Below the pieces are notes generated by a model. That model saw nothing but the letters and a program-made list of their open reading frames with translations. It searched no databases and was not told the origin of the DNA. A DNA stretch of 64,000 nt from Providencia vermicola (GTDB lineage: Bacteria > Pseudomonadota > Gammaproteobacteria > Enterobacterales > Enterobacteriaceae): the NCBI RefSeq assembly GCF_020381325.1, contig NZ_JAGSPI010000002.1, forward strand, positions 124,001 through 188,000. The letters run 5' to 3'. Positions 1-64,000 of this stretch are shown here, piece by piece (position 1 is the stretch's first letter; every line of letters begins with the position of its first letter). The position numbers were made by a program, and so were the translations under genes.

Positions 1-1148
1 CTATGCAGGCAGAGGGTTTTCAACAAGTTGGAAAAGATTTTCCTGTCTTTTTACACCCGAAAACCCATGAGGAATACGCATTAGCCCGAACAGAACGCAA
101 AATCGGGGTGGGCTATACTGGGTTTAACTGCTATAGCGCCCCAGATGTCACTATCGAAGATGACTTATTACGTCGCGATCTCACCATTAATGCCATCGCA
201 CAAAATGATTCAGGGGAGATTATCGACCCGTTCAATGGCGTAAATGACCTCGAAAAACGGGTTCTACGCCACGTTTCAGATGCGTTTGCAGAAGACCCAT
301 TACGGGTTTTACGAGTCGCACGCTTTGCCGCACGTTTTTATGAACAAGGCTTTACAATCGCCCCTGAGACACTGGCGCTAATGCAGTCAATGGCGATGAC
401 GGGAGAGTTATCGCACCTAACAGCAGAGCGCGTTTGGGTTGAAACTGAAAAGGCTCTTAAATCAACCGCACCGCAAGTTTATTTCGAGGTTTTACGCCAA
501 TGCGGTGCGCTCGCAGTGCTGTTCCCAGAAATTGATAATTTATTTGGCGTTCCCGCCCCTGAAAAGTGGCACCCTGAAATCGACACAGGGGTTCACACTT
601 TGATGGTGATGAAAGTGATTGCTACGCTGTCTAATGATGTGAATATTCGTTTTGCAGCATTATGCCATGATCTGGGCAAAGCCCTTACTCCACCAGATGT
701 GTGGCCAAGCCATCCTAATCATGGGGAGGCAGGTATCCCACTTATTGAGCAGCTTTGTACTCGCCTTCGAGTCCCGATAGATGCGCGAGATTTAGCATAT
801 TTAGCGGCACGATATCATGATAAAATTCACGTAATCAATCGGTTATCGGCTAGTGATTTAGTCGCTATTTTTGATGGTTTAGATAGCTGGCGCAAGCCAG
901 AACGTATTATACAACTCAGTTTAATCAGCGAAGCCGATGCCAGAGGTCGACTTGGCCTTGAACAGCACGCCTATCCACAAGGTGAGTTTCTGCGCCAAGC
1001 ATTTGCTATCGCGCAGTCTGTCGCGGTAAAACCCATTGTTGAGCAAGGGTTTAAAGGGGCTGAAATTCGCCAAGAATTGACACGCCAGCGTATTGAGCGC
1101 ATCGCTTGCTGGCAACAACAGCAGCAAATTATTGATATGAACCTATAG
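1..1148 (+). CDS. cca: CCA-adding tRNA nucleotidyltransferase (3' part)
   Basis: Multifunctional CCA enzyme that builds and repairs the tRNA 3' CCA end in the cytoplasm. The window starts inside the gene; comparison with the roughly 412-residue enteric protein suggests about 35 N-terminal residues are missing, including the GGxVRD and DxD part of the catalytic site. What remains includes the RRDLTINA motif, the [15 protein letters not shown] segment of the nucleotide-binding neck, and an HD phosphohydrolase domain (HTLM ... [11 protein letters not shown]). This HD domain is typical of gamma-proteobacterial class II CCA enzymes and gives phosphatase and 2',3'-cyclic phosphodiesterase activity. 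The gene converges on folB. Identity is secure; only the 5' end is unseen. Confidence 0.96.
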
Positions 1149-1150
1149 AT

Positions 1151-1190
1151 ATGGCTGATACTGGCGATAAAACACCGCCAGCCATCTTTT
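1151..1190. terminator. Probable bidirectional terminator between cca and folB
   Basis: ATGGCTG at 1151 and CTGGCG at 1161 can pair with CGCCAGCCAT at 1176-1185, followed by CTTTT on the plus strand. It lies between two convergent genes only about 40 bases apart. The stem is imperfect, with a bulge. Confidence 0.5.
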
Positions 1191-1548
1191 AAGCCGTTTT
1201 TGTGCCTCTTTCGATTACAACACCGACTTGGTGAGCGCGTGCAACTGCGCCTGGTTTAGCGACTTTAATGCGTACCCATGGACTATTGAATTTTGTCATT
1301 AAAAGTTGGGCGACTTCTTCAGCAACACGTTCAACTAAACCAAATTTATTTGTTTCTAAATGGTTGATGAGAGTTTGGCTAACCTGAGCATAATCTAAGC
1401 AATGTTCAACATTATCGCTCAAAGACGCGCGCTTGTTATCCCATCCCATTTCGATATCGAGCACTAATTTCTGCTCAATAGTTTGTTCCCAGTCATATAC
1501 ACCAATCGTGGTGATGACTGATAATTGTTCAATAAATACGATATCCAT
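1189..1548 (-). CDS. folB: Dihydroneopterin aldolase
   Basis: Folate biosynthesis enzyme that cleaves 7,8-dihydroneopterin to 6-hydroxymethyl-dihydropterin and glycolaldehyde (and epimerises it) in the cytoplasm. The 119-residue protein begins MDIVFIEQLSVITTIGVYDW and ends with the conserved block SPWVRIKVAKPGAVARA...VGVVIERG, nearly the same as E. coli FolB. I chose the ATG at 1548; an in-frame GTG one codon upstream is possible but adds nothing conserved. It is divergent from plsY, the usual enteric arrangement. Confidence 0.95.
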   Translation of the reverse strand: MDIVFIEQLSVITTIGVYDWEQTIEQKLVLDIEMGWDNKRASLSDNVEHCLDYAQVSQTLINHLETNKFGLVERVAEEVAQLLMTKFNSPWVRIKVAKPGAVARAHQVGVVIERGTKTA

Positions 1549-1655
1549 CACGTCATTTTCTCGTTTATGTACTGAATTAATACCACTTCAGCAAAAATAT
1601 GCGTATTATCCAAGACTGAAGTGAATATATGGTCTCAATCGTTTTGGAGTTAGCT

Positions 1656-2312
1656 ATGAGTGCAACCGCGCTTGGCATGATAATCTTCGCTTATCTTTGT
1701 GGATCAGTTTCCAGTGCAATACTGATCTGCCGTATAGCGAGACTACCCGATCCCCGTCAACACGGCTCTGGTAACCCTGGTGCAACTAACGTCTTACGCG
1801 TTGGAGGTAAAGCCGCCGCCGCCGCAGTACTACTTTGCGACGTTTTAAAAGGGATGATCCCCGTTTGGCTGGCTTATTACCTCAATGTACAACCATTCTA
1901 TCTTGGCTTTGTCGCAATTGCAGCCTGCCTTGGGCATATTTATCCTGTTTTCTTTCATTTCAAAGGGGGAAAAGGGGTAGCAACTGCATTCGGTTCTATC
2001 GCAGCTATTGGCTGGGATCTTTCAGGATTAGTCGCAGGAACATGGTTACTCACTGTCCTACTCAGTGGTTATTCATCTCTTGGGGCGATTGTTAGTGCAC
2101 TCTTAGCCCCCTTTTACGTTTGGTGGTTTAAGCCTGAATTTACCTTTCCTGTCGCCATGTTATCGTGCTTAGTGTTAGTTCGTCACCACGGTAATATTCA
2201 ACGTCTATGGCGCGGGCAAGAAAGTCGTATTTGGCAGAAATTGAAAAACAAAAAGCAAAAAACGAACAAAGAGATTGCTCAAGAAACCAAAGAACAAGAA
2301 CTCGACGACTAA
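1656..2312 (+). CDS. plsY: Acyl-phosphate:glycerol-3-phosphate acyltransferase
   Basis: Inner-membrane enzyme of phospholipid synthesis that transfers an acyl group from acyl-phosphate (made by PlsX) to glycerol-3-phosphate. Family motifs are present: SGNPGATN in the first cytoplasmic loop, [10 protein letters not shown] in the second, and several hydrophobic helices. The start was set at the ATG at 1656 because it is preceded by a good ribosome site (TTGGAGT at 1644-1650) and matches the usual MSAxAxGMI start; an in-frame ATG at 1629 would add nine unsupported residues. The lysine/glutamate-rich C-terminal tail is somewhat longer than in E. coli. A repeat-bracketed terminator follows. Confidence 0.94.
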
Positions 2313-2335
2313 ATATTCATTCCCACTTCCTTTAA

Positions 2336-2514
2336 AAGAGCTGAAATCAGCTCTTAGGTTGTTGACAAAGCAGGATAAAAGCGTGGTTTTTCCTGCTTTG
2401 TGTTATCAGCCGAAAATCAATAAATTGATTTTCCTCGTCTATTTTCAAAACCTATCCAACCTGCCGCCAAACCTAATCGGCTTGTCAGCAGTCTGAGAGC
2501 TGAAAATCAGCTCT
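2336..2514 (+). repeat. Structured intergenic repeat, copy 1, bracketed by duplicated hairpins
   Basis: A core of about 140 bp (2356-2495) is nearly identical, over its first 100 bases, to the reverse complement of 20666-20805. It forms hairpins: ACAAAGCAGGA/TCCTGCTTTGT, GAAAATCAAT-AA-ATTGATTTTC, and a third, decayed one near 2458-2494. The core is bracketed by two near-copies of a local hairpin: AAGAGCTGAAATCAGCTCTT (2336-2355) and AGAGCTGAAAATCAGCTCT (2496-2514). The downstream copy is followed by a run of seven T residues and is the functional-looking terminator of plsY. Both copies of the whole unit span 179 bp. No open frame in it looks coding. Confidence 0.85.
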
Positions 2515-2521
2515 TTTTTTA
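2496..2521 (+). terminator. Rho-independent terminator after plsY
   Basis: Hairpin AGAGCTGA-AAA-TCAGCTCT followed by TTTTTTT. It is the downstream hairpin of the repeat unit at 2336-2514. Confidence 0.8.
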
Positions 2522-2749
2522 TACCTAATACTTGCTCAAAGTTTCCTAAAAAACACCGTAAAAATAACAGCAGCGTAAAATCCCTCCCTAAAACTGTACT
2601 AGTAGCAATTTGTGCTGTTGTTACATTTTCACTTTAGCTAGCGCACACTTTTAAAAAAAAGTTAATTTATTGCAAATTTATTACTAATGAATATTTAAAA
2701 GCTGTCGACTATATAAAAGGAAAACTAAACAATAATAATGGTATTTATC

Positions 2750-4282
2750 ATGAGCAGAACTCCTTATATCACTCAAAATGAACATATCTTAGATGAAGAT
2801 ATTACTCTAATGACAACTAGCGACCTGCAAGGAAACATTGTTCACGCTAATGATTTCTTTGTTCAAGTTAGTGGTTATGAATTAGATGAATTATTAACAC
2901 AACCCCATAATATTATCCGACATCCTGACATGCCTAAACAGGCTTTTGCAGATATGTGGGCAACACTCAAACAAGGTGAACCGTGGACGGGGATTGTCAA
3001 AAACAGACGGAAAAATGGTGACCATTATTGGGTTAGAGCCAATATTATTCCTATGGAGCGCAAAGGCGTTATTACGGGTTATATGTCGATTCGAACTCGT
3101 GCTACCCGCCAAGAAATCGCTGCTGTTGAACCCCTGTATGCAGCAATGAATGAAAATAGGAGCCAAAAAAAAATCTTTAAGGGCATTGTGCTTTCCAAAA
3201 AGTGGCCTTTTCACCTATCAACTCTCTCAACGCGGTGGCGAATTCGGCTCACCATAAGCATATTATTTGCGTTTTGGATGGCGATAGCGAGCTTAGCTGG
3301 GTTGCAAACCCTCCCATTACTCATTGCAAGCTTGTGTACCTTTGCCACCTTGTTAATTGGGAATATTATCCTTGAACGAATATTGGCCACTCCCCTTGAA
3401 AACATTATGACTCAAGCACTCGGTATCGCTCGCGGTAACCGTCACAGCGTCAATCATATGCAACGCACAGATGAAATTGGCCAGCTATTACGCTCTGTTG
3501 GGCAACTTGGCTTGGTCTGTCGTTGGCTAATAAAAGATGTGTCAGAACAGGTGGATAACGTCCGCAAAGGTAGCCAATCTTTAGTTGCTGACTGCAATGA
3601 GCTAGATACACACACACTGCGCACGGTGGGTTATATGCAACAAACAGTCGCAACAATGAACCAAATGGCTGTTTCTGTAAAAATGAATGCAGACAATACC
3701 ATTCAGGTTGACCAACTGTCGAATGCAACCAGTGAAACTGCAGTGAGTGGAGGCGCGATGATGGAGGCCGTCGTTGGCACCATGGATGAGATTGTTCATA
3801 GCACTAGTAAAATTAATTCAATCACTGATGTCATTAAAGACATTGCCTTTCAAACCAACATATTAGCATTAAATGCTGCCGTCGAAGCTGCCCGTGCAGG
3901 AGAGCAAGGCAAAGGGTTTGCGGTGGTAGCTAATGAAGTTCGCAGCTTAGCCAGCCGCAGTGCTAGTGCCGTCAATGATATCCGTGAATTAATTAATGAC
4001 TGCGAGAAAAAAGTGAATTCTGGAAAAAATCAGGTACATACTGCGGGGAACACAATGAGAAATATTGTAGACCAAGTGCAAAATGTGACCCAGCTAATCA
4101 CGCATATTAGCCAAGCAACATCTGAACAAGCGGCGGGTATTTCTGATATCACCCAAGCGGTGAGCGAATTAGAAACGATTACACAGCAAAGCACGCTACT
4201 GGTTGAACAAAGCACAGAGACATCTAATATGGTAAAAGACCGTTCGATACGCCTTGAAGAGGCGGTGATTGTTCTACATTAA
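2750..4282 (+). CDS. aer: Aerotaxis/energy-sensing receptor
   Basis: Methyl-accepting chemotaxis-type receptor that senses redox state through FAD bound to an N-terminal PAS domain and signals to CheA/CheW. Domain order: PAS (residues about 15-120, with [14 protein letters not shown]), a hydrophobic membrane-anchor hairpin (about 165-205), HAMP, then a signalling domain with the hairpin tip [20 protein letters not shown] and [12 protein letters not shown]. The protein ends in VLH, as E. coli Aer does. The ATG at 2750 (MSRTPYITQ) fits the Aer N-terminus better than the in-frame ATG at 2738; neither has a strong ribosome site. It is a monocistronic gene ended by a terminator shared with tsaD. 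The assignment is strong from overall similarity; FAD binding is inferred from the family. Confidence 0.93.
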
Positions 4283-4299
4283 TTTTTGACTTCTATAAA

Positions 4300-4330
4300 A
4301 AAGGGCTGTTTAATCACAGCCCTTTATTTT
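4300..4330. terminator. Bidirectional terminator between aer and tsaD
   Basis: Perfect stem AAAGGGCTGT-TTAATC-ACAGCCCTTT, with an A run on one side and T residues on the other, between convergent genes. Confidence 0.85.
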
Positions 4331-4343
4331 GATATGCTGTACT

Positions 4344-5363
4344 CTATTTTTCTAACGGCGGTAATTCAGCCAGCGGCCAACGTGGGCGCACTGTCACACC
4401 TAAACCTGTCGTTGTACCACCCTTAAGACGAATAAGCCCTGCAAGCGCAATCATCGCGCCATTATCGGTACAAAATTCAGGGCGCGCGTAAAATACTTCC
4501 CCACCACGTTGCTTCAGCACTTCTTCCATTTTAGCACGAAGAGCACGGTTAGCGCTGACTCCCCCCGCCATCACAAGACGCTTAAAGCCCGTTTGCTCAA
4601 GCGCACGTTTACATTTGATGGCAAGCGTGTCAACCACAGCATCTTCAAACGCACGCGCGATATCCGCGCGAGTTTGGTCGTCATCTGCATTTTCACGAAT
4701 GGTATTCGCTGCGAAGGTTTTTAGGCCAGAAAAGCTGAAGTCTAAACCTGGCCTATCCGTCATGGGCCTTGGGAAAACAAAACGCCCTGCGGTGCCTTGC
4801 TGCGCCATACGAGATAAAACTGGGCCACCAGGGTAGTCTAACCCTAACAATTTTGCCGTTTTATCGAAGGCTTCCCCTGCCGCATCATCGATGGATTCGC
4901 CTAATAGTTCATATTCACCAATACCTGTCACACTAATTAATTGAGTATGACCACCAGAAACCAGCAATGCGACAAATGGAAATTCGGGGCTCTTTTCTTC
5001 CAACATCGGCGCCAATAAGTGCCCTTCCATATGATGAACAGCGACAGCGGGGACATTCCAAGCAAATGCCAGAGAGCGACCAACGGTTGCGCCAACCATC
5101 AAAGCCCCCACCAGACCAGGACCTGCTGTGTAAGCAACTGCATCGATGTCTTCACGGGTTAAATTAGCTTCTTTCAGCGCCGCTTGAATCAATGGCACCG
5201 TTTTGCGAATATGATCACGAGATGCCAGTTCAGGCACCACTCCGCCATAATCTGCATGGACTTTAATTTGGCTATATAATTGGTTGGCGAGTAAGCCAAG
5301 TTCGTCGTCATAAATTGCGATACCCGTCTCATCGCAAGAAGTTTCGATACCTAAAACACGCAT
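4344..5363 (-). CDS. tsaD: tRNA N6-threonylcarbamoyladenosine transferase subunit TsaD
   Basis: Catalytic subunit of the TsaB-TsaD-TsaE complex that moves the threonylcarbamoyl group onto A37 of ANN-decoding tRNAs. The 339-residue length matches the family. Visible motifs: [14 protein letters not shown] at the start, the metal-binding HHMEGH (His111 and His115 in the usual numbering), [10 protein letters not shown], and the C-terminal [12 protein letters not shown]. The ATG is unambiguous. It is divergent from the rpsU-dnaG-rpoD operon, as in other enterics, with an ERIC element and the rpsU promoter between them. Confidence 0.96.
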
Positions 5364-5414
5364 TCCACTACCCTTGTTTATTTCATAGTCACAAGTCTAT
5401 CACTATTTTCAATC

Positions 5415-5541
5415 TATACTCCAAATAATTCGAGTTGCAGGTAGGCGACAAGGGAAGATATCCCGATGAGCGTACAAAAGTACGTGACTCGGGTAGCTGA
5501 GCGCAGTCAACACCCCTGCAATTTGAAGAATTGCGAGTATA
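5415..5541. repeat. ERIC (IRU) element, full-length 127 bp
   Basis: Begins TATACTCCAAATAATTCGAG and ends CAATTTGAAGAATTGCGAGTATA in imperfect inverted orientation, with the central stem around CCGATGAGCGTACAAAAGTACG. The length is exactly the canonical 127 bp, and it is bounded by TA. It sits between tsaD and the rpsU promoter and would form a long hairpin if transcribed. Confidence 0.9.
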
Positions 5542-5566
5542 TCGCGTAATTTATGTTGCCAAAAGG

Positions 5567-5595
5567 CTGACTTTCCTTGTTGTATAGTCTATAAT
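5567..5595 (+). promoter_or_regulatory. Sigma-70 promoter for rpsU-dnaG-rpoD
   Basis: CTGACT (5567-5572), a 17-bp spacer, then a perfect TATAAT (5590-5595), about 220 bp upstream of rpsU. This is the expected place for the operon's main promoter. Confidence 0.6.
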
Positions 5596-5763
5596 CAACC
5601 CCCTGTAATAAAAATTTCGTGTGGCTAATTCTCATTATTGTCTGGTTTTGTTTGCTTTTTCATCGAACGAGCTACAAATCAGGTGATCTTGTGTGATTCA
5701 ATTTTATACGGCACTTTACAAACCCGTACTCATTGAAGTAAAATTCCGCACCATTTTAAATGA

Positions 5764-6033
<270 letters not shown>

Positions 6034-6140
6034 TTGACTGCGGTGTTAACCGCATTCATGACAGACGATAGCTAATACAAGAATTAAGTCACTCTTATCG
6101 TTATTTTTTTCTTGTAGTAGTCATAGCTAAGCAGTTAAAG

Positions 6141-6170
6141 GCCGTGCTTTCCTAAAGGAAGCGCGGCTTA
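6141..6170 (+). terminator. Intercistronic attenuator hairpin between rpsU and dnaG
   Basis: GCCGTGCTTTCC-TAAA-GGAAGCGCGGC, with a short T/A tract after it. The E. coli operon has a partial terminator and RNase E processing at the same place, which keeps primase levels low; the function here is inferred from that position. Confidence 0.65.
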
Positions 6171-6202
6171 TTATCGTTCATCAACAGGCGAAAAAGAGGC
6201 TT

Positions 6203-7948
6203 ATGGCTGGACGAATTCCGCGTTCATTTATCAATGACTTGTTAGCAAGAACTGACATCATTGATTTAGTCGATGCAAAAGTCCCGTTAAAAAAACAGGG
6301 TAAAAACCATCACGCTTGCTGTCCGTTTCATAATGAAAAAACGCCTTCTTTTACCGTTAACGGTGAAAGGCAGTTTTATTATTGTTTTGGCTGTGGTGCT
6401 CACGGTAACGCTATCGATTTTTTGATGAATTACGACAAACTTGATTTTGTCGAAGCAATTGAAGAGCTTTCTGCATTACATGGCCTTGACGTTCCGTATG
6501 AAAAAGGAACAGGTACAAGCCAAATAGAATTACATCAACGGCAAAACTTGTATCAGTTGATGGAAAAAATTAACCAATTTTACTGCGCTGCCTTAAATCA
6601 TCCCTCGGCAAATAAAGCCAAAGATTATTTAAGCCAACGTGGTTTAAGCGCAGAAATTATTGAGCATTTCTCTATTGGTTTTGCCCCTGCTGGCTGGGAC
6701 AATTTGCTCAAGAAATTCGCAGTAAACCCCGACAGTCGCAAACAGCTTGATGATGCAGGCATGTTAGTGACCAATGATAATGGCCGTGTCTATGACCGCT
6801 TTAGAGAGCGCGTGATGTTTCCCATTCGGGATAGACGAGGTCGAGTTATCGCCTTTGGTGGGCGTGTATTAGGGGATACGTTACCCAAATATTTGAACTC
6901 ACCAGAAACAGATATTTTCCATAAAGGTCGTCAGTTATTCGGTCTTTATGAAGCAACACAAAACAGTAGTGAATTAGCGAAGTTACTCGTTGTCGAAGGT
7001 TATATGGATGTGGTGGCATTGGCTCAGTATGATATCCGCTATGCGGTAGCATCACTAGGCACCTCAACCACCTCAGAACACATTCAGTTACTTTATCGTT
7101 CTACAGACACTGTGATCTGTTGTTATGATGGAGACCGCGCTGGCAGAGAAGCGGCATGGCGAGCATTAGAAACCGCGTTGCCTTATTTAACCGATGGCCG
7201 CCAACTACGCTTTATGTTTTTGCCTGATGGTGAAGACCCTGATTCACTGGTACGCAAAGAAGGTAAAGAAGCCTTTGAGCAACGCATGCAAACAGCACAA
7301 ACGCTATCAGGCTTTTTATTTGATTCACTCGTACCACAAGTTGATTTAACCACCCAAGAAGGGAAAGCAAAATTTAGTAAGCTTGCTATCCCTTTGATTA
7401 AACAGATACCGGGTGAAACCTTGCGCCTTTATATGGCACAAGAGCTAGGAAATTTTATTGGTATACCAGATATTTCTCAGGTTCTTGCTATTATTGATAG
7501 AGAGAACACCGAGCAAGTTAATTATCAGGCGCCAAAATTAAAACCCACAACAATGCGAATTCTTATCGCACTGTTAGTGCAAAATCCGAACTTTTCGGAG
7601 CTTGTTCCCTCGTTAGAGGGAATTGCCCATATCCAAATGCCAGGGCTTTCTCTGTTTCAGGAATTGGTCGATGTATGCCGTTCCACCCCTGGAATGACGA
7701 CTGGGCAGTTGCTAGAGCGTTATCGAGATAATAATTTTTCGAAACAGCTTGAAAAACTAGCAACATGGAACGATATAGAAATAGAGGAGATAGCGGAAAA
7801 TACCTTTATAGATGCACTAAATCATCTATTTAATAGCGCACTTAGCGAACGTTTCGACTATTTAATGGCGAAAGCTCGCACACAAAGTCTGACCCCGCAG
7901 GAGCGCGAAGAGGTGCACTTAATTACGCTATCGCGAGTAAAAACATAA
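6203..7948 (+). CDS. dnaG: DNA primase
   Basis: Synthesises RNA primers for Okazaki fragments at the fork, recruited by DnaB helicase. Domains in order: N-terminal zinc-binding domain with Cys40, His43, Cys61 and Cys64; RNA-polymerase core with a Toprim fold (VVEGYMDVVAL about residue 265, YDGDRAGREAA about 308); and a C-terminal helicase-binding region from about residue 435. The 581 residues match the enteric length. The start MAGRIPRSFINDLL follows AAAAGAGG. It is the middle gene of the operon. Confidence 0.97.
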   Translation: MAGRIPRSFINDLLARTDIIDLVDAKVPLKKQGKNHHACCPFHNEKTPSFTVNGERQFYYCFGCGAHGNAIDFLMNYDKLDFVEAIEELSALHGLDVPYEKGTGTSQIELHQRQNLYQLMEKINQFYCAALNHPSANKAKDYLSQRGLSAEIIEHFSIGFAPAGWDNLLKKFAVNPDSRKQLDDAGMLVTNDNGRVYDRFRERVMFPIRDRRGRVIAFGGRVLGDTLPKYLNSPETDIFHKGRQLFGLYEATQNSSELAKLLVVEGYMDVVALAQYDIRYAVASLGTSTTSEHIQLLYRSTDTVICCYDGDRAGREAAWRALETALPYLTDGRQLRFMFLPDGEDPDSLVRKEGKEAFEQRMQTAQTLSGFLFDSLVPQVDLTTQEGKAKFSKLAIPLIKQIPGETLRLYMAQELGNFIGIPDISQVLAIIDRENTEQVNYQAPKLKPTTMRILIALLVQNPNFSELVPSLEGIAHIQMPGLSLFQELVDVCRSTPGMTTGQLLERYRDNNFSKQLEKLATWNDIEIEEIAENTFIDALNHLFNSALSERFDYLMAKARTQSLTPQEREEVHLITLSRVKT

Positions 7949-8137
7949 CGCAAACCCAAAACAGAATTAGTATATAAAACGGCTTAAGTGCCGCTAAACA
8001 CAAGGCAGATGCCTGTAAAATGCTGCGAAAATAAAGGGCGTAGCAAATAATAAATATTTCCCTTTGTATGTTCTTGTTGGCCGAATGTTTCGCCGACCGA
8101 CACCAATCTAAATACTCAGAAGTGTGGATACCGTCTT

Positions 8138-9991
8138 ATGGAGCAAAACCCGCAGTCGCAGCTTAAGCTACTCGTCACCAAGGGTAAAGAGCAAGGTTAC
8201 TTAACCTATGCTGAGGTCAACGACCATCTGCCGGAAGATATCGTCGATTCAGATCAAATTGAAGATATCATTCAGATGATTAATGACATGGGCATCCAGG
8301 TCATGGAAGAAGCACCTGATGCCGATGATTTGATTTTGGCTGAGAATACTTCCGATACGGATGAAGATGCAGCAGAGGCCGCTGCACAAGTTTTATCCAG
8401 TGTTGAGAGTGAAATTGGCCGTACTACTGACCCTGTTCGCATGTATATGCGTGAAATGGGGACTGTCGAACTTCTCACCCGTGAAGGTGAAATCGACATC
8501 GCAAAACGTATCGAAGATGGGATTAATCAGGTTCAGTGCTCTGTTGCTGAATACCCTGAGGCTATCACTTATCTTCTCGAGCAATACGACCGTGTTGAAG
8601 CAGGTGAAAGCCGTCTATCTGACTTGATTACTGGCTTTGTTGACCCTAATGCGGAAGAAGATCTTGCCCCTACTGCCACCCACGTCGGCTCTGAATTACC
8701 ACAAGAAGAGTTGGATAAAGACGACGATGAAGATGAAGAAGATGAAGACGGCGATGACAGCGATAGCGATGACGATAATAGCATCGATCCTGAATTAGCA
8801 CGCCAGAAATTCTCTGATCTTCGTGAACAGTATGAAAGCACGCGTCAACATATCAAACAATATGGACGCAGCGATGCAAAAACCGCCGCTGCAATTGAAC
8901 AACTTTCCGAAGTGTTCAAAGAGTTCCGTTTAGTACCGAAGCAATTTGACTATCTGGTCAATAACATGCGTGAAATGATGGATCGCGTTCGTTTACAAGA
9001 ACGTACTATCATGAAACTGTGTGTTGAACAGTGCAAAATGCCGAAGAAAAACTTCATCACCTTATTCAGCGGTAATGAAACCAGCGAGACTTGGTTAACA
9101 GCAGCAAAAGCGATGAACAAGCCATGGTCTGAAAAACTGCTTGAAGTTGAAGAAGAAATTCTGCGTTGCCTACAAAGACTACGTCAAATTGAAGAAGAAA
9201 CTGGCCTGACAATCGAACAAGTTAAAGATATCAACCGTCGTATGTCTATCGGTGAAGCGAAAGCTCGCCGTGCGAAAAAAGAAATGGTTGAAGCGAACTT
9301 GCGTCTGGTTATTTCTATCGCGAAGAAATACACCAACCGTGGCTTGCAATTCCTTGACCTGATCCAAGAAGGTAATATCGGTCTGATGAAAGCCGTTGAT
9401 AAGTTTGAATACCGCCGTGGTTATAAGTTCTCAACTTATGCAACTTGGTGGATCCGTCAGGCTATCACGCGTTCAATCGCTGACCAAGCACGTACAATTC
9501 GTATTCCGGTTCACATGATTGAAACCATCAATAAACTGAACCGTATCTCTCGTCAAATGCTGCAAGAAATGGGCCGTGAGCCATCGCCAGAAGAACTGGC
9601 TGAACGCATGCTAATGCCAGAAGATAAAATACGTAAAGTTCTGAAGATTGCAAAAGAGCCAATCTCAATGGAAACCCCTATCGGTGATGATGAAGATTCA
9701 CATTTAGGCGATTTCATTGAAGATACGACTTTAGAGCTGCCTTTAGACTCAGCAACGTCAGAAAGCTTACGCTCTGCAACTCACGAAGTGTTAGCAGGCT
9801 TAACAGCACGTGAAGCGAAAGTTCTGCGCATGCGTTTTGGTATCGACATGAATACTGACCATACTCTTGAAGAAGTGGGTAAACAGTTTGATGTTACCCG
9901 TGAACGTATTCGTCAGATTGAAGCGAAAGCACTACGTAAACTGCGTCACCCAAGCCGCTCAGAAGTTCTGCGCAGCTTCCTTGATGAATAA
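8138..9991 (+). CDS. rpoD: RNA polymerase primary sigma factor (sigma-70)
   Basis: Housekeeping sigma factor. Region 1.1 is N-terminal ([13 protein letters not shown]); a non-conserved, very acidic insert (a D/E run around residues 194-215) follows region 1.2; region 2.3-2.4 carries [17 protein letters not shown] for -10 melting and recognition; region 4.2 ends in a helix-turn-helix ([20 protein letters not shown]) for the -35 box. The 617 residues are close to the 613 of E. coli. The roughly 190-bp gap after dnaG holds no gene; E. coli has an additional heat-inducible rpoD promoter near here, but I could not identify one by eye. Confidence 0.97.
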
Positions 9992-10012
9992 GAACACGTT
10001 ATTCGAATAGAC

Positions 10013-10042
10013 AAAAACACCTGCCTTGGCAGGTGTTTTTTT
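10013..10042. terminator. Bidirectional terminator after rpoD
   Basis: Perfect stem AAAAACACCTGCC-TT-GGCAGGTGTTTTT followed by TT, between rpoD and the convergent MFS gene. Confidence 0.9.
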
Positions 10043-10054
10043 ATCGGCGCAATT

Positions 10055-11515
10055 TCATTTCATCATTTTATTTTTCATCATTAAGCATAACGTTGCCATA
10101 ATCGCGATTGCACCACCAAACATTGCCACATTGAACCCTGAAACAAAAGCAGAACGCGTTAGTTGTTCAACCAGCAACGATGGCATAGAACCAGAACTAT
10201 GAATTAAACGTTCGATTTCTTGAGAAGACATCGCGCTATTTAACCTATCATCATGGAGTAATTGGCTTACCGCACGATGAGTCATTAATGTGCCTAATAG
10301 CGCTATCCCTAGCGTCATCCCTGTCTGTCTTAACGCATTCATTATCGCTGATGCAATGCCTGAATAAGCTTTTTCAACACTCGCCATCACTAAAGCACCA
10401 ATTGCAGGCGTCGACATCCCCATTCCTGCGCCTAAAACGAATAATATCAATGCAATAGGCAGATAATTCGTTTCAGAATTTACCTGCGTAAATAACAATG
10501 ACGCACTCGCGATTAAAATAAATCCAACAATCATTAAATGACGTACACTTAAAAAACGGGATAATTTGCCAAATGAAAATGAAAATATCGCCATCGCGAT
10601 AAATTCTGGCGCCATACGGATCCCTGCTTCAAAAGCCCCCCACCCTTGGCCTTTTTGTAAGAATAGCGCGATAAAAAACACATTGCTGTAGGTGGCAAAA
10701 CCTAGCGCAAAAGAGGCCATATTATATTGAAAGAAAAAAGGGTTTGTTTTAAAAAGGAAAAAAGGAAGCAATGGTTTCTCCACTCGCTTCTCTACCCAAA
10801 TAAAGACTAAAGCCGCTACTGTAAAAATAGCTAATCCACTTAGCGTGAAATAATTTCCCCAGCCTTTATCCCCCGCTTCAATTAAAGCAAAAGTAACGCT
10901 ACCTAACGTTACAATACTCAATAGTTGCCCCAAAGGATCAAAAGCGGCTTTCTCAGGATCGGCACTTTCATTGATCCCAATCCACCCTAGCAATAGGGTC
11001 AGTAAACCAATTGGAATGTTGATTAAAAAAATCGTCATCCAATCAAAGGTATCAACCAAAAAGCCCCCTAATATTGGGCCAATAATTAATGAAAGCGCGC
11101 TAACTGCTGACCAAATTCCAATAATTTTAATCCGTTCAATATCGTTGCTAAAGGCTTGAGTAATAATTGAAAGCGCACCAGGAATCAATGCTGCAGCTGC
11201 TATCCCTTGAATAACTCGGCCAATAATTAGCATCTGAGAAGATACTGAAAATGCACAAATTGCAGAGCCTAAAGTAAAGATCACAATTCCCATTAACCAC
11301 ACTTTTTTGCGCCCATAGCGATCACTGATAGGGCCAACAGAAAGGATCAATGCAGATAGACATAGCGCATATGCATCAATAATCCACTGTAACATCGACA
11401 GACTCGCCCCAAGATCTTCACCAATTGCAGGGAGTGCCACATTCACAATGCTGATATCCAATGTTGCCATAAATGTGCCTAAACACACGGCAACGATCAA
11501 AAATAATCGTCTCAT
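10055..11515 (-). CDS. MFS multidrug efflux transporter, DHA2 (EmrB/QacA, 14-helix) family
   Basis: Proton-driven drug exporter of the inner membrane. The 486 residues with about 14 hydrophobic segments fit the DHA2 family. The early LDISIVNVALPAIG, motif A GPISDRYGRKKV after helix 2, and the motif C region LIIGPILGGFL are typical. It resembles SmvA/QacA-type exporters, but the substrate cannot be read from sequence. The gene stands alone: a terminator separates it from the upstream same-strand gene, and it has its own promoter with a palindromic operator. No TetR-type repressor gene is adjacent. Nothing looks broken. Confidence 0.85.
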   Translation of the reverse strand: MRRLFLIVAVCLGTFMATLDISIVNVALPAIGEDLGASLSMLQWIIDAYALCLSALILSVGPISDRYGRKKVWLMGIVIFTLGSAICAFSVSSQMLIIGRVIQGIAAAALIPGALSIITQAFSNDIERIKIIGIWSAVSALSLIIGPILGGFLVDTFDWMTIFLINIPIGLLTLLLGWIGINESADPEKAAFDPLGQLLSIVTLGSVTFALIEAGDKGWGNYFTLSGLAIFTVAALVFIWVEKRVEKPLLPFFLFKTNPFFFQYNMASFALGFATYSNVFFIALFLQKGQGWGAFEAGIRMAPEFIAMAIFSFSFGKLSRFLSVRHLMIVGFILIASASLLFTQVNSETNYLPIALILFVLGAGMGMSTPAIGALVMASVEKAYSGIASAIMNALRQTGMTLGIALLGTLMTHRAVSQLLHDDRLNSAMSSQEIERLIHSSGSMPSLLVEQLTRSAFVSGFNVAMFGGAIAIMATLCLMMKNKMMK

Positions 11516-11544
11516 TTCATCTACCTCATCTTCGTTATGGCAAC

Positions 11545-11574
11545 ATCATAAAATTTGACCGACCGACAGTCAAC
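11545..11574 (-). promoter_or_regulatory. Promoter with embedded operator for the DHA2 pump
   Basis: Read on the minus strand: -35 TTGACT (11568-11573), a 17-bp spacer, then -10 TATGAT (11545-11550). The spacer and -35 box form the interrupted palindrome TTGAC-TGTCGGTCG-GTCAA, a shape typical of TetR-family operators. A Fur-like match (14 of 19) at 11582-11600 lies just upstream and may be chance. Confidence 0.6.
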
Positions 11575-11642
11575 TAAAAATGAGAATGAATATCATTACT
11601 TATAAAATAGGCGAGCAAAATATTTTCTACCAAACATAAAAA

Positions 11643-11666
11643 AACGGCCTAATCAGCCGTTGTTTA
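11643..11666 (-). terminator. Terminator after the NTF2-like gene
   Basis: AACGGC-TGATTAG-GCCGTT followed by TTTTTT on the minus strand, downstream of the gene ending at 11683. Confidence 0.75.
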
Positions 11667-11682
11667 TTAATAAAGGGAAAAA

Positions 11683-12081
11683 CTAGTTATTTAAAACGGG
11701 GGTTTCATGCAGATATTCCCAATAGCATTGGTTATCGACAACTCGAATACAGACTGTAGATGTCCTTAATGTTGTGATCCCTTCATTTTCTTGTCGTTCC
11801 TGATATTGAATCCAACACCGCTCGCCAGCTTCAAATAACGGAATAACCTCAAATGGTACTGTCAGAAATGAGGGTTTTGCACCGACATTTTGGCTAAATA
11901 GCCCTGTCACCTCAGCTAAGCCAATTCGCTGCCCACCGATGGTGACCATTTTAAAGTTTTCAGTAAAACTGGCTAATAATGGAGCAACACTTTTATCACT
12001 ATTGCGACCCGTGAAAACATCTTCAATTAACACATGTATATCGACAACACTTTGCAGTGCCTTTTGCATTGAATCACGCAT
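11683..12081 (-). CDS. NTF2/SnoaL-like small protein (DUF4440-type)
   Basis: A 132-residue cytoplasmic protein. The predicted order (helices, then a curved sheet with KMVTIGGQRIG, ERCWIQYQERQ, LRTSTVCIRVVDNQCYWEYLHE) suits the cone-shaped NTF2-like fold, used for steroid-isomerase-like enzymes and small-molecule binding. The fold is inferred and the function is unknown. Its ATG directly follows the stop codon of the upstream MFS gene (TAAATG), so the two are translationally coupled and probably act together, perhaps on a compound exported by the pump. Confidence 0.6.
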   Translation of the reverse strand: MRDSMQKALQSVVDIHVLIEDVFTGRNSDKSVAPLLASFTENFKMVTIGGQRIGLAEVTGLFSQNVGAKPSFLTVPFEVIPLFEAGERCWIQYQERQENEGITTLRTSTVCIRVVDNQCYWEYLHETPVLNN

Positions 12082-13413
12082 TTATTTTTCCTTACTGACT
12101 GAAATTAATGAAAATAGCCCAAGAATAGAAGCAATTAAAAAAGTATATTGGTAGTTAGATAGCTGATCCGAAGATGGCATTAGGCTAAATATGGAAATTA
12201 AAACAACAGCACCTACGCTGAAAGCGACTTGGCGATTGATATTCCACAACACACTTCCTTGCAATAAATCTTTATCTTTAAAATCCATTAATGAACTAAT
12301 TTGGGCTATATTCGCACTTAATCCGCCCCCCATGCCCATGAATAAATATGCCATCACCAATAAATTTAATTGTGCGGAACTGGATACCCAATAAAGTAAA
12401 AATATTCCCAAGCTATGCAATACAATACCGAGAACAAATAAGCACTTTTTCCCTATACGAAAATAAAGACGCCCGCCAGAAACCATCGAGATAACAGCAC
12501 CAGCAGCATACAAAATCATAAATAACCCTGTTTGCCCTGCATTAAAGCCCAAATTAATTTGTAAGTTAAAAATATTGAGCAAATTTACCCCAGTAAAAAT
12601 ACCAGGCACTGCGTAATAAACAATAAAGGCATTACGCAAGTTACTATTTTTTAATAACTGAAAATTTAAAATAGGTTCGCGGCATTTTTTGGCATAACTA
12701 AGGTAAAAAATAAACACCACAACTGAGCTAAAAAAACTGGAAAGAGCCAATACCACACTGTGATAATCGTTATACAGCGAAAAAGACAATAACAAACAAA
12801 GTAAACTGATACTGACCATTATCAGGCCGAAAATATCTGGTTTTTCTCGTGATACTTGTCCATCATTTTTTATCCACCCCCAAGCAAGTACTGCCGTTAA
12901 TAAAGAAAATGGGATATTAGAATAAAAAATCCAATGCCAAGATAACGCATCAATAATTACGCCACCAATCGCTGGCGAAAAAGCAGGAGCAATGAGCGCC
13001 ACCGTCATAATTAATGTCGATATACGTTGGCGATCGTTATTGGGAAATAACGCAAAAACAAGTGCTTGTCCTACAGGAATTAATAACCCACCAGCCATTC
13101 CTTGGACGAAACGCCAAAAAATCAAACTATAAATAGACTGGCTTGAACCGCTTAGCCACACTGCAAGTGTGAAAAGTAGCATTGAATAACACAGTAGTTT
13201 TTGATTACCAAACCGCCCTGCTAGCCACAAGCTAATCGGCATCACTAGCACTAGTCCTAAAATATACGCATTCGCAACCCATGCCACCTGTGATTGGCTA
13301 GCCGAAAATGATGATGCGATATCAGGCAATGCAATCGCCGACATAAAAATATTAATACAATCAATAAAGAAACCGAGTAAAAACACGGTCGCAATTTTAT
13401 AACGATAAGACAT
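12082..13413 (-). CDS. MFS transporter, EmrB/QacA-like
   Basis: Inner-membrane transporter of 443 residues with about 12-14 hydrophobic helices. MSAIALPDIASSF in helix 1, motif A WLAGRFGNQKLL and a motif C-like SPAIGGVIID mark the drug:proton antiporter group. It is shorter than the usual ~500-residue DHA2 pump. A strong ribosome site (GGGGGG) precedes the start. It is divergent from a LysR-type regulator 100 bp away, which is its likely controller, and is followed without a gap by the NTF2-like gene. The substrate is unknown. Confidence 0.78.
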   Translation of the reverse strand: MSYRYKIATVFLLGFFIDCINIFMSAIALPDIASSFSASQSQVAWVANAYILGLVLVMPISLWLAGRFGNQKLLCYSMLLFTLAVWLSGSSQSIYSLIFWRFVQGMAGGLLIPVGQALVFALFPNNDRQRISTLIMTVALIAPAFSPAIGGVIIDALSWHWIFYSNIPFSLLTAVLAWGWIKNDGQVSREKPDIFGLIMVSISLLCLLLSFSLYNDYHSVVLALSSFFSSVVVFIFYLSYAKKCREPILNFQLLKNSNLRNAFIVYYAVPGIFTGVNLLNIFNLQINLGFNAGQTGLFMILYAAGAVISMVSGGRLYFRIGKKCLFVLGIVLHSLGIFLLYWVSSSAQLNLLVMAYLFMGMGGGLSANIAQISSLMDFKDKDLLQGSVLWNINRQVAFSVGAVVLISIFSLMPSSDQLSNYQYTFLIASILGLFSLISVSKEK

Positions 13414-13513
13414 ATCCCCCCCTATAGCGGCAAAGAGTAAGGATTACTCCTTTCCTTGTCGATATAAGAGAAGTAAAATCATTGTTTAATAAAACAGAAC
13501 AATAAAAACCATT

Positions 13514-14413
13514 ATGCAAAAAAATTTAAAAAAAATTATCAGTTTTCTTCAGGTCGTAGATTCAGGCTCTTTCACCAAAGCTGCGGATATCTTAGGGCTA
13601 AGTCGCTCAATGATCAGTGTTGACATAAAGCAATTAGAAACTGAGTTAAATGTGAGTTTACTAACGCGAAATACCCGTAATATTGCCCTAACCGAGGTTG
13701 GGAAACATTTTTACGAAGACTTTAAACATATTCAAAGTCAAATTAATGAGGCCTTTGAAAAGAGCCAGAATTTAGGTACCAATATTTCAGGCTTATTACG
13801 CTTTTCATCAACAAGTGAATTTGGTCAACGCTTTATTCTTCCCTTGCTTCCTGAATTTTGCCGCCTTTATCCTAAGTTAAAATTACAATATTCCGTCAAT
13901 TCATCTCTAGATGATTTAATTACAGAAAAACTTGATGTCTCCATTCGCCTTGGTAATTTAAAAAGCTCATCACTCAAAATGAAAAAATTAGGTAACTACA
14001 ATATTTATTTGGTTGCTAGCCCTAAATTTGTTCAAAAATACCCGATTAATCAGGTTTCTGACCTTGCACACGTACCTTGGGTGAACCATTCGCTGTTAAA
14101 TTGGCAAGATAACCAATATGTTATGCAAAATAACCGCGGAGAAAACTTTAGTATCCCCTCAATAACAAGCCAATATGAGTCCAACTCCGCTGCAGTGATC
14201 CACCAAATGGTATTAGCCTCTTTAGGTATCGCTATTTGCCCCGCTTGGCTGGTGAATGAGGATTTAAACGCTAAACGTTTAGTCCGCGTTCTTCCTGAAT
14301 ACCATTTACCCAAGCAAAACATTCAACTACTTTACCCAAGCACTTCTGTTTTACCCGCTAAGACGCGAACTTTTATTGATTATTTGGCATCCAACATTCG
14401 AATTGAATCGTAA
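13514..14413 (+). CDS. LysR-family transcriptional regulator
   Basis: A 299-residue protein with an N-terminal winged helix-turn-helix (SFTKAADILGLSRSMISVDIKQLE, residues about 19-42) and a C-terminal substrate-binding-type effector domain. The linker and domain pattern are those of the one-domain LTTRs that often control an adjacent divergent gene. It sits back to back with the MFS/NTF2 pair, so control of that pair is the natural inference. The effector is unknown. It ends in a clear terminator shared with the next cluster. Confidence 0.85.
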   Translation: MQKNLKKIISFLQVVDSGSFTKAADILGLSRSMISVDIKQLETELNVSLLTRNTRNIALTEVGKHFYEDFKHIQSQINEAFEKSQNLGTNISGLLRFSSTSEFGQRFILPLLPEFCRLYPKLKLQYSVNSSLDDLITEKLDVSIRLGNLKSSSLKMKKLGNYNIYLVASPKFVQKYPINQVSDLAHVPWVNHSLLNWQDNQYVMQNNRGENFSIPSITSQYESNSAAVIHQMVLASLGIAICPAWLVNEDLNAKRLVRVLPEYHLPKQNIQLLYPSTSVLPAKTRTFIDYLASNIRIES

Positions 14414-14441
14414 AAAAACCACCGATATTGGTGGTTTTTAA
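14414..14441. terminator. Bidirectional terminator
   Basis: AAAAACCACC-GATATT-GGTGGTTTTT, a perfect 10-bp stem between the LysR gene and the convergent MFS gene. Confidence 0.88.
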
Positions 14442-14456
14442 ATTTATAACTAACAC

Positions 14457-15752
14457 TTAAGCATTCTGTAGCTGCATCTCAGCTGGATCTTTAATAGGTT
14501 CATTCACAAAGAAGAAATAAACCAACGATGCTAAAAATGCCACTGTTGCACATACAACTAATGCCAGCGTAAATGAGTGTGTTTGGTCAACAATAATACC
14601 AGTGACAATCGGTGCAAATGAACCACCAATAAAGCCACCAAAATTCTGAATCCCACTAACAGAAGTAATTAGACGTGAAGGAACTGAAACTAAAATAAGT
14701 CCCCACGCAGATGTCCCTGCAAAGTGAATAGAAAACAGTGCCATACTAATGCATGCAACTGCTGAGAAAGTGCTGTCTGTATATGCCGCGGGTAATGTAA
14801 ATATTGCTGCAGATAATAGCCCTAAACAAATCATCCATTTACGGCTTTTCATTTTATCCGCGCCACGTTTGACAACATAGTCTGCAACAACACCATTCAC
14901 TAACATGCCTAATGCACCAAATAAAAACGGTATAGCAGCAACCCAACCTGTTTTTTCTAGGCTTAAGCCACGTGAACTCTCTAAATATGCAGGTAACCAA
15001 GTTAAATATAACCAAACCATGTAACCCACACCATTAAAACCAATAATCATTCCCCATAATGAGCGTTGTTTAAATAAGGATGCCCATTCTTTAAAAGAAA
15101 CTTTATTGGATGATGAAGGTGGAGCCCCATCATTTAAATAACTTAATTCTTCTTCAGTTAAATCTAATTGCTCACGGTTACGATAGAAAATGAACCATAG
15201 GATTGAAAGAATGATACCGCTAATACCAATAATAATAAACATGGTACGCCACCCAAACGCTAGCATTAACGCAATTAATAATGGTGGAGCTAATGCTTGT
15301 GCGAGTGTAGAGGACATATTAACAATCCCCATTGGTAGGCCACGCTCACGAATATTATACCAGTCATTAACGACTTTAACGCCTGTCGGCAGATGAGGGG
15401 CTTCACCAATACCTAAGAAAACACGCGCAATAATTAAGTGAGTAAATGATGATAATAAGCCCGTAACAGTCTGAGCTAACGACCATAAAAATAAGCCAAA
15501 ACCATAGATTTTTTTAACACCAAAACGTTCCATGACCATGCCTATTGGCAACTGGCATAATGCATAACCAAACGAGAAGACTGACAATAACAGCCCCATT
15601 TGTGTTGCACTAAACCCTAATTCTTTACTTATTGTAGAGTTTGCAATAGAAAGGGATGCTCTATCTAAAAAGTTAATAATACCTGCTATCAGCAAGAATG
15701 TGAGCGCAATAAATTGCCAGCGCTTTAGTCTTTTACTCGCATGTAGTGACAT
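14457..15752 (-). CDS. MFS transporter, anion:cation symporter type
   Basis: A 431-residue, 12-helix importer. GIINFLDRASLSIANSTI, QLPIGMVMERFGVKK (motif A region) and LGIGEAPHLPTGVKVVNDW resemble the ACS family (hexuronate, galactonate, phthalate and similar organic acids). Last gene of the leftward cluster 19229-14457, 91 bp after the RidA gene, so it is probably the uptake system for that cluster's substrate. The substrate is not evident. An AAGG ribosome site precedes the ATG. Confidence 0.82.
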   Translation of the reverse strand: MSLHASKRLKRWQFIALTFLLIAGIINFLDRASLSIANSTISKELGFSATQMGLLLSVFSFGYALCQLPIGMVMERFGVKKIYGFGLFLWSLAQTVTGLLSSFTHLIIARVFLGIGEAPHLPTGVKVVNDWYNIRERGLPMGIVNMSSTLAQALAPPLLIALMLAFGWRTMFIIIGISGIILSILWFIFYRNREQLDLTEEELSYLNDGAPPSSSNKVSFKEWASLFKQRSLWGMIIGFNGVGYMVWLYLTWLPAYLESSRGLSLEKTGWVAAIPFLFGALGMLVNGVVADYVVKRGADKMKSRKWMICLGLLSAAIFTLPAAYTDSTFSAVACISMALFSIHFAGTSAWGLILVSVPSRLITSVSGIQNFGGFIGGSFAPIVTGIIVDQTHSFTLALVVCATVAFLASLVYFFFVNEPIKDPAEMQLQNA

Positions 15753-15843
15753 AATTAAGTACCTTTAAGACGTAATAGGATCCTGCGGAATAAACGATAT
15801 TCCGCAGATTTATATTATTAATAATGTTTAATTTTTATTTGTA

Positions 15844-16305
15844 TTACGATTTTAGTTTTATTATCAATTCAATTTCCACTGGCGTATCAAAAGGCAATGT
15901 ATTTGTACCTATTGCTGAACGCGCATGCTTACCTTTATCTCCAAGTATTTCAATTAAAAAATCTGAAGCACCATTCATAACTTGAGGCTGGTTTTTAAAA
16001 TCATCAGTGCTTTGTACAAATCCGAGTAACTTAATACATTCATCAATTTTATCTAGATCACCTAAATAAGCTTTCAGTGATGAAAATATATTGATAATAC
16101 ATTGCTTAGCAGCTTCTTTTCCTTCCTCCACTGAGAGATCTTTTCCCAGCACTCCTGAATAAAGTAATTTACCCTCTTTTTGACAGTCATGCCCTGATGT
16201 ATAAAGTAAATCGCCATATTGCTTAATTGAGACATATGAAAACTTAGGAGCCCCCGGTGTGGCTAATGTAATTCCTTTTTCTTCTAGTTTCTTTTCAATA
16301 TTCAT
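15844..16305 (-). CDS. RidA/YjgH-family protein
   Basis: A 153-residue member of the Rid superfamily, whose archetype RidA hydrolyses reactive enamine/imine intermediates released by PLP enzymes. The C-terminal block KHARSAIGTNTLPFDTPVEIEL contains the Arg of the active site and the family's closing strand. The N-terminus (KLEEKGITLATPGAPKFSYV) is longer than in RidA proper and resembles the YjgH/L-PSP subgroup. It starts 9 bp after the M20 gene. Next to a PLP lyase, its likely job is clearing 2-aminoacrylate- or 2-aminocrotonate-like products; that is inference. Confidence 0.8.
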   Translation of the reverse strand: MNIEKKLEEKGITLATPGAPKFSYVSIKQYGDLLYTSGHDCQKEGKLLYSGVLGKDLSVEEGKEAAKQCIINIFSSLKAYLGDLDKIDECIKLLGFVQSTDDFKNQPQVMNGASDFLIEILGDKGKHARSAIGTNTLPFDTPVEIELIIKLKS

Positions 16306-16314
16306 TAATTATTC

Positions 16315-17475
16315 CTATTTATTTAGCAATATATTTGCCATGTCATAATAAATTTCTGCTGCAAGATACAATTCGCTTATTTCAACAAACTCATCCTTAA
16401 CATGTGCTTGAGCTAAGCCTCCAGGCCCCATAATTAGTGTTGGAATTTTGCTCGTCACAGAGAAAAAAGGGGCTTCACATGTTGCTTCAAATATCTGTGG
16501 CTGTACTGTTTTTTCTGCAAAACGACTGACTGTATCTAAAGCCACCTGAGTGAGTTCATGGTCAACAGGAATATCTGATGCAGGAATAAACAAGTAATTA
16601 TCTAAATGATATTCAATTTCTTCACCTTGGTTATATTCCGCAATTGCTTGGTGAATTCTTTGTTCAATCTTATGTTTATCTTCTCCTGGAACTAAACGCC
16701 TATCAATTTCAATATCACAATGTTGAGGTACAATATTTGGTGCTGTTCCCCCATTGATTGTGGTAATAATCATGGAAGCCTTACCTAACAATTTATGCTC
16801 TATTTCTTCAACAGAAGCACGATGTTGTTCTAATGCTGGTAGTATCTTTGCCATTTTAGAAATTGCACTATCTGGATACCGTGTTTTTGCTGCATGCCCC
16901 GCAGTTCCTTTCGTGCTCAGGTTATAACGGCTGACTCCTTTATGCGCAATACAAACATCAAGGGAGGTTGGCTCGCCAATAATGGCGTAATCAGCACTAA
17001 TTCCATCTTTAATATAGTGCAACATGCCCAGATTAATTCTTTCTTCGTCAACATTAAAAACTAACGTTAAATCCCCTGAAAATGCATCTTGGTTGCGCTT
17101 TAATAAAGTTGCAGCGTACATCATAGCGGCAACCCCTGATTTCATATCAGCGGCACCACGACCAAATACTTTGCCATCTTTAATTACGGGTTCAAAAGGT
17201 TCAGTACTCCAACCACAGCCACAAGGAACCACATCAATATGTCCGTTAAATAAAAGATGTTTCCCTTTTCCTGTTCCCTTCAAATAAGCAATAACATTTG
17301 GCCTACCAGAAGCAACCTCTTGCATCTCAACATCAATATTTTCTTGCTTAAAATAATGATATATAAATTCAGCAACCTGCTGTTCTTCCCCTGGTGGATT
17401 TTCAGACTTATGCTGAATTAAGGCGCAAAGAAGCTCAAGCAACTCATTTTGTTGCTCACTATTTAATTTATACAT
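16315..17475 (-). CDS. M20-family amidohydrolase (ArgE/DapE-like)
   Basis: A 386-residue cytoplasmic dizinc hydrolase that cleaves N-acyl amino acids or similar amides. Active-site residues are visible: His79-x-Asp81 in FNGHIDVVP, bridging Asp110 in GRGAADMKSG, catalytic Glu144 and metal ligand Glu145 in DEERINLG, Glu168 in IGEPTS, and a C-terminal His in LAQAHVKDE. A dimerisation lid domain lies between about residues 180 and 290. Because it sits in a D-amino-acid-like cluster and not with arg or dap genes, it probably deacylates a cluster-specific substrate, and is not a housekeeping ArgE or DapE. CGGAGAA precedes the ATG. Confidence 0.85.
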   Translation of the reverse strand: MYKLNSEQQNELLELLCALIQHKSENPPGEEQQVAEFIYHYFKQENIDVEMQEVASGRPNVIAYLKGTGKGKHLLFNGHIDVVPCGCGWSTEPFEPVIKDGKVFGRGAADMKSGVAAMMYAATLLKRNQDAFSGDLTLVFNVDEERINLGMLHYIKDGISADYAIIGEPTSLDVCIAHKGVSRYNLSTKGTAGHAAKTRYPDSAISKMAKILPALEQHRASVEEIEHKLLGKASMIITTINGGTAPNIVPQHCDIEIDRRLVPGEDKHKIEQRIHQAIAEYNQGEEIEYHLDNYLFIPASDIPVDHELTQVALDTVSRFAEKTVQPQIFEATCEAPFFSVTSKIPTLIMGPGGLAQAHVKDEFVEISELYLAAEIYYDMANILLNK

Positions 17476-17490
17476 TTTATTCTCCGATAA

Positions 17491-18558
17491 TTAATATCGT
17501 GCGTCTGGTGTAATAATATGGTCTATTTCATTATTATTTAATGCGTATATTTTATTTGTTAAGTTTGGAATAACACAGCTATGGTTTGGAATAATATTTA
17601 ATATATCTCCAATATTTAATTTTACTGTTTCTGGATCATAACGAAGATAACCATGCTCTTCATTGAGTTTAACTAATTTAATATTTTGGTCTTCTACAAT
17701 ATAACCAAACCCAGCTTCTGCAGATTGATCTGAAGTTAATGTTTTCGTTCCTGCATCAACTGTTGCATAACCAGGAACAGGAATACTAACTATTGTTGTT
17801 CGGATGGTTAATGCACAATCTTTCGGTGTATAAATTCCCCCATAAATCGCATTCATATCACCGAAAATAAAATTACCCGCTCTCGATTCTGTAATCCCTT
17901 TTAATTCATCTGCATAAAAAGATGAGAGCGTTGAACCACCGGATGTACGTTGAATATCAATACCAATCGCTTCTAGCCTTTTTTGACATAATAACAGAAG
18001 CTCAGCTTCCGCTTTTGCAGCTTTGCGAATTTCAGGTTCTGTGCGATATTGGTAAATAGTACCCGCATAAGTAAACACGCCTATTATTTTTAAATTGGAT
18101 AATTTTTGTATTTCTAATGCAAATGGCTCTAAATCTTCAAGTTGGATACCTTCACGATGTGCACCATAATCTACCGCAATATAAACTTCGACAATTTCAT
18201 TTCCTTGAGTCGCCGCGGATGATAATTGCTTCGCACCTTTTACACTATCAACAATAGTCCTTAAATTAACGTACTTTGCTAACTCAACAAATTGTTGGCA
18301 TTTGTCTTCCCCAACCATGGGGTAAGCTAAAAGAATATTTTCTATCCCACCTTTTGCCATGATGGTTGCTTCATGCAATGTGGCACAGGTTATCCCTTTA
18401 GCGCCACATTGTATTTCAAACTTAGCCAACTCTACTGATTTGTGTGTTTTAATATGTGGCCAATGTTCGATTCCCTGCTGTGTTAACTTGCCTGTCATGC
18501 CCCTGACATTTTTTTCAAGTTGCTGTAAATCCAACGCAACATAAGGCGTAATTGGCAT
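17491..18558 (-). CDS. D-threonine aldolase / D-serine dehydratase-like PLP enzyme
   Basis: A 355-residue fold-type III PLP enzyme: N-terminal alanine-racemase barrel with the PLP lysine in WPHIKTHKS (Lys37), and a C-terminal beta domain with the HxC metal motif (IPNHSCVIPN, near residue 325), as in metal-dependent D-threonine aldolases, DSD1-type D-serine dehydratases and D-threo-3-hydroxyaspartate dehydratases. The reaction is therefore cleavage or dehydration of a D-beta-hydroxy amino acid; sequence alone does not say which. It begins 11 bp after the regulator gene and has an AGAGAGG ribosome site. Confidence 0.85.
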   Translation of the reverse strand: MPITPYVALDLQQLEKNVRGMTGKLTQQGIEHWPHIKTHKSVELAKFEIQCGAKGITCATLHEATIMAKGGIENILLAYPMVGEDKCQQFVELAKYVNLRTIVDSVKGAKQLSSAATQGNEIVEVYIAVDYGAHREGIQLEDLEPFALEIQKLSNLKIIGVFTYAGTIYQYRTEPEIRKAAKAEAELLLLCQKRLEAIGIDIQRTSGGSTLSSFYADELKGITESRAGNFIFGDMNAIYGGIYTPKDCALTIRTTIVSIPVPGYATVDAGTKTLTSDQSAEAGFGYIVEDQNIKLVKLNEEHGYLRYDPETVKLNIGDILNIIPNHSCVIPNLTNKIYALNNNEIDHIITPDARY

Positions 18559-18569
18559 AAAAACCTCTC

Positions 18570-19229
18570 TTATTCTTCATTATTGTCTTCCCCTTTTAAT
18601 TCACCCAAATAGGTATAAAGGGTATATTTGGAAATATTTAAAAACTCACAAATTTTCTCGCCTGCTTTTTTAATTAAAAAAGCCCCCCTATCATCAAAGA
18701 ACTTAATGGCATCCATTTTTTCTTTTTTCGTCATATTGATAACAGGCACTTTTATAACTTGCATGCATTCCTGAATTAGATGATCCAAAATTTCATTTAC
18801 GTCTGTCACAAACACTTCTTTGATTGGATCTTGCTCAACACTGTTTCTCTGGGTGATCCCCTGAATGGCTTTTTCCGCAGCAATAAACTCTGATATATCT
18901 TGGTTAATGCAAAGAGCACCAGACACTTTGCCATTTTCGTCACGTAAATAGATGGATGTTGAACGTAACATTTTCCCGTCTTTTGTTTGGGTGAAATAAT
19001 TGTACTTATCACCATCCACATCCGTTCCACGTAAAACTTCAAGCCCTAAATTACTACTTGGGTCGCCCACTTTTCGCTTAGTGACATGCCCATTGATAAT
19101 CGCAACGATACTGCTTTCAAGACCTTTACTATGGTCATGCAATACCACCTCACAATTCTCACCAAATTGGCCTGCAATACCTTTCATAACAGCCAATAAC
19201 ATTTCAAAGTTGTCTTGGATTATTTTCAT
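18570..19229 (-). CDS. YheO/DauR-type PAS-HTH transcriptional regulator
   Basis: A 219-residue regulator: an N-terminal YheO-like PAS domain (residues about 5-115, with CEVVLHDHSKG and SGALCINQDIS) and a C-terminal helix-turn-helix (GEKICEFLNISKYTLYTYLGELKG, about 185-210). The best-known relative, DauR of Pseudomonas, represses D-arginine catabolism. First gene of the operon with the D-amino-acid-type PLP enzyme, M20, RidA and MFS genes, so it is a probable autoregulated controller. A perfect palindrome lies just upstream of its start. Confidence 0.82.
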   Translation of the reverse strand: MKIIQDNFEMLLAVMKGIAGQFGENCEVVLHDHSKGLESSIVAIINGHVTKRKVGDPSSNLGLEVLRGTDVDGDKYNYFTQTKDGKMLRSTSIYLRDENGKVSGALCINQDISEFIAAEKAIQGITQRNSVEQDPIKEVFVTDVNEILDHLIQECMQVIKVPVINMTKKEKMDAIKFFDDRGAFLIKKAGEKICEFLNISKYTLYTYLGELKGEDNNEE

Positions 19230-19252
19230 TTTCTACCAAACTTATTTTAAGC

Positions 19253-19271
19253 CTAACTAAATATTAGTTAG
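19253..19271. promoter_or_regulatory. Palindromic operator candidate for the YheO-type regulator
   Basis: CTAACTAA-ATA-TTAGTTAG, perfect 8-bp arms, centred about 33 bp upstream of the regulator start. A related half-pattern, TTAGCTAAC, occurs near 19326. Confidence 0.45.
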
Positions 19272-19450
19272 ATCATTATAGAGACTCAATCGAGATTTGA
19301 TTAATTTGTGATCTACATCTTGATTTTAGCTAACAAAAATTCTGCTACTTTTTCTAACAGAAATAATAGCATTTTAAGGAATATTACGGGAGGCTTGATA
19401 CTACAAGGATTTTAAAGGAAAAATAACCTAGAAATAATAAAGTTCTGAAT

Positions 19451-19490
19451 CTAACTTTTTGTTAGCTAACTGCACCAACAAAAAGTTAGG
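19451..19490 (-). terminator. Hairpin after the periplasmic binding-protein gene
   Basis: CTAACTTTTTGTT and AACAAAAAGTTAG pair around a 13-base loop directly downstream of the gene ending at 19495. The U-rich sequence lies within the stem, not after it, so efficiency is uncertain. Confidence 0.5.
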
Positions 19491-19494
19491 ATAT

Positions 19495-20604
19495 TTATTT
19501 TAACGGCAATGTCACCCAAAACACACCGTCTGTGCGCAACTGGGTAAATTGCTGTTGGAAATCAGTTAAGTTTTGTTCAGGGTTTAATGTACTGAACCTC
19601 TCGGGGTGCATAAATTTTGCCATAGCTTCAACGGCAAATATGTTCATTGGGTTATTATAAAAATTATGGTAAATCGCCATTACACGCTTTTCTTTTACCG
19701 ATGTTAATGAAGAGATCCCTTGCCTATCTAATAATACCGCCAGTTGCTTCTGTGAATCAGATTTGTTTGCACGGTATCCTAACCTGACAGCAATTGAACG
19801 GCGGTTAAAATTCTGCCAATCAGCCCCAGTTAAAAAATAAAACTCAGGGTTTAATGTAATAATATTCTCAATCGAACTTTCAGCCCCTTTTGCAGGGAAA
19901 CTGTCTGCTACAAGGTTATTTCCCCCTGCTAAAGACGCTAAAACACCATAACCTGAACGCCCATATAATTGGCAACAGTTGTCTGCAAATAAGCCCGCAT
20001 TGGCTTCAATGAGTACAGAAGGAAATGGCTCTGTCAGTTGGGATTCTATCGCTGACAATTTTTCTTGGTATAGCGCCGCAAACTGTGCGGAACGTTCTTG
20101 TGTACCTAATAGCTCCCCCAATAACAAAATACTTTTTGGGGTGTTTTTGACAATATCCATGCGAAAATCGATAAATATCACCTGAATTCCTGCCGCCTCA
20201 AGCTGCGGTAGAATTTGGCTATCACGCATCGCACCGTAATTAGCTTTATGCATAATAATCACTTCAGGAGCAAGCTCAATTAGCTTTTCAACTTGCAACC
20301 CTGCTTCACGGGTTTTCTTCAAAGTTGGTATTTTTTCTAATTCAGGCAATACACTAAAATAGGCTTCTTTTAAATCAGGGGCATATTGTGTCAGTGAATC
20401 ACTCCATCCCGTAATGCGAGAAATCCCCGATTTACCCGCGGCGATATCCACCGATAATATGTCTCGACTATCCACTAAAAATAATTTTTCAACGGGAAGA
20501 TTTACCGTAACTTCACGGCCTTGCAGGTCAGTGATCACTGTTGGCGTTTTTGCCTGTACCCAGAAGCTCAGTAAGCACAATAACCCTGTGAGAAATAATT
20601 TCAT
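19495..20604 (-). CDS. Periplasmic iron-chelate (FecB/BtuF-type) binding protein
   Basis: A 369-residue protein with a clear signal peptide (MKLFLTGLLCLLSFWVQA, cleavage near residue 18) and the two-lobed helical-backbone binding-protein fold of PF01497: TVITDLQGREVTV at the start, ELAPEVIIMHK and LNPEFYFLTG as typical LxPDLVI-like strands. It lies downstream of the IutA-type receptor on the same strand, so it probably hands the same siderophore to a permease, but no permease or ATPase gene follows it. The nearest such genes are in the separate operon at 24.5-26.2 kb. The ligand is unknown. Confidence 0.82.
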   Translation of the reverse strand: MKLFLTGLLCLLSFWVQAKTPTVITDLQGREVTVNLPVEKLFLVDSRDILSVDIAAGKSGISRITGWSDSLTQYAPDLKEAYFSVLPELEKIPTLKKTREAGLQVEKLIELAPEVIIMHKANYGAMRDSQILPQLEAAGIQVIFIDFRMDIVKNTPKSILLLGELLGTQERSAQFAALYQEKLSAIESQLTEPFPSVLIEANAGLFADNCCQLYGRSGYGVLASLAGGNNLVADSFPAKGAESSIENIITLNPEFYFLTGADWQNFNRRSIAVRLGYRANKSDSQKQLAVLLDRQGISSLTSVKEKRVMAIYHNFYNNPMNIFAVEAMAKFMHPERFSTLNPEQNLTDFQQQFTQLRTDGVFWVTLPLK

Positions 20605-20646
20605 GGGGTACCCTTTACGTTAAATTTAATTAATTCTGAATAAATA

Positions 20647-20825
20647 AAGCCACTGTTAAGTGGCTCAGACTGCTGATAAACCGATTCGGCTTATCAGCAG
20701 TCTGGATTGGTTTTGAAAATAGACGAGGAAAATCAATTCATTGATTTTCGGCTGATAACACAAAGCAGGAAAAACCACGCTTTTATCCTGCTTTGTCAAC
20801 AACCTAAGCCACGGTTAAGTGGCTT
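20647..20825 (-). repeat. Structured intergenic repeat, copy 2, bracketed by duplicated hairpins
   Basis: Reverse-complement copy of 2336-2514; both units are 179 bp. The first 100 bases of the core differ by about one base, in a hairpin loop. Here the third hairpin is intact: AGACTGCTGATAA pairs with TTATCAGCAGTCT (20667-20703), with an inner CCG/CGG. The bracketing hairpins are different from copy 1: AAGCCACGGTTAAGTGGCTT (20806-20825) and GCCACTGTTAAGTGGC (20649-20664). They are near-copies of each other and differ by one base. The unit lies between iutA and the binding-protein gene. Confidence 0.85.
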
Positions 20826-20844
20826 TGTCATCGACTAAGTCAAA

Positions 20845-23046
20845 TTAGAACGTCACACTGTAGTTAAGTGCAAAGGTTCTACCGCGCCCTTTATAGTCAT
20901 ATAGGTTTGGTGCACCGTATTTCGGGCTATATAAACCTTGTGCGCGCTGCCCCCAAATGGTGGAGTAGTTTTTATCCAGTAAGTTTTCAACTGCAAAACT
21001 CACTTTACCAACAGGTAACATGTAACTACCTAATAAATCAACGGTATTATAGCCATCCAGTTTTTTCCCCGCAGCATCAGTTAAGTTAAATGTTTGCTGG
21101 CTCTGTAAGCGGAGCGACCAATCATTTGGCTCCCAACCCACATAAGCGTTAACTTTAGATGGGCTGGCAAAGTCCACGCTCCATTTTTCCCAGCTACCAT
21201 TAACTTTGGTTTCCGATTTTTGCAGGTTGAAGTTACTCCCCACATTCCAGTCGGAGTCGTCAAAGAAGTAATCAATAGCACCTTCTACCCCATAAATACG
21301 GCGCTTATCGGTCTTCATGTAAATGGTCATGTCATCTTTATTAATACCGTAGCTTCTATCAGATAAGGAATAATAGGTAGCAACTTGTGTGCGCAGGTTC
21401 TCACCTGTATAGCGCCAACCTAACTCAAAGGAGTTAACTTTGATCCCTTTGACTTTAGTATCATTGATATTCACGCTATTTTCTAAATTCCAATGGCCAT
21501 TCGCATCTGGAGTCGGGGAATATTTACCTGTCCCGTAGTATTTCGCAATATCAGGGATTTCAAAACCTTGGGAGAAATTAAACCACGTTTGTTGCTCTTC
21601 AGTTAGGTTAACCAACAACCCTGCATTAAACAGTAAATTGTTATAATCAGTTTTCCCTCCAGGTACAGCGTCTGCAGATTTACCATTGCCGTTAGCTATC
21701 GCTTCTTGCTGCGCATAACCAACAAAATCATCCACTTTGTTTTCAGTATATTGATAACGCACACCACCGCTTAAAGTGAACATCGGCGTGATGTCATAGC
21801 TGCTTTGTAAGAATGTCGCCATATTTGTGGTGGTATAGCTTGGGTAGCGGCCAATTTGGAACGCTTTAGTGAGATCCATTCCCCCTGATTCTTTTGCACG
21901 ATCCAAATCAAAAAACATTTGGTTTGCACGGAATTGCTCGTGCTCCGCATCCACACCATAAGTTAACGTCAATTCATCAAGGGGCTGGCTATTAAATGTT
22001 AGCTTAGTGCCATAGAAATTGGTTTGTTGGTCAGAGGAACTGATACTCGAAACCTCTTTTTCTGTTAACGTTGGGAACGGATAAAACTTTTGTGATTCAT
22101 CACGGTAGTAGACCTGAGCAACAAAATCTTGCCCAAACATATCTGCATTTGAATACTGTAAATTAAGCAAGTTACGCTCAGTGCCTGGTAAGCGGTCTGA
22201 ACTTAATTTACCGCTGTTATAAGCCTTCCCATCCCCCTTCACTGCAGAAAAATCTTTGCCTAAATATAGGCCATGCTTACCATCAGACTCACTTTTATAA
22301 TGCTGATAGGTCGCTTGAATCTGTTGTGTTTCATTTATTTTTACGGTGCCTGATGCCATCACATCGAGACGGTCGGAAAACTGTAACCCTGTTTGGGTGT
22401 TATCAATATTAATCGCGTCGCCTTTACCATCATACCAGCCACCATAACGTTGATAGGCGACAGAAATACGACCATGCGCGTTTTCATTACCACCGCTCAC
22501 TGCTGCCGCGACATTTTCATCATGATCTTTCCCGTTATTAAAACCTGTTTTCCCACCTAATTGCAGGGAAACTTGTTTTTCTTCTTGGCCTTTTTTTGTC
22601 ACGATATTAATTAAACCACCGCTACTGCCGCCACCGTACATCGCAGTCGCACCAGAAATGACTTCAATATGGTTAATATTAAAAGGATCAATCGAATCTA
22701 ACTGGCGACTGTCACTACGTGAGGAGTTAAGGCGTACCCCGTCCACCATCACTATCATTGAGCGACCACGCATATTCATACCGTAGTTTGTACGGCCTTG
22801 ACCGCTCACGCTCATTCCTGGAATTAACTGCGATAAAATATCCTTTAACTCTTTCCCGCCCTCTGCTTGCTGCTCAATTTCGGCGTTATCAATGACCCAA
22901 GTGGTTTGTGCCATTTCTGAAACTGATTTGTAGCCACGAGTTGCAGAGACTGTAATTTTTTCTTCTTTGTTATCAGCGGCCAATACCGAGGGGGATATAA
23001 AAGGTAGCAAACAAGGGGAGAGAATAAAAAGGTGCTTTATTTTCAT
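20845..23046 (-). CDS. iutA: TonB-dependent ferric hydroxamate receptor, IutA (aerobactin) type
   Basis: Outer-membrane 22-strand barrel that imports a ferric siderophore using TonB energy. The mature part closely follows IutA: AEMAQTTWVIDNAEIEQQ-like TonB box and plug start, GGKELKDILSQLIPGM, YGMNMRGR, VDGVRLNSSRSDSRQLDSIDPFN, SGGLINIVTKKGQ, and the C-terminal YDYKGRGRTFALNYSVTF ending in Phe. I chose the ATG at 23046, which gives a proper signal peptide (MKIKHLFILSPCLLPF...LAA); an upstream in-frame start at 23112 would put another hydrophobic stretch in front. No iucABCD biosynthesis genes are in the window, so it may take up aerobactin made by others. A Fur-like box lies upstream. Confidence 0.88.
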   Translation of the reverse strand: MKIKHLFILSPCLLPFISPSVLAADNKEEKITVSATRGYKSVSEMAQTTWVIDNAEIEQQAEGGKELKDILSQLIPGMSVSGQGRTNYGMNMRGRSMIVMVDGVRLNSSRSDSRQLDSIDPFNINHIEVISGATAMYGGGSSGGLINIVTKKGQEEKQVSLQLGGKTGFNNGKDHDENVAAAVSGGNENAHGRISVAYQRYGGWYDGKGDAINIDNTQTGLQFSDRLDVMASGTVKINETQQIQATYQHYKSESDGKHGLYLGKDFSAVKGDGKAYNSGKLSSDRLPGTERNLLNLQYSNADMFGQDFVAQVYYRDESQKFYPFPTLTEKEVSSISSSDQQTNFYGTKLTFNSQPLDELTLTYGVDAEHEQFRANQMFFDLDRAKESGGMDLTKAFQIGRYPSYTTTNMATFLQSSYDITPMFTLSGGVRYQYTENKVDDFVGYAQQEAIANGNGKSADAVPGGKTDYNNLLFNAGLLVNLTEEQQTWFNFSQGFEIPDIAKYYGTGKYSPTPDANGHWNLENSVNINDTKVKGIKVNSFELGWRYTGENLRTQVATYYSLSDRSYGINKDDMTIYMKTDKRRIYGVEGAIDYFFDDSDWNVGSNFNLQKSETKVNGSWEKWSVDFASPSKVNAYVGWEPNDWSLRLQSQQTFNLTDAAGKKLDGYNTVDLLGSYMLPVGKVSFAVENLLDKNYSTIWGQRAQGLYSPKYGAPNLYDYKGRGRTFALNYSVTF

Positions 23047-23183
23047 TGAGTTAAAACCTTTAAATATAATTATTGATACCATCGTTATCAGCGCCAGAAC
23101 CAATAACGACACATGATTAAATCACCGCTAACTATATTGCGGGAAAATTATTCGCAATAGTAACTGATAATCACGTTAGATAT

Positions 23184-23202
23184 AATAATTATTATCATTA
23201 CA
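23184..23202 (-). promoter_or_regulatory. Fur-like box upstream of iutA
   Basis: Minus strand TGTAATGATAATAATTATT matches the 19-bp Fur consensus at 15 of 19 positions, about 140 bp upstream of the chosen start. Confidence 0.65.
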
Positions 23203-23274
23203 GTAATGAATTAAAAGGTTATTTGTGTTAGGTATCATTTTCAGCGCATCCTTGCGCATATGAATGTGCCTTCC

Positions 23275-24045
23275 TTATTTCACACTGACCACGGCAATGT
23301 AATTTAGCTTTCCACGGTTTTGTCGAAAATGGCGGAACATGCGTAAAAATTGCGGGCGATTTTCTTTTTTTAATGCATTACGAATAATTTTCATTGCCCC
23401 CAATAAACCTTCATCATAAATCAACCCTTTTGGGGATAATAAAGTCATCGGCCCTGTGCTGGACATCACATGCTGAAAGCCTGCTTGCTTAAATAAATCA
23501 ATCCATTGCGCATGGGGTAATGGCTGAGCTTTAACATGGATAGCTTGATGCATTTGCGATGCAATATCTTGCGGGTTTTCTGCATTTTTAAATGCAATAT
23601 CGTGGGTTAATAAGCAGCCCCCTGGTTTCAATACGCGGTAATATTCCTGTAGTAACTTCCCTTTGGCTTTATCCCCATACATCGTGAGCATCGCTTCGTT
23701 AATTACTACATCAAAGCTGTTATCTGCAAAAGGCAATTTTGAGGCATCTGCCATTTGAATGGTAATTAAATCACTTAAATCGTGCTGTGCCACATTCTTT
23801 TTTGCTTTCTCCAGTGCCTGTTTATCCATATCAATACCCGTGATATGGCAGCGAAATTGTGAAGCGATTTCGATTGCAGTCGTACCCATATTACAGGCAA
23901 TTTCAAGCACTTGACTGTCTTTGTGTAAGCCAGACTGGTTCAATAACCACTGAGTTGCAATTTTTCCACCAGGTCGTAAGCGTTTTTTCCCAAGGCGAGC
24001 TAAGAATTTGTGCCCCGCTTCGTGTGCTGTAAATGATTGTTCCAT
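23275..24045 (-). CDS. Class I SAM-dependent methyltransferase
   Basis: A 256-residue cytoplasmic methyltransferase of the UbiE/Methyltransf_11 type. Motif I is VLEIACNMGTTAIEIA, the acidic residue after strand 2 is in GIDMDKQALEKA, and motif III/IV is FDVVINEAMLTMYGD, followed by VLKPGGCLLTHD. I set the start at 24045 because GGAGG stands just upstream. It is the last gene of an operon with a cupin and an ABC importer for a metal chelate; methylation of the imported ligand, or of a metal complex, is only a guess. The family does not reveal its acceptor. Confidence 0.8.
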   Translation of the reverse strand: MEQSFTAHEAGHKFLARLGKKRLRPGGKIATQWLLNQSGLHKDSQVLEIACNMGTTAIEIASQFRCHITGIDMDKQALEKAKKNVAQHDLSDLITIQMADASKLPFADNSFDVVINEAMLTMYGDKAKGKLLQEYYRVLKPGGCLLTHDIAFKNAENPQDIASQMHQAIHVKAQPLPHAQWIDLFKQAGFQHVMSSTGPMTLLSPKGLIYDEGLLGAMKIIRNALKKENRPQFLRMFRHFRQNRGKLNYIAVVSVK

Positions 24046-24059
24046 ACATAACCTCCGAG

Positions 24060-24410
24060 CTAATGACCGCACTCATGATTAGGTTCGCGTAACATCACCA
24101 GTAGCATTTTAGCAGGCTCTGGTGCATCAACAGCATGGGGAATATTGGCTGGCATTCTCACAATTTCACCGGGTTTTGCCGTAACAGGCTTGCCATCAAT
24201 TGTGAGTAGTAAACTCCCCTCTGCCACCATCACGATGGCATCAAAAGGGGCACTGTGTTCAGATAGTGCCTGTCCTTTATCAAAGGCAAACAATGTGATG
24301 TTTCCACCGCCATTTTTAGCGAGCACTCTGCTAGCAATGCCTTGTTCGGTATAATGAATTAGTGTGCTGATGTTAAGCGCTTCAGCTGGCGTAATCGTGT
24401 TATCGCTCAT
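24060..24410 (-). CDS. Small cupin-domain protein
   Basis: A 116-residue single-domain cupin. The two conserved cupin motifs are visible: GQALSEHSAPFDAIVMVAEG (motif 1, one His replacing the usual HxH pair) and GEIVRMPANIPHAVDAPEP (motif 2 with PxxxPH). Such proteins bind a metal or small ligand; the role here is unknown. It lies between the ATPase gene (47 bp) and the methyltransferase gene (14 bp), so it belongs to the uptake operon. Confidence 0.78.
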   Translation of the reverse strand: MSDNTITPAEALNISTLIHYTEQGIASRVLAKNGGGNITLFAFDKGQALSEHSAPFDAIVMVAEGSLLLTIDGKPVTAKPGEIVRMPANIPHAVDAPEPAKMLLVMLREPNHECGH

Positions 24411-24457
24411 AATTTAATATTCCTTAACTCAATGAGTTCAATGTATTAATTCAAAAA

Positions 24458-25198
24458 TTATCTAAATAGAGGAATGACCCCTTGTGTTTGGCGACTTTGT
24501 TCCGAAATTGGTGTAATAGCGACGGGTAACTGGTAAAGGTGCGCAAGGTTTTCTTCGGTTAACATTTGCGGTGAGCCGCCAAATAAATAGTGCCCTTCGT
24601 TAAACAGTAACAGCGAGTGGTCAGCAATATGCAGCGCATGTTGTGGGTAATGGCTGGTAAATAACACAGTAATTTCCCGTTGTTGAGCTAAATCGCGCAG
24701 CACGCTGAGCACATTGTCTTGATTGGCCAAATCAAGTGCAGAGGTCGGCTCATCGAGCACCAAAATTTTCGGTTCGCTCGCCAGTGCTCTGGCAATCATG
24801 ACCATTTGCTTCTCGCCACCACTAAGTCGGTTAAATGGTTGATCAGCAAAACGAGTTAAACCCAAATAATCCAAGCATTGCGCTACAATTTGCTGGTCAT
24901 TTTTATTCAAAGAAGCATACCAAGGTAGATGTCGGATCCGCCCTAAGCTCACCATCGTACGAACGGAATAGTGAAATAGTGAACCGCTAAGCTGTGGTAC
25001 ATAAGCCACTGGGGCATTTAACGAGACTTGCCCTTTTGCCCCTTTTTGTAACCCCAGCAATAGCCGTAATAAGGTTGTTTTTCCCCTACCATTTGGCCCT
25101 AAAATAGCGCCGATGCTGCCTTTCGGTTGTCTGAAGCTTAAGTTAGTGAATAACTGACGCTGGCCAATTGAAAAATTAAGCTGTTCTACATGGATCAT
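24458..25198 (-). CDS. ABC transporter ATPase, FecE/FepC type
   Basis: A 246-residue ATP-binding subunit on the cytoplasmic face. Walker A is GPNGRGKTTLLRLL (about residue 33), the signature is RLSGGEKQMVMIARAL, and Walker B is ILVLDEPTSALD. It is closest to ATPases of siderophore, heme and cobalamin importers. Its ATG overlaps the TGA of the permease gene (ATGA), implying translational coupling. Third gene of the leftward operon beginning at 27295. Confidence 0.9.
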   Translation of the reverse strand: MIHVEQLNFSIGQRQLFTNLSFRQPKGSIGAILGPNGRGKTTLLRLLLGLQKGAKGQVSLNAPVAYVPQLSGSLFHYSVRTMVSLGRIRHLPWYASLNKNDQQIVAQCLDYLGLTRFADQPFNRLSGGEKQMVMIARALASEPKILVLDEPTSALDLANQDNVLSVLRDLAQQREITVLFTSHYPQHALHIADHSLLLFNEGHYLFGGSPQMLTEENLAHLYQLPVAITPISEQSRQTQGVIPLFR

Positions 25199-26214
25199 AA
25201 GTCAGCCACCTTTTTATTCAGCGTGTGGATCAGAAGCGCAAAAATAGGTGCTCCAATCAATGCAGTGATGACGCTAAGAGGTATTTCTGCATTCGTGATA
25301 CTGCGTGCAAAGGTATCAACAGCAATCATATAAATTCCACCGATCACGGCACTGGCAGGGAGTAAAATGCGATGGTCGTGCCCCACAACAATACGTGCAA
25401 TATGCGGCACAATTAACCCAACCCAGCCAATCGTGCCTGATACCGCGACTGTGGCGCTGGTGATCAAGGTGACGCTAAGTAACACTGCCCAGCGTGTTCG
25501 ATTTATTTTCATCCCTAGTGCCTGTGCATTTTCTTCCCCGAGTGACAGTACATTGATGCGAAAACGTAGCGCAAAAATCACCAATACTGAGATTAAAACG
25601 ACAGGAAAAACAATGGATAACTTTAAATAGGATGCGCTGGCAAAGCTCCCCATCAACCAAAATACAATAGTTTGCAGTGTGTTATTTGGGTCTGCAAAAT
25701 AGGTGATTAACGAAATAAGCGCAGCAAAAAAAGCGTTAATAATCACCCCAGCGAGGATCAGCATCAGTAGCTGACTTCCTTGACGGTTTAAACCCAGCAG
25801 GAAAACAAAAATAATCGCAACTAACCCACCAATAAAAGCAAATGAGATGGTAACCAGTAATGATGAAAATAATAAAATAGCTAAGGCACCGCCCAATGCA
25901 GCACCAGAGGAAACACCAATAATTTGAGGGCCAACCAATGGATTACGGAAAATTCCTTGTAACGCGGCCCCTGCTACAGCAAGCCCTGCACCTGCTATCC
26001 CTGCAATTAAGATGCGCGGTAAACGCACGTTTAGCACCACATTTTGTTCGGTACGGCTATAACTCAGCCCCGCCTCATTCCCCAGCGTCGCATCATGAAG
26101 AATATGAAATACTGACGAAAATGAAACGGGATAGCGCCCGAAACTGAGTGCTAATAAAAGCGTGAACACTAAGCCAACCGTAAAAATCACCCAAAGTAGA
26201 CTCGGCCTATGCAT
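25195..26214 (-). CDS. ABC transporter permease, FecCD family
   Basis: A 339-residue inner-membrane permease with about ten helices. The family block GAALQGIFRNPLVGPQIIGVSSGAALG is present, as are LSLGEENAQALGMKINRTRW and GWVGLIVPHIARIVVGHDHR near the C-terminus. One polypeptide presumably forms a homodimer like BtuC. It overlaps the binding-protein gene upstream and the ATPase gene downstream. Confidence 0.92.
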   Translation of the reverse strand: MHRPSLLWVIFTVGLVFTLLLALSFGRYPVSFSSVFHILHDATLGNEAGLSYSRTEQNVVLNVRLPRILIAGIAGAGLAVAGAALQGIFRNPLVGPQIIGVSSGAALGGALAILLFSSLLVTISFAFIGGLVAIIFVFLLGLNRQGSQLLMLILAGVIINAFFAALISLITYFADPNNTLQTIVFWLMGSFASASYLKLSIVFPVVLISVLVIFALRFRINVLSLGEENAQALGMKINRTRWAVLLSVTLITSATVAVSGTIGWVGLIVPHIARIVVGHDHRILLPASAVIGGIYMIAVDTFARSITNAEIPLSVITALIGAPIFALLIHTLNKKVADL

Positions 26215-27295
26215 TCGGTTTCCCCATTAACTGCAAATAATGCTGGCTATTTTTGTTCAGTTCAATTTGCAATATGCCATCAATTTCAGCTTCCGTGACG
26301 TCATAACCATAAAGCTGCTGGTAACGCTGGCGAATTTCTTCTCGTAAAGGAATATTGCTGGCCTCTGGATGAAATACCATCGATAACCACTGCCAATATA
26401 ATGGTGTTTCTTGGTTAGGCGCATCCCAAATAAACCCACCAATGGGTAACTTGTATACTCGCTGATTTTTAACTGCAGCAACATCACTCAACATTGGGTG
26501 ATGGTATACATCCGCAGGGACTAGGCCCTCTTCGAAATTACCCAATAAAATAATTTCAGGATCCCACAATAAGATTTGCTCAATATTTAGCGTCCTTGGC
26601 CCTGTTAAATTACGATTTAAGCTCAGTCCACCAGCTAATGCAAAATCTGCATTATTGTGTGATGTTGAACCAAATGTTTGAATACTTTGATTAAAGTGTG
26701 AAAGATAAAGGACTTTAGGTTGCTCTGATTCAGGGATTTTTGCCGTCGTGGCAGAAAGCGTTTCCACCACGTGTTGGCGCCATTGGATCATTTGATTGGC
26801 TTTTTCATTATGGCCTAATGTTTTCCCCATCAAGCGGATCCACTCTTGTGTATAGCTTTCCTGCCCATAACCCAGTGTCGCAACGGTTAGCCCTGCATCA
26901 CGCATGGGAGAGATAATATCATCGCCACGATGCCCCCACTGCCACACCAAATCAGGTTCAACATTCAGCAGTGCTTCTATATTGGGGGTGAAATTATTCC
27001 CGACAACATGAGAATTAACCTGCAGTACCGAGGGGAACATTTTTCCCAGCATCCCATCCCGCGCTGCGACTTTCGCAAAAGGGTGCATCCCCACGAGTTT
27101 TTCGCTACTTTCATCCATTCCCACAAGCATGGATGCCGCAGGAATTGGGATCACGACAATGCGTTTAGCAGGGGCGGAAAGATGAATGTCATCACCCGAC
27201 ATATCCGTAAAATCAACCGCTTGAGATGCACTCACACTTGCCATCATCCCCAGAGTACACGCGGTGACTGCAACCTTAAAAACATTATTTATCAT
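26207..27295 (-). CDS. Periplasmic metal-chelate binding protein of a FecBCD-type importer
   Basis: A 362-residue protein with a signal peptide (MINNVFKVAVTACTLGMMASVSASQA) and the PF01497 fold: AVDFTDMSGDDIHLSAPAKRIVVIPIP, NVEPDLVWQWGHRG, ILLWDPEIILLGNF. Histidine and tryptophan residues cluster in the presumed cleft. I chose the ATG at 27295; an in-frame GTG at 27310 lies very close to the GGCGGA element and is possible. First gene of the operon SBP-permease-ATPase-cupin-methyltransferase, divergent from the Crp/Fnr-family gene, with a Fur-like box between them. The ligand could be an iron, nickel or other metal chelate. Confidence 0.85.
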   Translation of the reverse strand: MINNVFKVAVTACTLGMMASVSASQAVDFTDMSGDDIHLSAPAKRIVVIPIPAASMLVGMDESSEKLVGMHPFAKVAARDGMLGKMFPSVLQVNSHVVGNNFTPNIEALLNVEPDLVWQWGHRGDDIISPMRDAGLTVATLGYGQESYTQEWIRLMGKTLGHNEKANQMIQWRQHVVETLSATTAKIPESEQPKVLYLSHFNQSIQTFGSTSHNNADFALAGGLSLNRNLTGPRTLNIEQILLWDPEIILLGNFEEGLVPADVYHHPMLSDVAAVKNQRVYKLPIGGFIWDAPNQETPLYWQWLSMVFHPEASNIPLREEIRQRYQQLYGYDVTEAEIDGILQIELNKNSQHYLQLMGKPNA

Positions 27296-27328
27296 AGGGT
27301 TATTTAACACTCCGCCAATAACTTAATT

Positions 27329-27347
27329 GATAATGTGTATGATTATC
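27329..27347. promoter_or_regulatory. Fur-like box in the divergent promoter region
   Basis: GATAATGTGTATGATTATC matches the 19-bp Fur consensus at 15 of 19 positions, between the binding-protein gene and the Crp/Fnr-family gene. Confidence 0.65.
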
Positions 27348-27390
27348 ATTTATACTCAAGCTATTCTAAGGTGCCCGAAGAGGATGACCT

Positions 27391-27404
27391 ATGACATTTG
27401 TCAA
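27391..27404. promoter_or_regulatory. Crp/Fnr-type palindrome over the regulator start codon
   Basis: ATGAC-ATTT-GTCAA, FNR-like spacing (5-4-5). The core TGACATTTGTCA is identical to 30521-30532. It overlaps the ATG of the Crp/Fnr-family gene and lies about 95 bp upstream of the divergent binding-protein gene. Confidence 0.5.
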
Positions 27405-28107
27405 AAACGTTTTTCCCTACATTCAATCAATCAACGCGCTAAAACAGTGCCCATTATTTTCAGGCATTGAAGAAAAAAATTTAGCGTTATTACTTGAAAA
27501 CTGTGGCTATATTCAATTTAAAAGTGGCGAAATTGTAAACCATGAGGGAGAGCCTTTTAAACACTGCCCTTTAATGATAAACGGCCAAATGGAGGTATAT
27601 CGCCATACTTACTTAGGCGAAGAGAAAATTTTTGGTTTATTTGCTGAAGGTGAAATTGTTGCGATCGCCGCCGTGTTTATGCCCCATAACCGCTATCCCA
27701 TGAACTTACGGGCAAAAACAGAGGGTGACGCATTGCTCCTTGATAAACGCGATATTTTGCGCCTTTGTCACACCTGCCCGCAGATTATGGAAAAACTACT
27801 CATGCGCTTTAGCGCTAAGCTGTATGAAAATATTAACCACATCGATTGGCTGACATCTAGCTCCGCAGAGCAACGGCTTGCTGCTTATATACTTGATTTA
27901 AAAAACAAACAACTCACCCCTAATATTATTTTACCGTTATCTCGCGGGCAACTAGCCGCAAAACTGGGGATGCGGTATGAAACTTTGAGCCGACTCGTTT
28001 CAGGCTGGCGCCAAAAAGGATTTATTAATATCGAAAAAGACACTGTGCATATTTATAACGAAAGCTATCTGACTGAACTTTCTATTTCTGCACAGCGCCC
28101 CTTTTAG
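27391..28107 (+). CDS. Crp/Fnr-family transcriptional regulator
   Basis: A 238-residue regulator with an N-terminal cyclic-nucleotide-binding-like beta roll (about 20-130), a dimerisation helix (about 125-155) and a C-terminal winged helix (SRGQLAAKLGMRYETLSRLVSGWRQKGFI, about 184-212). The recognition helix keeps the E-x-x-S-R of FNR (ETLSR), which predicts a TTGA-type half-site. Five cysteines are present, but not in the FNR iron-sulfur pattern. It is divergent from the metal-chelate operon. The palindrome ATGACATTTGTCAA covers its own start codon and recurs upstream of the FecA-like receptor at 30.5 kb, so it probably controls itself and that receptor. The signal it senses is unknown. Confidence 0.82.
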   Translation: MTFVKNVFPYIQSINALKQCPLFSGIEEKNLALLLENCGYIQFKSGEIVNHEGEPFKHCPLMINGQMEVYRHTYLGEEKIFGLFAEGEIVAIAAVFMPHNRYPMNLRAKTEGDALLLDKRDILRLCHTCPQIMEKLLMRFSAKLYENINHIDWLTSSSAEQRLAAYILDLKNKQLTPNIILPLSRGQLAAKLGMRYETLSRLVSGWRQKGFINIEKDTVHIYNESYLTELSISAQRPF

Positions 28108-28124
28108 CCCTAAGGGCTGTTTAT
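28106..28124 (+). terminator. Probable terminator after the Crp/Fnr-family gene
   Basis: AGCCC-TAA-GGGCT followed by GTTTAT, overlapping the stop codon. Short stem and weak T tract. Confidence 0.45.
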
Positions 28125-28351
28125 CTTTGATGGTCAATTTTCATTCGAATTAAAACCATTTTAGGCAAAGCAAGAGCCTCTTAACACAGCATTAAATGAG
28201 TGAAATGCGCTCTAACCGAACCCGTAGGGCAGCATTTAAGTACAAAACTTAACTCAAATAACAAGCCAGCTTGATTGACACATTTATCTATTTTTGAATT
28301 GTTTTTTAACCTTTTTTAGCTGTAAAAATCAGTCACGAAGATAAACAGCCC
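28114..28351. repeat. Long inverted-repeat-bounded intergenic element
   Basis: GGGCTGTTTATCTTTG (28114-28129) and CGAAGATAAACAGCCC (28336-28351) form a 16-bp inverted pair with one mismatch around 206 bp of non-coding DNA between two convergent genes. It could be a MITE-like element, a paired bidirectional terminator or an RNA gene; no open frame inside looks real. Confidence 0.5.
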
Positions 28352-28388
28352 CTCGTACATTACAGTTAAATAATGCGCTAATTATCAA

Positions 28389-30443
28389 TTAGAAATTAAA
28401 GGTCACTCCCCCATTCACATTAAAGCCCATTCCAGGGAATAATGTACTGTCTTTGGCGGTTACTGTTTGGTTAGCCACTGACGTTGTTGCATAACGTTCA
28501 TCCGTTAAGTTATCCATCGATAAATAAAGAGACCATTGGTCTGTCGGTTGGTAGCTACCTTTTACCCCTAATACCGCGTAATGCTTGCGTTTTTGAATAT
28601 CAAGGTTGTTTTGGTGGTCAACTGCCATATCCGTTGGGGCCCAATGAATATTTGGCCCGAAGCGCCAATCTCCTAACTCGTACAGCACTTCAGCCGCCAC
28701 AATGTTACGTGGAATACCTGCGATGTAATTCCCCTTGTACTCGCCCCCCATAAAGCGGAAGTCATTGTATGTCCAAGAGACACGATAATTCACATCACCA
28801 GGGCCCGCACCAATCCGCCCTGCAAGCCCAGCTTCTAACCCTTGATGACGCGTTTTTGCACCATAATTAAAGACCCCAACGACTGTGCCTGCGCTATCAT
28901 ACGTGGTGATGTATTCATCTTTAATTTGACTACGATATAACGCAAGGTTCCATTTTAGCCCCTCAGTCACATCACCTTCACCGCCAATTTCATAGGTGAT
29001 GGCTTTTTGTGGGGAAAGTTTGGTGAGTTTACCATCACTTGAGTTGATAATTTCCCAGAATGTTGCGGGTTCTTCGCTTGAACTGATATTGGCAAAATAA
29101 CGTTGGCTTTCTGTCGGCCGCCAAATAACCCCTGCTTTCGGTGTCCAGAATGTCCAGTTTTGGTCTAATGACACAGAACTTTGACGTTTTTCTACATCAC
29201 GGCGTGCGTGAGTCGCTTTCACATCAAGGTTCACTGTGACCGTTGGCGTAACATGCAGATCAACGCCTACGCTGCCGTACACGTTCTCTGCTCGCCCATC
29301 ATATTTGCCTATTTTTTTCTTATCCGCGGGCGTCCCTTTACGGTTTTGCATTAATTCCGTTTGCAATGTCATTTGATCCCACGCCACTGCCGTTCGATAA
29401 GTCACAGGTTCCGTTTCAATGCTATAAGTCAGCATCCCCCCTTCACTGTGGCTGCGGCTAAAGCGGTAGTATGCAGGCGTCGTGAAGTTATCGTGAGTGC
29501 GAATATGCCATAGCCCCGCACCAATTGATTGGTTACCAACCTGCCAATCAGAGCGGTTTGCGATACGAAACTGTTCCACATTACGGTGTGGGTCACGTAG
29601 CCATACCATTGGATAAACATCCGTTGGGTTATTGTTCAATACCTCTTCAGAAACGGGCCCTGCGACATCAAAACGTAAATCGGTCCAATTTAACCAAGTA
29701 CGATTTTCAAAATTATCCGTGATATAGCCGAAATTGCTACGCAATGTTTTTCGTTGAGAAGCAGAATGTTTGCGGTAACCATCAAAATGGTCATAAGTAA
29801 AATTTACTCGACCATCAAATAACCCGTCATCAGAAACACCACCGAACGCAGTTTGTAACCCTTCACGGCCATAGGAGCCATACTCATAGCGCAACCGCCC
29901 TTGTTCATTTCGCCCTGTATACGACAACACATCGAGCTCACCACCTAAGCTGTTACTTTGTGGGTTCAAACTATTTGCCCCACGCCGAACGCTCACCATT
30001 CTGACATCGCGCATTTCCAAGGTACTAATATGAAAGCTGCCATCTGCATCGGTTGCAGGTAAACCATCTTGTAATAATAAAACCCCTCGAGCTAACGGCG
30101 CACTCTGCACCCCCGAACCCCGAATATTTAAACGCGGCTGGTCAATACCACCAAAAAAGTTTTGAATGACCAGTCCTGGTTGATAATCCAACGCATCTTG
30201 CAATGTGGCAAGGCGTGTATCCTTTTCCATTACAACTAAGTTTGTACCTCCCGCCACTTTTTCGAGCTTTTCTTTTTCCTGTTGTTCCGTTGGGGTTAAG
30301 CGACTCTGCCCTGACGTAGAGGTGACAACCAGAGTATCGTGCACCGTTAATGTTTGCGCTGCCACTGCGTGAGCCAAAGGCCCTAATCCCAAAATCAGTG
30401 TGATGCAATGAGCTAATTTATGCCGTTTTAGTGGATAAGACAT
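28389..30443 (-). CDS. TonB-dependent outer-membrane receptor, FecA-like
   Basis: A 684-residue receptor: signal peptide to about residue 29 (LAHAVAA), a TonB-box-like DTLVVTST, a plug domain with PGLVIQNFFGGIDQPRLNIRG and RRGANSLNPQSNSLGGELD, and a barrel ending in ...GGVTFNF with the terminal Phe. It lacks the extra N-terminal signalling domain of true FecA. The plug resembles the ferric-citrate group, which also contains receptors for zinc and nickel metallophores, so the ligand is open. A Fur-like box and a Crp/Fnr-type palindrome precede it. It is convergent with the Crp/Fnr-family gene, not co-transcribed with the ABC operon. Confidence 0.85.
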   Translation of the reverse strand: MSYPLKRHKLAHCITLILGLGPLAHAVAAQTLTVHDTLVVTSTSGQSRLTPTEQQEKEKLEKVAGGTNLVVMEKDTRLATLQDALDYQPGLVIQNFFGGIDQPRLNIRGSGVQSAPLARGVLLLQDGLPATDADGSFHISTLEMRDVRMVSVRRGANSLNPQSNSLGGELDVLSYTGRNEQGRLRYEYGSYGREGLQTAFGGVSDDGLFDGRVNFTYDHFDGYRKHSASQRKTLRSNFGYITDNFENRTWLNWTDLRFDVAGPVSEEVLNNNPTDVYPMVWLRDPHRNVEQFRIANRSDWQVGNQSIGAGLWHIRTHDNFTTPAYYRFSRSHSEGGMLTYSIETEPVTYRTAVAWDQMTLQTELMQNRKGTPADKKKIGKYDGRAENVYGSVGVDLHVTPTVTVNLDVKATHARRDVEKRQSSVSLDQNWTFWTPKAGVIWRPTESQRYFANISSSEEPATFWEIINSSDGKLTKLSPQKAITYEIGGEGDVTEGLKWNLALYRSQIKDEYITTYDSAGTVVGVFNYGAKTRHQGLEAGLAGRIGAGPGDVNYRVSWTYNDFRFMGGEYKGNYIAGIPRNIVAAEVLYELGDWRFGPNIHWAPTDMAVDHQNNLDIQKRKHYAVLGVKGSYQPTDQWSLYLSMDNLTDERYATTSVANQTVTAKDSTLFPGMGFNVNGGVTFNF

Positions 30444-30460
30444 ACATTCACCTTATTGAT

Positions 30461-30479
30461 AGTAATGGTTATCATTTTC
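30461..30479 (-). promoter_or_regulatory. Fur-like box upstream of the FecA-like receptor
   Basis: Minus strand GAAAATGATAACCATTACT matches the Fur consensus at 15 of 19 positions, starting 18 bp before the receptor ATG. Confidence 0.65.
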
Positions 30480-30519
30480 ATTTGAATATATAAAATAGGT
30501 GAAAATAAATCGTTTCCCT

Positions 30520-30533
30520 ATGACATTTGTCAA
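30520..30533. promoter_or_regulatory. Crp/Fnr-type palindrome upstream of the FecA-like receptor
   Basis: ATGAC-ATTT-GTCAA, identical over 14 bases (and its CCT/CT flank) to the site at 27391-27404. It is centred about 83 bp upstream of the receptor start. Confidence 0.5.
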
Positions 30534-30708
30534 AACTGAAAATAAATTGAGCCTTATTCAAAATATAAATATTAATTTATATTAAATTCAATCCAATTAT
30601 TAATATTGTCCTAAATGCCATTTTTATTTTAAATAATCATTCGCATTTAAATACATTCTATTTAAAAAATAATTCATTCCATACACTAATTTATCCAAAA
30701 GAGAAACT

Positions 30709-32271
30709 ATGAATATTAAAATTTTCAAATTCATTGATATTTATACCAATGGAATTTTTGTTGAATTCAATAATAAATTAAATGAACTATTATCAATTCA
30801 TTTAATTTTAAATGATGAAATTATAGCAAAAGCTGAAACCACGGATGGGAACTATTTGTTTTCTATTGATAAATCAGGAAATTACCGTATAGAAATCATC
30901 CAAGAATCCAATAACACAACGAAATATCAATCAAAAGAAATTTATTTTCACTTTAGTAATGAAGAAAGAAAATATGAAATAAAACCTACAATTAAAGAAA
31001 AAACAATCCATAAAAAAATAGATGGGATCTCTCATTACTTCTTAGACATAAAAATCAAAAAAAACAATGATGATTTAATCAAAAAAGATTTGGCTTTTTA
31101 TTCAAACCACCCAAGTTTAGAATTAAAAAAATCATTTATTCATGATGTTTTAAATCAATATGACTACTTTACTTTCCATGAAGAAAGCCAATTTGAGGCC
31201 TTAGTTGAACTTGCCGAACAAATAGAGCACTTAGACTATGTGGAATATTGCGCCGTCGCCCCAGATACTACAGGGTATTTGGCACCAAAACTTCCTTTAA
31301 ATCCAGAGCAAGTTAGCGAATTTGAAGACGACGTTGATGATGATTTTTCAACCCCTGATTTTACCTCTAAGCAAACTTACCTTGATGCACCTAAAGGGAT
31401 GAATGTCCGAGATGCATGGGAAAAAGATATTCGAGGATCATCAGCAGTGGTACGTCACTTAGACTTTGGGCTCTACCGAAACCATGAGGATTTAATCGAC
31501 TCAAATATCATTGTAGTGAATAGTCGCTCTGAAGATGAAGACTGTAATCATGGCACTGCATCAACAGGCTGTATCGTGGCAACCCTCAATGAATTTGGCG
31601 TTACAGGCATTGCTCATCACTGCCAGTTTTATTTCTATGACACAGGCGATCTAGATTTAATCGTTAAGCATGCACAACCTGGTGATATTGTCAGCCTAGA
31701 TGTTCAATTCAGTATCAGTGGCAAGCTGCTCCCTGCTACTGCTGTACATACTTGGTGGGAACGGATTAAAATGATCGTGGATAAAGGCGCAACCGTGCTC
31801 CTTGCAGCAGGTAATGGCGGATTAGATTTAAGCCAACCAGACATTATGGAGGATTTTGGTGACAGTGGCGGTATTTTAGTTGGCGCTTGTAACCACCAAG
31901 ACGGAGCACGAGCTTATTTCTCGAACTACAATCCTGAAGTTGCCTTTGTGAATTCTTGGGGGAACTGGAGTGTCACCACGACAGGTTATGGTTCATTGCA
32001 AAAACTACCAGGAAATAACCGCAATTATTCAAATAATTATTCGGGTACATCCAGTGCGACACCATTATGCTCAGGTGCATTAGCGTTAATTCAAGATTAC
32101 GCGAAAAAACAGGGTGTGATTTTATCTCCTTGGCAAATGCGTACCGTCATTGCTGCATCAAATTATACGGAAGGCGTAGTATACGGTATTGGCTATCGCC
32201 CAAATGTCGATTATTTATTTGATGTCGTTGATAACATCATCCACTCCTCAGACTTCCCTGAAAGCGCATAA
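30709..32271 (+). CDS. Subtilisin-like (S8) serine peptidase with a novel N-terminal region
   Basis: A 520-residue protein. The subtilase domain spans about 230-510, with catalytic Asp252 (HLDFG), His281 (NHGTAS), oxyanion Asn369 (AAGNGG) and Ser448 (GTSSATP), all intact. Residues about 100-185 look like a propeptide (EHLDYVEYCAV). Residues 1-95 are lysine/asparagine-rich beta-type sequence that I do not recognise, encoded by noticeably more AT-rich DNA. An acidic linker (EDDVDDD) joins the parts. There is no signal peptide or membrane segment, so export would need another route. GAGAAA precedes the ATG. It is a solitary gene between the receptor and the nickel importer; its role is unknown. 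Confidence 0.8.
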   Translation: MNIKIFKFIDIYTNGIFVEFNNKLNELLSIHLILNDEIIAKAETTDGNYLFSIDKSGNYRIEIIQESNNTTKYQSKEIYFHFSNEERKYEIKPTIKEKTIHKKIDGISHYFLDIKIKKNNDDLIKKDLAFYSNHPSLELKKSFIHDVLNQYDYFTFHEESQFEALVELAEQIEHLDYVEYCAVAPDTTGYLAPKLPLNPEQVSEFEDDVDDDFSTPDFTSKQTYLDAPKGMNVRDAWEKDIRGSSAVVRHLDFGLYRNHEDLIDSNIIVVNSRSEDEDCNHGTASTGCIVATLNEFGVTGIAHHCQFYFYDTGDLDLIVKHAQPGDIVSLDVQFSISGKLLPATAVHTWWERIKMIVDKGATVLLAAGNGGLDLSQPDIMEDFGDSGGILVGACNHQDGARAYFSNYNPEVAFVNSWGNWSVTTTGYGSLQKLPGNNRNYSNNYSGTSSATPLCSGALALIQDYAKKQGVILSPWQMRTVIAASNYTEGVVYGIGYRPNVDYLFDVVDNIIHSSDFPESA

Positions 32272-32287
32272 CCATCCTATTTTCAAG

Positions 32288-32314
32288 CCGTCGCCTATCA
32301 CGCGGCGGTATTTT
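32288..32314. terminator. Hairpin between the S8 peptidase and ABC ATPase genes
   Basis: CCGTCGC-CTATCAC-GCGGCGG, stable GC stem with one wobble pair, then TATTTTC. It overlaps the stop codon of the convergent ATPase gene. Confidence 0.55.
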
Positions 32315-32924
32315 CTGTCTTCAAGGTTAAGACTGATGTGCATACCTTTTCAAGTAACGCTCTGTTATGACTAAAAATAATCATGCCTAGAGGGCGCTTC
32401 TCTGAAAGCTGAATTAAAAATCGCCAAATCTCTTTTTGTAAATGAGCATCTAATTGAGCCGTAATTTCATCCGCGATTAATATTTTTGTTCGTGGGTCAA
32501 GAGCACGTAACAACGCGATCCGTGCCAATTCCCCCCCTGATAACTCATTAGGCCGCCTTTCTAACCACTGTGGTTTGATGGCAAACCGTTCAAGCCAGTC
32601 TGAGTCAGGTTGCCAAGCATCACGTAAACTCGCCCCTACCGTCCGATAGGGATTAAAACTTTTTTCAGGATGCTGGGGAACGAGCTGGATTGGACAATAA
32701 CCTTGCTTCGGGAGTGCTTGACCCGCGAATAAAATCGAGCCGTTAGTGGGAGTTTGCCACTGCGCTAAAACACGGCCAAGCGTTGTTTTCCCAAAGCCAC
32801 TAGGCGCTGAGATCCCAAGGCGTTCATTAGGTGTAAGGGAAAAACTGAAGTCTTGCCAAAGGGTTTTTCCCCCTTGCTCAACTCGCAAGTTTTTTACCGC
32901 TAAAATAGGTTCGATATCACTCAT
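32298..32924 (-). CDS. Nickel/oligopeptide-type ABC transporter ATPase (NikE/YntE-like)
   Basis: A 208-residue ATPase: Walker A SAPSGFGKTTLGRVL, signature ELSGGELARIALLRAL, Walker B ILIADEITAQLD. The start at 32924 gives an ATGA overlap with the upstream ATPase gene; the longer in-frame reading would run deep into that gene. It is shorter than usual PepT-family ATPases and has no C-terminal oligopeptide extension, as in NikE. Fifth gene of the importer operon. Confidence 0.87.
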   Translation of the reverse strand: MSDIEPILAVKNLRVEQGGKTLWQDFSFSLTPNERLGISAPSGFGKTTLGRVLAQWQTPTNGSILFAGQALPKQGYCPIQLVPQHPEKSFNPYRTVGASLRDAWQPDSDWLERFAIKPQWLERRPNELSGGELARIALLRALDPRTKILIADEITAQLDAHLQKEIWRFLIQLSEKRPLGMIIFSHNRALLEKVCTSVLTLKTENTAA

Positions 32925-33697
32925 TTCATTGCCATAAATTGATGTTCTGGCAGTGAATTCCATAAGGATTGCAGCCATTTTCCCCCACCGCCTTGCTTTA
33001 AGGTTTGGCTACTTAACACATCTTCTAACGCGCCATTACGCAACAGCGCAATACGATCAGCAAAACGTACTGCCATGGATAAATCATGAGTTACCCATAA
33101 AATACCTCGCCCATCACGGCACAGGGATTTCATATTTTCAAGCAGTTGCAGCGCATGTTCATCATCCAACCAAGACGAAATCTCATCCGCAAGGATATAT
33201 TGTGCACGGGACAATGTTGCACTGCTTGCCAGTACTCGCTTTGCCATTCCTCCAGATAACTGGCTTGGGTAGCTATTCACCAAATTTTCTTGCAAGTTAT
33301 ATTGCTGAAGATGGCGCGCCACATCGTGCATTTTAATATGTTGGCCGCTGAGTACTGCGGCCCTTTCAAGCTGAGGGCCAATTTGGATCAAGGGATTTAA
33401 AGCACTAACCCCTTGAGGTATATAACATAACGAGTTGCCCCGGTGCTGTGCTTTGTTTTCCTCTGTCAATGCATTGCCATTCAGACTGATATTTCCTTGG
33501 CTGCGCATATTATCTGGCAACAAGCCCAGAACACTTTGTAATAAAAGGCTTTTTCCTTCCCCGCTTCCACCAATCAAAGCAACCATTTCCCCTGGCTGAA
33601 TATCGAGTGAAATGTCTTGCAGTAGTGGTGCCCATCGTTTACGCCCTAACCAACGAAATTTTGCAACATCGATAGTCAGCTTATCTAAGCTCAACAT
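32921..33697 (-). CDS. Nickel/oligopeptide-type ABC transporter ATPase (NikD/YntD-like)
   Basis: A 258-residue ATPase with Walker A GGSGEGKSLLLQSVLG, signature QLSGGMAKRVLASSATL and Walker B YILADEISSWLDDE. The usual Asp-Glu-Pro of Walker B reads DEIS, and the D-loop also departs from consensus; the partner ATPase reads DEIT. The start at 33697 follows GAGGGGGG and overlaps the permease stop (ATGTTGA). It pairs with the next ATPase to drive the importer. Confidence 0.87.
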   Translation of the reverse strand: MLSLDKLTIDVAKFRWLGRKRWAPLLQDISLDIQPGEMVALIGGSGEGKSLLLQSVLGLLPDNMRSQGNISLNGNALTEENKAQHRGNSLCYIPQGVSALNPLIQIGPQLERAAVLSGQHIKMHDVARHLQQYNLQENLVNSYPSQLSGGMAKRVLASSATLSRAQYILADEISSWLDDEHALQLLENMKSLCRDGRGILWVTHDLSMAVRFADRIALLRNGALEDVLSSQTLKQGGGGKWLQSLWNSLPEHQFMAMK

Positions 33698-34503
33698 GTT
33701 GCCCCCCTCAGCCATAGCTGCGCTACGGCTTTTGCAAACTGGTCAAATAATAACACTAACCCCATCAAAGCAACACCGGGAAACACCACCAGCCACCATG
33801 CACCTGTACTGAGGTAACGTAGTGCATCTGACAATAAAATACCCAATGAAGGTTCATGTGGCGATAGCCCAAAGCCAAGGAAACTCAGTGCCGCACTGTG
33901 AAGTACAGCGTGAGGGAACATCAACAACGTACCGACCATCCATTGTGGTAAGATCATCGGTAAATAGTGATAGCGCCAACGATAAACGGCGCTATTGCCA
34001 ATACGTTGGGATAGCATGATGTAATCCGCTTGCTTCACTCGCAGTAACTCGGAACGTAAAATCAGGGTAAGTTTAGGCCAATGCGTAAGGGCTACCGCCC
34101 AAATTACCCCCATTTTACCGCCCCCCAAGGTAAAACAAATCAGCACCAGCAGCAAAAGATGTGGCAATGCCAATAATGCATCAATGACGCCGCGTACCGC
34201 GTAATCCATTACCTTACTTACAGAAGACAATCCCGCCATCACTAAAGCGATAAAGCCACTGGATACCGCCGCAATCAAACCAATTTGCAAACTAGTTGCT
34301 ACACCTTGAAATGTTCTTTCGAAGAGGTCACGACCTAAATTATCAGTGCCAAATAAGTGCTCCCAAGAGGGCGCAAGCCGCCTATCTAATAAGTTAATTT
34401 CAATGTCGTTTGATGACAACCATACTGCATAACTCGCTAAAATAACCAATAAAATTAGTGAGATGATTAATTTAAATAAGGCGCTATTTGGGTTGTAGGT
34501 CAT
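33691..34503 (-). CDS. Nickel/oligopeptide-type ABC permease (NikC/YntC-like)
   Basis: A 270-residue permease with an N-terminal helix, the LFGTDNLGRDLFERTFQG entry block of DppC/NikC proteins, and five further helices. The EAA-like loop is around LRVKQADYIMLSQRIG. It overlaps the upstream permease (ATGA) and the downstream ATPase. Confidence 0.9.
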   Translation of the reverse strand: MTYNPNSALFKLIISLILLVILASYAVWLSSNDIEINLLDRRLAPSWEHLFGTDNLGRDLFERTFQGVATSLQIGLIAAVSSGFIALVMAGLSSVSKVMDYAVRGVIDALLALPHLLLLVLICFTLGGGKMGVIWAVALTHWPKLTLILRSELLRVKQADYIMLSQRIGNSAVYRWRYHYLPMILPQWMVGTLLMFPHAVLHSAALSFLGFGLSPHEPSLGILLSDALRYLSTGAWWLVVFPGVALMGLVLLFDQFAKAVAQLWLRGATC

Positions 34504-35468
34504 GCGTCTCTTATCACTCCCTTGTTCACCTTCTTCAGCAAAATATCTGCAACCGTATTACTAAAAAAAATCAAAGTGGCACACAGCATCACAATGCCCA
34601 TCAACAATGGAATATCCCCCCGCAAGCCCGCGTCGATAGTCGCTTGCCCCAGCCCAGGATACGCAAACACTTTTTCTGCCAGTAAAGCCCCACTAAGTAA
34701 CTCACCCACTGAAGCGAACTGTAAACAAATGGCAGGAGTGATGGCGTGTTTAAGCACATGAAAACCTATCATTGACCAACCTTTATCCCCTTGCGCTTGA
34801 GCGTAATGAATAAACTCGCTGTTCATCACTTCCATTACTTTTACTCGAGTGTGTAAGGCAATATTCCCTACGCCCAACATTCCTAAAGCGGTTACAGGTA
34901 AAATAAGGTGATGAAGTTTTTGGGAAAATGTCGCCGTTTCTTCGTCTAGACCAATGGGCCATGCACAGCAAATCGGTGCCCATTGCAGTGACACCGCAAA
35001 CAACGAAAGCAGCAATAATCCGACCCAAAATACAGGGATAGATGCTAATAGGTAACTGAAGGTTGAAATCAGCTTATCTGGCCAGCGATTGAGGTAACGC
35101 CCTGCGACTAAGCCCAACACAAATCCAACAATACCCGAGAAAAGCCAAGAACAGATAAGCAGTGCTAACGAGGGAACAAGGCGATCCGCTATCACTTGCA
35201 CAACGGGGGTGTTGTACAACATGGAATAGCCCATATCCCCTTGTAACATTTGTGAAAACCAGCGCCAAAACTGAACCCATAGCGGTTGGTCAAGCCCCCA
35301 ACGAGCCGCAATTAATGCATACTGCTCGGGGGGAACATGTAATAGGTCATTACCAATATAGGCTTTTATTGGGTCGATAGGTGAATAGCTTAATAGGATA
35401 AAGATCCCTGCCGCTGTCACAGTCAACAAACAGATAAAACGCAATAAAAGCCCGAGAGTGGTTCGCAT
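34500..35468 (-). CDS. Nickel/oligopeptide-type ABC permease (NikB/YntB-like)
   Basis: A 322-residue permease of the DppB/NikB type: N-terminal helix, YSPIDPIKAYIG, RWGLDQPLWVQFWRWFSQMLQGDMGYS and YLLASIPVFWVGLLLL. The start at 35468 overlaps the stop of the binding-protein gene (TAATG); an upstream in-frame start at 35489 is less likely. Confidence 0.9.
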   Translation of the reverse strand: MRTTLGLLLRFICLLTVTAAGIFILLSYSPIDPIKAYIGNDLLHVPPEQYALIAARWGLDQPLWVQFWRWFSQMLQGDMGYSMLYNTPVVQVIADRLVPSLALLICSWLFSGIVGFVLGLVAGRYLNRWPDKLISTFSYLLASIPVFWVGLLLLSLFAVSLQWAPICCAWPIGLDEETATFSQKLHHLILPVTALGMLGVGNIALHTRVKVMEVMNSEFIHYAQAQGDKGWSMIGFHVLKHAITPAICLQFASVGELLSGALLAEKVFAYPGLGQATIDAGLRGDIPLLMGIVMLCATLIFFSNTVADILLKKVNKGVIRDA

Positions 35469-37045
35469 TACTGGCAAGTCCATGCCCATTCATCAACGTT
35501 ATTTAATACTGACCAAGAGCCGTGAATTTCAGGCGCACTGGTGCCTAAATCCACACAATTATTCAGTAAATAAATATGTTGTAAGTTCATCAACCAAGCC
35601 CAAGCGGCATCTCCTTTGATGCCCACGCCTGTTGTGCCATTCCAATCCACTTTTTGCCATAACGGGATGGCCGCATTTTGGTCTGGTTGGCGCAGTCCTT
35701 CTTCAATTAACTCATCAACCGCTGAATTTTTATAATAACCAGGATTGTAGAAACCTACTCCCGCCGCTTTGCTGCTGTAGTTATGAACAATTTCCATCGG
35801 GTCTAAACTCCCCCAGCCAAACAAGGTTGGGTTAGCGTGCATATGGCGCTCAACGGTTTCCCAACTGCCCGATTTTAAATCCATTTCGATGCCGATAGGT
35901 TTTAAGCTTGAACGAATAGCTTGGGCTAAATCACGGCGTGTGGTGTCACCGCTAGCATACCAAAGCGTCAATTTGGCCACTTTACCGTCTTTTTCACGTA
36001 GACCGTCTTTATTTAGCTTCCAGCCCGCCTCTTCTAAGATGGCTTTAGCTTTTTCGATGTCACCATCTTTGAATGCTGAATCTGGGCTGTTCCATGGTAA
36101 CCCTGCTACGCCGGTATAAGCAGGGACAGCGAAACCTTCAAGAACAGATGCGGCTAATAGTTTTCGATCAAAAGCGTAGTTAATTGCCTTACGCACCGCA
36201 ATATCAGAGGTAATATCATTCCCCACAGGGTTCCCCTGTGCATCTTTTCCACCAGCAGGTGGAATTGGGAATGAAATACCCCGGTTTTCCACGCTATAAC
36301 GCTCCACCAGTTTCATGTTTTTAACATTATTCGCATTAGCTGCCACTGCTGCGGGAATGCGAACAATTTCCAGTTGGCTACTTTGCGCCGCAGCAAATGC
36401 GGCATCTTCATCAAGGAAAACGAAAACCATTTTGTTGAAATCGTTTTTCGGCCCCGCGTAATACGGGTTTTGCTCAACAATTAATTGTTGCCCCGGCTGG
36501 AAAGCCACTAAGCGGTACGGGCCTGCACCAATTGGGTTATGCGCATAGGTTTTTGCATCGTATTTATCGGCGCAGACAATCCCAAGAGAGCCTAATACAT
36601 TGATAAAAGTACTTTGTGGGGAAGATAAGGTGATTTTAACGGTCAATGGGTCTATTTCCTCTGCTTTTGCAAAGTTGCCCATATCCACTTTCCCCCCACT
36701 CGCAGCGGCATTATTGTAGGTAAATACCACATCTTTAGCGGTTAACGGCGAGCCATCTGAAAATTTTAGGCCTTTTTTTAATGTTAATGTCCACTCTTTC
36801 CCATCAGCATTATGTTGATAGTTTTCCAGCATATAGCTGTGCCATGAAAGGTCGGCTTTTTGTTTAAGTAATGGGCTGTGTAGCAGAAGATAGCTACCGT
36901 GGCTCCATCCTAGCATCGGGTCAAAACCTTCTGTCGGTTCTGCGCCAATAGCTAAACGTAATGTTTGTGAGTGAGCCGGTTCTGCGGCGTGTGATGGTAG
37001 CGTCAGCCCCATGAAACACATGGCCGCAATGATATTTTTAATCAT
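35468..37045 (-). CDS. Nickel-type periplasmic binding protein (NikA/YntA-like)
   Basis: A 525-residue SBP_bac_5 protein with a signal peptide (MIKNIIAAMCFMGLTLPSHA). It resembles NikA and the Yersinia YntA: LRLAIGAEPTEGFDPMLGW, FSDGSPLTAKDVVFTYNNA, NPIGAGPYRL. First gene of a five-gene operon with every junction overlapping, the NikABCDE order. Its location beside ureR and urease, as Ynt is in Yersinia, makes nickel import the best reading; peptide or metallophore-nickel transport is possible. An 11-bp-armed inverted repeat lies upstream. Confidence 0.87.
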   Translation of the reverse strand: MIKNIIAAMCFMGLTLPSHAAEPAHSQTLRLAIGAEPTEGFDPMLGWSHGSYLLLHSPLLKQKADLSWHSYMLENYQHNADGKEWTLTLKKGLKFSDGSPLTAKDVVFTYNNAAASGGKVDMGNFAKAEEIDPLTVKITLSSPQSTFINVLGSLGIVCADKYDAKTYAHNPIGAGPYRLVAFQPGQQLIVEQNPYYAGPKNDFNKMVFVFLDEDAAFAAAQSSQLEIVRIPAAVAANANNVKNMKLVERYSVENRGISFPIPPAGGKDAQGNPVGNDITSDIAVRKAINYAFDRKLLAASVLEGFAVPAYTGVAGLPWNSPDSAFKDGDIEKAKAILEEAGWKLNKDGLREKDGKVAKLTLWYASGDTTRRDLAQAIRSSLKPIGIEMDLKSGSWETVERHMHANPTLFGWGSLDPMEIVHNYSSKAAGVGFYNPGYYKNSAVDELIEEGLRQPDQNAAIPLWQKVDWNGTTGVGIKGDAAWAWLMNLQHIYLLNNCVDLGTSAPEIHGSWSVLNNVDEWAWTCQ

Positions 37046-37102
37046 ACATCCCTCGATAGTTTGGTTTTATTTTTATCACTAAATAAAAATGAAACATCAT
37101 CA

Positions 37103-37135
37103 GGCAGTTAATGGTGGTCATTATCATTAATTGCC
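37103..37135. promoter_or_regulatory. Inverted-repeat operator candidate upstream of the nickel importer
   Basis: GGCAGTTAATG (37103-37113) and CATTAATTGCC (37125-37135), 10 of 11 positions complementary, 11-bp spacer. It contains a weaker Fur-like match (13 of 19). It is not the classic NikR GTATGA-N16-TCATAC site. Confidence 0.5.
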
Positions 37136-37298
37136 GCTATTGGTGAGATATTCACTGTGCGTAGAGTAACAATATTCAGTTATATTAAATTTTAAACCAC
37201 GCTTTCTACGTTCTATATCAATAGAACTTCGAATTTAATGAATAATTCGTAAAAACTCAGCCTCTCTTTGATTTGTCTTAATAAATTAAAAAGTAATT

Positions 37299-38186
37299 TT
37301 ACTCTTCTGCGTCTTTATCAAATTCAATAGAGGCTGAATTTAACGATAAATTGGTAATAAAAGACGAGTCATTAGATTGCCTTGATTGCAACCGAAACTG
37401 TGATGGTGTCATGGCATATTTTTTCTTAAATACATCGCAAAAATAAGCATTGCTACCAAACCCACAGCGATGACTAATTTGAAAAACAGAGTAATTCGAG
37501 AAGGTTAAATAATTCAGCGCCATTCCCATTCGCACATCCAATAATAATTGGCGGAATGAGACCCCTTCTCGATTAAGGTGCCTGCGCAATGTCGATGGTG
37601 TGGTAAATAATGCCTTCGCCACATCCTCTAAATGCCATTTTTTCTGCGGTTCTTGGGTAATTAAATGAGTAATGGCTTGGTTTTTCGGCTCATCATAATT
37701 GAAGCGGAAAATATTGAGAATATCGACGCCCGCTTGGTATATCGCCAGTAAAATAAAGTACAGGCTTTGCTTCATTAACAATGCTTCTTGGGGCTGGCTT
37801 TGTTTTTTTAATGGCAAACATTGTTTGAGCAAACTGAAATTATCACTGACCGTTTCAGGGGTTAATACCTGAAACGCAGGCACATGGCTCGTCAACGGCG
37901 CACCTGACTTCATTAAGGTCTTTAATAATAAAAAGACCGATTCTAACTCTGAGTCCGCAATCGACAGTGTATGCAGCTCAATCGATTGATCAGATGCACA
38001 CTCCATATTGCAGGAGACTTGGCTGTATTTTGGAATAATGAGTGTCAAATTAGACTGAACATCAATAGATTGGCCATTAATCACCACATTTCCTTTCGCC
38101 CCTTGCAACATGGCTATCATCGCGCTTTCAATGTAAAACGCTTTTAACACCATTTGGCTTGATGAAAGAAAATATTTATATTCCAT
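37299..38186 (-). CDS. ureR: Urea-responsive AraC-family activator of urease
   Basis: A 295-residue regulator: N-terminal urea-sensing domain and a C-terminal AraC double helix-turn-helix ([28 protein letters not shown] and [34 protein letters not shown], about 190-280). It resembles UreR of Proteus mirabilis and of the plasmid-borne Providencia urease, and is in the same position, divergent from ureD. With urea bound, UreR activates ureD and its own promoter in those organisms. A box fitting the UreR consensus lies in the intergenic region. Confidence 0.9.
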
Positions 38187-38638
38187 AATCTCAATAAACT
38201 TTGGTCAAAGTCAGAAATCACCCGCTAGAAAAAGCAGGTTGATGGGCAGACAAAAATACAGCCATTCAGATAAATAGCAAATAATTACGCTAGTTAATGG
38301 CTTCCTCTACCTTGCTAGAATGCGGCTCAGAATATAGTCCTGTTAGGTAAAAATCGCAATATAGAGATCCGCTCATTTTTTACTGTTATTTTATGCATTG
38401 TTCGTTTTTCTAAATAAATTGCTATTTAATTGAAAGGCAATTTTCGATAGAAGGTGTAAAATCGCGCGGCAGATGAATGCGAACCTATAACGCATCATTA
38501 CAGATAATTATTTTTTTGTGTTCATACACATCCTACCCTACTTGCATTAGCTTATACGGCCTAAAACCCAAACCATTCGGTGAGGGGTATAACTAAACAT
38601 GTTCGCGTATTATTTGTTGCCTGATTGCAGGAGAAAGT
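38187..38638. other. ureR-ureD intergenic control region
   Basis: 452 bp without a gene. It is AT-rich and contains a UreR-box-like site; I could not fix -10/-35 boxes with confidence. No hairpin terminators or repeats stand out. Confidence 0.6.
38420..38432 (+). promoter_or_regulatory. UreR-box candidate
   Basis: TGCTATTTAATTG fits 12 of 13 positions of the published UreR consensus TRYWKYTWWATTG as I recall it. A weaker match (10 of 13) overlaps it at 38409-38421. Both lie about 210 bp before ureD. Confidence 0.5.
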
Positions 38639-39475
38639 ATGTCTGAGTTTTCAGGATCAGGTTGGTTAGCTGAGATTTTTTTACGCTATGAACTCAAACG
38701 GGGTACAACACGCCTGACCGATAAACAACATATCGGCCCTTTAATGGTGCAAAGGCCATTTTACCCCGAACCAGGGGTTGCTCACACCTATTTACTTCAT
38801 CCCCCAGGTGGTGTGGTGGGCGGAGATAAACTTCTGATTAATATTGACGTTCAGCCGCACGCCCATTCGCTGCTGACCACCCCAGGTGCGACCAAATTTT
38901 ATCGCAGCGCAGGCGGTATTGCCCGCCAAGTACAGAATTTAACGGTTGCCGATGACGGTTTTTTAGAGTGGCTGCCGCAGGAAAATATTTTTTTCCCTGA
39001 TGCACAGGTTCGGCTCGAAACCCATATTAATGTCGCTGCGTCATCAAAATTTATCGGCTGGGAAATCCAATGTTTAGGCCGCCCTGTTTTGGGGGAATGG
39101 TTTGAAAATGGCGATGTGCGTGGACGCTTTAATTTTTACATTAATGGCACCCTCACGCTCACCGAATCCCTGTTTATCGATGGCACACAAAAACAGTCTG
39201 CTGTCATGCGTGAGTTTCCCATGATGGGATCGATGTATATCTACCCTGCCAGTGATGAATTAAAAGATAAAATTCAGCAACATTTAAGTGATTTTTTATC
39301 CCCAACGGAGAGCCCTATTGAGTACGGTTTAACGGATGTGGATAGCATTTTAGTCTTGCGATTATTAGGCTCGCAAACTGAGCCAATGATGGCGTGTTTT
39401 GCCCATATTTGGCAAGTCACGCGGCAGTATTGGCTAGGTTATTGCCCTGAACCTCCCCGTATTTGGGCAACATAA
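38639..39475 (+). CDS. ureD: Urease accessory protein UreD
   Basis: A 278-residue chaperone that binds the UreABC apoprotein and recruits UreF and UreG for nickel insertion. [25 protein letters not shown] and [11 protein letters not shown] are the diagnostic blocks. First gene of the operon ureDABCEFG, all on one strand with short gaps. GGAGAAAGT precedes the ATG. Confidence 0.95.
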
Positions 39476-39497
39476 ATTTTTCGTTTTAGGAGCAAAA

Positions 39498-39800
39498 ATG
39501 GAACTCACCCCAAGAGAAAAAGATAAGTTATTGCTTTTTACCGCAGGCCTTGTCGCTGAAAGGCGCTTAGCCCGTGGGTTAAAACTGAATTACCCAGAAG
39601 CCGTTGCCCTAATAAGCTGCGCCATTATGGAAGGCGCACGTGACGGAAAAACGGTCGCCCAACTGATGAGTGAAGGCAGAACGGTGCTCAGTGCGGAGCA
39701 AGTCATGGAAGGCGTACCTGAAATGATCAAAGACATTCAAGTGGAATGCACATTCCCTGACGGCACAAAACTTGTGTCCATTCACGACCCAATTGTATAG
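39498..39800 (+). CDS. ureA: Urease gamma subunit
   Basis: A 100-residue structural subunit. [34 protein letters not shown] and [20 protein letters not shown]-type ending (here [20 protein letters not shown]) match the family throughout. Separate ureA, ureB and ureC genes are the usual enteric layout, unlike the fused Helicobacter form. Confidence 0.97.
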
Positions 39801-39808
39801 GTGGCAAT

Positions 39809-40132
39809 ATGATCCCCGGTGAAATTAAAGTGAATCAGGCTTTAGGCGACATCGAACTGAACGCGGGTCGTGAAACCAAAACCATTCAAGTGGCGAATCA
39901 TGGTGATAGACCGATTCAAGTCGGCTCCCATTACCACTTTTATGAAGTGAATGATTTTTTGAAATTTGAACGAGACGGCACGCTGGGTTTTCGTTTAAAC
40001 ATCCCTGCAGGCATGGCGGTGCGTTTTGAACCCGGCCAAAGCCGCACGGTGGAATTGGTGGCATTTAGCGGTAAACGAGAAATTTACGGATTCCATGGCA
40101 AAGTCATGGGTAAATTAGAGAGTGAGAAATAA
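39809..40132 (+). CDS. ureB: Urease beta subunit
   Basis: A 107-residue structural subunit: [18 protein letters not shown] at the start, [36 protein letters not shown]. It lies 8 bp after ureA and 2 bp before ureC. Confidence 0.97.
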
Positions 40133-40134
40133 CC

Positions 40135-41838
40135 ATGAAAACCATCTCACGGCAAGCGTATGCGGATATGTTTGGGCCAACCCAAGGCGACCGTGTACGC
40201 CTAGCAGATACAGAACTGTTTTTAGAAATTGAAAAAGACTTCACCACCTATGGGGAAGAAGTCAAATTTGGTGGCGGTAAAGTCATTCGCGACGGCATGG
40301 GGCAAAGCCAAGTCACCAGCGATAAATGTGTTGATGTGCTGATCACTAACGCTATTATTTTAGACCATTGGGGCATTGTTAAAGCTGATATCGGTATCAA
40401 AAATGGCCGTATTGCAGGTATTGGTAAAGCGGGTAACCCTGATGTACAGCCGAATGTGGATATCGTAGTCGGCCCTGGTACAGAAGTCGTCGCGGGTGAA
40501 GGCAAAATTGTCACCGCAGGTGGTGTCGATACCCATATTCATTTTATTTGCCCACAGCAAGCTGAAGAAGGCTTAGTTTCTGGTGTCACCACCTTTATTG
40601 GTGGCGGGACAGGCCCTGTCGCGGGTACTAACGCCACAACGGTCACACCAGGTATTTGGAATATGTACCGCATGTTAGAGGCCGTGGACGAGCTGCCAAT
40701 TAACGTGGGGCTATTTGGTAAAGGGTGTGTGAGCCAGCCTGAAGCCATTCGTGAGCAAGTTACCGCAGGCGCAATTGGCCTGAAAATTCACGAAGACTGG
40801 GGCGCAACCCCGATGGCAATCCACAACTGCTTGAATGTTGCCGATGAAATGGACGTGCAAGTGGCAATTCACTCCGACACCTTAAACGAAGGCGGCTTCT
40901 ACGAAGAAACAGTAAAAGCCATCGGCGGTCGTGTGATCCACGTATTCCATACCGAGGGAGCCGGTGGCGGCCATGCTCCTGACGTGATCAAATCCGTAGG
41001 GGAACCGAATATTTTACCTGCCTCAACCAACCCGACAATGCCGTACACCATTAATACAGTGGACGAACATTTGGATATGTTGATGGTGTGTCATCACCTT
41101 GACCCGTCCATTCCTGAGGATGTGGCCTTTGCTGAGTCACGTATTCGCCGTGAAACCATTGCCGCAGAAGACATTTTGCATGATATGGGCGCAATTTCCG
41201 TGATGTCCTCCGATTCCCAAGCCATGGGGCGCGTTGGCGAAGTGATTATGCGCACATGGCAATGTGCCCACAAAATGAAATTACAACGCGGCATAATGGA
41301 AGGCGATACCCCAGACAGCGATAACAACCGTATTAAGCGCTACGTGGCGAAATACACGATAAACCCTGCGTTAGCCCATGGTATTGCTCATGAAGTAGGG
41401 TCGATAGAGAAAGGCAAATTAGCCGATATTATCCTGTGGGACCCCGCCTTTTTTGGCATAAAACCTGCGCTTATCATGAAAGGTGGCCTTGTGGCGTATG
41501 CGCCAATGGGGGATATCAACGCCGCCATTCCAACGCCGCAACCTGTGCATTACCGCCCAATGTATGGGGCGCTCGGTAAAGCAAAGTACCAAACCTCGAT
41601 GATTTTTATGTCAAAAGCAGGGATTGAGGCGGGAGTGCCCGAAAAGCTTGGCTTACAAAGCTTAATCGGCCGTGTTGAGGGTTGCCGCAATATCAGTAAG
41701 GCCTCAATGGTGCACAACAGCTATGTGCCGCATATTGAGCTAGACCCTCAAACCTATATTGTTAAAGCCGATGGCGTGCCGCTGGTGTGTGAACCAGCCA
41801 CTGAATTGCCAATGGCACAACGTTACTTTTTATTCTGA
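40135..41838 (+). CDS. ureC: Urease alpha (catalytic) subunit
   Basis: Nickel amidohydrolase that hydrolyses urea to ammonia and carbamate in the cytoplasm. The 567 residues equal the Klebsiella enzyme, so its numbering applies: Ni ligands His134 and His136 (DTHIHF), carbamylated Lys217 (GLKIHEDW), His246 (HSDTLNE), His272 ([12 protein letters not shown]), Asp360 ([13 protein letters not shown]), and the mobile-flap MVCHHLD. All catalytic residues are intact, so the enzyme should be active. Confidence 0.98.
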
Positions 41839-41860
41839 CCCCTGATTAAGAAGCCTGAAA

Positions 41861-42346
41861 ATGAAAAAATTTATTCACGTCGTTCCACCAGAACAACAAA
41901 CAGGCACTGAATTGTCCCTGTGCTTAACCATGGACGAACGTACCAAAAGCCGCTTAAAAGTCACCTTAAGTGATGGGCAAGATGCAGGGTTATTTTTACC
42001 CCGCGGCACCATTTTAAAGGAAGGGGATATTTTAGCGACAGAAGACGGTGAACGAGTTACGGTTATCGCGGCAAAAGAGCAAGTTTCCACCGTTTACAGC
42101 GATGACCCTCTGTTACTTGCACGGGTTTGCTACCACTTAGGTAACCGCCATGTCCCTCTGCAAATTGAAGCAGGCTGGTGCCGTTATTTTCACGACCATG
42201 TTTTAGACGATATGGCACGTGGATTAGGCGCAACGGTCAGCGTGGGTCTTGAAAAATACCAACCTGAGCCGGGCGCTTACGGCGGTTCATCGGGTGGTCA
42301 TCATCACCACCACCATGACCACGATGATCACCATCACCACCACTAA
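41861..42346 (+). CDS. ureE: Urease nickel metallochaperone UreE
   Basis: A 161-residue dimeric nickel carrier that delivers Ni to the UreDFG-urease complex. The peptide-binding N-terminal domain has SGLFLPRGT-like DAGLFLPRGTILKEGD, and the metal domain has YHLGNRHVPLQ. The C-terminus ends in a tail with 12 His among its last 15 residues, like Klebsiella UreE, for extra nickel storage. Confidence 0.95.
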   Translation: MKKFIHVVPPEQQTGTELSLCLTMDERTKSRLKVTLSDGQDAGLFLPRGTILKEGDILATEDGERVTVIAAKEQVSTVYSDDPLLLARVCYHLGNRHVPLQIEAGWCRYFHDHVLDDMARGLGATVSVGLEKYQPEPGAYGGSSGGHHHHHHDHDDHHHHH

Positions 42347-42367
42347 TCAGATTCAGGGAGTGTATCG

Positions 42368-43033
42368 ATGCTAGCGGATTTGCGTTTATACCAATTAGTC
42401 AGCCCGTCCTTACCTGTGGGGTCATTTACCTATTCCCAAGGGCTAGAGTGGGCGATTGAAAAAGGTTGGGTGACAACGCCAGACACCCTCGCCAATTGGC
42501 TAACAGCACAAATGACCCACGCAATCGCAACATTGGAACTCCCTGTTCTGCGGCAAATTCACGCCAATCTTGCACGCTCTGATTGGCAGCAAGTGACTTA
42601 TTGGTGTGACTTTATTATTGCCAGCCGTGAAACCAAAGAGCTTCGCCAAGAAGAGCGCCAGCGAGGCATTGCCTTTGCCCGTTTGCTCCCCCAACTGGCG
42701 ATTGAGCTTGATACCACGGCATCAGTGTGCGTGAAAAAAACACAATTAATGGCTTTTGCCCTTGCCGCCACGCATTGGGATATTGACGTTGAAAAGCTGT
42801 GCACCGCCTACGCGTGGGGCTGGCTTGAAAACACCGTGATGTCTGGCGTGAAATTAATTCCACTGGGTCAAAGTGCAGGACAGCATATTTTGTTTACTCT
42901 TGCCGAACGTATTCCTGAGATTGTGGCGCAATCTGCCACATGGCCAGTTGACGATATCGGCAGTTTTACCCCTGCACAAATCATTGCCAGCAGTCGGCAT
43001 GAAACCCAATACACTCGACTTTTCCGTTCATGA
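42368..43033 (+). CDS. ureF: Urease accessory protein UreF
   Basis: A 221-residue all-helical protein that bridges UreD and UreG and gates GTP hydrolysis. [24 protein letters not shown] at the start and [22 protein letters not shown] are diagnostic. The TGA overlaps an ATG of the ureG frame (ATGA at 43030). Confidence 0.94.
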
Positions 43034-43044
43034 GAAAACACACA

Positions 43045-43662
43045 ATGCAAGAATATAACCAACCCCTGCGAATTGGTGTCGGTGGCCCTGTTGGTTCAGG
43101 GAAAACCGCCCTATTAGAAGTTTTATGTAAAGCGATGCGCGATACCTACCAAATTGCCGTCGTGACCAATGATATCTATACCCAAGAAGATGCCAAGATC
43201 CTCACCCGTGCTGAAGCATTAGATGCTGACCGCATTATTGGTGTGGAAACAGGCGGCTGCCCGCACACTGCTATTCGTGAAGATGCCTCCATGAATCTTG
43301 CGGCGGTTGAAGAGCTGGCAATGCGCCACAAAAATCTGGATATCGTGTTTGTGGAAAGCGGTGGTGATAACCTGAGCGCCACATTCAGCCCAGAACTGGC
43401 GGACTTAACCATTTATGTTATCGACGTCGCAGAAGGCGAAAAAATCCCACGTAAAGGCGGCCCAGGGATCACCCATTCTGATTTACTGGTGATCAATAAA
43501 ATCGACCTTGCCCCGTATGTCGGTGCCTCTTTAGAAGTAATGGAAGCAGACACTGCCAGAATGCGCCCTGTGAAACCCTATGTTTTCACTAACTTAAAGA
43601 AAAAAGTCGGCTTAGAAACCATTATCGAGTTTATTATCGATAAAGGCATGTTAAGGCGTTAA
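43045..43662 (+). CDS. ureG: Urease accessory GTPase UreG
   Basis: A 205-residue SIMIBI GTPase that powers nickel insertion. P-loop [12 protein letters not shown], metal-binding CPH ([15 protein letters not shown]), [17 protein letters not shown] and the guanine motif NKID are visible. The ATG at 43045 ([14 protein letters not shown]) matches the Proteus start; an in-frame ATG at 43030 overlapping the ureF stop would add five residues and cannot be excluded. Confidence 0.96.
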
Positions 43663-43672
43663 TCAATTAAAT

Positions 43673-43701
43673 TCCCCTATCGGTTTTAGCCAATAGGGGG
43701 A
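43673..43701. terminator. Hairpin between ureG and hypE
   Basis: CCCCTAT-CGG and GCC-AATAGGGG pair around TTTTA with one mismatch, between convergent operons. No strong T tract. Confidence 0.5.
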
Positions 43702-43706
43702 TAACA

Positions 43707-44732
43707 TCAACAAATGCGTGGTAATGGTTCACTGTGCGGTAAATCTAATAACCTTGATGTCCCGAAGATCCCAACTAATTTGACTTGTTTTTGCTCTGTC
43801 ACACAACCAATCGTAGTGGCACTTTGGCCTAATGGATGGTTGCGTAATGCGGCTAACACTGCGCTTTCCGCTTCGGGTTTTACCACAATCACTAATTTAC
43901 CTTCATTAGCAAAGTTAAGCGGTTCAAGACCAAGCAATTCACATACCCCCCTGACTGCAGACGTAACAGGTAAATCGACCTCATTGATGGCCATTCCGCA
44001 GCCGCTTGCCTGTGCAAACTCATGCAAAATCGCGGTCACACCGCCGCGTGTGGCATCCCGCAATGCACGCACGCCCTCAATATTACGTAGTGGTTCAATT
44101 AATGGCGTCAATACCGCACAATCGCTGCTAAGCTGCGCTTCTAAACCAAGCTGCTCGCGCAGGTTTAAAATGGTTGCACCGTGGTCGCCTAACGTACCGC
44201 TGACGATCACTTTGTCACCCGCTTGAATTTGCTGAGCTCCCCACTGAATTTCGCTTGGGATAACCCCGATACCTGCTGTGTTGATAAACACTTTATCCGC
44301 AGCACCGCGCTGCACCACTTTGGTGTCACCCGTGACAATCTGCACCCCAGCCGCTGCAGCCGTTGCTGCCATTGATTCGACGATGGTGGCGAGTTCGGCT
44401 AACGGAAAACCTTCCTCTAAAATAAACCCACAAGACAGATACTTAGGGACTGCACCACTGACAGCAACATCATTCACCGTACCGCAAACCGCTAATTTAC
44501 CGATATTTCCACCTGGGAAAAAAACTGGGTCAATCACATAGCTGTCGGTGCTGAACGCAAGGCGATCCCCTAACGTGGTGAGTTCCGCCAACGAAAGTCG
44601 TGCTTGGTCTTCGCGCTCATTCAACGCTTGGTTAGCGAATGCTTTTAAAAATAGTTGTTCAATTAACTGTTGCATGGCTTGCCCACCGCTGCCGTGGGCC
44701 ATCAATACCACATTGTTCGCATCAGTGCTCAT
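43707..44732 (-). CDS. hypE: Hydrogenase maturation protein HypE
   Basis: A 341-residue PurM-like dehydratase that converts the carbamoyl group on its C-terminal cysteine to a thiocyanate, the cyanide donor for the Fe(CN)2CO site. It ends in PRIC with the reactive Cys last. MAHGSGGQAMQQLIEQLF, GDRLAFSTDSYVIDPVFFPGG, and LRDATRGGVTAILHEFA are typical. GGAGG precedes the ATG, which abuts the hypD stop (TAAATG). Last gene of the long operon starting at hybO. Confidence 0.96.
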   Translation of the reverse strand: MSTDANNVVLMAHGSGGQAMQQLIEQLFLKAFANQALNEREDQARLSLAELTTLGDRLAFSTDSYVIDPVFFPGGNIGKLAVCGTVNDVAVSGAVPKYLSCGFILEEGFPLAELATIVESMAATAAAAGVQIVTGDTKVVQRGAADKVFINTAGIGVIPSEIQWGAQQIQAGDKVIVSGTLGDHGATILNLREQLGLEAQLSSDCAVLTPLIEPLRNIEGVRALRDATRGGVTAILHEFAQASGCGMAINEVDLPVTSAVRGVCELLGLEPLNFANEGKLVIVVKPEAESAVLAALRNHPLGQSATTIGCVTEQKQVKLVGIFGTSRLLDLPHSEPLPRIC

Positions 44733-45845
44733 TTATGCCTCCCGACGATATTGATAATAAGCCGCACAAGCCCCTTCCGAAGATACCATTAAGGCACCAA
44801 AAGCGGTTTGTGGTGTACAACGTGTACCAAATAGTGGGCATTCATTGGGTTTACAGCGCCCCGTCAACACATCGCCACACCGTGCTTGCGGGTCATCCGC
44901 CACTTGATGTGGTTGTACGTGAAAACGACGTTCGGCGTCAAAGGATTGATAAGCGGCACTGAGCTGTACCCCCGAGCCTGCAATTTCCCCTAAACCACGC
45001 CATTCGCTGGTTTCTTTCAACTCAAACACCTCATCTAATGCCTTGAGTGCTAACGTGTTGCCTTGGTCAGCGACAATGCGCTTATATTGGTTTTCCACCT
45101 CACAACGTCCATCCGCTATCTGATTCACTAGCATAGATATAGACTGCAAAATATCCAACGGTTCGAACCCCGTTACCACCAGCGGTTTATGGAAATCTTC
45201 GGTAATGAACTGGTAAGGATGTGCCCCAATCACCATACTGACATGCCCCGGCGCTAAAAAGCCGTCGATACGCACATCTGGCTGTTCTAATAGGCTTTTT
45301 AAAGTTGGGATGATGGTGATATGTTGGCAAAATACCGTGAAATTGTTCAGTTGGCGGCGTTTAGCTTGTTGCAAGGTAATCGCCGTACTTGGCATCGTAG
45401 TTTCAAACCCCAAACCAAAGAAAACAATTTGTTTGTCAGGGTGTTGCTCTGCTATCCCGAGGGCATCCAAAGGAGAATAGACAATCCGCACATCCGCGCC
45501 ACGGCGTTTGGCATCAAGCAAAGAGCCATTTTTGCCGGGAACACGCATCGCATCTCCATAGGTACAAAAAATCACATTCGGCTGCTCTGCAATTTCTATA
45601 CAGCCATCAATGCGCCCCATCGGTAACACACAAACAGGGCAACCTGGCCCATGGACAAATTCGATTTCTGGCGGTAAAAGTTGGTCGATACCAAATTTAA
45701 AAATAGCATGGGTGTGCCCACCACACACTTCCATTAACTGCAATGGACGCTGCTTAGCCCGTGGAATTTCATTCACACGTTGGCGAATATTCGTCAATAA
45801 CACTTTTGCTAAAGCAGGGTCACGAAATTCATCGACGTACTGCAT
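44733..45845 (-). CDS. hypD: Hydrogenase maturation protein HypD
   Basis: A 370-residue iron-sulfur scaffold protein on which the Fe(CN)2CO unit is assembled with Hyp[55 protein letters not shown] and the C-terminal [4Fe-4S] cysteines ([20 protein letters not shown]) are all present. The start at 45845 ([10 protein letters not shown]) matches E. coli and overlaps the end of hypC by 17 bases. Confidence 0.96.
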
Positions 45846-46125
45846 CTGTCGCCCCTGCATTTAAACCACTAAAATCGCCAACCTCGTGGTCAAGCTGGCT
45901 CATCGCCGCTAAGGCGTCTAATGTCGACTGCGCTTCTTCTTCGTTGATGATACTCATGGCAAAGCCCACGTGAACCAGCACCCATTGACCCAATAATTCG
46001 CGGGTTTCCCCCTCACAAATCAGGCCAATGTTAACGTCCCGCTTCACACCACAGACATCCACTTGTGCCAGTTGGTGGATATCCTCCCCCACTGACACGA
46101 TTTTTCCTGGAATGCCTAAGCACAT
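45829..46125 (-). CDS. hypC: Hydrogenase maturation chaperone HypC/HybG
   Basis: A 98-residue chaperone that carries the Fe(CN)2CO unit to the large subunit using its N-terminal cysteine ([10 protein letters not shown], Cys2). The ATG at 46125 is the only one that places Cys2 correctly. Because it lies in a hyb-type operon it could equally be called hybG. It overlaps the end of hypB by 10 bases and the start of hypD. Confidence 0.94.
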
Positions 46126-47195
46126 AGCTGAGTCTCCAACCATGCTAACCATGCGTCCATACCATCCCCTTGTGTTGCAGAAACCTTAATCACTTGGATG
46201 TTTGGATTGATGTGTTTGGCATTAGCAATGCAGGCGTCCACGTCAAAATGCAGGTACGGTAGTAAGTCGATTTTATTGAGCAACATAATGTCTGCCGCGG
46301 CAAACATATGCGGGTATTTTAAGGGTTTGTCTTCCCCTTCGGTCACGGACAAAACAGCCACTTTGTGGCGCTCGCCTAAATCAAAGCTTGCAGGGCACAC
46401 TAGGTTTCCCACATTTTCGATGAATAACAAGCTGTTATCATCTAAACCTAAGCGTGAGACCGCATCGTGTATCATCTGCGCATCCAAGTGGCAGCCTTTA
46501 CCTGTGTTCACTTGAATAGCAGGTACCCCCGTTTCGCGAATACGCTGGGCATCGTTGGTGGTTTGTTGGTCGCCTTCCACCACCGCACAATTGATTTTAT
46601 CGCGCAAGCGAAGCAAGGTTTCCGTTAATAAGGTGGTTTTCCCAGAACCTGGGCTAGAAACGAGATTTAACGCTAAAATATTTTTTTCTGCAAATGCCTC
46701 ACGGTTATGTTCCGCTAAGTGATTGTTTTTATCTAAAACGTCCATCTCAATTTGCAGCATACGTTTTTGGCTGATCCCTGGCGCATGTGTGCCAGCTTCA
46801 CCCTGTCCGTAATCCAAATCATGGTGTTCACCCACAGGTTTAAAGCTATTTTCCGCCATGGCGTAAACGTGTTTATGCTTATGTTTGTGTTTCTGTTTTT
46901 TGGCTTTACCCTCAATAGGTGCGGGGTCATATTGATGATAGTGATTATGCACATCGCCTTGATGGTAATAGTGGTGATGAATAATGACGGTTTGGCCTTG
47001 GTTTTCATGATCATGATGGTCGTGATCGTGGTGGTGATCGTGTCCATGATGATGGTCATGTGCATGTTCATGATCGTGATGATGATCATGGCCGTGATGG
47101 TGGTCATGGTCGTGATGATGGTCATGGTGATGATGACTGTGCTCATCACCCTCGATTCTGCGCTCTCCCGATGCGCATCCACACGTACTACACAT
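46116..47195 (-). CDS. hypB: Hydrogenase nickel-insertion GTPase HypB with a long His-rich region
   Basis: A 359-residue protein, against about 290 in E. coli. The N-terminal high-affinity nickel motif is MCSTCGCA (Cys2, Cys5, Cys7). Residues about 19-112 hold some 40 histidines, including a near-exact 16-residue tandem duplication (30-45 and 46-61) and a KHKHKHKH run. The GTPase domain follows, with [26 protein letters not shown], the metal site [10 protein letters not shown], and NKIDLLPY. The long tract suggests nickel storage as in Bradyrhizobium-type HypB (nickelin). The start at 47195 places the CxxCxC motif at the N-terminus. It is separated from hypA by about 90 bp. Confidence 0.94.
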
Positions 47196-47284
47196 AAATT
47201 TCACTCCCAACCGCTAAATAGTTAAATTAGATTAATACATAATCAAAATCGCAAGGTTGATACACCTCAAAGTCACTTTGAAAA

Positions 47285-47626
47285 CTATTCGACTTCTAAT
47301 TCTTTAATGCGCAAGCTATCGCCACTTTCTACGTTTAAATTCAGACTTTGGCATTGTGGGCAAACAGACTGATGGCTATCAATTTCCACCATTTCACTGC
47401 AATCCCAGCACCACGCTTGTGCGGGGCGATGCACTACATGCAATTGGCAACCTTGCGCGACAGTACCGCGACAGGCGATATCAAAACAAAAGCGAAATGC
47501 GCTTTCTTCAACACAGGAAAGCGCCCCTATTTCTAACCAAACTGCCGTGACTTTCTTCACGGCATTTCGCTTGGCTTGTTCTTCAATAATCTCAAGTGTG
47601 CTTTGGCACAATGAAACTTCATGCAT
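47285..47626 (-). CDS. hypA: Hydrogenase nickel metallochaperone HypA/HybF
   Basis: A 113-residue protein that delivers nickel to the hydrogenase large subunit. His2 (MHEVSLCQS) is the nickel ligand and Cys73/Cys76/Cys89/Cys92 form the zinc site. It starts in a TAATG overlap with the hybE stop. As it follows hybE directly, it holds the position of E. coli hybF. Confidence 0.95.
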   Translation of the reverse strand: MHEVSLCQSTLEIIEEQAKRNAVKKVTAVWLEIGALSCVEESAFRFCFDIACRGTVAQGCQLHVVHRPAQAWCWDCSEMVEIDSHQSVCPQCQSLNLNVESGDSLRIKELEVE

Positions 47627-48111
47627 TATGCCTCCTTCAAGTGACGCGCAAATAACGCGCGGCGCGCTGGCGACTGCGGCACATTTGGGTCACTCACTGG
47701 CAGCGACAACAAAATACGGCGGCAATCATCCGCAAGGTGAATACCTTGCTCAGGACTCAAGCTTTTATCTAATGGCGACATCAATGAACAGGCAAAATAT
47801 TGTGTTAGTCCGTCAAGTTCTCCAACGGTATAGGTCATTTCCCCATAAGGTAAAATCAAGCCAATTTTGTCGCCGACAGTACGCTGCTCCCAATACTGGT
47901 CAGGCCCAGGTAAAATGAGGGCGCTGAGCATCCACGGGGTGATAACCGCACCAACCCATTGATTTTCAAACAAAGCAAACTCACTGGCATAGACCGGCAT
48001 CGCGGGGTGGAGGAAAGACAAATCGTGCATCGATTGCTCCGCCACCCGTTGAAATGCGGCCTCAACGAGAGTTCGTGGGTTACTTTGATAACCTTTAATG
48101 TCATCAGGCAT
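47626..48111 (-). CDS. hybE: Hydrogenase-2 assembly chaperone HybE
   Basis: A 161-residue chaperone that binds the twin-arginine signal of HybO and holds back export until the subunits are assembled. SNPRTLVEAAFQRVAEQSMHDLSFLHPAMPVYA and TPWMLSALILPGP are the family blocks. The start at 48111 overlaps the hybD stop by 8 bases; the longer in-frame reading has no conserved residues. Confidence 0.92.
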   Translation of the reverse strand: MPDDIKGYQSNPRTLVEAAFQRVAEQSMHDLSFLHPAMPVYASEFALFENQWVGAVITPWMLSALILPGPDQYWEQRTVGDKIGLILPYGEMTYTVGELDGLTQYFACSLMSPLDKSLSPEQGIHLADDCRRILLSLPVSDPNVPQSPARRALFARHLKEA

Positions 48112-48598
48112 GTAAACGCTCTTCTTTTGCCGTAATTTCCAAACCTTCACTGCGCAGCACATCTACCACTTTTTGCAACGCAGGCTCTAACGCCGCTTGC
48201 CCTATTGCGGTTAAACCGATGTGCGGCTCTAAGGACTCAGGTACGACGCCCACTAAGGTCAAACGCTGAGGAAATTCATCCGTTAAATGCAGAGCAGATA
48301 ACACATCAGATAATCCTAGCTGATGAGGGGAAATTTTACGGGTAAACAACGCAGGCACCTCATCATCACGTAGCACTAATAGCGAGCCAGGTTGCTGGCT
48401 CGATAACACCACATCCGCAATGATTAAGTGGTCACGGGAGGCCATTGGGCCGATCAATTCCATTCCCGCGGTACCGCCATCGAGAACTTCCACACATTCA
48501 GGCAAGTGATAGCGTTCTTCCAACGCTTCAACAATGCGCACGCCAATCCCTTCATCGCTCAGCAAAATATTGCCAACGCCTAAGACTAAAATTCGCAT
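48104..48598 (-). CDS. hybD: Hydrogenase-2 maturation endopeptidase
   Basis: A 164-residue nickel-dependent protease that clips the C-terminal peptide of HybC after metal insertion. MRILVLGVGNILLSDEGIGV includes catalytic Glu16; ADVVLSS gives Asp62 and ISPHQLG gives His93, the three nickel ligands of the family. It starts in a TAATG overlap with hybC. Confidence 0.95.
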   Translation of the reverse strand: MRILVLGVGNILLSDEGIGVRIVEALEERYHLPECVEVLDGGTAGMELIGPMASRDHLIIADVVLSSQQPGSLLVLRDDEVPALFTRKISPHQLGLSDVLSALHLTDEFPQRLTLVGVVPESLEPHIGLTAIGQAALEPALQKVVDVLRSEGLEITAKEERLHA

Positions 48599-50301
48599 TA
48601 CAACACCTTAACCTTAGTGACTTCCCCACCTTCAGGATCCACAATGTGCACCGCACAAGACATGCAAGGGTCAAATGAGTGGATGGTTCTCACTACCTCA
48701 AGTGGTTTAGTTGGGTCAGCAACAGGCGTTCCTACCAACGCTTGCTCGTAAGGGCCTGGTTCGTCATTGAAATTACGTGGGCCAGAGTTCCATGTAGAGG
48801 GCACAACAGCCTGATAGTTTTCAATTTTACCGTCTTTAATGACCACCCAATGCGATAGCAAGCCACGCGGCACTTCCCCAAAACCCACGCCTTTAATCGT
48901 TGCGTTTTCTGGGAAGTTTGGTTTTACAAAGGTAGTAAAGTCGCCCTTACCAATATTATCCACCAGCGCTTGCCACTGAATTGACAGTGTTTCATTCAGA
49001 ACACAGCAACGCACGCTGCGACCAATAATACGGCCTAATGTAGAGTGCAGCTGATCGATACCAATGCTGTTACCCGTCAATGTTTGATACAGGTTCACCA
49101 CATCGTTAAAGTGTTTTTCCGTTGGCTCGTGTTTTGCCGCCAGTTTGCACAGTAAGTCCGCTAATGGCCCCACTTCGACGGTTTTGTCATAGAAGGTTGG
49201 CGCTTTCACCCATGAATATTTACCGTCATCGTCCCAACCAGTGTAGTTAGGGTTTGTGGTGCCTTCCCACGGTGCTTGTGGCTCGTTTTCTTTGTACCAC
49301 GCGTGTTTGCTACTTTCTTTGATACCGTTGATCAAATACTCGTCCATGTGACTGGTAATTGGGCGATAGGTACTGAAATCACTGTTTTCGAGATAGCCAC
49401 CCGGCAATAAGAAACTGCCATTTTTGCCGTCCATCGGCATTTCAGGCATACACATGTAATGCTTCGCCCCTTGGCCGACTTCTAACCATTCTGGGTAACC
49501 CGCTGCAATCACTGCTGCATCGATTTTGTATACTTGCTCGATAAAATCCCCTAAACGGTCGATAAAAGATTTCACATACATCAAGCGTTCAAGGTTAAGA
49601 ACCCCCACCCCATCAAGGTTGATAGGGTTCGCAACACCGCCCACCGCAAGGTTTTGGATATGTGGTGTTTTTCCCCCTAACAGGGCCACAATGCGGTTAG
49701 CATCCCGCTGACATTCAAGGGCTTGCAGATAGTGCGCGACCGCAATCAAGTTCACTTCAGGCGACAATTTCATCGCTGGGTGCCCCCAGTAACCGTTCGC
49801 AAAAATCCCTAATTGCCCGCTCGCCACCAGTTTTTTGATTTTGTCTTGTACGCGGGTAAATTCTTCTGCGCTATTGAGTGGCCATGTGGAAACCCCTTTG
49901 AGGATTTCTGCCGCTTTATTTGGGTCTGCATTTAACGCAGAGGTGATATCTACCCAATCAAGCGCCGACAATTGATAAAAATGGACAATATGGTCTTGAA
50001 TGGTATGCGCCGCTAAAATCATATTACGGATGTACTGCGCGTTAACAGGCACATCAATATTCAAAGCGCTTTCAATGGTACGTACAGATACAATGCCGTG
50101 AACAGTGGTACAAACCCCACAAATACGCTGCATGATCATCCATGCGTCACGAGGGTCTTTCCCTTTGACAATTTCTTCCATGCCGCGCCACATAGTGCCT
50201 GAAGCCCAAGCCTTGGTGACTTTTCCATCTTCAATTTCACAATCAATGCGTAAGTGACCTTCGATACGAGTGACTGGATCTATTGTTATACGTTGGCTCA
50301 T
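48598..50301 (-). CDS. hybC: [NiFe]-hydrogenase-2 large subunit
   Basis: A 567-residue catalytic subunit of the periplasm-facing uptake hydrogenase that oxidises H2 and passes electrons to the quinone pool. The N-terminal ligand motif RICGVCT (about residue 60) and C-terminal DPCMSCAVH hold the four NiFe cysteines. The 15 residues after that His form the peptide removed by HybD. It is co-exported with HybO. The ATG overlaps the hybB stop (ATGA). Confidence 0.97.
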   Translation of the reverse strand: MSQRITIDPVTRIEGHLRIDCEIEDGKVTKAWASGTMWRGMEEIVKGKDPRDAWMIMQRICGVCTTVHGIVSVRTIESALNIDVPVNAQYIRNMILAAHTIQDHIVHFYQLSALDWVDITSALNADPNKAAEILKGVSTWPLNSAEEFTRVQDKIKKLVASGQLGIFANGYWGHPAMKLSPEVNLIAVAHYLQALECQRDANRIVALLGGKTPHIQNLAVGGVANPINLDGVGVLNLERLMYVKSFIDRLGDFIEQVYKIDAAVIAAGYPEWLEVGQGAKHYMCMPEMPMDGKNGSFLLPGGYLENSDFSTYRPITSHMDEYLINGIKESSKHAWYKENEPQAPWEGTTNPNYTGWDDDGKYSWVKAPTFYDKTVEVGPLADLLCKLAAKHEPTEKHFNDVVNLYQTLTGNSIGIDQLHSTLGRIIGRSVRCCVLNETLSIQWQALVDNIGKGDFTTFVKPNFPENATIKGVGFGEVPRGLLSHWVVIKDGKIENYQAVVPSTWNSGPRNFNDEPGPYEQALVGTPVADPTKPLEVVRTIHSFDPCMSCAVHIVDPEGGEVTKVKVL

Positions 50302-51485
50302 GCTTTACCTCGGGCCTCTGAATGGCTCATCGTTGTTTTTTTCAATGCTGGAATAACGGGTAGTAGGCGGATCAGCAAGATATACGCGCAGACCTCAATT
50401 GCCACAAAACCCATTGAAATTAAAAGTTCTTCTGATGTTGGGAAGTAGTCGTAACCGCCCCCAGGATTAAACGCGACAAGGGAATAGCTCATCCGCCACA
50501 TTGCCGCCCCGATTAACATGCTTAATCCGCTGATATATAACCAACGCGAATCATTTCGTAGTGATGGCATGCGGAAAATAATTAATGGGATCACCATTAA
50601 CACGGTTTCTATCCAGAACATCATGGCGTAGAAGTCGCCATTAAAGATGTGGTGCAGTTTTTCGCGATAAATTAACTCGCCAAATCGACACACAAGGAAC
50701 AATACCAAGAGCACTTGCAGAATTTGCGTTAACCGCACAAATAGCGGCCGCTCATCTGCCCCTTGCCCCTTTAAGGCAGCTTGCAGCAATGAGCCTTCGA
50801 AAATGACAATCGAGAAACCCATAATAAATGCGGTCAACAACGAGAGCAGCGGCAACATTTCATAACTTTGCCAAATTGGATGTACCTTGTATCCCGCTGA
50901 AATCATTAACGATCCCATTGAGGATTGGTGCATCATTGGCAACAGTGCCCCTAATGCGATGATAAAAAACATCACTTTATTCAAGCGTTTCAATGAGACT
51001 TTCCAGCCAAAACGCTCACACAAGGCTGGGGCAAATTCTAATGCCATCACGCCGATGTAAATCGTCATACATACGGCAGTTTCGAACAGTACCGAATTGG
51101 TGTTGAAGAAACCTGGGATATAAAAATACGGTAAGTTCCAATAACGCCCCACGTCGATAGTGATGGATAAACCACCGAGCGAATAGCCGAATAAGCTGGC
51201 AAGTAATGCAGGACGAACCAGCGGATGATATTCCCCGCGGTTAAACACATACACCGCCCAAGCCAGTGCCCAGCCACCACAAGCAAATCCCGTTCCTATC
51301 AGCAAGTCAAAAGCAATCCAAATCCCCCACGGATAACCGCCGTTAAGGTCAGAAACCGAACCTAGGCCGAAAACCAAACGTTTGATAATCAGAATGACGC
51401 AAAGCAACACCAATGGCCCAAAGACCATAATTGGCCAACTGACTAAACGCCCACCTAACGGCTTTTCTTTATGATGCGTCGTCAT
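50298..51485 (-). CDS. hybB: Hydrogenase-2 membrane quinone-linking subunit
   Basis: A 395-residue NrfD-type integral membrane protein with about ten helices that links the hydrogenase to menaquinone. [48 protein letters not shown]-type opening is almost the same as E. coli HybB. I set the start at 51485 because AAGGAG stands nine bases before it; upstream in-frame ATGs at 51494 and 51512 lie within hybA. Confidence 0.95.
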
Positions 51486-52455
51486 TTGAGTCATCTCCTT
51501 CGTGTTTGTCATTCTTGGTATTGCGATACACCAAGAAGCTCAACCCTGCTAGCGCCGCTAACGGCAACACCATGCCTTTGTATAGCGTGTGTTGAACATA
51601 TTCAGAGCGCGCACCTGTCGAAAGCTGCTCCAATTCAGGCAAGCCAAGGTGTTGATATGGCACGCCTGAGAGCACAATGACCTGCGTTCCACCGCCTTCA
51701 AGCTCGCCATACACATGGTTTTCATACTTCGGCACTTTGATGACATTTGGGTCATTGCTATGCAAGGTTTGACGTGGAAAGCCGTATTCATCGCCCACTT
51801 TGAGAGTTAAGCGTTTTTTCGCTTCAGCGAGTAACTCTTCCCGCGTACCGAAAATCACGGCACCAGTTGGGCACACTTCCACACAGCCAGGTAAACCGCC
51901 TTTGTCTAGACGCTCAACGCCTTTTTGATTACATAGCTCGCACTTATGGATAGCCCCAAACTTATCATCGTAAGCATATTTTGGAATGTTGAACGGACAC
52001 GCCACCATGCAGTAGCGGCAACCCGTACACACACTTGCATCATAATGAACGATGCCCGTTTTCGGGTCTTTTTTCAGTGCTTGAACAGGGCAAACAGAGA
52101 CACAATTTGGGTCAACGCAATGCATACACTGCTTTTTAATGTAGGCGTAGCCGTCTTTTTCCTGATCTTTATTCACCCCAGTGCCGCTGCTCCAGACCTG
52201 AATAATGTTATTGGTGTATGGGGTAAGCTTGTCGTTGTTCGACCATGTTTGCGCCCCGACTGGGTTACGCTCTGGGTGGTTGATATCTTGGCATTTTGTC
52301 ACACAGGCCTGGCACCCAACACACAAAGTTGAGTCGTACAGCATGCCAAGGGAGTTTGGAATTGGCGGTCGGTTTTCCGCTCCCGCCAAGCTTGGTGAGC
52401 TGCCCGCAAGGAGCGCTCCCCCTGCGGAGAGTTTAAGAAAATTTCGTCTATTCAC
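51469..52455 (-). CDS. hybA: Hydrogenase-2 iron-sulfur electron-transfer subunit
   Basis: A 328-residue periplasmic ferredoxin with a twin-arginine signal ([15 protein letters not shown]), four 4Fe-4S cysteine clusters (first [11 protein letters not shown], then [14 protein letters not shown] and [12 protein letters not shown]) and a C-terminal membrane helix. It uses a GTG start with GGAGAA upstream, two bases after the hybO stop. Confidence 0.95.
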
Positions 52456-52457
52456 GG

Positions 52458-53576
52458 TTATTCTCCCCGTGAGTCATGGTCTTGCTGGCGTTTTTGGCGA
52501 CCTAATTCACGTACCGCCATCACACTCACCCCAGCGACTAACCCCACAACACCACCAATTAAGCCAACGGCGGTTGATGATATTTGCCCGCCTTCACGGT
52601 TATTTAAATCAGGTTTATCCGCCCGTGGCGTTGGGTTTTCCACACTCGCAAGTTGGTGAATCGCTTTGTGGAAGCCAACATTTTCTTCGTTACAGCCATA
52701 ACAAGGGTGGCCAATCGCCACAGGCCATACACCGCCAACATCGCAGAACTGCAATGTTGAACAGTTACCGTAAGTTTCAGGGCCCTTACAGCCTAAGTGA
52801 TATAAACACCAGCCTTCACGGTGACCATCATCGCCAAACTCTTTGGCAAAACGGCCTGCGTCAAAATGAGGGCGGCGCTCGCAGTGCTCGTGAATCAATC
52901 GGCCATAAGCAAACATTGGACGGTTTTTGCTGTCCAGTGCTGGCGGGCGATTAAACGTAATTAAGTGGGCAACGGTCGCAAGGAAGTTATGTGGATTTGG
53001 CGGGCAACCTGGGATATTAATCACTGGTTTATCTTTGATAACTTGGTTTAGCCCAACTGCGCCCGTTGGGTTATCGCCCGCCGCTGCAACACCGCCCCAA
53101 GAGGCACAAGAACCGATTGCAATCACGGCAGCGGCATGTTCAGCCACTTCACGGATATGCTCAACAATTGGTTTCCCTGCAACCATGCAGTAAATACCAT
53201 TGTCTTTCAGCGGGATAGAACCATCGACGACAAGAACATATTTTCCTTTGTATTTTTCTATCGCATTATGCTTATTCTGTTCAACTTGTTCACCAAAAGC
53301 GGCAGATAACACCTCATGGTATTCCAGTGAAATTGTATCCAGAATTAAGTTTTCGAGGGTTGGGTGGGTAGAACACAGCAGGGACTCGGTACAACCCGTA
53401 CATTCTTGTGCGCCAATCCAGATGACAGGCGGACGAGCAGGGTCGCTAATAGATTCAGCAATTTGGGCCGCTGCTTTCCCGCTTAGCCCCATCGTTGCTG
53501 CCAACGCTGTACATAACTTCATAAAATCACGGCGGTTAATACCGTGAGGAGAATTAATAGAGTTATCTCCTATCAT
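52458..53576 (-). CDS. hybO: [NiFe]-hydrogenase-2 small subunit
   Basis: A 372-residue subunit with a twin-arginine signal ([18 protein letters not shown], cut near AAAQ), iron-sulfur cysteines including [10 protein letters not shown] and GHPCYGCNE, and a C-terminal membrane anchor ([19 protein letters not shown]). It carries electrons from the NiFe site to HybA. First gene of the operon hybOABCDE-hypABCDE. A perfect FNR box lies about 240 bp upstream. Confidence 0.97.
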
Positions 53577-54181
53577 TCTTTTTTCCTATTATTATGGGTG
53601 GCTTAGAACCTATTCATTAAACAAATTTCGTTGATTATCTTTGCGTTAGAGATGCCACAAAACCCGACGTGCTAAATACGCTTACGCCTTACGCTTGTAT
53701 CATTGCAATTCAAATTGACAACAAAACTGAGCTTAATGAAATAAATTCTTATTTAAGTAACCTGGTGCATATATATAAAATAGGATCCTATTCCTACCGA
53801 TTTTTAATCACTTGATCTTCATCAAGAGGAAATAAGAAATTTTATCTTTTTTATATATTTGTTAGAAAAATCGATTCAGTTACTGGAAGATAAAAGTGAT
53901 GTATTAAATAGAATTCAATCATTTATTATTCAATAATGCGCTATGCATCACATTAATTTAAATATAAATTTCATTAATTATCATTGAGATATAGAAAATC
54001 ATTATTTGCTTATCATTTAATTAAACGAAATTAGAGTATTATTAATAACCAATCCATTAATATAATTACAAATTATCTAAATAAGAATCAATATCAAAAA
54101 AAGAATATTTTAATTAAGAATTAAAATATACAAAAATCAGCCTAATATACTTTCTAAAGACATCACAATATTCCTCATAGG
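53577..54181. other. AT-rich hyb promoter region
   Basis: About 600 bp between hypF and hybO (same strand). It contains an FNR-type box at 53812-53825 and otherwise very AT-rich sequence. I see no credible gene, repeat or RNA in it. Confidence 0.6.
53812..53825. promoter_or_regulatory. FNR box upstream of hybO
   Basis: TTGAT-CTTC-ATCAA is an exact match to the FNR consensus, as expected for an anaerobically induced hydrogenase operon. Confidence 0.75.
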
Positions 54182-56458
54182 CTAACCCTTTAATTTTGCT
54201 GAGGCTATCGCCACTTGCCCTAATGCCAATCCACCATCCCCCATCGGGAACTGCCTTGCCGTTAATACCTCAAATTCATTTAAATTATTCATTAATAAAT
54301 TTCGTAATAATTTATTGTGCATCACCCCCCCTGATAGCACGATTGTCTTAATGCCATATTGCTGGGCAGATGCTTTCGCAAGCTGCGCAAACCCATTTGC
54401 TAACGCAATATGAAACGCATGGGCACGTTGTGCTTTCGGCGCTTGGTAAGCACCCCATTCACGCCAAAACGTTGCTAAATCAAGGTGTTGATTAATTAAT
54501 GGCATCGTCACTGGGTGTGTCATAACCTCAGAGTTCATCGCCAGCGCTTCAAGTTGGCACGCCGCTTCACCTTCCCAACTGGTTTGTGCCGTACAAATAC
54601 CAAGGGCAGCAGCAACAGCATCAAATAACCGCCCCGCGGAAGACGCTGTTGGGCAATTGAGCCCCCGTTCAATAGCCTTTTCCAGTCCTTGCCAAGGGAG
54701 TTCAAGAAGTTGAATTGCATCTGGTTGCTGTTGCCAGTTGGGAACAAACTGTAACCAGTGAGCCAATAAATTACGCCAAGGTTGCCTTGCCGCCATTTCG
54801 CCTCCGGGCAATGCAACCGCAGGCAATCCACCTAAATATTGACTGGATGAATAATCCACTAGTAAACATTCCCCACCCCAGAGACGTTGGTCATCACCAA
54901 AACCTAACCCATCAAGTGCTAAACCAATCACCTTATCTGTATTTCTTGGCAAACCATGCTCCACCATTACGGCTGCAATATGGGCGTGATGGTGCTGAAC
55001 GTGCACAAAGGGAATATCCAACTGCGCAGATAGTTGCTTAGCAAAGCGATGGCTGACATAGTTTGGGTGCATATCCCCAACCAATACCGTTGGGGTAAAA
55101 CGGTAAATTGACTTAAACAAATCAATCGAACTTTGGTATTGCTCAAAAATATCTAAGTCGTCCAAATCCCCAAGGTGCTGGCTTAATACCGCGCTTTTAT
55201 CGCGCAGTAAACAGAACGTATTTTTCAGGTCAGCCCCTAACCCTAATATAGAGGGTGAGTTTTCAAACCCTTCAGGTAAATCTACAGAATCGGGTACATA
55301 GCCACGAGCACGACGTAACATTTCGGCCTGACCTTGGTGAAAACGAACTAAAGAATCATCAGCACGTTGTACGATATCTCGGTTATGTGTCAGGTAAAAA
55401 TCGGCGATATTAGCTAAATCATTGAACGCACTTTGCTCCGTAAGTACAGGGGGCTTCCCTGAGGCATTTCCTGAAGTCATGATTAATGGTTTTTTTACCT
55501 CAGCCATCAATAAATGCTGTAAGGGGTTTGAAGGCAGCATCACCCCTAACTCAGTTAAATATGGAGCAACGAACTGGCTTAACCCACTATTTTTCCACTG
55601 CTTGATTAAAACGATCGGCGCTGCGGGGCTTTTTAACAACGAGGCTAGCCCATCACTCACACTCACCCCTTGGTTTTTTAACCAATCTAAAGACGGGATC
55701 ATCACCGCAAAGGGTTTTGTTGGGCGATGTTTACGCATGCGTAGCGCTTGCACTGCATGGTCATCCGTTGCATCGCAAGCAAGATGAAAGCCGCCTAACC
55801 CCTTGATGGCAATAATTTTACCTGCAAGTAAATATTGCGATGCCGATGTTAACGCCCCTTCCTTCTCCGCTACCGTCAGCCCAAAAGCATCACTGAGCTT
55901 AATTTCGGGGCCACATACAGCACATGCATTGGGCTGCGCATGAAAACGCCTATCCGCGGGGGATTGATATTCCACCAAACACTCAGGACATAACGGGAAA
56001 TCAGCCATCGCGGTATTTGGGCGATCATAAGGCATATGGCGAATAATCGTAAAGCGCGGCCCGCAATGAGTACAGTTGGTGAACGGGTAATGAAAACGGC
56101 GATTTTTCGGGTCAAAAAGTTCTTGCTGGCAAGCATCACAGGTTGCCGCATCGGGGATCACTTGCGTATCCATTTTCCCTTCGCCACTACGGCGAATGGT
56201 AAACTCATCGGGTAAAACATCCCATTGAAAAGATTGTGATTGAATACTCTCTATATGCGCCAAAGGAGGGCAATGTTGTTGTAATAATTGGCTAAATTTA
56301 GTGATATCTGCATTTGCAAGTAGGCGGATAAGCACCCCTTCACCATCATTACAGACATCTCCATGCAATTGCTGCTGATGTGCCAACTGCCAAACATAGG
56401 GACGAAAACCCACCCCTTGTACTTTACCTTTAACCCGAAGCTGTATTCCGTTGCTCAC
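54182..56458 (-). CDS. hypF: Carbamoyltransferase HypF
   Basis: A 758-residue enzyme that makes carbamoyl-AMP from carbamoyl phosphate and transfers it to HypE, the first step of cyanide-ligand synthesis. Domain order: acylphosphatase (RVKGKVQGVGFRPYVWQLA, 5-90), two zinc-finger motifs (CDACQQELFDPKNRRFHYPFTNCTHCG-type, 110-190), YrdC-like (IKGLGGFHLACDATD, 200-380), and Kae1-like (VHVQHHHAHIAAVM, GLALDGLGFGDD, about 400-760). The start is non-ATG: GTG at 56458 has AAGAGGG at proper spacing, while GTG at 56464 is too close to it. It is a separate transcription unit downstream of hyb in this orientation. Confidence 0.94.
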   Translation of the reverse strand: MSNGIQLRVKGKVQGVGFRPYVWQLAHQQQLHGDVCNDGEGVLIRLLANADITKFSQLLQQHCPPLAHIESIQSQSFQWDVLPDEFTIRRSGEGKMDTQVIPDAATCDACQQELFDPKNRRFHYPFTNCTHCGPRFTIIRHMPYDRPNTAMADFPLCPECLVEYQSPADRRFHAQPNACAVCGPEIKLSDAFGLTVAEKEGALTSASQYLLAGKIIAIKGLGGFHLACDATDDHAVQALRMRKHRPTKPFAVMIPSLDWLKNQGVSVSDGLASLLKSPAAPIVLIKQWKNSGLSQFVAPYLTELGVMLPSNPLQHLLMAEVKKPLIMTSGNASGKPPVLTEQSAFNDLANIADFYLTHNRDIVQRADDSLVRFHQGQAEMLRRARGYVPDSVDLPEGFENSPSILGLGADLKNTFCLLRDKSAVLSQHLGDLDDLDIFEQYQSSIDLFKSIYRFTPTVLVGDMHPNYVSHRFAKQLSAQLDIPFVHVQHHHAHIAAVMVEHGLPRNTDKVIGLALDGLGFGDDQRLWGGECLLVDYSSSQYLGGLPAVALPGGEMAARQPWRNLLAHWLQFVPNWQQQPDAIQLLELPWQGLEKAIERGLNCPTASSAGRLFDAVAAALGICTAQTSWEGEAACQLEALAMNSEVMTHPVTMPLINQHLDLATFWREWGAYQAPKAQRAHAFHIALANGFAQLAKASAQQYGIKTIVLSGGVMHNKLLRNLLMNNLNEFEVLTARQFPMGDGGLALGQVAIASAKLKG

Positions 56459-56918
56459 TTGCACACCCTCTTATTTCAATAGAAGGTATTTTCCCGCTAA
56501 CAGCTTCAAAAAACTTCACGTGAGATCAAAAAAAGGTGGGATACACATAAGAAAATATGGGGAATTACATCGCTAAATTCGCTGATTCATTATATTCCCA
56601 ATAACTCTAATTAATAAAACTTAATAAACTCATTCCTATTAGTTTTTAAATCTAATTTAAATTGCATTATTAAATAAACTCTCTTTTTTAATTAAATAAT
56701 AAAGTCAGTTTATATAACCGTAGAATTTCAATATCACCTAATTCACTGTTATTAATAAGTTAAATAAAAAAATTTATAATTAATCCTAAAGAACGATAGT
56801 CACACCATCCAAACAAAAGTAAGCTCATTCATATGTTAACAATTTATCAACATATAGATTTTAATTATAATTATTCAATACCAGTGTAAATTCATTAATA
56901 ATAAAAAGAGGTGCTATT
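56459..56918. other. Divergent intergenic region, hypF / MBL-fold gene
   Basis: About 450 bp, very AT-rich, presumably carrying both promoters. I find no FNR box, clear palindrome or repeat here. Confidence 0.5.
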
Positions 56919-57848
56919 TTGAAAATCAAACCACTGTTTATCTCTCTATCTCTCGCGGCGGCATTATTCGGTTCAAGTTCTTTAGCAAATGCCGATGAAA
57001 TTATTACCCTTGGAACAAAAGGTGGGCCATCCATATTAAGTGAAACTCGCTTGCCGCAATCGACCGCATTTATTAAAGGGGATAAAACCTATCTTTTTGA
57101 TGCAGGATACGGCGCAACTTTGCGCTTAGTTCAATCGAAAGCTCCGCTAAAAAATATCGACTCAATTTTTATTACTCACCTGCACAGTGACCACGTTGCC
57201 GATTACCCTGCGTTATTATTGAATGCATGGAACAGTGGGCTAAACCACCCTGTGACGGTGTATGGTCCAGTGGGTACAGAGAGCATGACCAAAGGTGTTT
57301 GGGACACCTTTAAGCGCGATATTGATTTACGTATTAAAGATGAAGGCAAACCTGATTTACGTAATATGGTCACTGCCAAAGATATTTCTGAAGGTGTTAT
57401 TGTTGATAAAGACGGTGTGAAAATCAGTGCGTTGTTTGTGCCACATCCCCCTTTTAATTCCGATGAAGCCCTAGCCTATAAAATCCAGTCAGAGGGAAAA
57501 ACTATCGTTATCACAGGTGATATGATTGATAATAAACAAATTATTGAATTTGCCAAAGATGCCGACCTTTTAATCAGTGAAGTTGTGCTGGTTTCTGGCG
57601 TTGAAAACTTAGCAAACCGAATTGGCAATGGCTCGACCCTTGCAAAAGCGATTATTTCCCATCACACCACCGCAGAAGAGGTCGGTAAAATCGCGAAGGA
57701 AGCCAATGTAAAACATTTGGTACTCACCCACCTTGTTCCCGCAGATGACCCATCGATTACCGATGAAGTTTGGATCAAAGAGGTTAGAAAGCAATACTCT
57801 GGCCCTGTTACCGTCAGTAAAGACTTACAACGGTTTGAATTAAAATAA
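56919..57848 (+). CDS. Exported metallo-beta-lactamase-fold hydrolase
   Basis: A 309-residue protein with a signal peptide (MKIKPLFISLSLAAALFGSSSLANA) and an MBL metal site: HLHSDHVADY, later GDMIDNK, SHHTT and LTHLVP providing further His/Asp ligands. It resembles periplasmic MBL hydrolases of the arylsulfatase/RNase Z-like group; the substrate is unknown. It uses a TTG start, with AAAAGAGG eight bases upstream and no in-frame ATG that keeps the signal peptide. It is adjacent to the Rieske cluster but ends in a terminator-like hairpin before it. Confidence 0.8.
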   Translation: MKIKPLFISLSLAAALFGSSSLANADEIITLGTKGGPSILSETRLPQSTAFIKGDKTYLFDAGYGATLRLVQSKAPLKNIDSIFITHLHSDHVADYPALLLNAWNSGLNHPVTVYGPVGTESMTKGVWDTFKRDIDLRIKDEGKPDLRNMVTAKDISEGVIVDKDGVKISALFVPHPPFNSDEALAYKIQSEGKTIVITGDMIDNKQIIEFAKDADLLISEVVLVSGVENLANRIGNGSTLAKAIISHHTTAEEVGKIAKEANVKHLVLTHLVPADDPSITDEVWIKEVRKQYSGPVTVSKDLQRFELK

Positions 57849-57858
57849 TGTAACCAAA

Positions 57859-57884
57859 ATAGCCACAGACTACCTTGTGGCTAT
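57859..57884 (+). terminator. Hairpin after the MBL-fold gene
   Basis: ATAGCCACA-GACTACCT-TGTGGCTAT, a perfect 9-bp stem eleven bases after the stop. The T tract is poor. Confidence 0.55.
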
Positions 57885-57931
57885 AATTGGCTCTGATATT
57901 AACTCCCACAATCGCTGATAAACCCCCTTCT

Positions 57932-57947
57932 GTTTCTTATATGAAAC
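57932..57947. promoter_or_regulatory. Palindromic operator candidate 1 for the Rieske cluster
   Basis: GTTTC-TTATAT-GAAAC. It shares arms and most of the spacer with the second site at 58067-58082. Confidence 0.5.
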
Positions 57948-58066
57948 TAAACAACGCAATAAGCTCGACACACTCCACATTTTGAAACGAATATTTTACA
58001 TATAGTCAACATTCGATTGACTATTAATCACCCCTACATTTAATCTGGTTTTAAATAATAAACAAC

Positions 58067-58082
58067 GTTTCGTATATGAAAC
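58067..58082. promoter_or_regulatory. Palindromic operator candidate 2 for the Rieske cluster
   Basis: GTTTC-GTATAT-GAAAC, 32 bp before the Rieske ferredoxin start and 135 bp from the first site. The half-site resembles those of IclR-family regulators such as KdgR; an IclR gene lies in the cluster. Confidence 0.5.
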
Positions 58083-58114
58083 AAAATGTTACTGCGTATT
58101 AAGAGGAGAAAAAA

Positions 58115-58429
58115 ATGAGCTGGATTGCTGTGTGCGATGTTTCACAAGTTCAAGAAGAATTTCCCTTTTCAGCCAAAGTTAATGACAACGAAATCGGTAT
58201 TTTTTTGGTTGAAGACCAATATTACGCTTTAGAAGATGTATGTCCTCACGCTTATGCCCTACTCAGCCAAGGGTTTGTTGAAGATGGAAAAGTTGAGTGT
58301 CCCCTACATGAAGCCATCTTTGATATCAAAACAGGAAAATGTCTGCGAGAACCGGGTGGTCGAGATTTAAAAACCTATCAAACCCGCATTCATGAAAACC
58401 AAATCGAAATTAGCTTAATTGAGGAGTAA
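58115..58429 (+). CDS. Rieske [2Fe-2S] ferredoxin
   Basis: A 104-residue single-domain Rieske protein. Cluster ligands are Cys43-x-His45 and Cys62-x-x-His65 (VCPHAYALL and ECPLHEAIFD). It is the electron carrier of a three-component oxygenase system, between the FAD reductase (62431-63645) and the oxygenase (58795-59835). AAGAGGAG precedes the ATG. First gene of the cluster. Confidence 0.9.
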   Translation: MSWIAVCDVSQVQEEFPFSAKVNDNEIGIFLVEDQYYALEDVCPHAYALLSQGFVEDGKVECPLHEAIFDIKTGKCLREPGGRDLKTYQTRIHENQIEISLIEE

Positions 58430-58431
58430 AC

Positions 58432-58740
58432 ATGGAACCGATTCGAAATATTAATCCTTACCTCCCCGCAAATAACCAAATTATTCCTGCACGAGAAGGT
58501 GGAAAAGGGAGTATTCAAGCACCTGGAAGTGCACCAAATATTGTCTGGCAAACACGATCGCGCCTTCCTGATGAATACGAAACAGCGCTGATCGCCGCAT
58601 TAGAAAATTTATTTGCATCAGGAACAGAAACTCTCGAAGCCCTCGTTGAAGCTTTAAACCAACAACAATTATTTGACCGACAAGGTCATGCATGGACACC
58701 AAGCAGTTTCCGCGAATTTTTGCTCGTTAATGGATATTAG
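58432..58740 (+). CDS. Small protein of unknown role in the Rieske cluster
   Basis: A 102-residue soluble protein. The N-terminal third is proline/asparagine-rich and probably extended (NPYLPANNQIIPAREGGKG); the C-terminal part is helical, with WTPSSFREFLLVNGY, which resembles the recombinase-like helix-turn-helix seen at the end of some site-specific recombinases. It lies two bases after the ferredoxin and 54 bp before the oxygenase and has a good ribosome site, so it is a real member of the operon. It is not a beta subunit of a ring-hydroxylating dioxygenase by length or sequence. Function unknown. Confidence 0.75.
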   Translation: MEPIRNINPYLPANNQIIPAREGGKGSIQAPGSAPNIVWQTRSRLPDEYETALIAALENLFASGTETLEALVEALNQQQLFDRQGHAWTPSSFREFLLVNGY

Positions 58741-58794
58741 TACTTTGTAATTTATACAAAAATAAAAATAACCTTTGATAATCGGAAGCAAATT

Positions 58795-59835
58795 ATGACA
58801 ACGAATACACAACCTCAAAACTATCAAGCGTATTTAGATGTGGGGCTACGAGGACAGTGGTACCCCGTATTATCAAGCTGGGAAGTCAGCAGTAATCCCA
58901 TCGGCATCACTCGCCTTGAAGAGCAAATTGTCTTATGGCGCGATGATAAAGGCCAAATTCATGCCTTAGAAGATAGATGCCCTCACCGCGGTGCACGTTT
59001 ATCCATGGGCTGGAACCTTGGTGAACGCATTGCCTGTTGGTACCACGGCGTTGAAGTAGGCGGAGATGGTATTGTCAAGGACGTTCCAGCGGTTAGCCAA
59101 TGCCCTCTTGAAGGCCAAAAATGCTTAAAAACCTATCCAGTTCAAGAGATTCACGGTGCTATTTTCCTCTATTTTGCCGTTGTTGAAGGGGAAACACCGC
59201 CAGCGCTTGAATTCCCTGAAGAATTAGCCGATGGCGAAAACCACAGCCACTTCCTCTGTACCGCATCGTGGAAATGTAACTATCAATATGCCCTTGAAAA
59301 TGTAATGGATCCGATGCATGGCACGTACCTACACTCTTCTTCTCACTCTATGGCCGAAGGGGATAAACAGTCTGAAATGATCCTTGAGGCCACTCAAACA
59401 GGGTTTATTTTCCGTAAAAATGATCAAATCGGTGTCAACTTCGACTGGGTAGAATTTGCCAGTACAGGCGCAAACTGGCTTCGTTTATCCATCCCATATC
59501 AAAAACGTTTTGGGCCCGGCGGGCACTTTTGGATCATCGGTATGGTCGTTCCTGAAGATAAAGATCACTGCCGCGTATTCTTCTGGCGAATTCGTAAGGT
59601 CAAAGACTGGCAACGCGATCTCTGGCGCTTTATGTACCGCAACCGCCTAGAGGGGCTGCATTGGGATGTGTTAGAGCAAGACCGCATTATTTTAGAAAAC
59701 CTCGCACCAAATGCACGTAACCACGAGTTTCTCTATCAACACGATGTCGGTTTGTCTCGCCTTCGTCGCATCATGCAGCGTGAGGCCAAAAAACAGTTTG
59801 AACTGATTTACGGTAAGGAAACTGAAAATGCATAA
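58795..59835 (+). CDS. Rieske non-heme iron oxygenase, alpha subunit
   Basis: A 346-residue oxygenase. Rieske ligands are Cys62, His64, Cys81 and His84 (RCPHRGARLS and CWYHGVE); the mononuclear iron site is Asp172, His175 and His180 (NVMDPMHGTYLH). It is shorter than biphenyl-type alpha subunits (~450) and is closer in size to VanA/phthalate-type alpha-only oxygenases, consistent with no beta-subunit gene. The substrate is not evident; aromatic acids are likely from the neighbours. Its end overlaps the SDR start by 8 bases. Confidence 0.9.
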   Translation: MTTNTQPQNYQAYLDVGLRGQWYPVLSSWEVSSNPIGITRLEEQIVLWRDDKGQIHALEDRCPHRGARLSMGWNLGERIACWYHGVEVGGDGIVKDVPAVSQCPLEGQKCLKTYPVQEIHGAIFLYFAVVEGETPPALEFPEELADGENHSHFLCTASWKCNYQYALENVMDPMHGTYLHSSSHSMAEGDKQSEMILEATQTGFIFRKNDQIGVNFDWVEFASTGANWLRLSIPYQKRFGPGGHFWIIGMVVPEDKDHCRVFFWRIRKVKDWQRDLWRFMYRNRLEGLHWDVLEQDRIILENLAPNARNHEFLYQHDVGLSRLRRIMQREAKKQFELIYGKETENA

Positions 59836-60583
59836 CCTATTGGCGGGAAAACGTATTGTCGTCACTGGCGCGGCAAGAGGGCTGGGTTTTAGCTTTGCTC
59901 AAACCGTCGCAGAGCAAGGCGCTAAGGTCATTCTGTGCGACATTCTTGAAGAGCGTTTGCAAGAAAGTACCGAGACATTACGCCGCCAAGGGTTTGATGT
60001 ACAAAATTATTGTATTGACCTTGCAGATCCTGCTTCTATTCACCAAGCCTTTGAGTACATCGCTCAGCAAGGTGCCATTGATGGACTGATCAACAATGCG
60101 GCGCTCGCGACTGGCGTGGGGGGTAAAACGTTAGATGAGTACGATCTTGAGCTTTGGGATCGCGTTATGACTGTAAATGTCAAAGGAACATGGCTGGTAA
60201 CAAAAGCGGCACTACCATTATTAAAGCAAAGCCAACATGGAAAAATCGTCAATATTGCGTCTGATACTGCCCTTTGGGGTGCGCCAAGGCTAATGGCTTA
60301 TGTCGCCAGTAAAGGGGCAATTATCAGTATGACTCGCTCAATGGCGCGTGAGTTAGGCCAACACCGTATTTGCGTTAATGCGATTGCGCCAGGGCTGACA
60401 AAAGTTGAAGCCACTGAATATGTCCCTGAAGAACGCCACCAGCTTTATGAAAATGGTCGCGCCTTACAAGGGGAGCAATTACCTGAAGATGTCACTGGTA
60501 CTGCATTGTACTTGCTTTCTGATATGGCTAATTTTGTGACGGGGCAGCTCATCCCCGTCAACGGCGGCTTTGTGTTTAACTAA
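59828..60583 (+). CDS. Short-chain dehydrogenase/reductase
   Basis: A 251-residue SDR: cofactor motif TGAARGLGFSF, NNAALATG, catalytic Ser in NIASDTA, and Tyr-x-x-x-Lys in YVASKGA. The Asp near CDILEERL suggests NAD preference. Beside a Rieske oxygenase it may oxidise a cis-dihydrodiol back to a catechol. AAGGAAAC precedes the ATG inside the oxygenase gene. Confidence 0.88.
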   Translation: MHNLLAGKRIVVTGAARGLGFSFAQTVAEQGAKVILCDILEERLQESTETLRRQGFDVQNYCIDLADPASIHQAFEYIAQQGAIDGLINNAALATGVGGKTLDEYDLELWDRVMTVNVKGTWLVTKAALPLLKQSQHGKIVNIASDTALWGAPRLMAYVASKGAIISMTRSMARELGQHRICVNAIAPGLTKVEATEYVPEERHQLYENGRALQGEQLPEDVTGTALYLLSDMANFVTGQLIPVNGGFVFN

Positions 60584-60594
60584 CTGATGACCGC

Positions 60595-61392
60595 ATGGGC
60601 GGCGAGGTTAAGGCATTGAATTCAACATGTAAGTACTTGATACCTGGTCTGGAAAAAGGATTGCAACTTCTTCTCTTGCTCGCACAGCAGCACCGCGAGC
60701 TCACGTTTGCGGAAATCCTACGCTTAGTCGATATGCCTAAAGCCACGGCTTATCGCGCGATCCAAACCTTGGTACATTTGGATTTCCTTGTCCAACACCC
60801 GAGAACAGGGGCATTTTCACTTGGTCGCAAAGTGCTTAGCCTTGGTCTCGGTTATATTGCCTCTCTCGATTTGACCCAGCTAGGGCAACCGATTATTGAA
60901 CATTTGCGTGATCGCAGCCAGTGCAATAGCCATCTTGTGATCCGCGATGGCCGAGACATTATTTACATCGCTCGCGTCAGCGGTGCGGAATCAAAAATTA
61001 ACCATGTCAGCGTCGGCACACGCTTATTAGCTCATCGAACATCTTTAGGGCGCATGCTATTAAGTGGGCTTTCTTCTACAGAATTTGATGCTCTTTACCC
61101 TGATGAAGAGCTCCCTGATAACGCAGGCAGCAAACACGAATTCTGGAACATGATCCAAGCTGACAAACTGCGGGGTTATGTTATCGGTGAATCATTTTAT
61201 CGCCGTGGCATCTCCTCCATTGTTTATCCCGTTTACAACCAAGACAACGGGGTCGAAGCGGCAATCAGTATCATGGTTCCCATGGACAGCATCCCTGTGC
61301 AGGAGCGCCAATATTTGCAAAATGAAGTGCGCAGTGCGGCACAAAAGCTAACTGAATTTATTGGCGGCATCATCCCAGCCAAAGTGATTTAG
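60595..61392 (+). CDS. IclR-family transcriptional regulator
   Basis: A 265-residue regulator with an N-terminal winged helix (LTFAEILRLVDMPKATAYRAIQTLVHLDFL, about 32-62) and a C-terminal GAF-like effector domain. It is probably the controller of the surrounding catabolic genes. The ATG at 60595 has no ribosome site; an in-frame TTG at 60616 has GAGGTTAAGG just upstream and may be the true start, giving 258 residues. Two palindromes ahead of the first gene are candidate sites for it. Confidence 0.87.
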   Translation: MGGEVKALNSTCKYLIPGLEKGLQLLLLLAQQHRELTFAEILRLVDMPKATAYRAIQTLVHLDFLVQHPRTGAFSLGRKVLSLGLGYIASLDLTQLGQPIIEHLRDRSQCNSHLVIRDGRDIIYIARVSGAESKINHVSVGTRLLAHRTSLGRMLLSGLSSTEFDALYPDEELPDNAGSKHEFWNMIQADKLRGYVIGESFYRRGISSIVYPVYNQDNGVEAAISIMVPMDSIPVQERQYLQNEVRSAAQKLTEFIGGIIPAKVI

Positions 61393-61499
61393 CGTTAGTA
61401 AAAAACTTACCCATTTTTCGGTTTATTGCCATAAGCCTCGGCTCTCCTTTGCCCAAAAAACGTATCAGGCAATAACACCAACCTACAGAGGATTAAGCT

Positions 61500-62429
61500 A
61501 TGTCAGTGATTGGAATAGAAAAATTAGAATTTGGCGTTGAAGACCTTAAGGCCTGCCAAAAATTTTTACATGACTTTGGCTTACATGTTTCTAACAATAA
61601 TCCAAGCGTGTTTAGCACTCTATCGGGCGCCGAGCTGGCATTGTTTCCCCTTGATGATGCCTCCCTCCCTGCACCTTTTGAAACGGGATCAACCTTAAGG
61701 CGCATTACATGGGGCGTTGAGAACCTCAGCAACCTAAATCAAATCATTGATAATATTCAGGAATGTGATGGGTTTGAGCGAACATCCACTGGCGCACAAT
61801 GCCGCGATCCTAATGGAATGACTGTTGCTTTTTGCCTTTCACAACAAAAAGACGTCCAACTAGACGTCACAGGTATCAATCAATGGGGAGACATTCGCCG
61901 CATTGATAAACCTAGCCCAATTTATGAAAAAGCTACACCTATTAATGTGGGTCATGTGGTTTTCTTTGTTGATAACCTTCCTGAAACAGAAGCATTTTAT
62001 TGCCAAAAACTGGGGTTCCAAGTTTCGGATCGCTACATCGATCGCGCCGTTTTCCTACGCGCTCAAATTAACGGCTGCCACCATAATTTGTTCTTACTCA
62101 AGTTACCGCATCGCGGCAGTGGCTTAAACCACGTTGCCTTTACCGTTCGAGATATTCACGAGGTGATTGGTGGGGGCTTAGCGATGAACCGTCATCAATG
62201 GAGTACCTTTATTGGCCCGGGCCGCCACCCAATCTCATCCGCTTATTTTTGGTACGTCAATAGTCCAACAGGCGGCGCATTCGAATATTACACCAACGAT
62301 GACTACCTCACGGAAAAATGGCAGCCAAGGGAGCTGGAACACTCACTGGTTTCATTTACCGAATGGGCGGTTGAAGGTGGCTTAGATTATGAAACACGCC
62401 GCCAAGTCAAACCCGCCAAGGAGTCATAA
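61500..62429 (+). CDS. Two-domain VOC protein, extradiol ring-cleavage dioxygenase candidate
   Basis: A 309-residue protein with two VOC domains (about 3-115 and 147-270), the layout of type I extradiol dioxygenases such as BphC. The second domain holds His152 (NVGHVVFFVD), His211 (LNHVAFTV) and Glu262 (GAFEYYT), at almost the positions of the BphC Fe(II) ligands (146, 210, 260), plus His194/His195 and a Tyr near 249 in the positions of BphC His195 and Tyr250. The N-terminal domain lacks such ligands, as expected. Predicted to open a catechol made by the oxygenase and SDR. Substrate unknown. Confidence 0.82.
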   Translation: MSVIGIEKLEFGVEDLKACQKFLHDFGLHVSNNNPSVFSTLSGAELALFPLDDASLPAPFETGSTLRRITWGVENLSNLNQIIDNIQECDGFERTSTGAQCRDPNGMTVAFCLSQQKDVQLDVTGINQWGDIRRIDKPSPIYEKATPINVGHVVFFVDNLPETEAFYCQKLGFQVSDRYIDRAVFLRAQINGCHHNLFLLKLPHRGSGLNHVAFTVRDIHEVIGGGLAMNRHQWSTFIGPGRHPISSAYFWYVNSPTGGAFEYYTNDDYLTEKWQPRELEHSLVSFTEWAVEGGLDYETRRQVKPAKES

Positions 62430-62430
62430 G

Positions 62431-63645
62431 ATGAGCACTTTAATTCAAGGCGGTATTGTCATTATTGGCGGCGGCCAAGCCGGTGGCTGGGCTGCAAAAA
62501 CGCTCAGAGAAGAAGGCTATCAAGGCACTATTTCGGTGATCAGTGATGAAAACCACGATTTTTACGAACGTCCTCCACTGTCAAAAGCGGTTCTCACACA
62601 AGAAGACGCTGTTTTATCGCGTTTATTTAGTGAAGATGATACCCGAGCATTGAACCTGCAGTGGTTTCGTCCCATTCGAGCCGAGCGAATTGATGCGCAA
62701 GCTAAATGCGTCTATCTCAATGATGGGCGGTTAGTTGGATTTGATAAATTGCTCATCGCGACAGGCGGCCGTCCTCGTTATCTATCAAAAGCATGGCAAC
62801 AACACCCTAACGTATTTGCCCTACGCTCATGGGATGATGCCCAAATACTGCGTTCCAGTCTCTTATCCGCAAAAAAAATTGCCATCATTGGCGGTGGATG
62901 GATTGGCTTAGAAGTCGCAGCTTCCGCACGGAAAATGGGCCTTGATGTGACGATTTTTGAACGTCAAAGCCGTTTGTGTGAGCGCAGTGTTCCGCAAAGT
63001 GTCTCCGACGCATTAGCGCAGCGCCACCATGAGGCTGGCGTGCAGGTCATTACAAATTGTGGCGATATTCAATTGGTTGATGACAACGGCGCTTTACAAA
63101 TCGGTTGTCAAAAATACCCAACCTCCCCCTTTGACCTTGCCGTTATGGGGATTGGTGTTGAACTCAACCTTGAGCTCGCAAAAGATGCGGGGTTAACGGT
63201 CACTCATGGCATCGTGATCAACGATAAAGGGCAAACCTCGCACCCTGACATCTATGCCGCAGGGGATGTTGCATGCCACCCAACGCTTTCTTTGTGTTTG
63301 CAATCTTGGGCTTATGCACAAAACCAAGCTATCACCACAGCAAAAGCAATGCTTAACCCGCAATCCATAGGGTTTAATGAACCCGCTTGGCTTTGGTCTG
63401 ACCAATACCAAGACAACATACAAATTTTGGGTGTCCCTAGCACACAGGCTCTGCAACACATCCAACGCCACAGCGAAAATTCAGAGGTTCACTTTGCATT
63501 AAATGAGGCTAACGAATTGATTCAAATGGTGGCATTTAATGATGCTCGCGCGATCAAACTGGGTAAACGTTGGTTGCAAAGCCAGCGCAAATTGGTTCCC
63601 TCAGAACTTGCCGACCCCACATTTTCACTAATGTCACTTAAATAG
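62431..63645 (+). CDS. FAD-dependent NAD(P)H-ferredoxin reductase
   Basis: A 404-residue flavoprotein of the HcaD/BphA4/rubredoxin-reductase group. FAD motif IIGGGQAGGWAAKTLREEGY, YERPPLSKAVL, NAD-binding IGGGWIGLEVAASARKMGL and second FAD motif DIYAAGDVA are in order. It supplies electrons to the Rieske ferredoxin. The start at 62431 follows AAGGAG; the longer frame from 62389 overlaps the VOC gene. Confidence 0.9.
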   Translation: MSTLIQGGIVIIGGGQAGGWAAKTLREEGYQGTISVISDENHDFYERPPLSKAVLTQEDAVLSRLFSEDDTRALNLQWFRPIRAERIDAQAKCVYLNDGRLVGFDKLLIATGGRPRYLSKAWQQHPNVFALRSWDDAQILRSSLLSAKKIAIIGGGWIGLEVAASARKMGLDVTIFERQSRLCERSVPQSVSDALAQRHHEAGVQVITNCGDIQLVDDNGALQIGCQKYPTSPFDLAVMGIGVELNLELAKDAGLTVTHGIVINDKGQTSHPDIYAAGDVACHPTLSLCLQSWAYAQNQAITTAKAMLNPQSIGFNEPAWLWSDQYQDNIQILGVPSTQALQHIQRHSENSEVHFALNEANELIQMVAFNDARAIKLGKRWLQSQRKLVPSELADPTFSLMSLK

Positions 63646-63663
63646 TGTCAGCGAGGAAAAAAC

Positions 63664-64000
63664 ATGGCAAATCAAAGTATCACGATATCCGCCAATGAAA
63701 ATGCACAAAGTACGCAGGATACACCAGAAAAAGTGAACTGGCTGATCCCAATCGGCCTATTTTCCTGCGTTTTACTGGCATTTTTCGACAAAATTAGCAT
63801 CGCTGCACTGTTTTCAGACGAAAAGTTTCAACAAGCGCTGGGAATCGATTTTGATCCCACTCGTTTAGGCTTATTGATGAGCGCTTTCTTATTCGCGTAT
63901 GGCGTTTCATCCATGTTATTGAGTGGGATTGGTGACCGCTTTCACCCCACAAAAATGTTGTTATTTATGATCAGCAGTTGGTGCTTCTTAATGATCTTTA
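63664..64000 (+). CDS. MFS transporter (5' part), aromatic-acid or ACS type
   Basis: Only 112 codons are in the window. After a polar N-terminus (MANQSITISANENAQS) come two or three hydrophobic helices with LLAFFDKISIAALFSDEKF and the beginning of motif A (SGIGDRFHPTKM). It is the likely uptake carrier for the cluster's substrate. GCGAGGAAAA precedes the ATG. The remainder lies beyond the right edge. Confidence 0.8.
   Translation, partial: MANQSITISANENAQSTQDTPEKVNWLIPIGLFSCVLLAFFDKISIAALFSDEKFQQALGIDFDPTRLGLLMSAFLFAYGVSSMLLSGIGDRFHPTKMLLFMISSWCFLMIF

Follow-up and report, generated by a model that had tools for sequence, protein, structure and literature searches.

A YPAL-like miniature element of Providencia duplicates terminator hairpins and has a probable IS1182-family partner

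Among the small repeats of enterobacteria, YPAL/RU-2 of Yersinia is given as ~168 bp (De Gregorio 2006, via the portions consulted of PMC2229807, PMC2759123, PMC2267715 and PMC2847712), with 37–144 copies in 10 of the 11 Yersinia listed in PMC2847712 and duplications of 3–26 bp at targets that span or lie beside dyad symmetry (excerpts of PMC2229807). The RU-2 sequence is printed in PMC2759123, and YPAL* of 130–136 bp is listed in PMC2267715, both seen as excerpts. Insertion into hairpins is also described for the IS1182 family. In the sections of PMC5678879 available to us, IS1272 of Staphylococcus replaces stem-loops without duplication, and whole-stem-loop duplication is drawn as hypothetical pathway b in Fig. 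13; in those of PMC4923244, partial deletion accompanies TnSha1/IS1272 insertion into hairpins, of which several are terminators. According to the same parts of both articles, Siguier et al. reported that some IS1182 members target palindromes.

Here we describe a YPAL-like element of Providencia that duplicates a terminator hairpin. Rho-independent terminators are reportedly named as targets in the YPAL description. Precedent exists for the target habit; what is added is whole-hairpin duplication in quantity and a link between this type of repeat and the IS1182 group. Among the literature matches listed, no link between YPAL and IS1182 and no whole-hairpin duplication by an IS1182 member was found, and earlier mention in the 2006 YPAL work, ISfinder or Siguier is possible.

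Anatomy, affiliation and distribution of the element

The window, that is, the whole 64,000-nt stretch of Providencia vermicola DNA analysed, contains the element twice, on opposite strands. The original prediction of a core common to 2.3 and 20.7 kb, flanked by near-copied hairpins, holds at both sites, where the core belongs to an element of 141 bp. The hairpin flanking copy 2 differs from that flanking copy 1. The features are as follows:

1629–2312, plus strand: gene upstream of copy 1, 227 aa, which we take to be the acyltransferase PlsY; its terminator is the target
2337–2354, plus strand: left copy of the target hairpin of copy 1 (target duplication), AGAGCTGAAATCAGCTCT, 18 bp, loop one A shorter
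2355–2495, plus strand: miniature element, copy 1, 141 bp; family ends GAGGTTGTTGACAAAG (here TAGG...) and TTTGTCAGCAGTCTG (here CTTGTCAGCAGTCTG)
2365–2401, plus strand: subterminal hairpin of the left end, AAAGCAGG..CCTGCTTT, with covarying pairs across the family
2412–2433, plus strand: central hairpin, GAAAATCAAT..ATTGATTTTC
2461–2491, plus strand: subterminal hairpin of the right end (limits set by eye)
2496–2514, plus strand: right copy of the target hairpin of copy 1, AGAGCTGAAAATCAGCTCT, a 19-bp near-copy that retains the T run following it
20648–20665, no strand assigned: low-coordinate target hairpin of copy 2, AGCCACTGTTAAGTGGCT, 18 bp
20666–20806, minus strand: miniature element, copy 2
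20807–20824, no strand assigned: high-coordinate target hairpin of copy 2, AGCCACGGTTAAGTGGCT, 18 bp

A terminal repeat followed by a subterminal hairpin is a layout common to IS and MITE ends. Across 93 aligned MITE copies, positions 18–42 pair as C-G in 40 and T-A in 39 (broken in 13), positions 19–41 as G-C in 62 and A-T in 28, and positions 120–126 as A-T in 52 and C-G in 35 (broken in 6); these raw counts of covarying changes probably reflect clade-linked, and hence non-independent, events. An Rfam search of the element at gathering thresholds returned no match. Elsewhere in the window, 40284–40570 on the minus strand matches the 5' ureB small RNA in Rfam (RF02514, 106.6 bits); this region may be a urease gene, with the match reflecting coding conservation. 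An ATG/GTG-rich repeat array at 47001–47153, with a spacing of mostly 12 bases, might be a histidine/aspartate-rich tract on the minus strand.

The family, initially unrecognised, can be placed by its ends. Both termini of YPAL/RU-2, CAGACTGCTGACAAACC and CTTTGTCAATAACCTCA, are present in the element when compared by eye with the RU-2 sequence in the part of PMC2759123 consulted. Against that sequence, the right end is identical over 17 bases in copies of the type found in the source genome (G000), over 16 bases in the 93-copy consensus and at 16 of 17 in window copy 1 (by eye); the left end agrees at 15 of 16 positions in the consensus and 14 of 16 in window copy 1 (by eye). As in the YPAL/RU-2 descriptions available to us, the element is intergenic, multi-copy and structured, shares both ends and has variable duplications at or beside dyad symmetry. 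It differs from them in size (141 versus ~168 bp), in an interior unlike the printed RU-2 (by eye), in duplication of the whole hairpin and in the partner IS proposed below. Because length and interior depart from YPAL proper, we file the element on sequence grounds as YPAL-like, with YPAL* compared by listed length only. It resembles ERIC as a small enterobacterial intergenic MITE-like repeat, and the contrast with ERIC drawn in the original prediction stands: ERIC duplicates TA according to the excerpted PMC2759123, and the duplications here are 18–31 bp.

The original prediction had proposed a search of the complete genome and of other Providencia genomes. The element occupies 26 places in G000 (40 of 47 candidates scored; of 42 listed matches, 16 were the self-complementary part on the other strand). 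All genus genomes but G007 (23 of 24) contain core matches, with the most (69) in G014. This multi-copy interspersed repeat is a mobile element. The phage and E. coli collections gave no match to it at the limits used, and short end queries in plasmids gave weak matches, one of which is a Providencia MITE.

Beyond the genus, the exact 16-base right end is present in 8 of the 295 genomes sampled from the order, and the reversed control in none. In one of them (G233, 12 matches), each of the nine contigs fetched breaks off within the element, a pattern expected for a collapsed multi-copy IS; by eye, a hairpin clearly adjoins the element in eight of them and less clearly in L208. Related MITEs (L226–L228, two from Klebsiella and one from P. 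alcalifaciens) lie between hairpin near-copies (by eye), and in a Proteus mirabilis copy (L229) the hairpin is confined to the left side (by eye). The Klebsiella MITEs L227 (LR134132.1) and L226 (NZ_CP079141.1) have the central hairpin GAAAATCAATAAATTGATTTTC in common with the Providencia element. A ~2.3-Mb genome of the same order (G229) carries a YPAL-like element of ~150 bp with the end CTTTGTTAATAACCTG beside hairpins (L219), which suggests a wider range of YPAL-like elements.

Duplication of the target hairpin

Empty sites show what the element inserts into. Genome G018 lacks the element at the copy-1 site and has one AGAGCTGAAAATCAGCTCT, i.e., the longer-loop form; at the copy-2 site, it again lacks the element and has one AGCCACGGTTAAGTGGCT. 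None of the 23 other genus genomes carries the element at the copy-1 site (≤3 mismatches in the ends allowed), and of 11 relatives with the copy-2 flank, ten have no element at that site. The remaining one, G009, holds a truncated element at the copy-2 terminator (L179, C6, near 2957428) that is absent from the closer relative G018, reflecting independent insertion or loss. This comparison covers the two window sites among the 26 G000 copies. Together with empty sites on plasmids (see below), the single hairpins in G018 bear out the proposal that the element enters a terminator stem-loop and duplicates its target.

Duplication was then scored in 95 copies, i.e., 96 loci with both ends recognisable (≤5 mismatches in total) minus the chimera L060 described below, with the element bounded as GAGG...TCTG. 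Places with identical flanks were counted once. G000 contributes 25 rows, its 26th place (L026) having failed the end filter together with several loci of other genomes; a few come from each of the other genomes, and G014 weighs heavily in the sample, with 40 stretches chosen from 45 end pairs plus unpaired ends and core-match loci. A duplication score of at least 12 was reached by 79 of the 95 copies, compared with 9 of 8930 mismatched left/right flank pairs. The duplicates are 18–31 bp long, near-identical (mismatch-free in 48 of the 79) and different from copy to copy. Window copy 1 belongs to the 16 low scorers, since one of its hairpins has one loop A fewer; in 11 or 12 of the 16, the two flanks can be recognised by eye as one hairpin altered by indels or base changes. 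A single fixed hairpin pair, or a lack of duplicated hairpins, had been named at the outset as evidence against terminator-targeted insertion. Neither is the pattern found, yet the 16 low scores include ~4 copies with no recognisable pair by eye (L025, L043, L063 and one of the two L077 copies).

All 79 duplications contain a hairpin by a script stem score. By two automatic stem measures, the centre of the duplication coincides exactly with the hairpin dyad in 68 or 69 of the 79; in the scan that gave the duplication scores, it lies within 1 bp of the dyad in 77. The two stem measures mis-set some stems, and the stem span was taken from a separate, later measure. Over the outer seven symmetric positions, mean pairing is 6.34 at the true register and 1.3–2.1 when shifted. 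Duplications are longer where the outermost G-C pairs lie further apart (r = 0.61, p = 2e-9, n = 79), and in 71 of the 79 the length equals this G-C span plus 1–4 nt per side. Of the eight exceptions, seven have a helix extending past the duplication, which counts against a pure stem-foot rule, and one (L103) has an uneven offset. The first base is A and the last T in 75 of the 79. Given this bias and the seven helices that outrun the duplication, a base preference acts too.

The targets look like terminators. In copy 1, the first hairpin begins 24 bases past the stop of the PlsY-like frame, and the right hairpin is likely the working terminator of that gene because it keeps the T run. In copy 2, 20 bases separate the hairpin at 20807–20824 from the stop of frame 20845–23112 on the minus strand, which presumably encodes a TonB-receptor-like protein. 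At 59 of the 79 sites there are at least six T in the nine bases at the right end or at least six A at the left, against a background of 3.3% and 3.4% of 9-mers; 20 sites have neither run. With crude reading frames, 24 of the 25 G000 copies have a predicted stop codon pointing towards the element at a distance of 18–113 bp. The target hairpins differ between copies and look unrelated in sequence (by eye).

A probable IS1182-family partner

A chimeric locus in G014, L060, joins the end CAGACTGCTGACAAAG and the start of a transposase frame to the MITE right end. As the hairpins on its two sides differ, the likeliest reading is a fusion of one IS copy with one MITE copy, which counts for an IS–MITE link in the most match-rich genus genome. 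Searches with the 46-aa frame start found nothing in Pfam and, in NCBIfam, a weak IS1182 match (E = 0.16).

End pairing in four genomes found no full-length partner (for G000, only one seemingly unpaired match was entered). At E values up to 1e-10, the NCBIfam IS1182 transposase model NF033551 matches 19 loci in 4 of the 24 genus genomes. The ends described here occur only at the G004 loci, which hold two copies, both broken, with hairpin duplications present. Two results count against a partner that moves the element: G000 lacks any IS1182 transposase match up to E = 1e-10, and no genus genome searched was seen to hold the MITE together with an intact partner.

A plasmid search with the query piece gave 1515 matching records, of which 1498 are at <60% identity. 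We compiled IS copies from nine of 40 listed plasmid records, with the further IS copies there and five genome-contig loci, and retained the 22 with a left end found after removing repeated places and the second strand of L150; L142 (58% identity, Clostridia bin) and L151 (an E. coli plasmid stretch) were left uncounted. These elements are ~1.6 kb long, and 17 of the 22, at 14 distinct sites, are flanked by a perfect hairpin duplication of 16–28 bp. Their usual left end is identical to the MITE right end CAGACTGCTGACAAA at 15 of 15 positions. Two scanned transposases contain the domains DUF772, DDE_Tnp_1_6 and DDE_Tnp_1; against the IS1182 model, whose cut-off is 270 bits, they reach 490 and 514. 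Example elements are annotated only as 'IS1182 family transposase' (WP_136135613.1, WP_277696614.1). The plasmid elements share terminal repeats, subterminal hairpins and hairpin duplication with the MITE and differ in being ~1.6 kb and autonomous in appearance. Empty sites were also found here: the flank, hairpin included, of an IS copy on a Klebsiella pneumoniae IncC plasmid matches 749 records, and the three of these that were read, each from an IncC plasmid, carry one hairpin only. For another IS copy, an empty site is provided by a plasmid of Providencia heimbachae and one of Moellerella.

Several observations run against this partnership. The left ends of MITE and IS coincide at only 12 of 16 positions (by eye), 5 of the 22 IS copies have no matched hairpin pair, and, by eye, neither a duplication nor a hairpin is evident at two other IS1182 members (L198, L199), whose ends are uncertain. 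Some mismatched pairs record recombination between copies. In NZ_CP120531.1, two IS copies of one plasmid (L190, L191) have swapped hairpins, and the related plasmid NZ_CP096333.1 keeps a matched pair (L194), so recombination between IS copies explains the mixture; the same may apply to L141 (Serratia), with two different hairpins, and to the MITE copy L025, with no recognisable pair. L196 (Salmonella) has a right end that adjoins another IS copy. Loop flipping was considered for the inverted hairpin pair of L146 (Salmonella) and rejected, as the flanks are also inverted over the 80 bases compared, indicating rearrangement.

Judged from shared termini, ~1.6-kb IS1182-family insertion sequences are the probable movers of the element. 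Like IS1272/TnSha1 as described in the excerpts of PMC5678879 and PMC4923244, the partner belongs to the IS1182 family and the target is a hairpin or terminator without a sequence motif; unlike there, where the stem-loop is deleted or replaced without duplication, it is duplicated here, an outcome that matches the hypothetical pathway b drawn for IS1272 in the consulted part of PMC5678879.

Mechanism, alternatives and implications

In our judgement, the element is probably a YPAL/RU-2-type MITE moved in trans by an IS1182-family DDE transposase, with the inverted repeat of a terminator as target. The inverted repeat of an intrinsic terminator would be recognised by structure or symmetry, with no fixed sequence; upon extrusion, DDE joining would occur at the two dyad-related stem feet, and gap repair would leave a whole stem-loop on each side. 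The A run would stay with one hairpin copy and the T run with the other, so termination is probably kept and insertion may be nearly harmless.

The bias for A and T at the ends of 75 of the 79 duplications and the cut inside the helix in seven would also be expected if a two-fold symmetric transposase measured palindromic B-form DNA, without extrusion, and cut symmetrically at A/T ~8–15 bp from the dyad; we hold this doubtful, since duplication length varies over 16–31 bp and follows the stem span, a moderate correlation, and the hairpins seem unrelated in sequence by eye. The terminator-like runs, far above background at 59 of 79 sites, would fit a target that is a single-stranded hairpin, formed during termination or lagging-strand synthesis, in place of a duplex cruciform. 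We regard this as unlikely: 20 of the 79 sites have neither run, a second-strand cut at the other foot would also be required, and terminators may simply be the commonest strong palindromes. That the element carries or captures hairpins, the alternative raised in the original prediction, or that its flanks are converted to match after insertion, is highly improbable, for although some pairs differ by paired changes (L091 and L109, by eye), empty sites hold the same single hairpin and the copies carry different local ones, which favours target duplication.

Returning to insertion by an IS1182-family transposase, we tentatively propose a DDE branch that recognises folded hairpins, binding its own two subterminal hairpins and the target terminator alike and reading the cuts from the stem feet. 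If this is true, it would constitute the stem-loop-duplicating pathway that is only drawn as a possibility for IS1272 in the sections of PMC5678879 available to us, and terminators would be a general landing site for an IS and MITE family extending from Enterobacterales to Vibrionaceae. The analysis names a probable transposase for YPAL-type repeats and provides many natural insertions with a whole hairpin as the duplication, making structure-directed transposition testable on defined targets. It also suggests a route by which mobile DNA spreads between genes while leaving termination intact.
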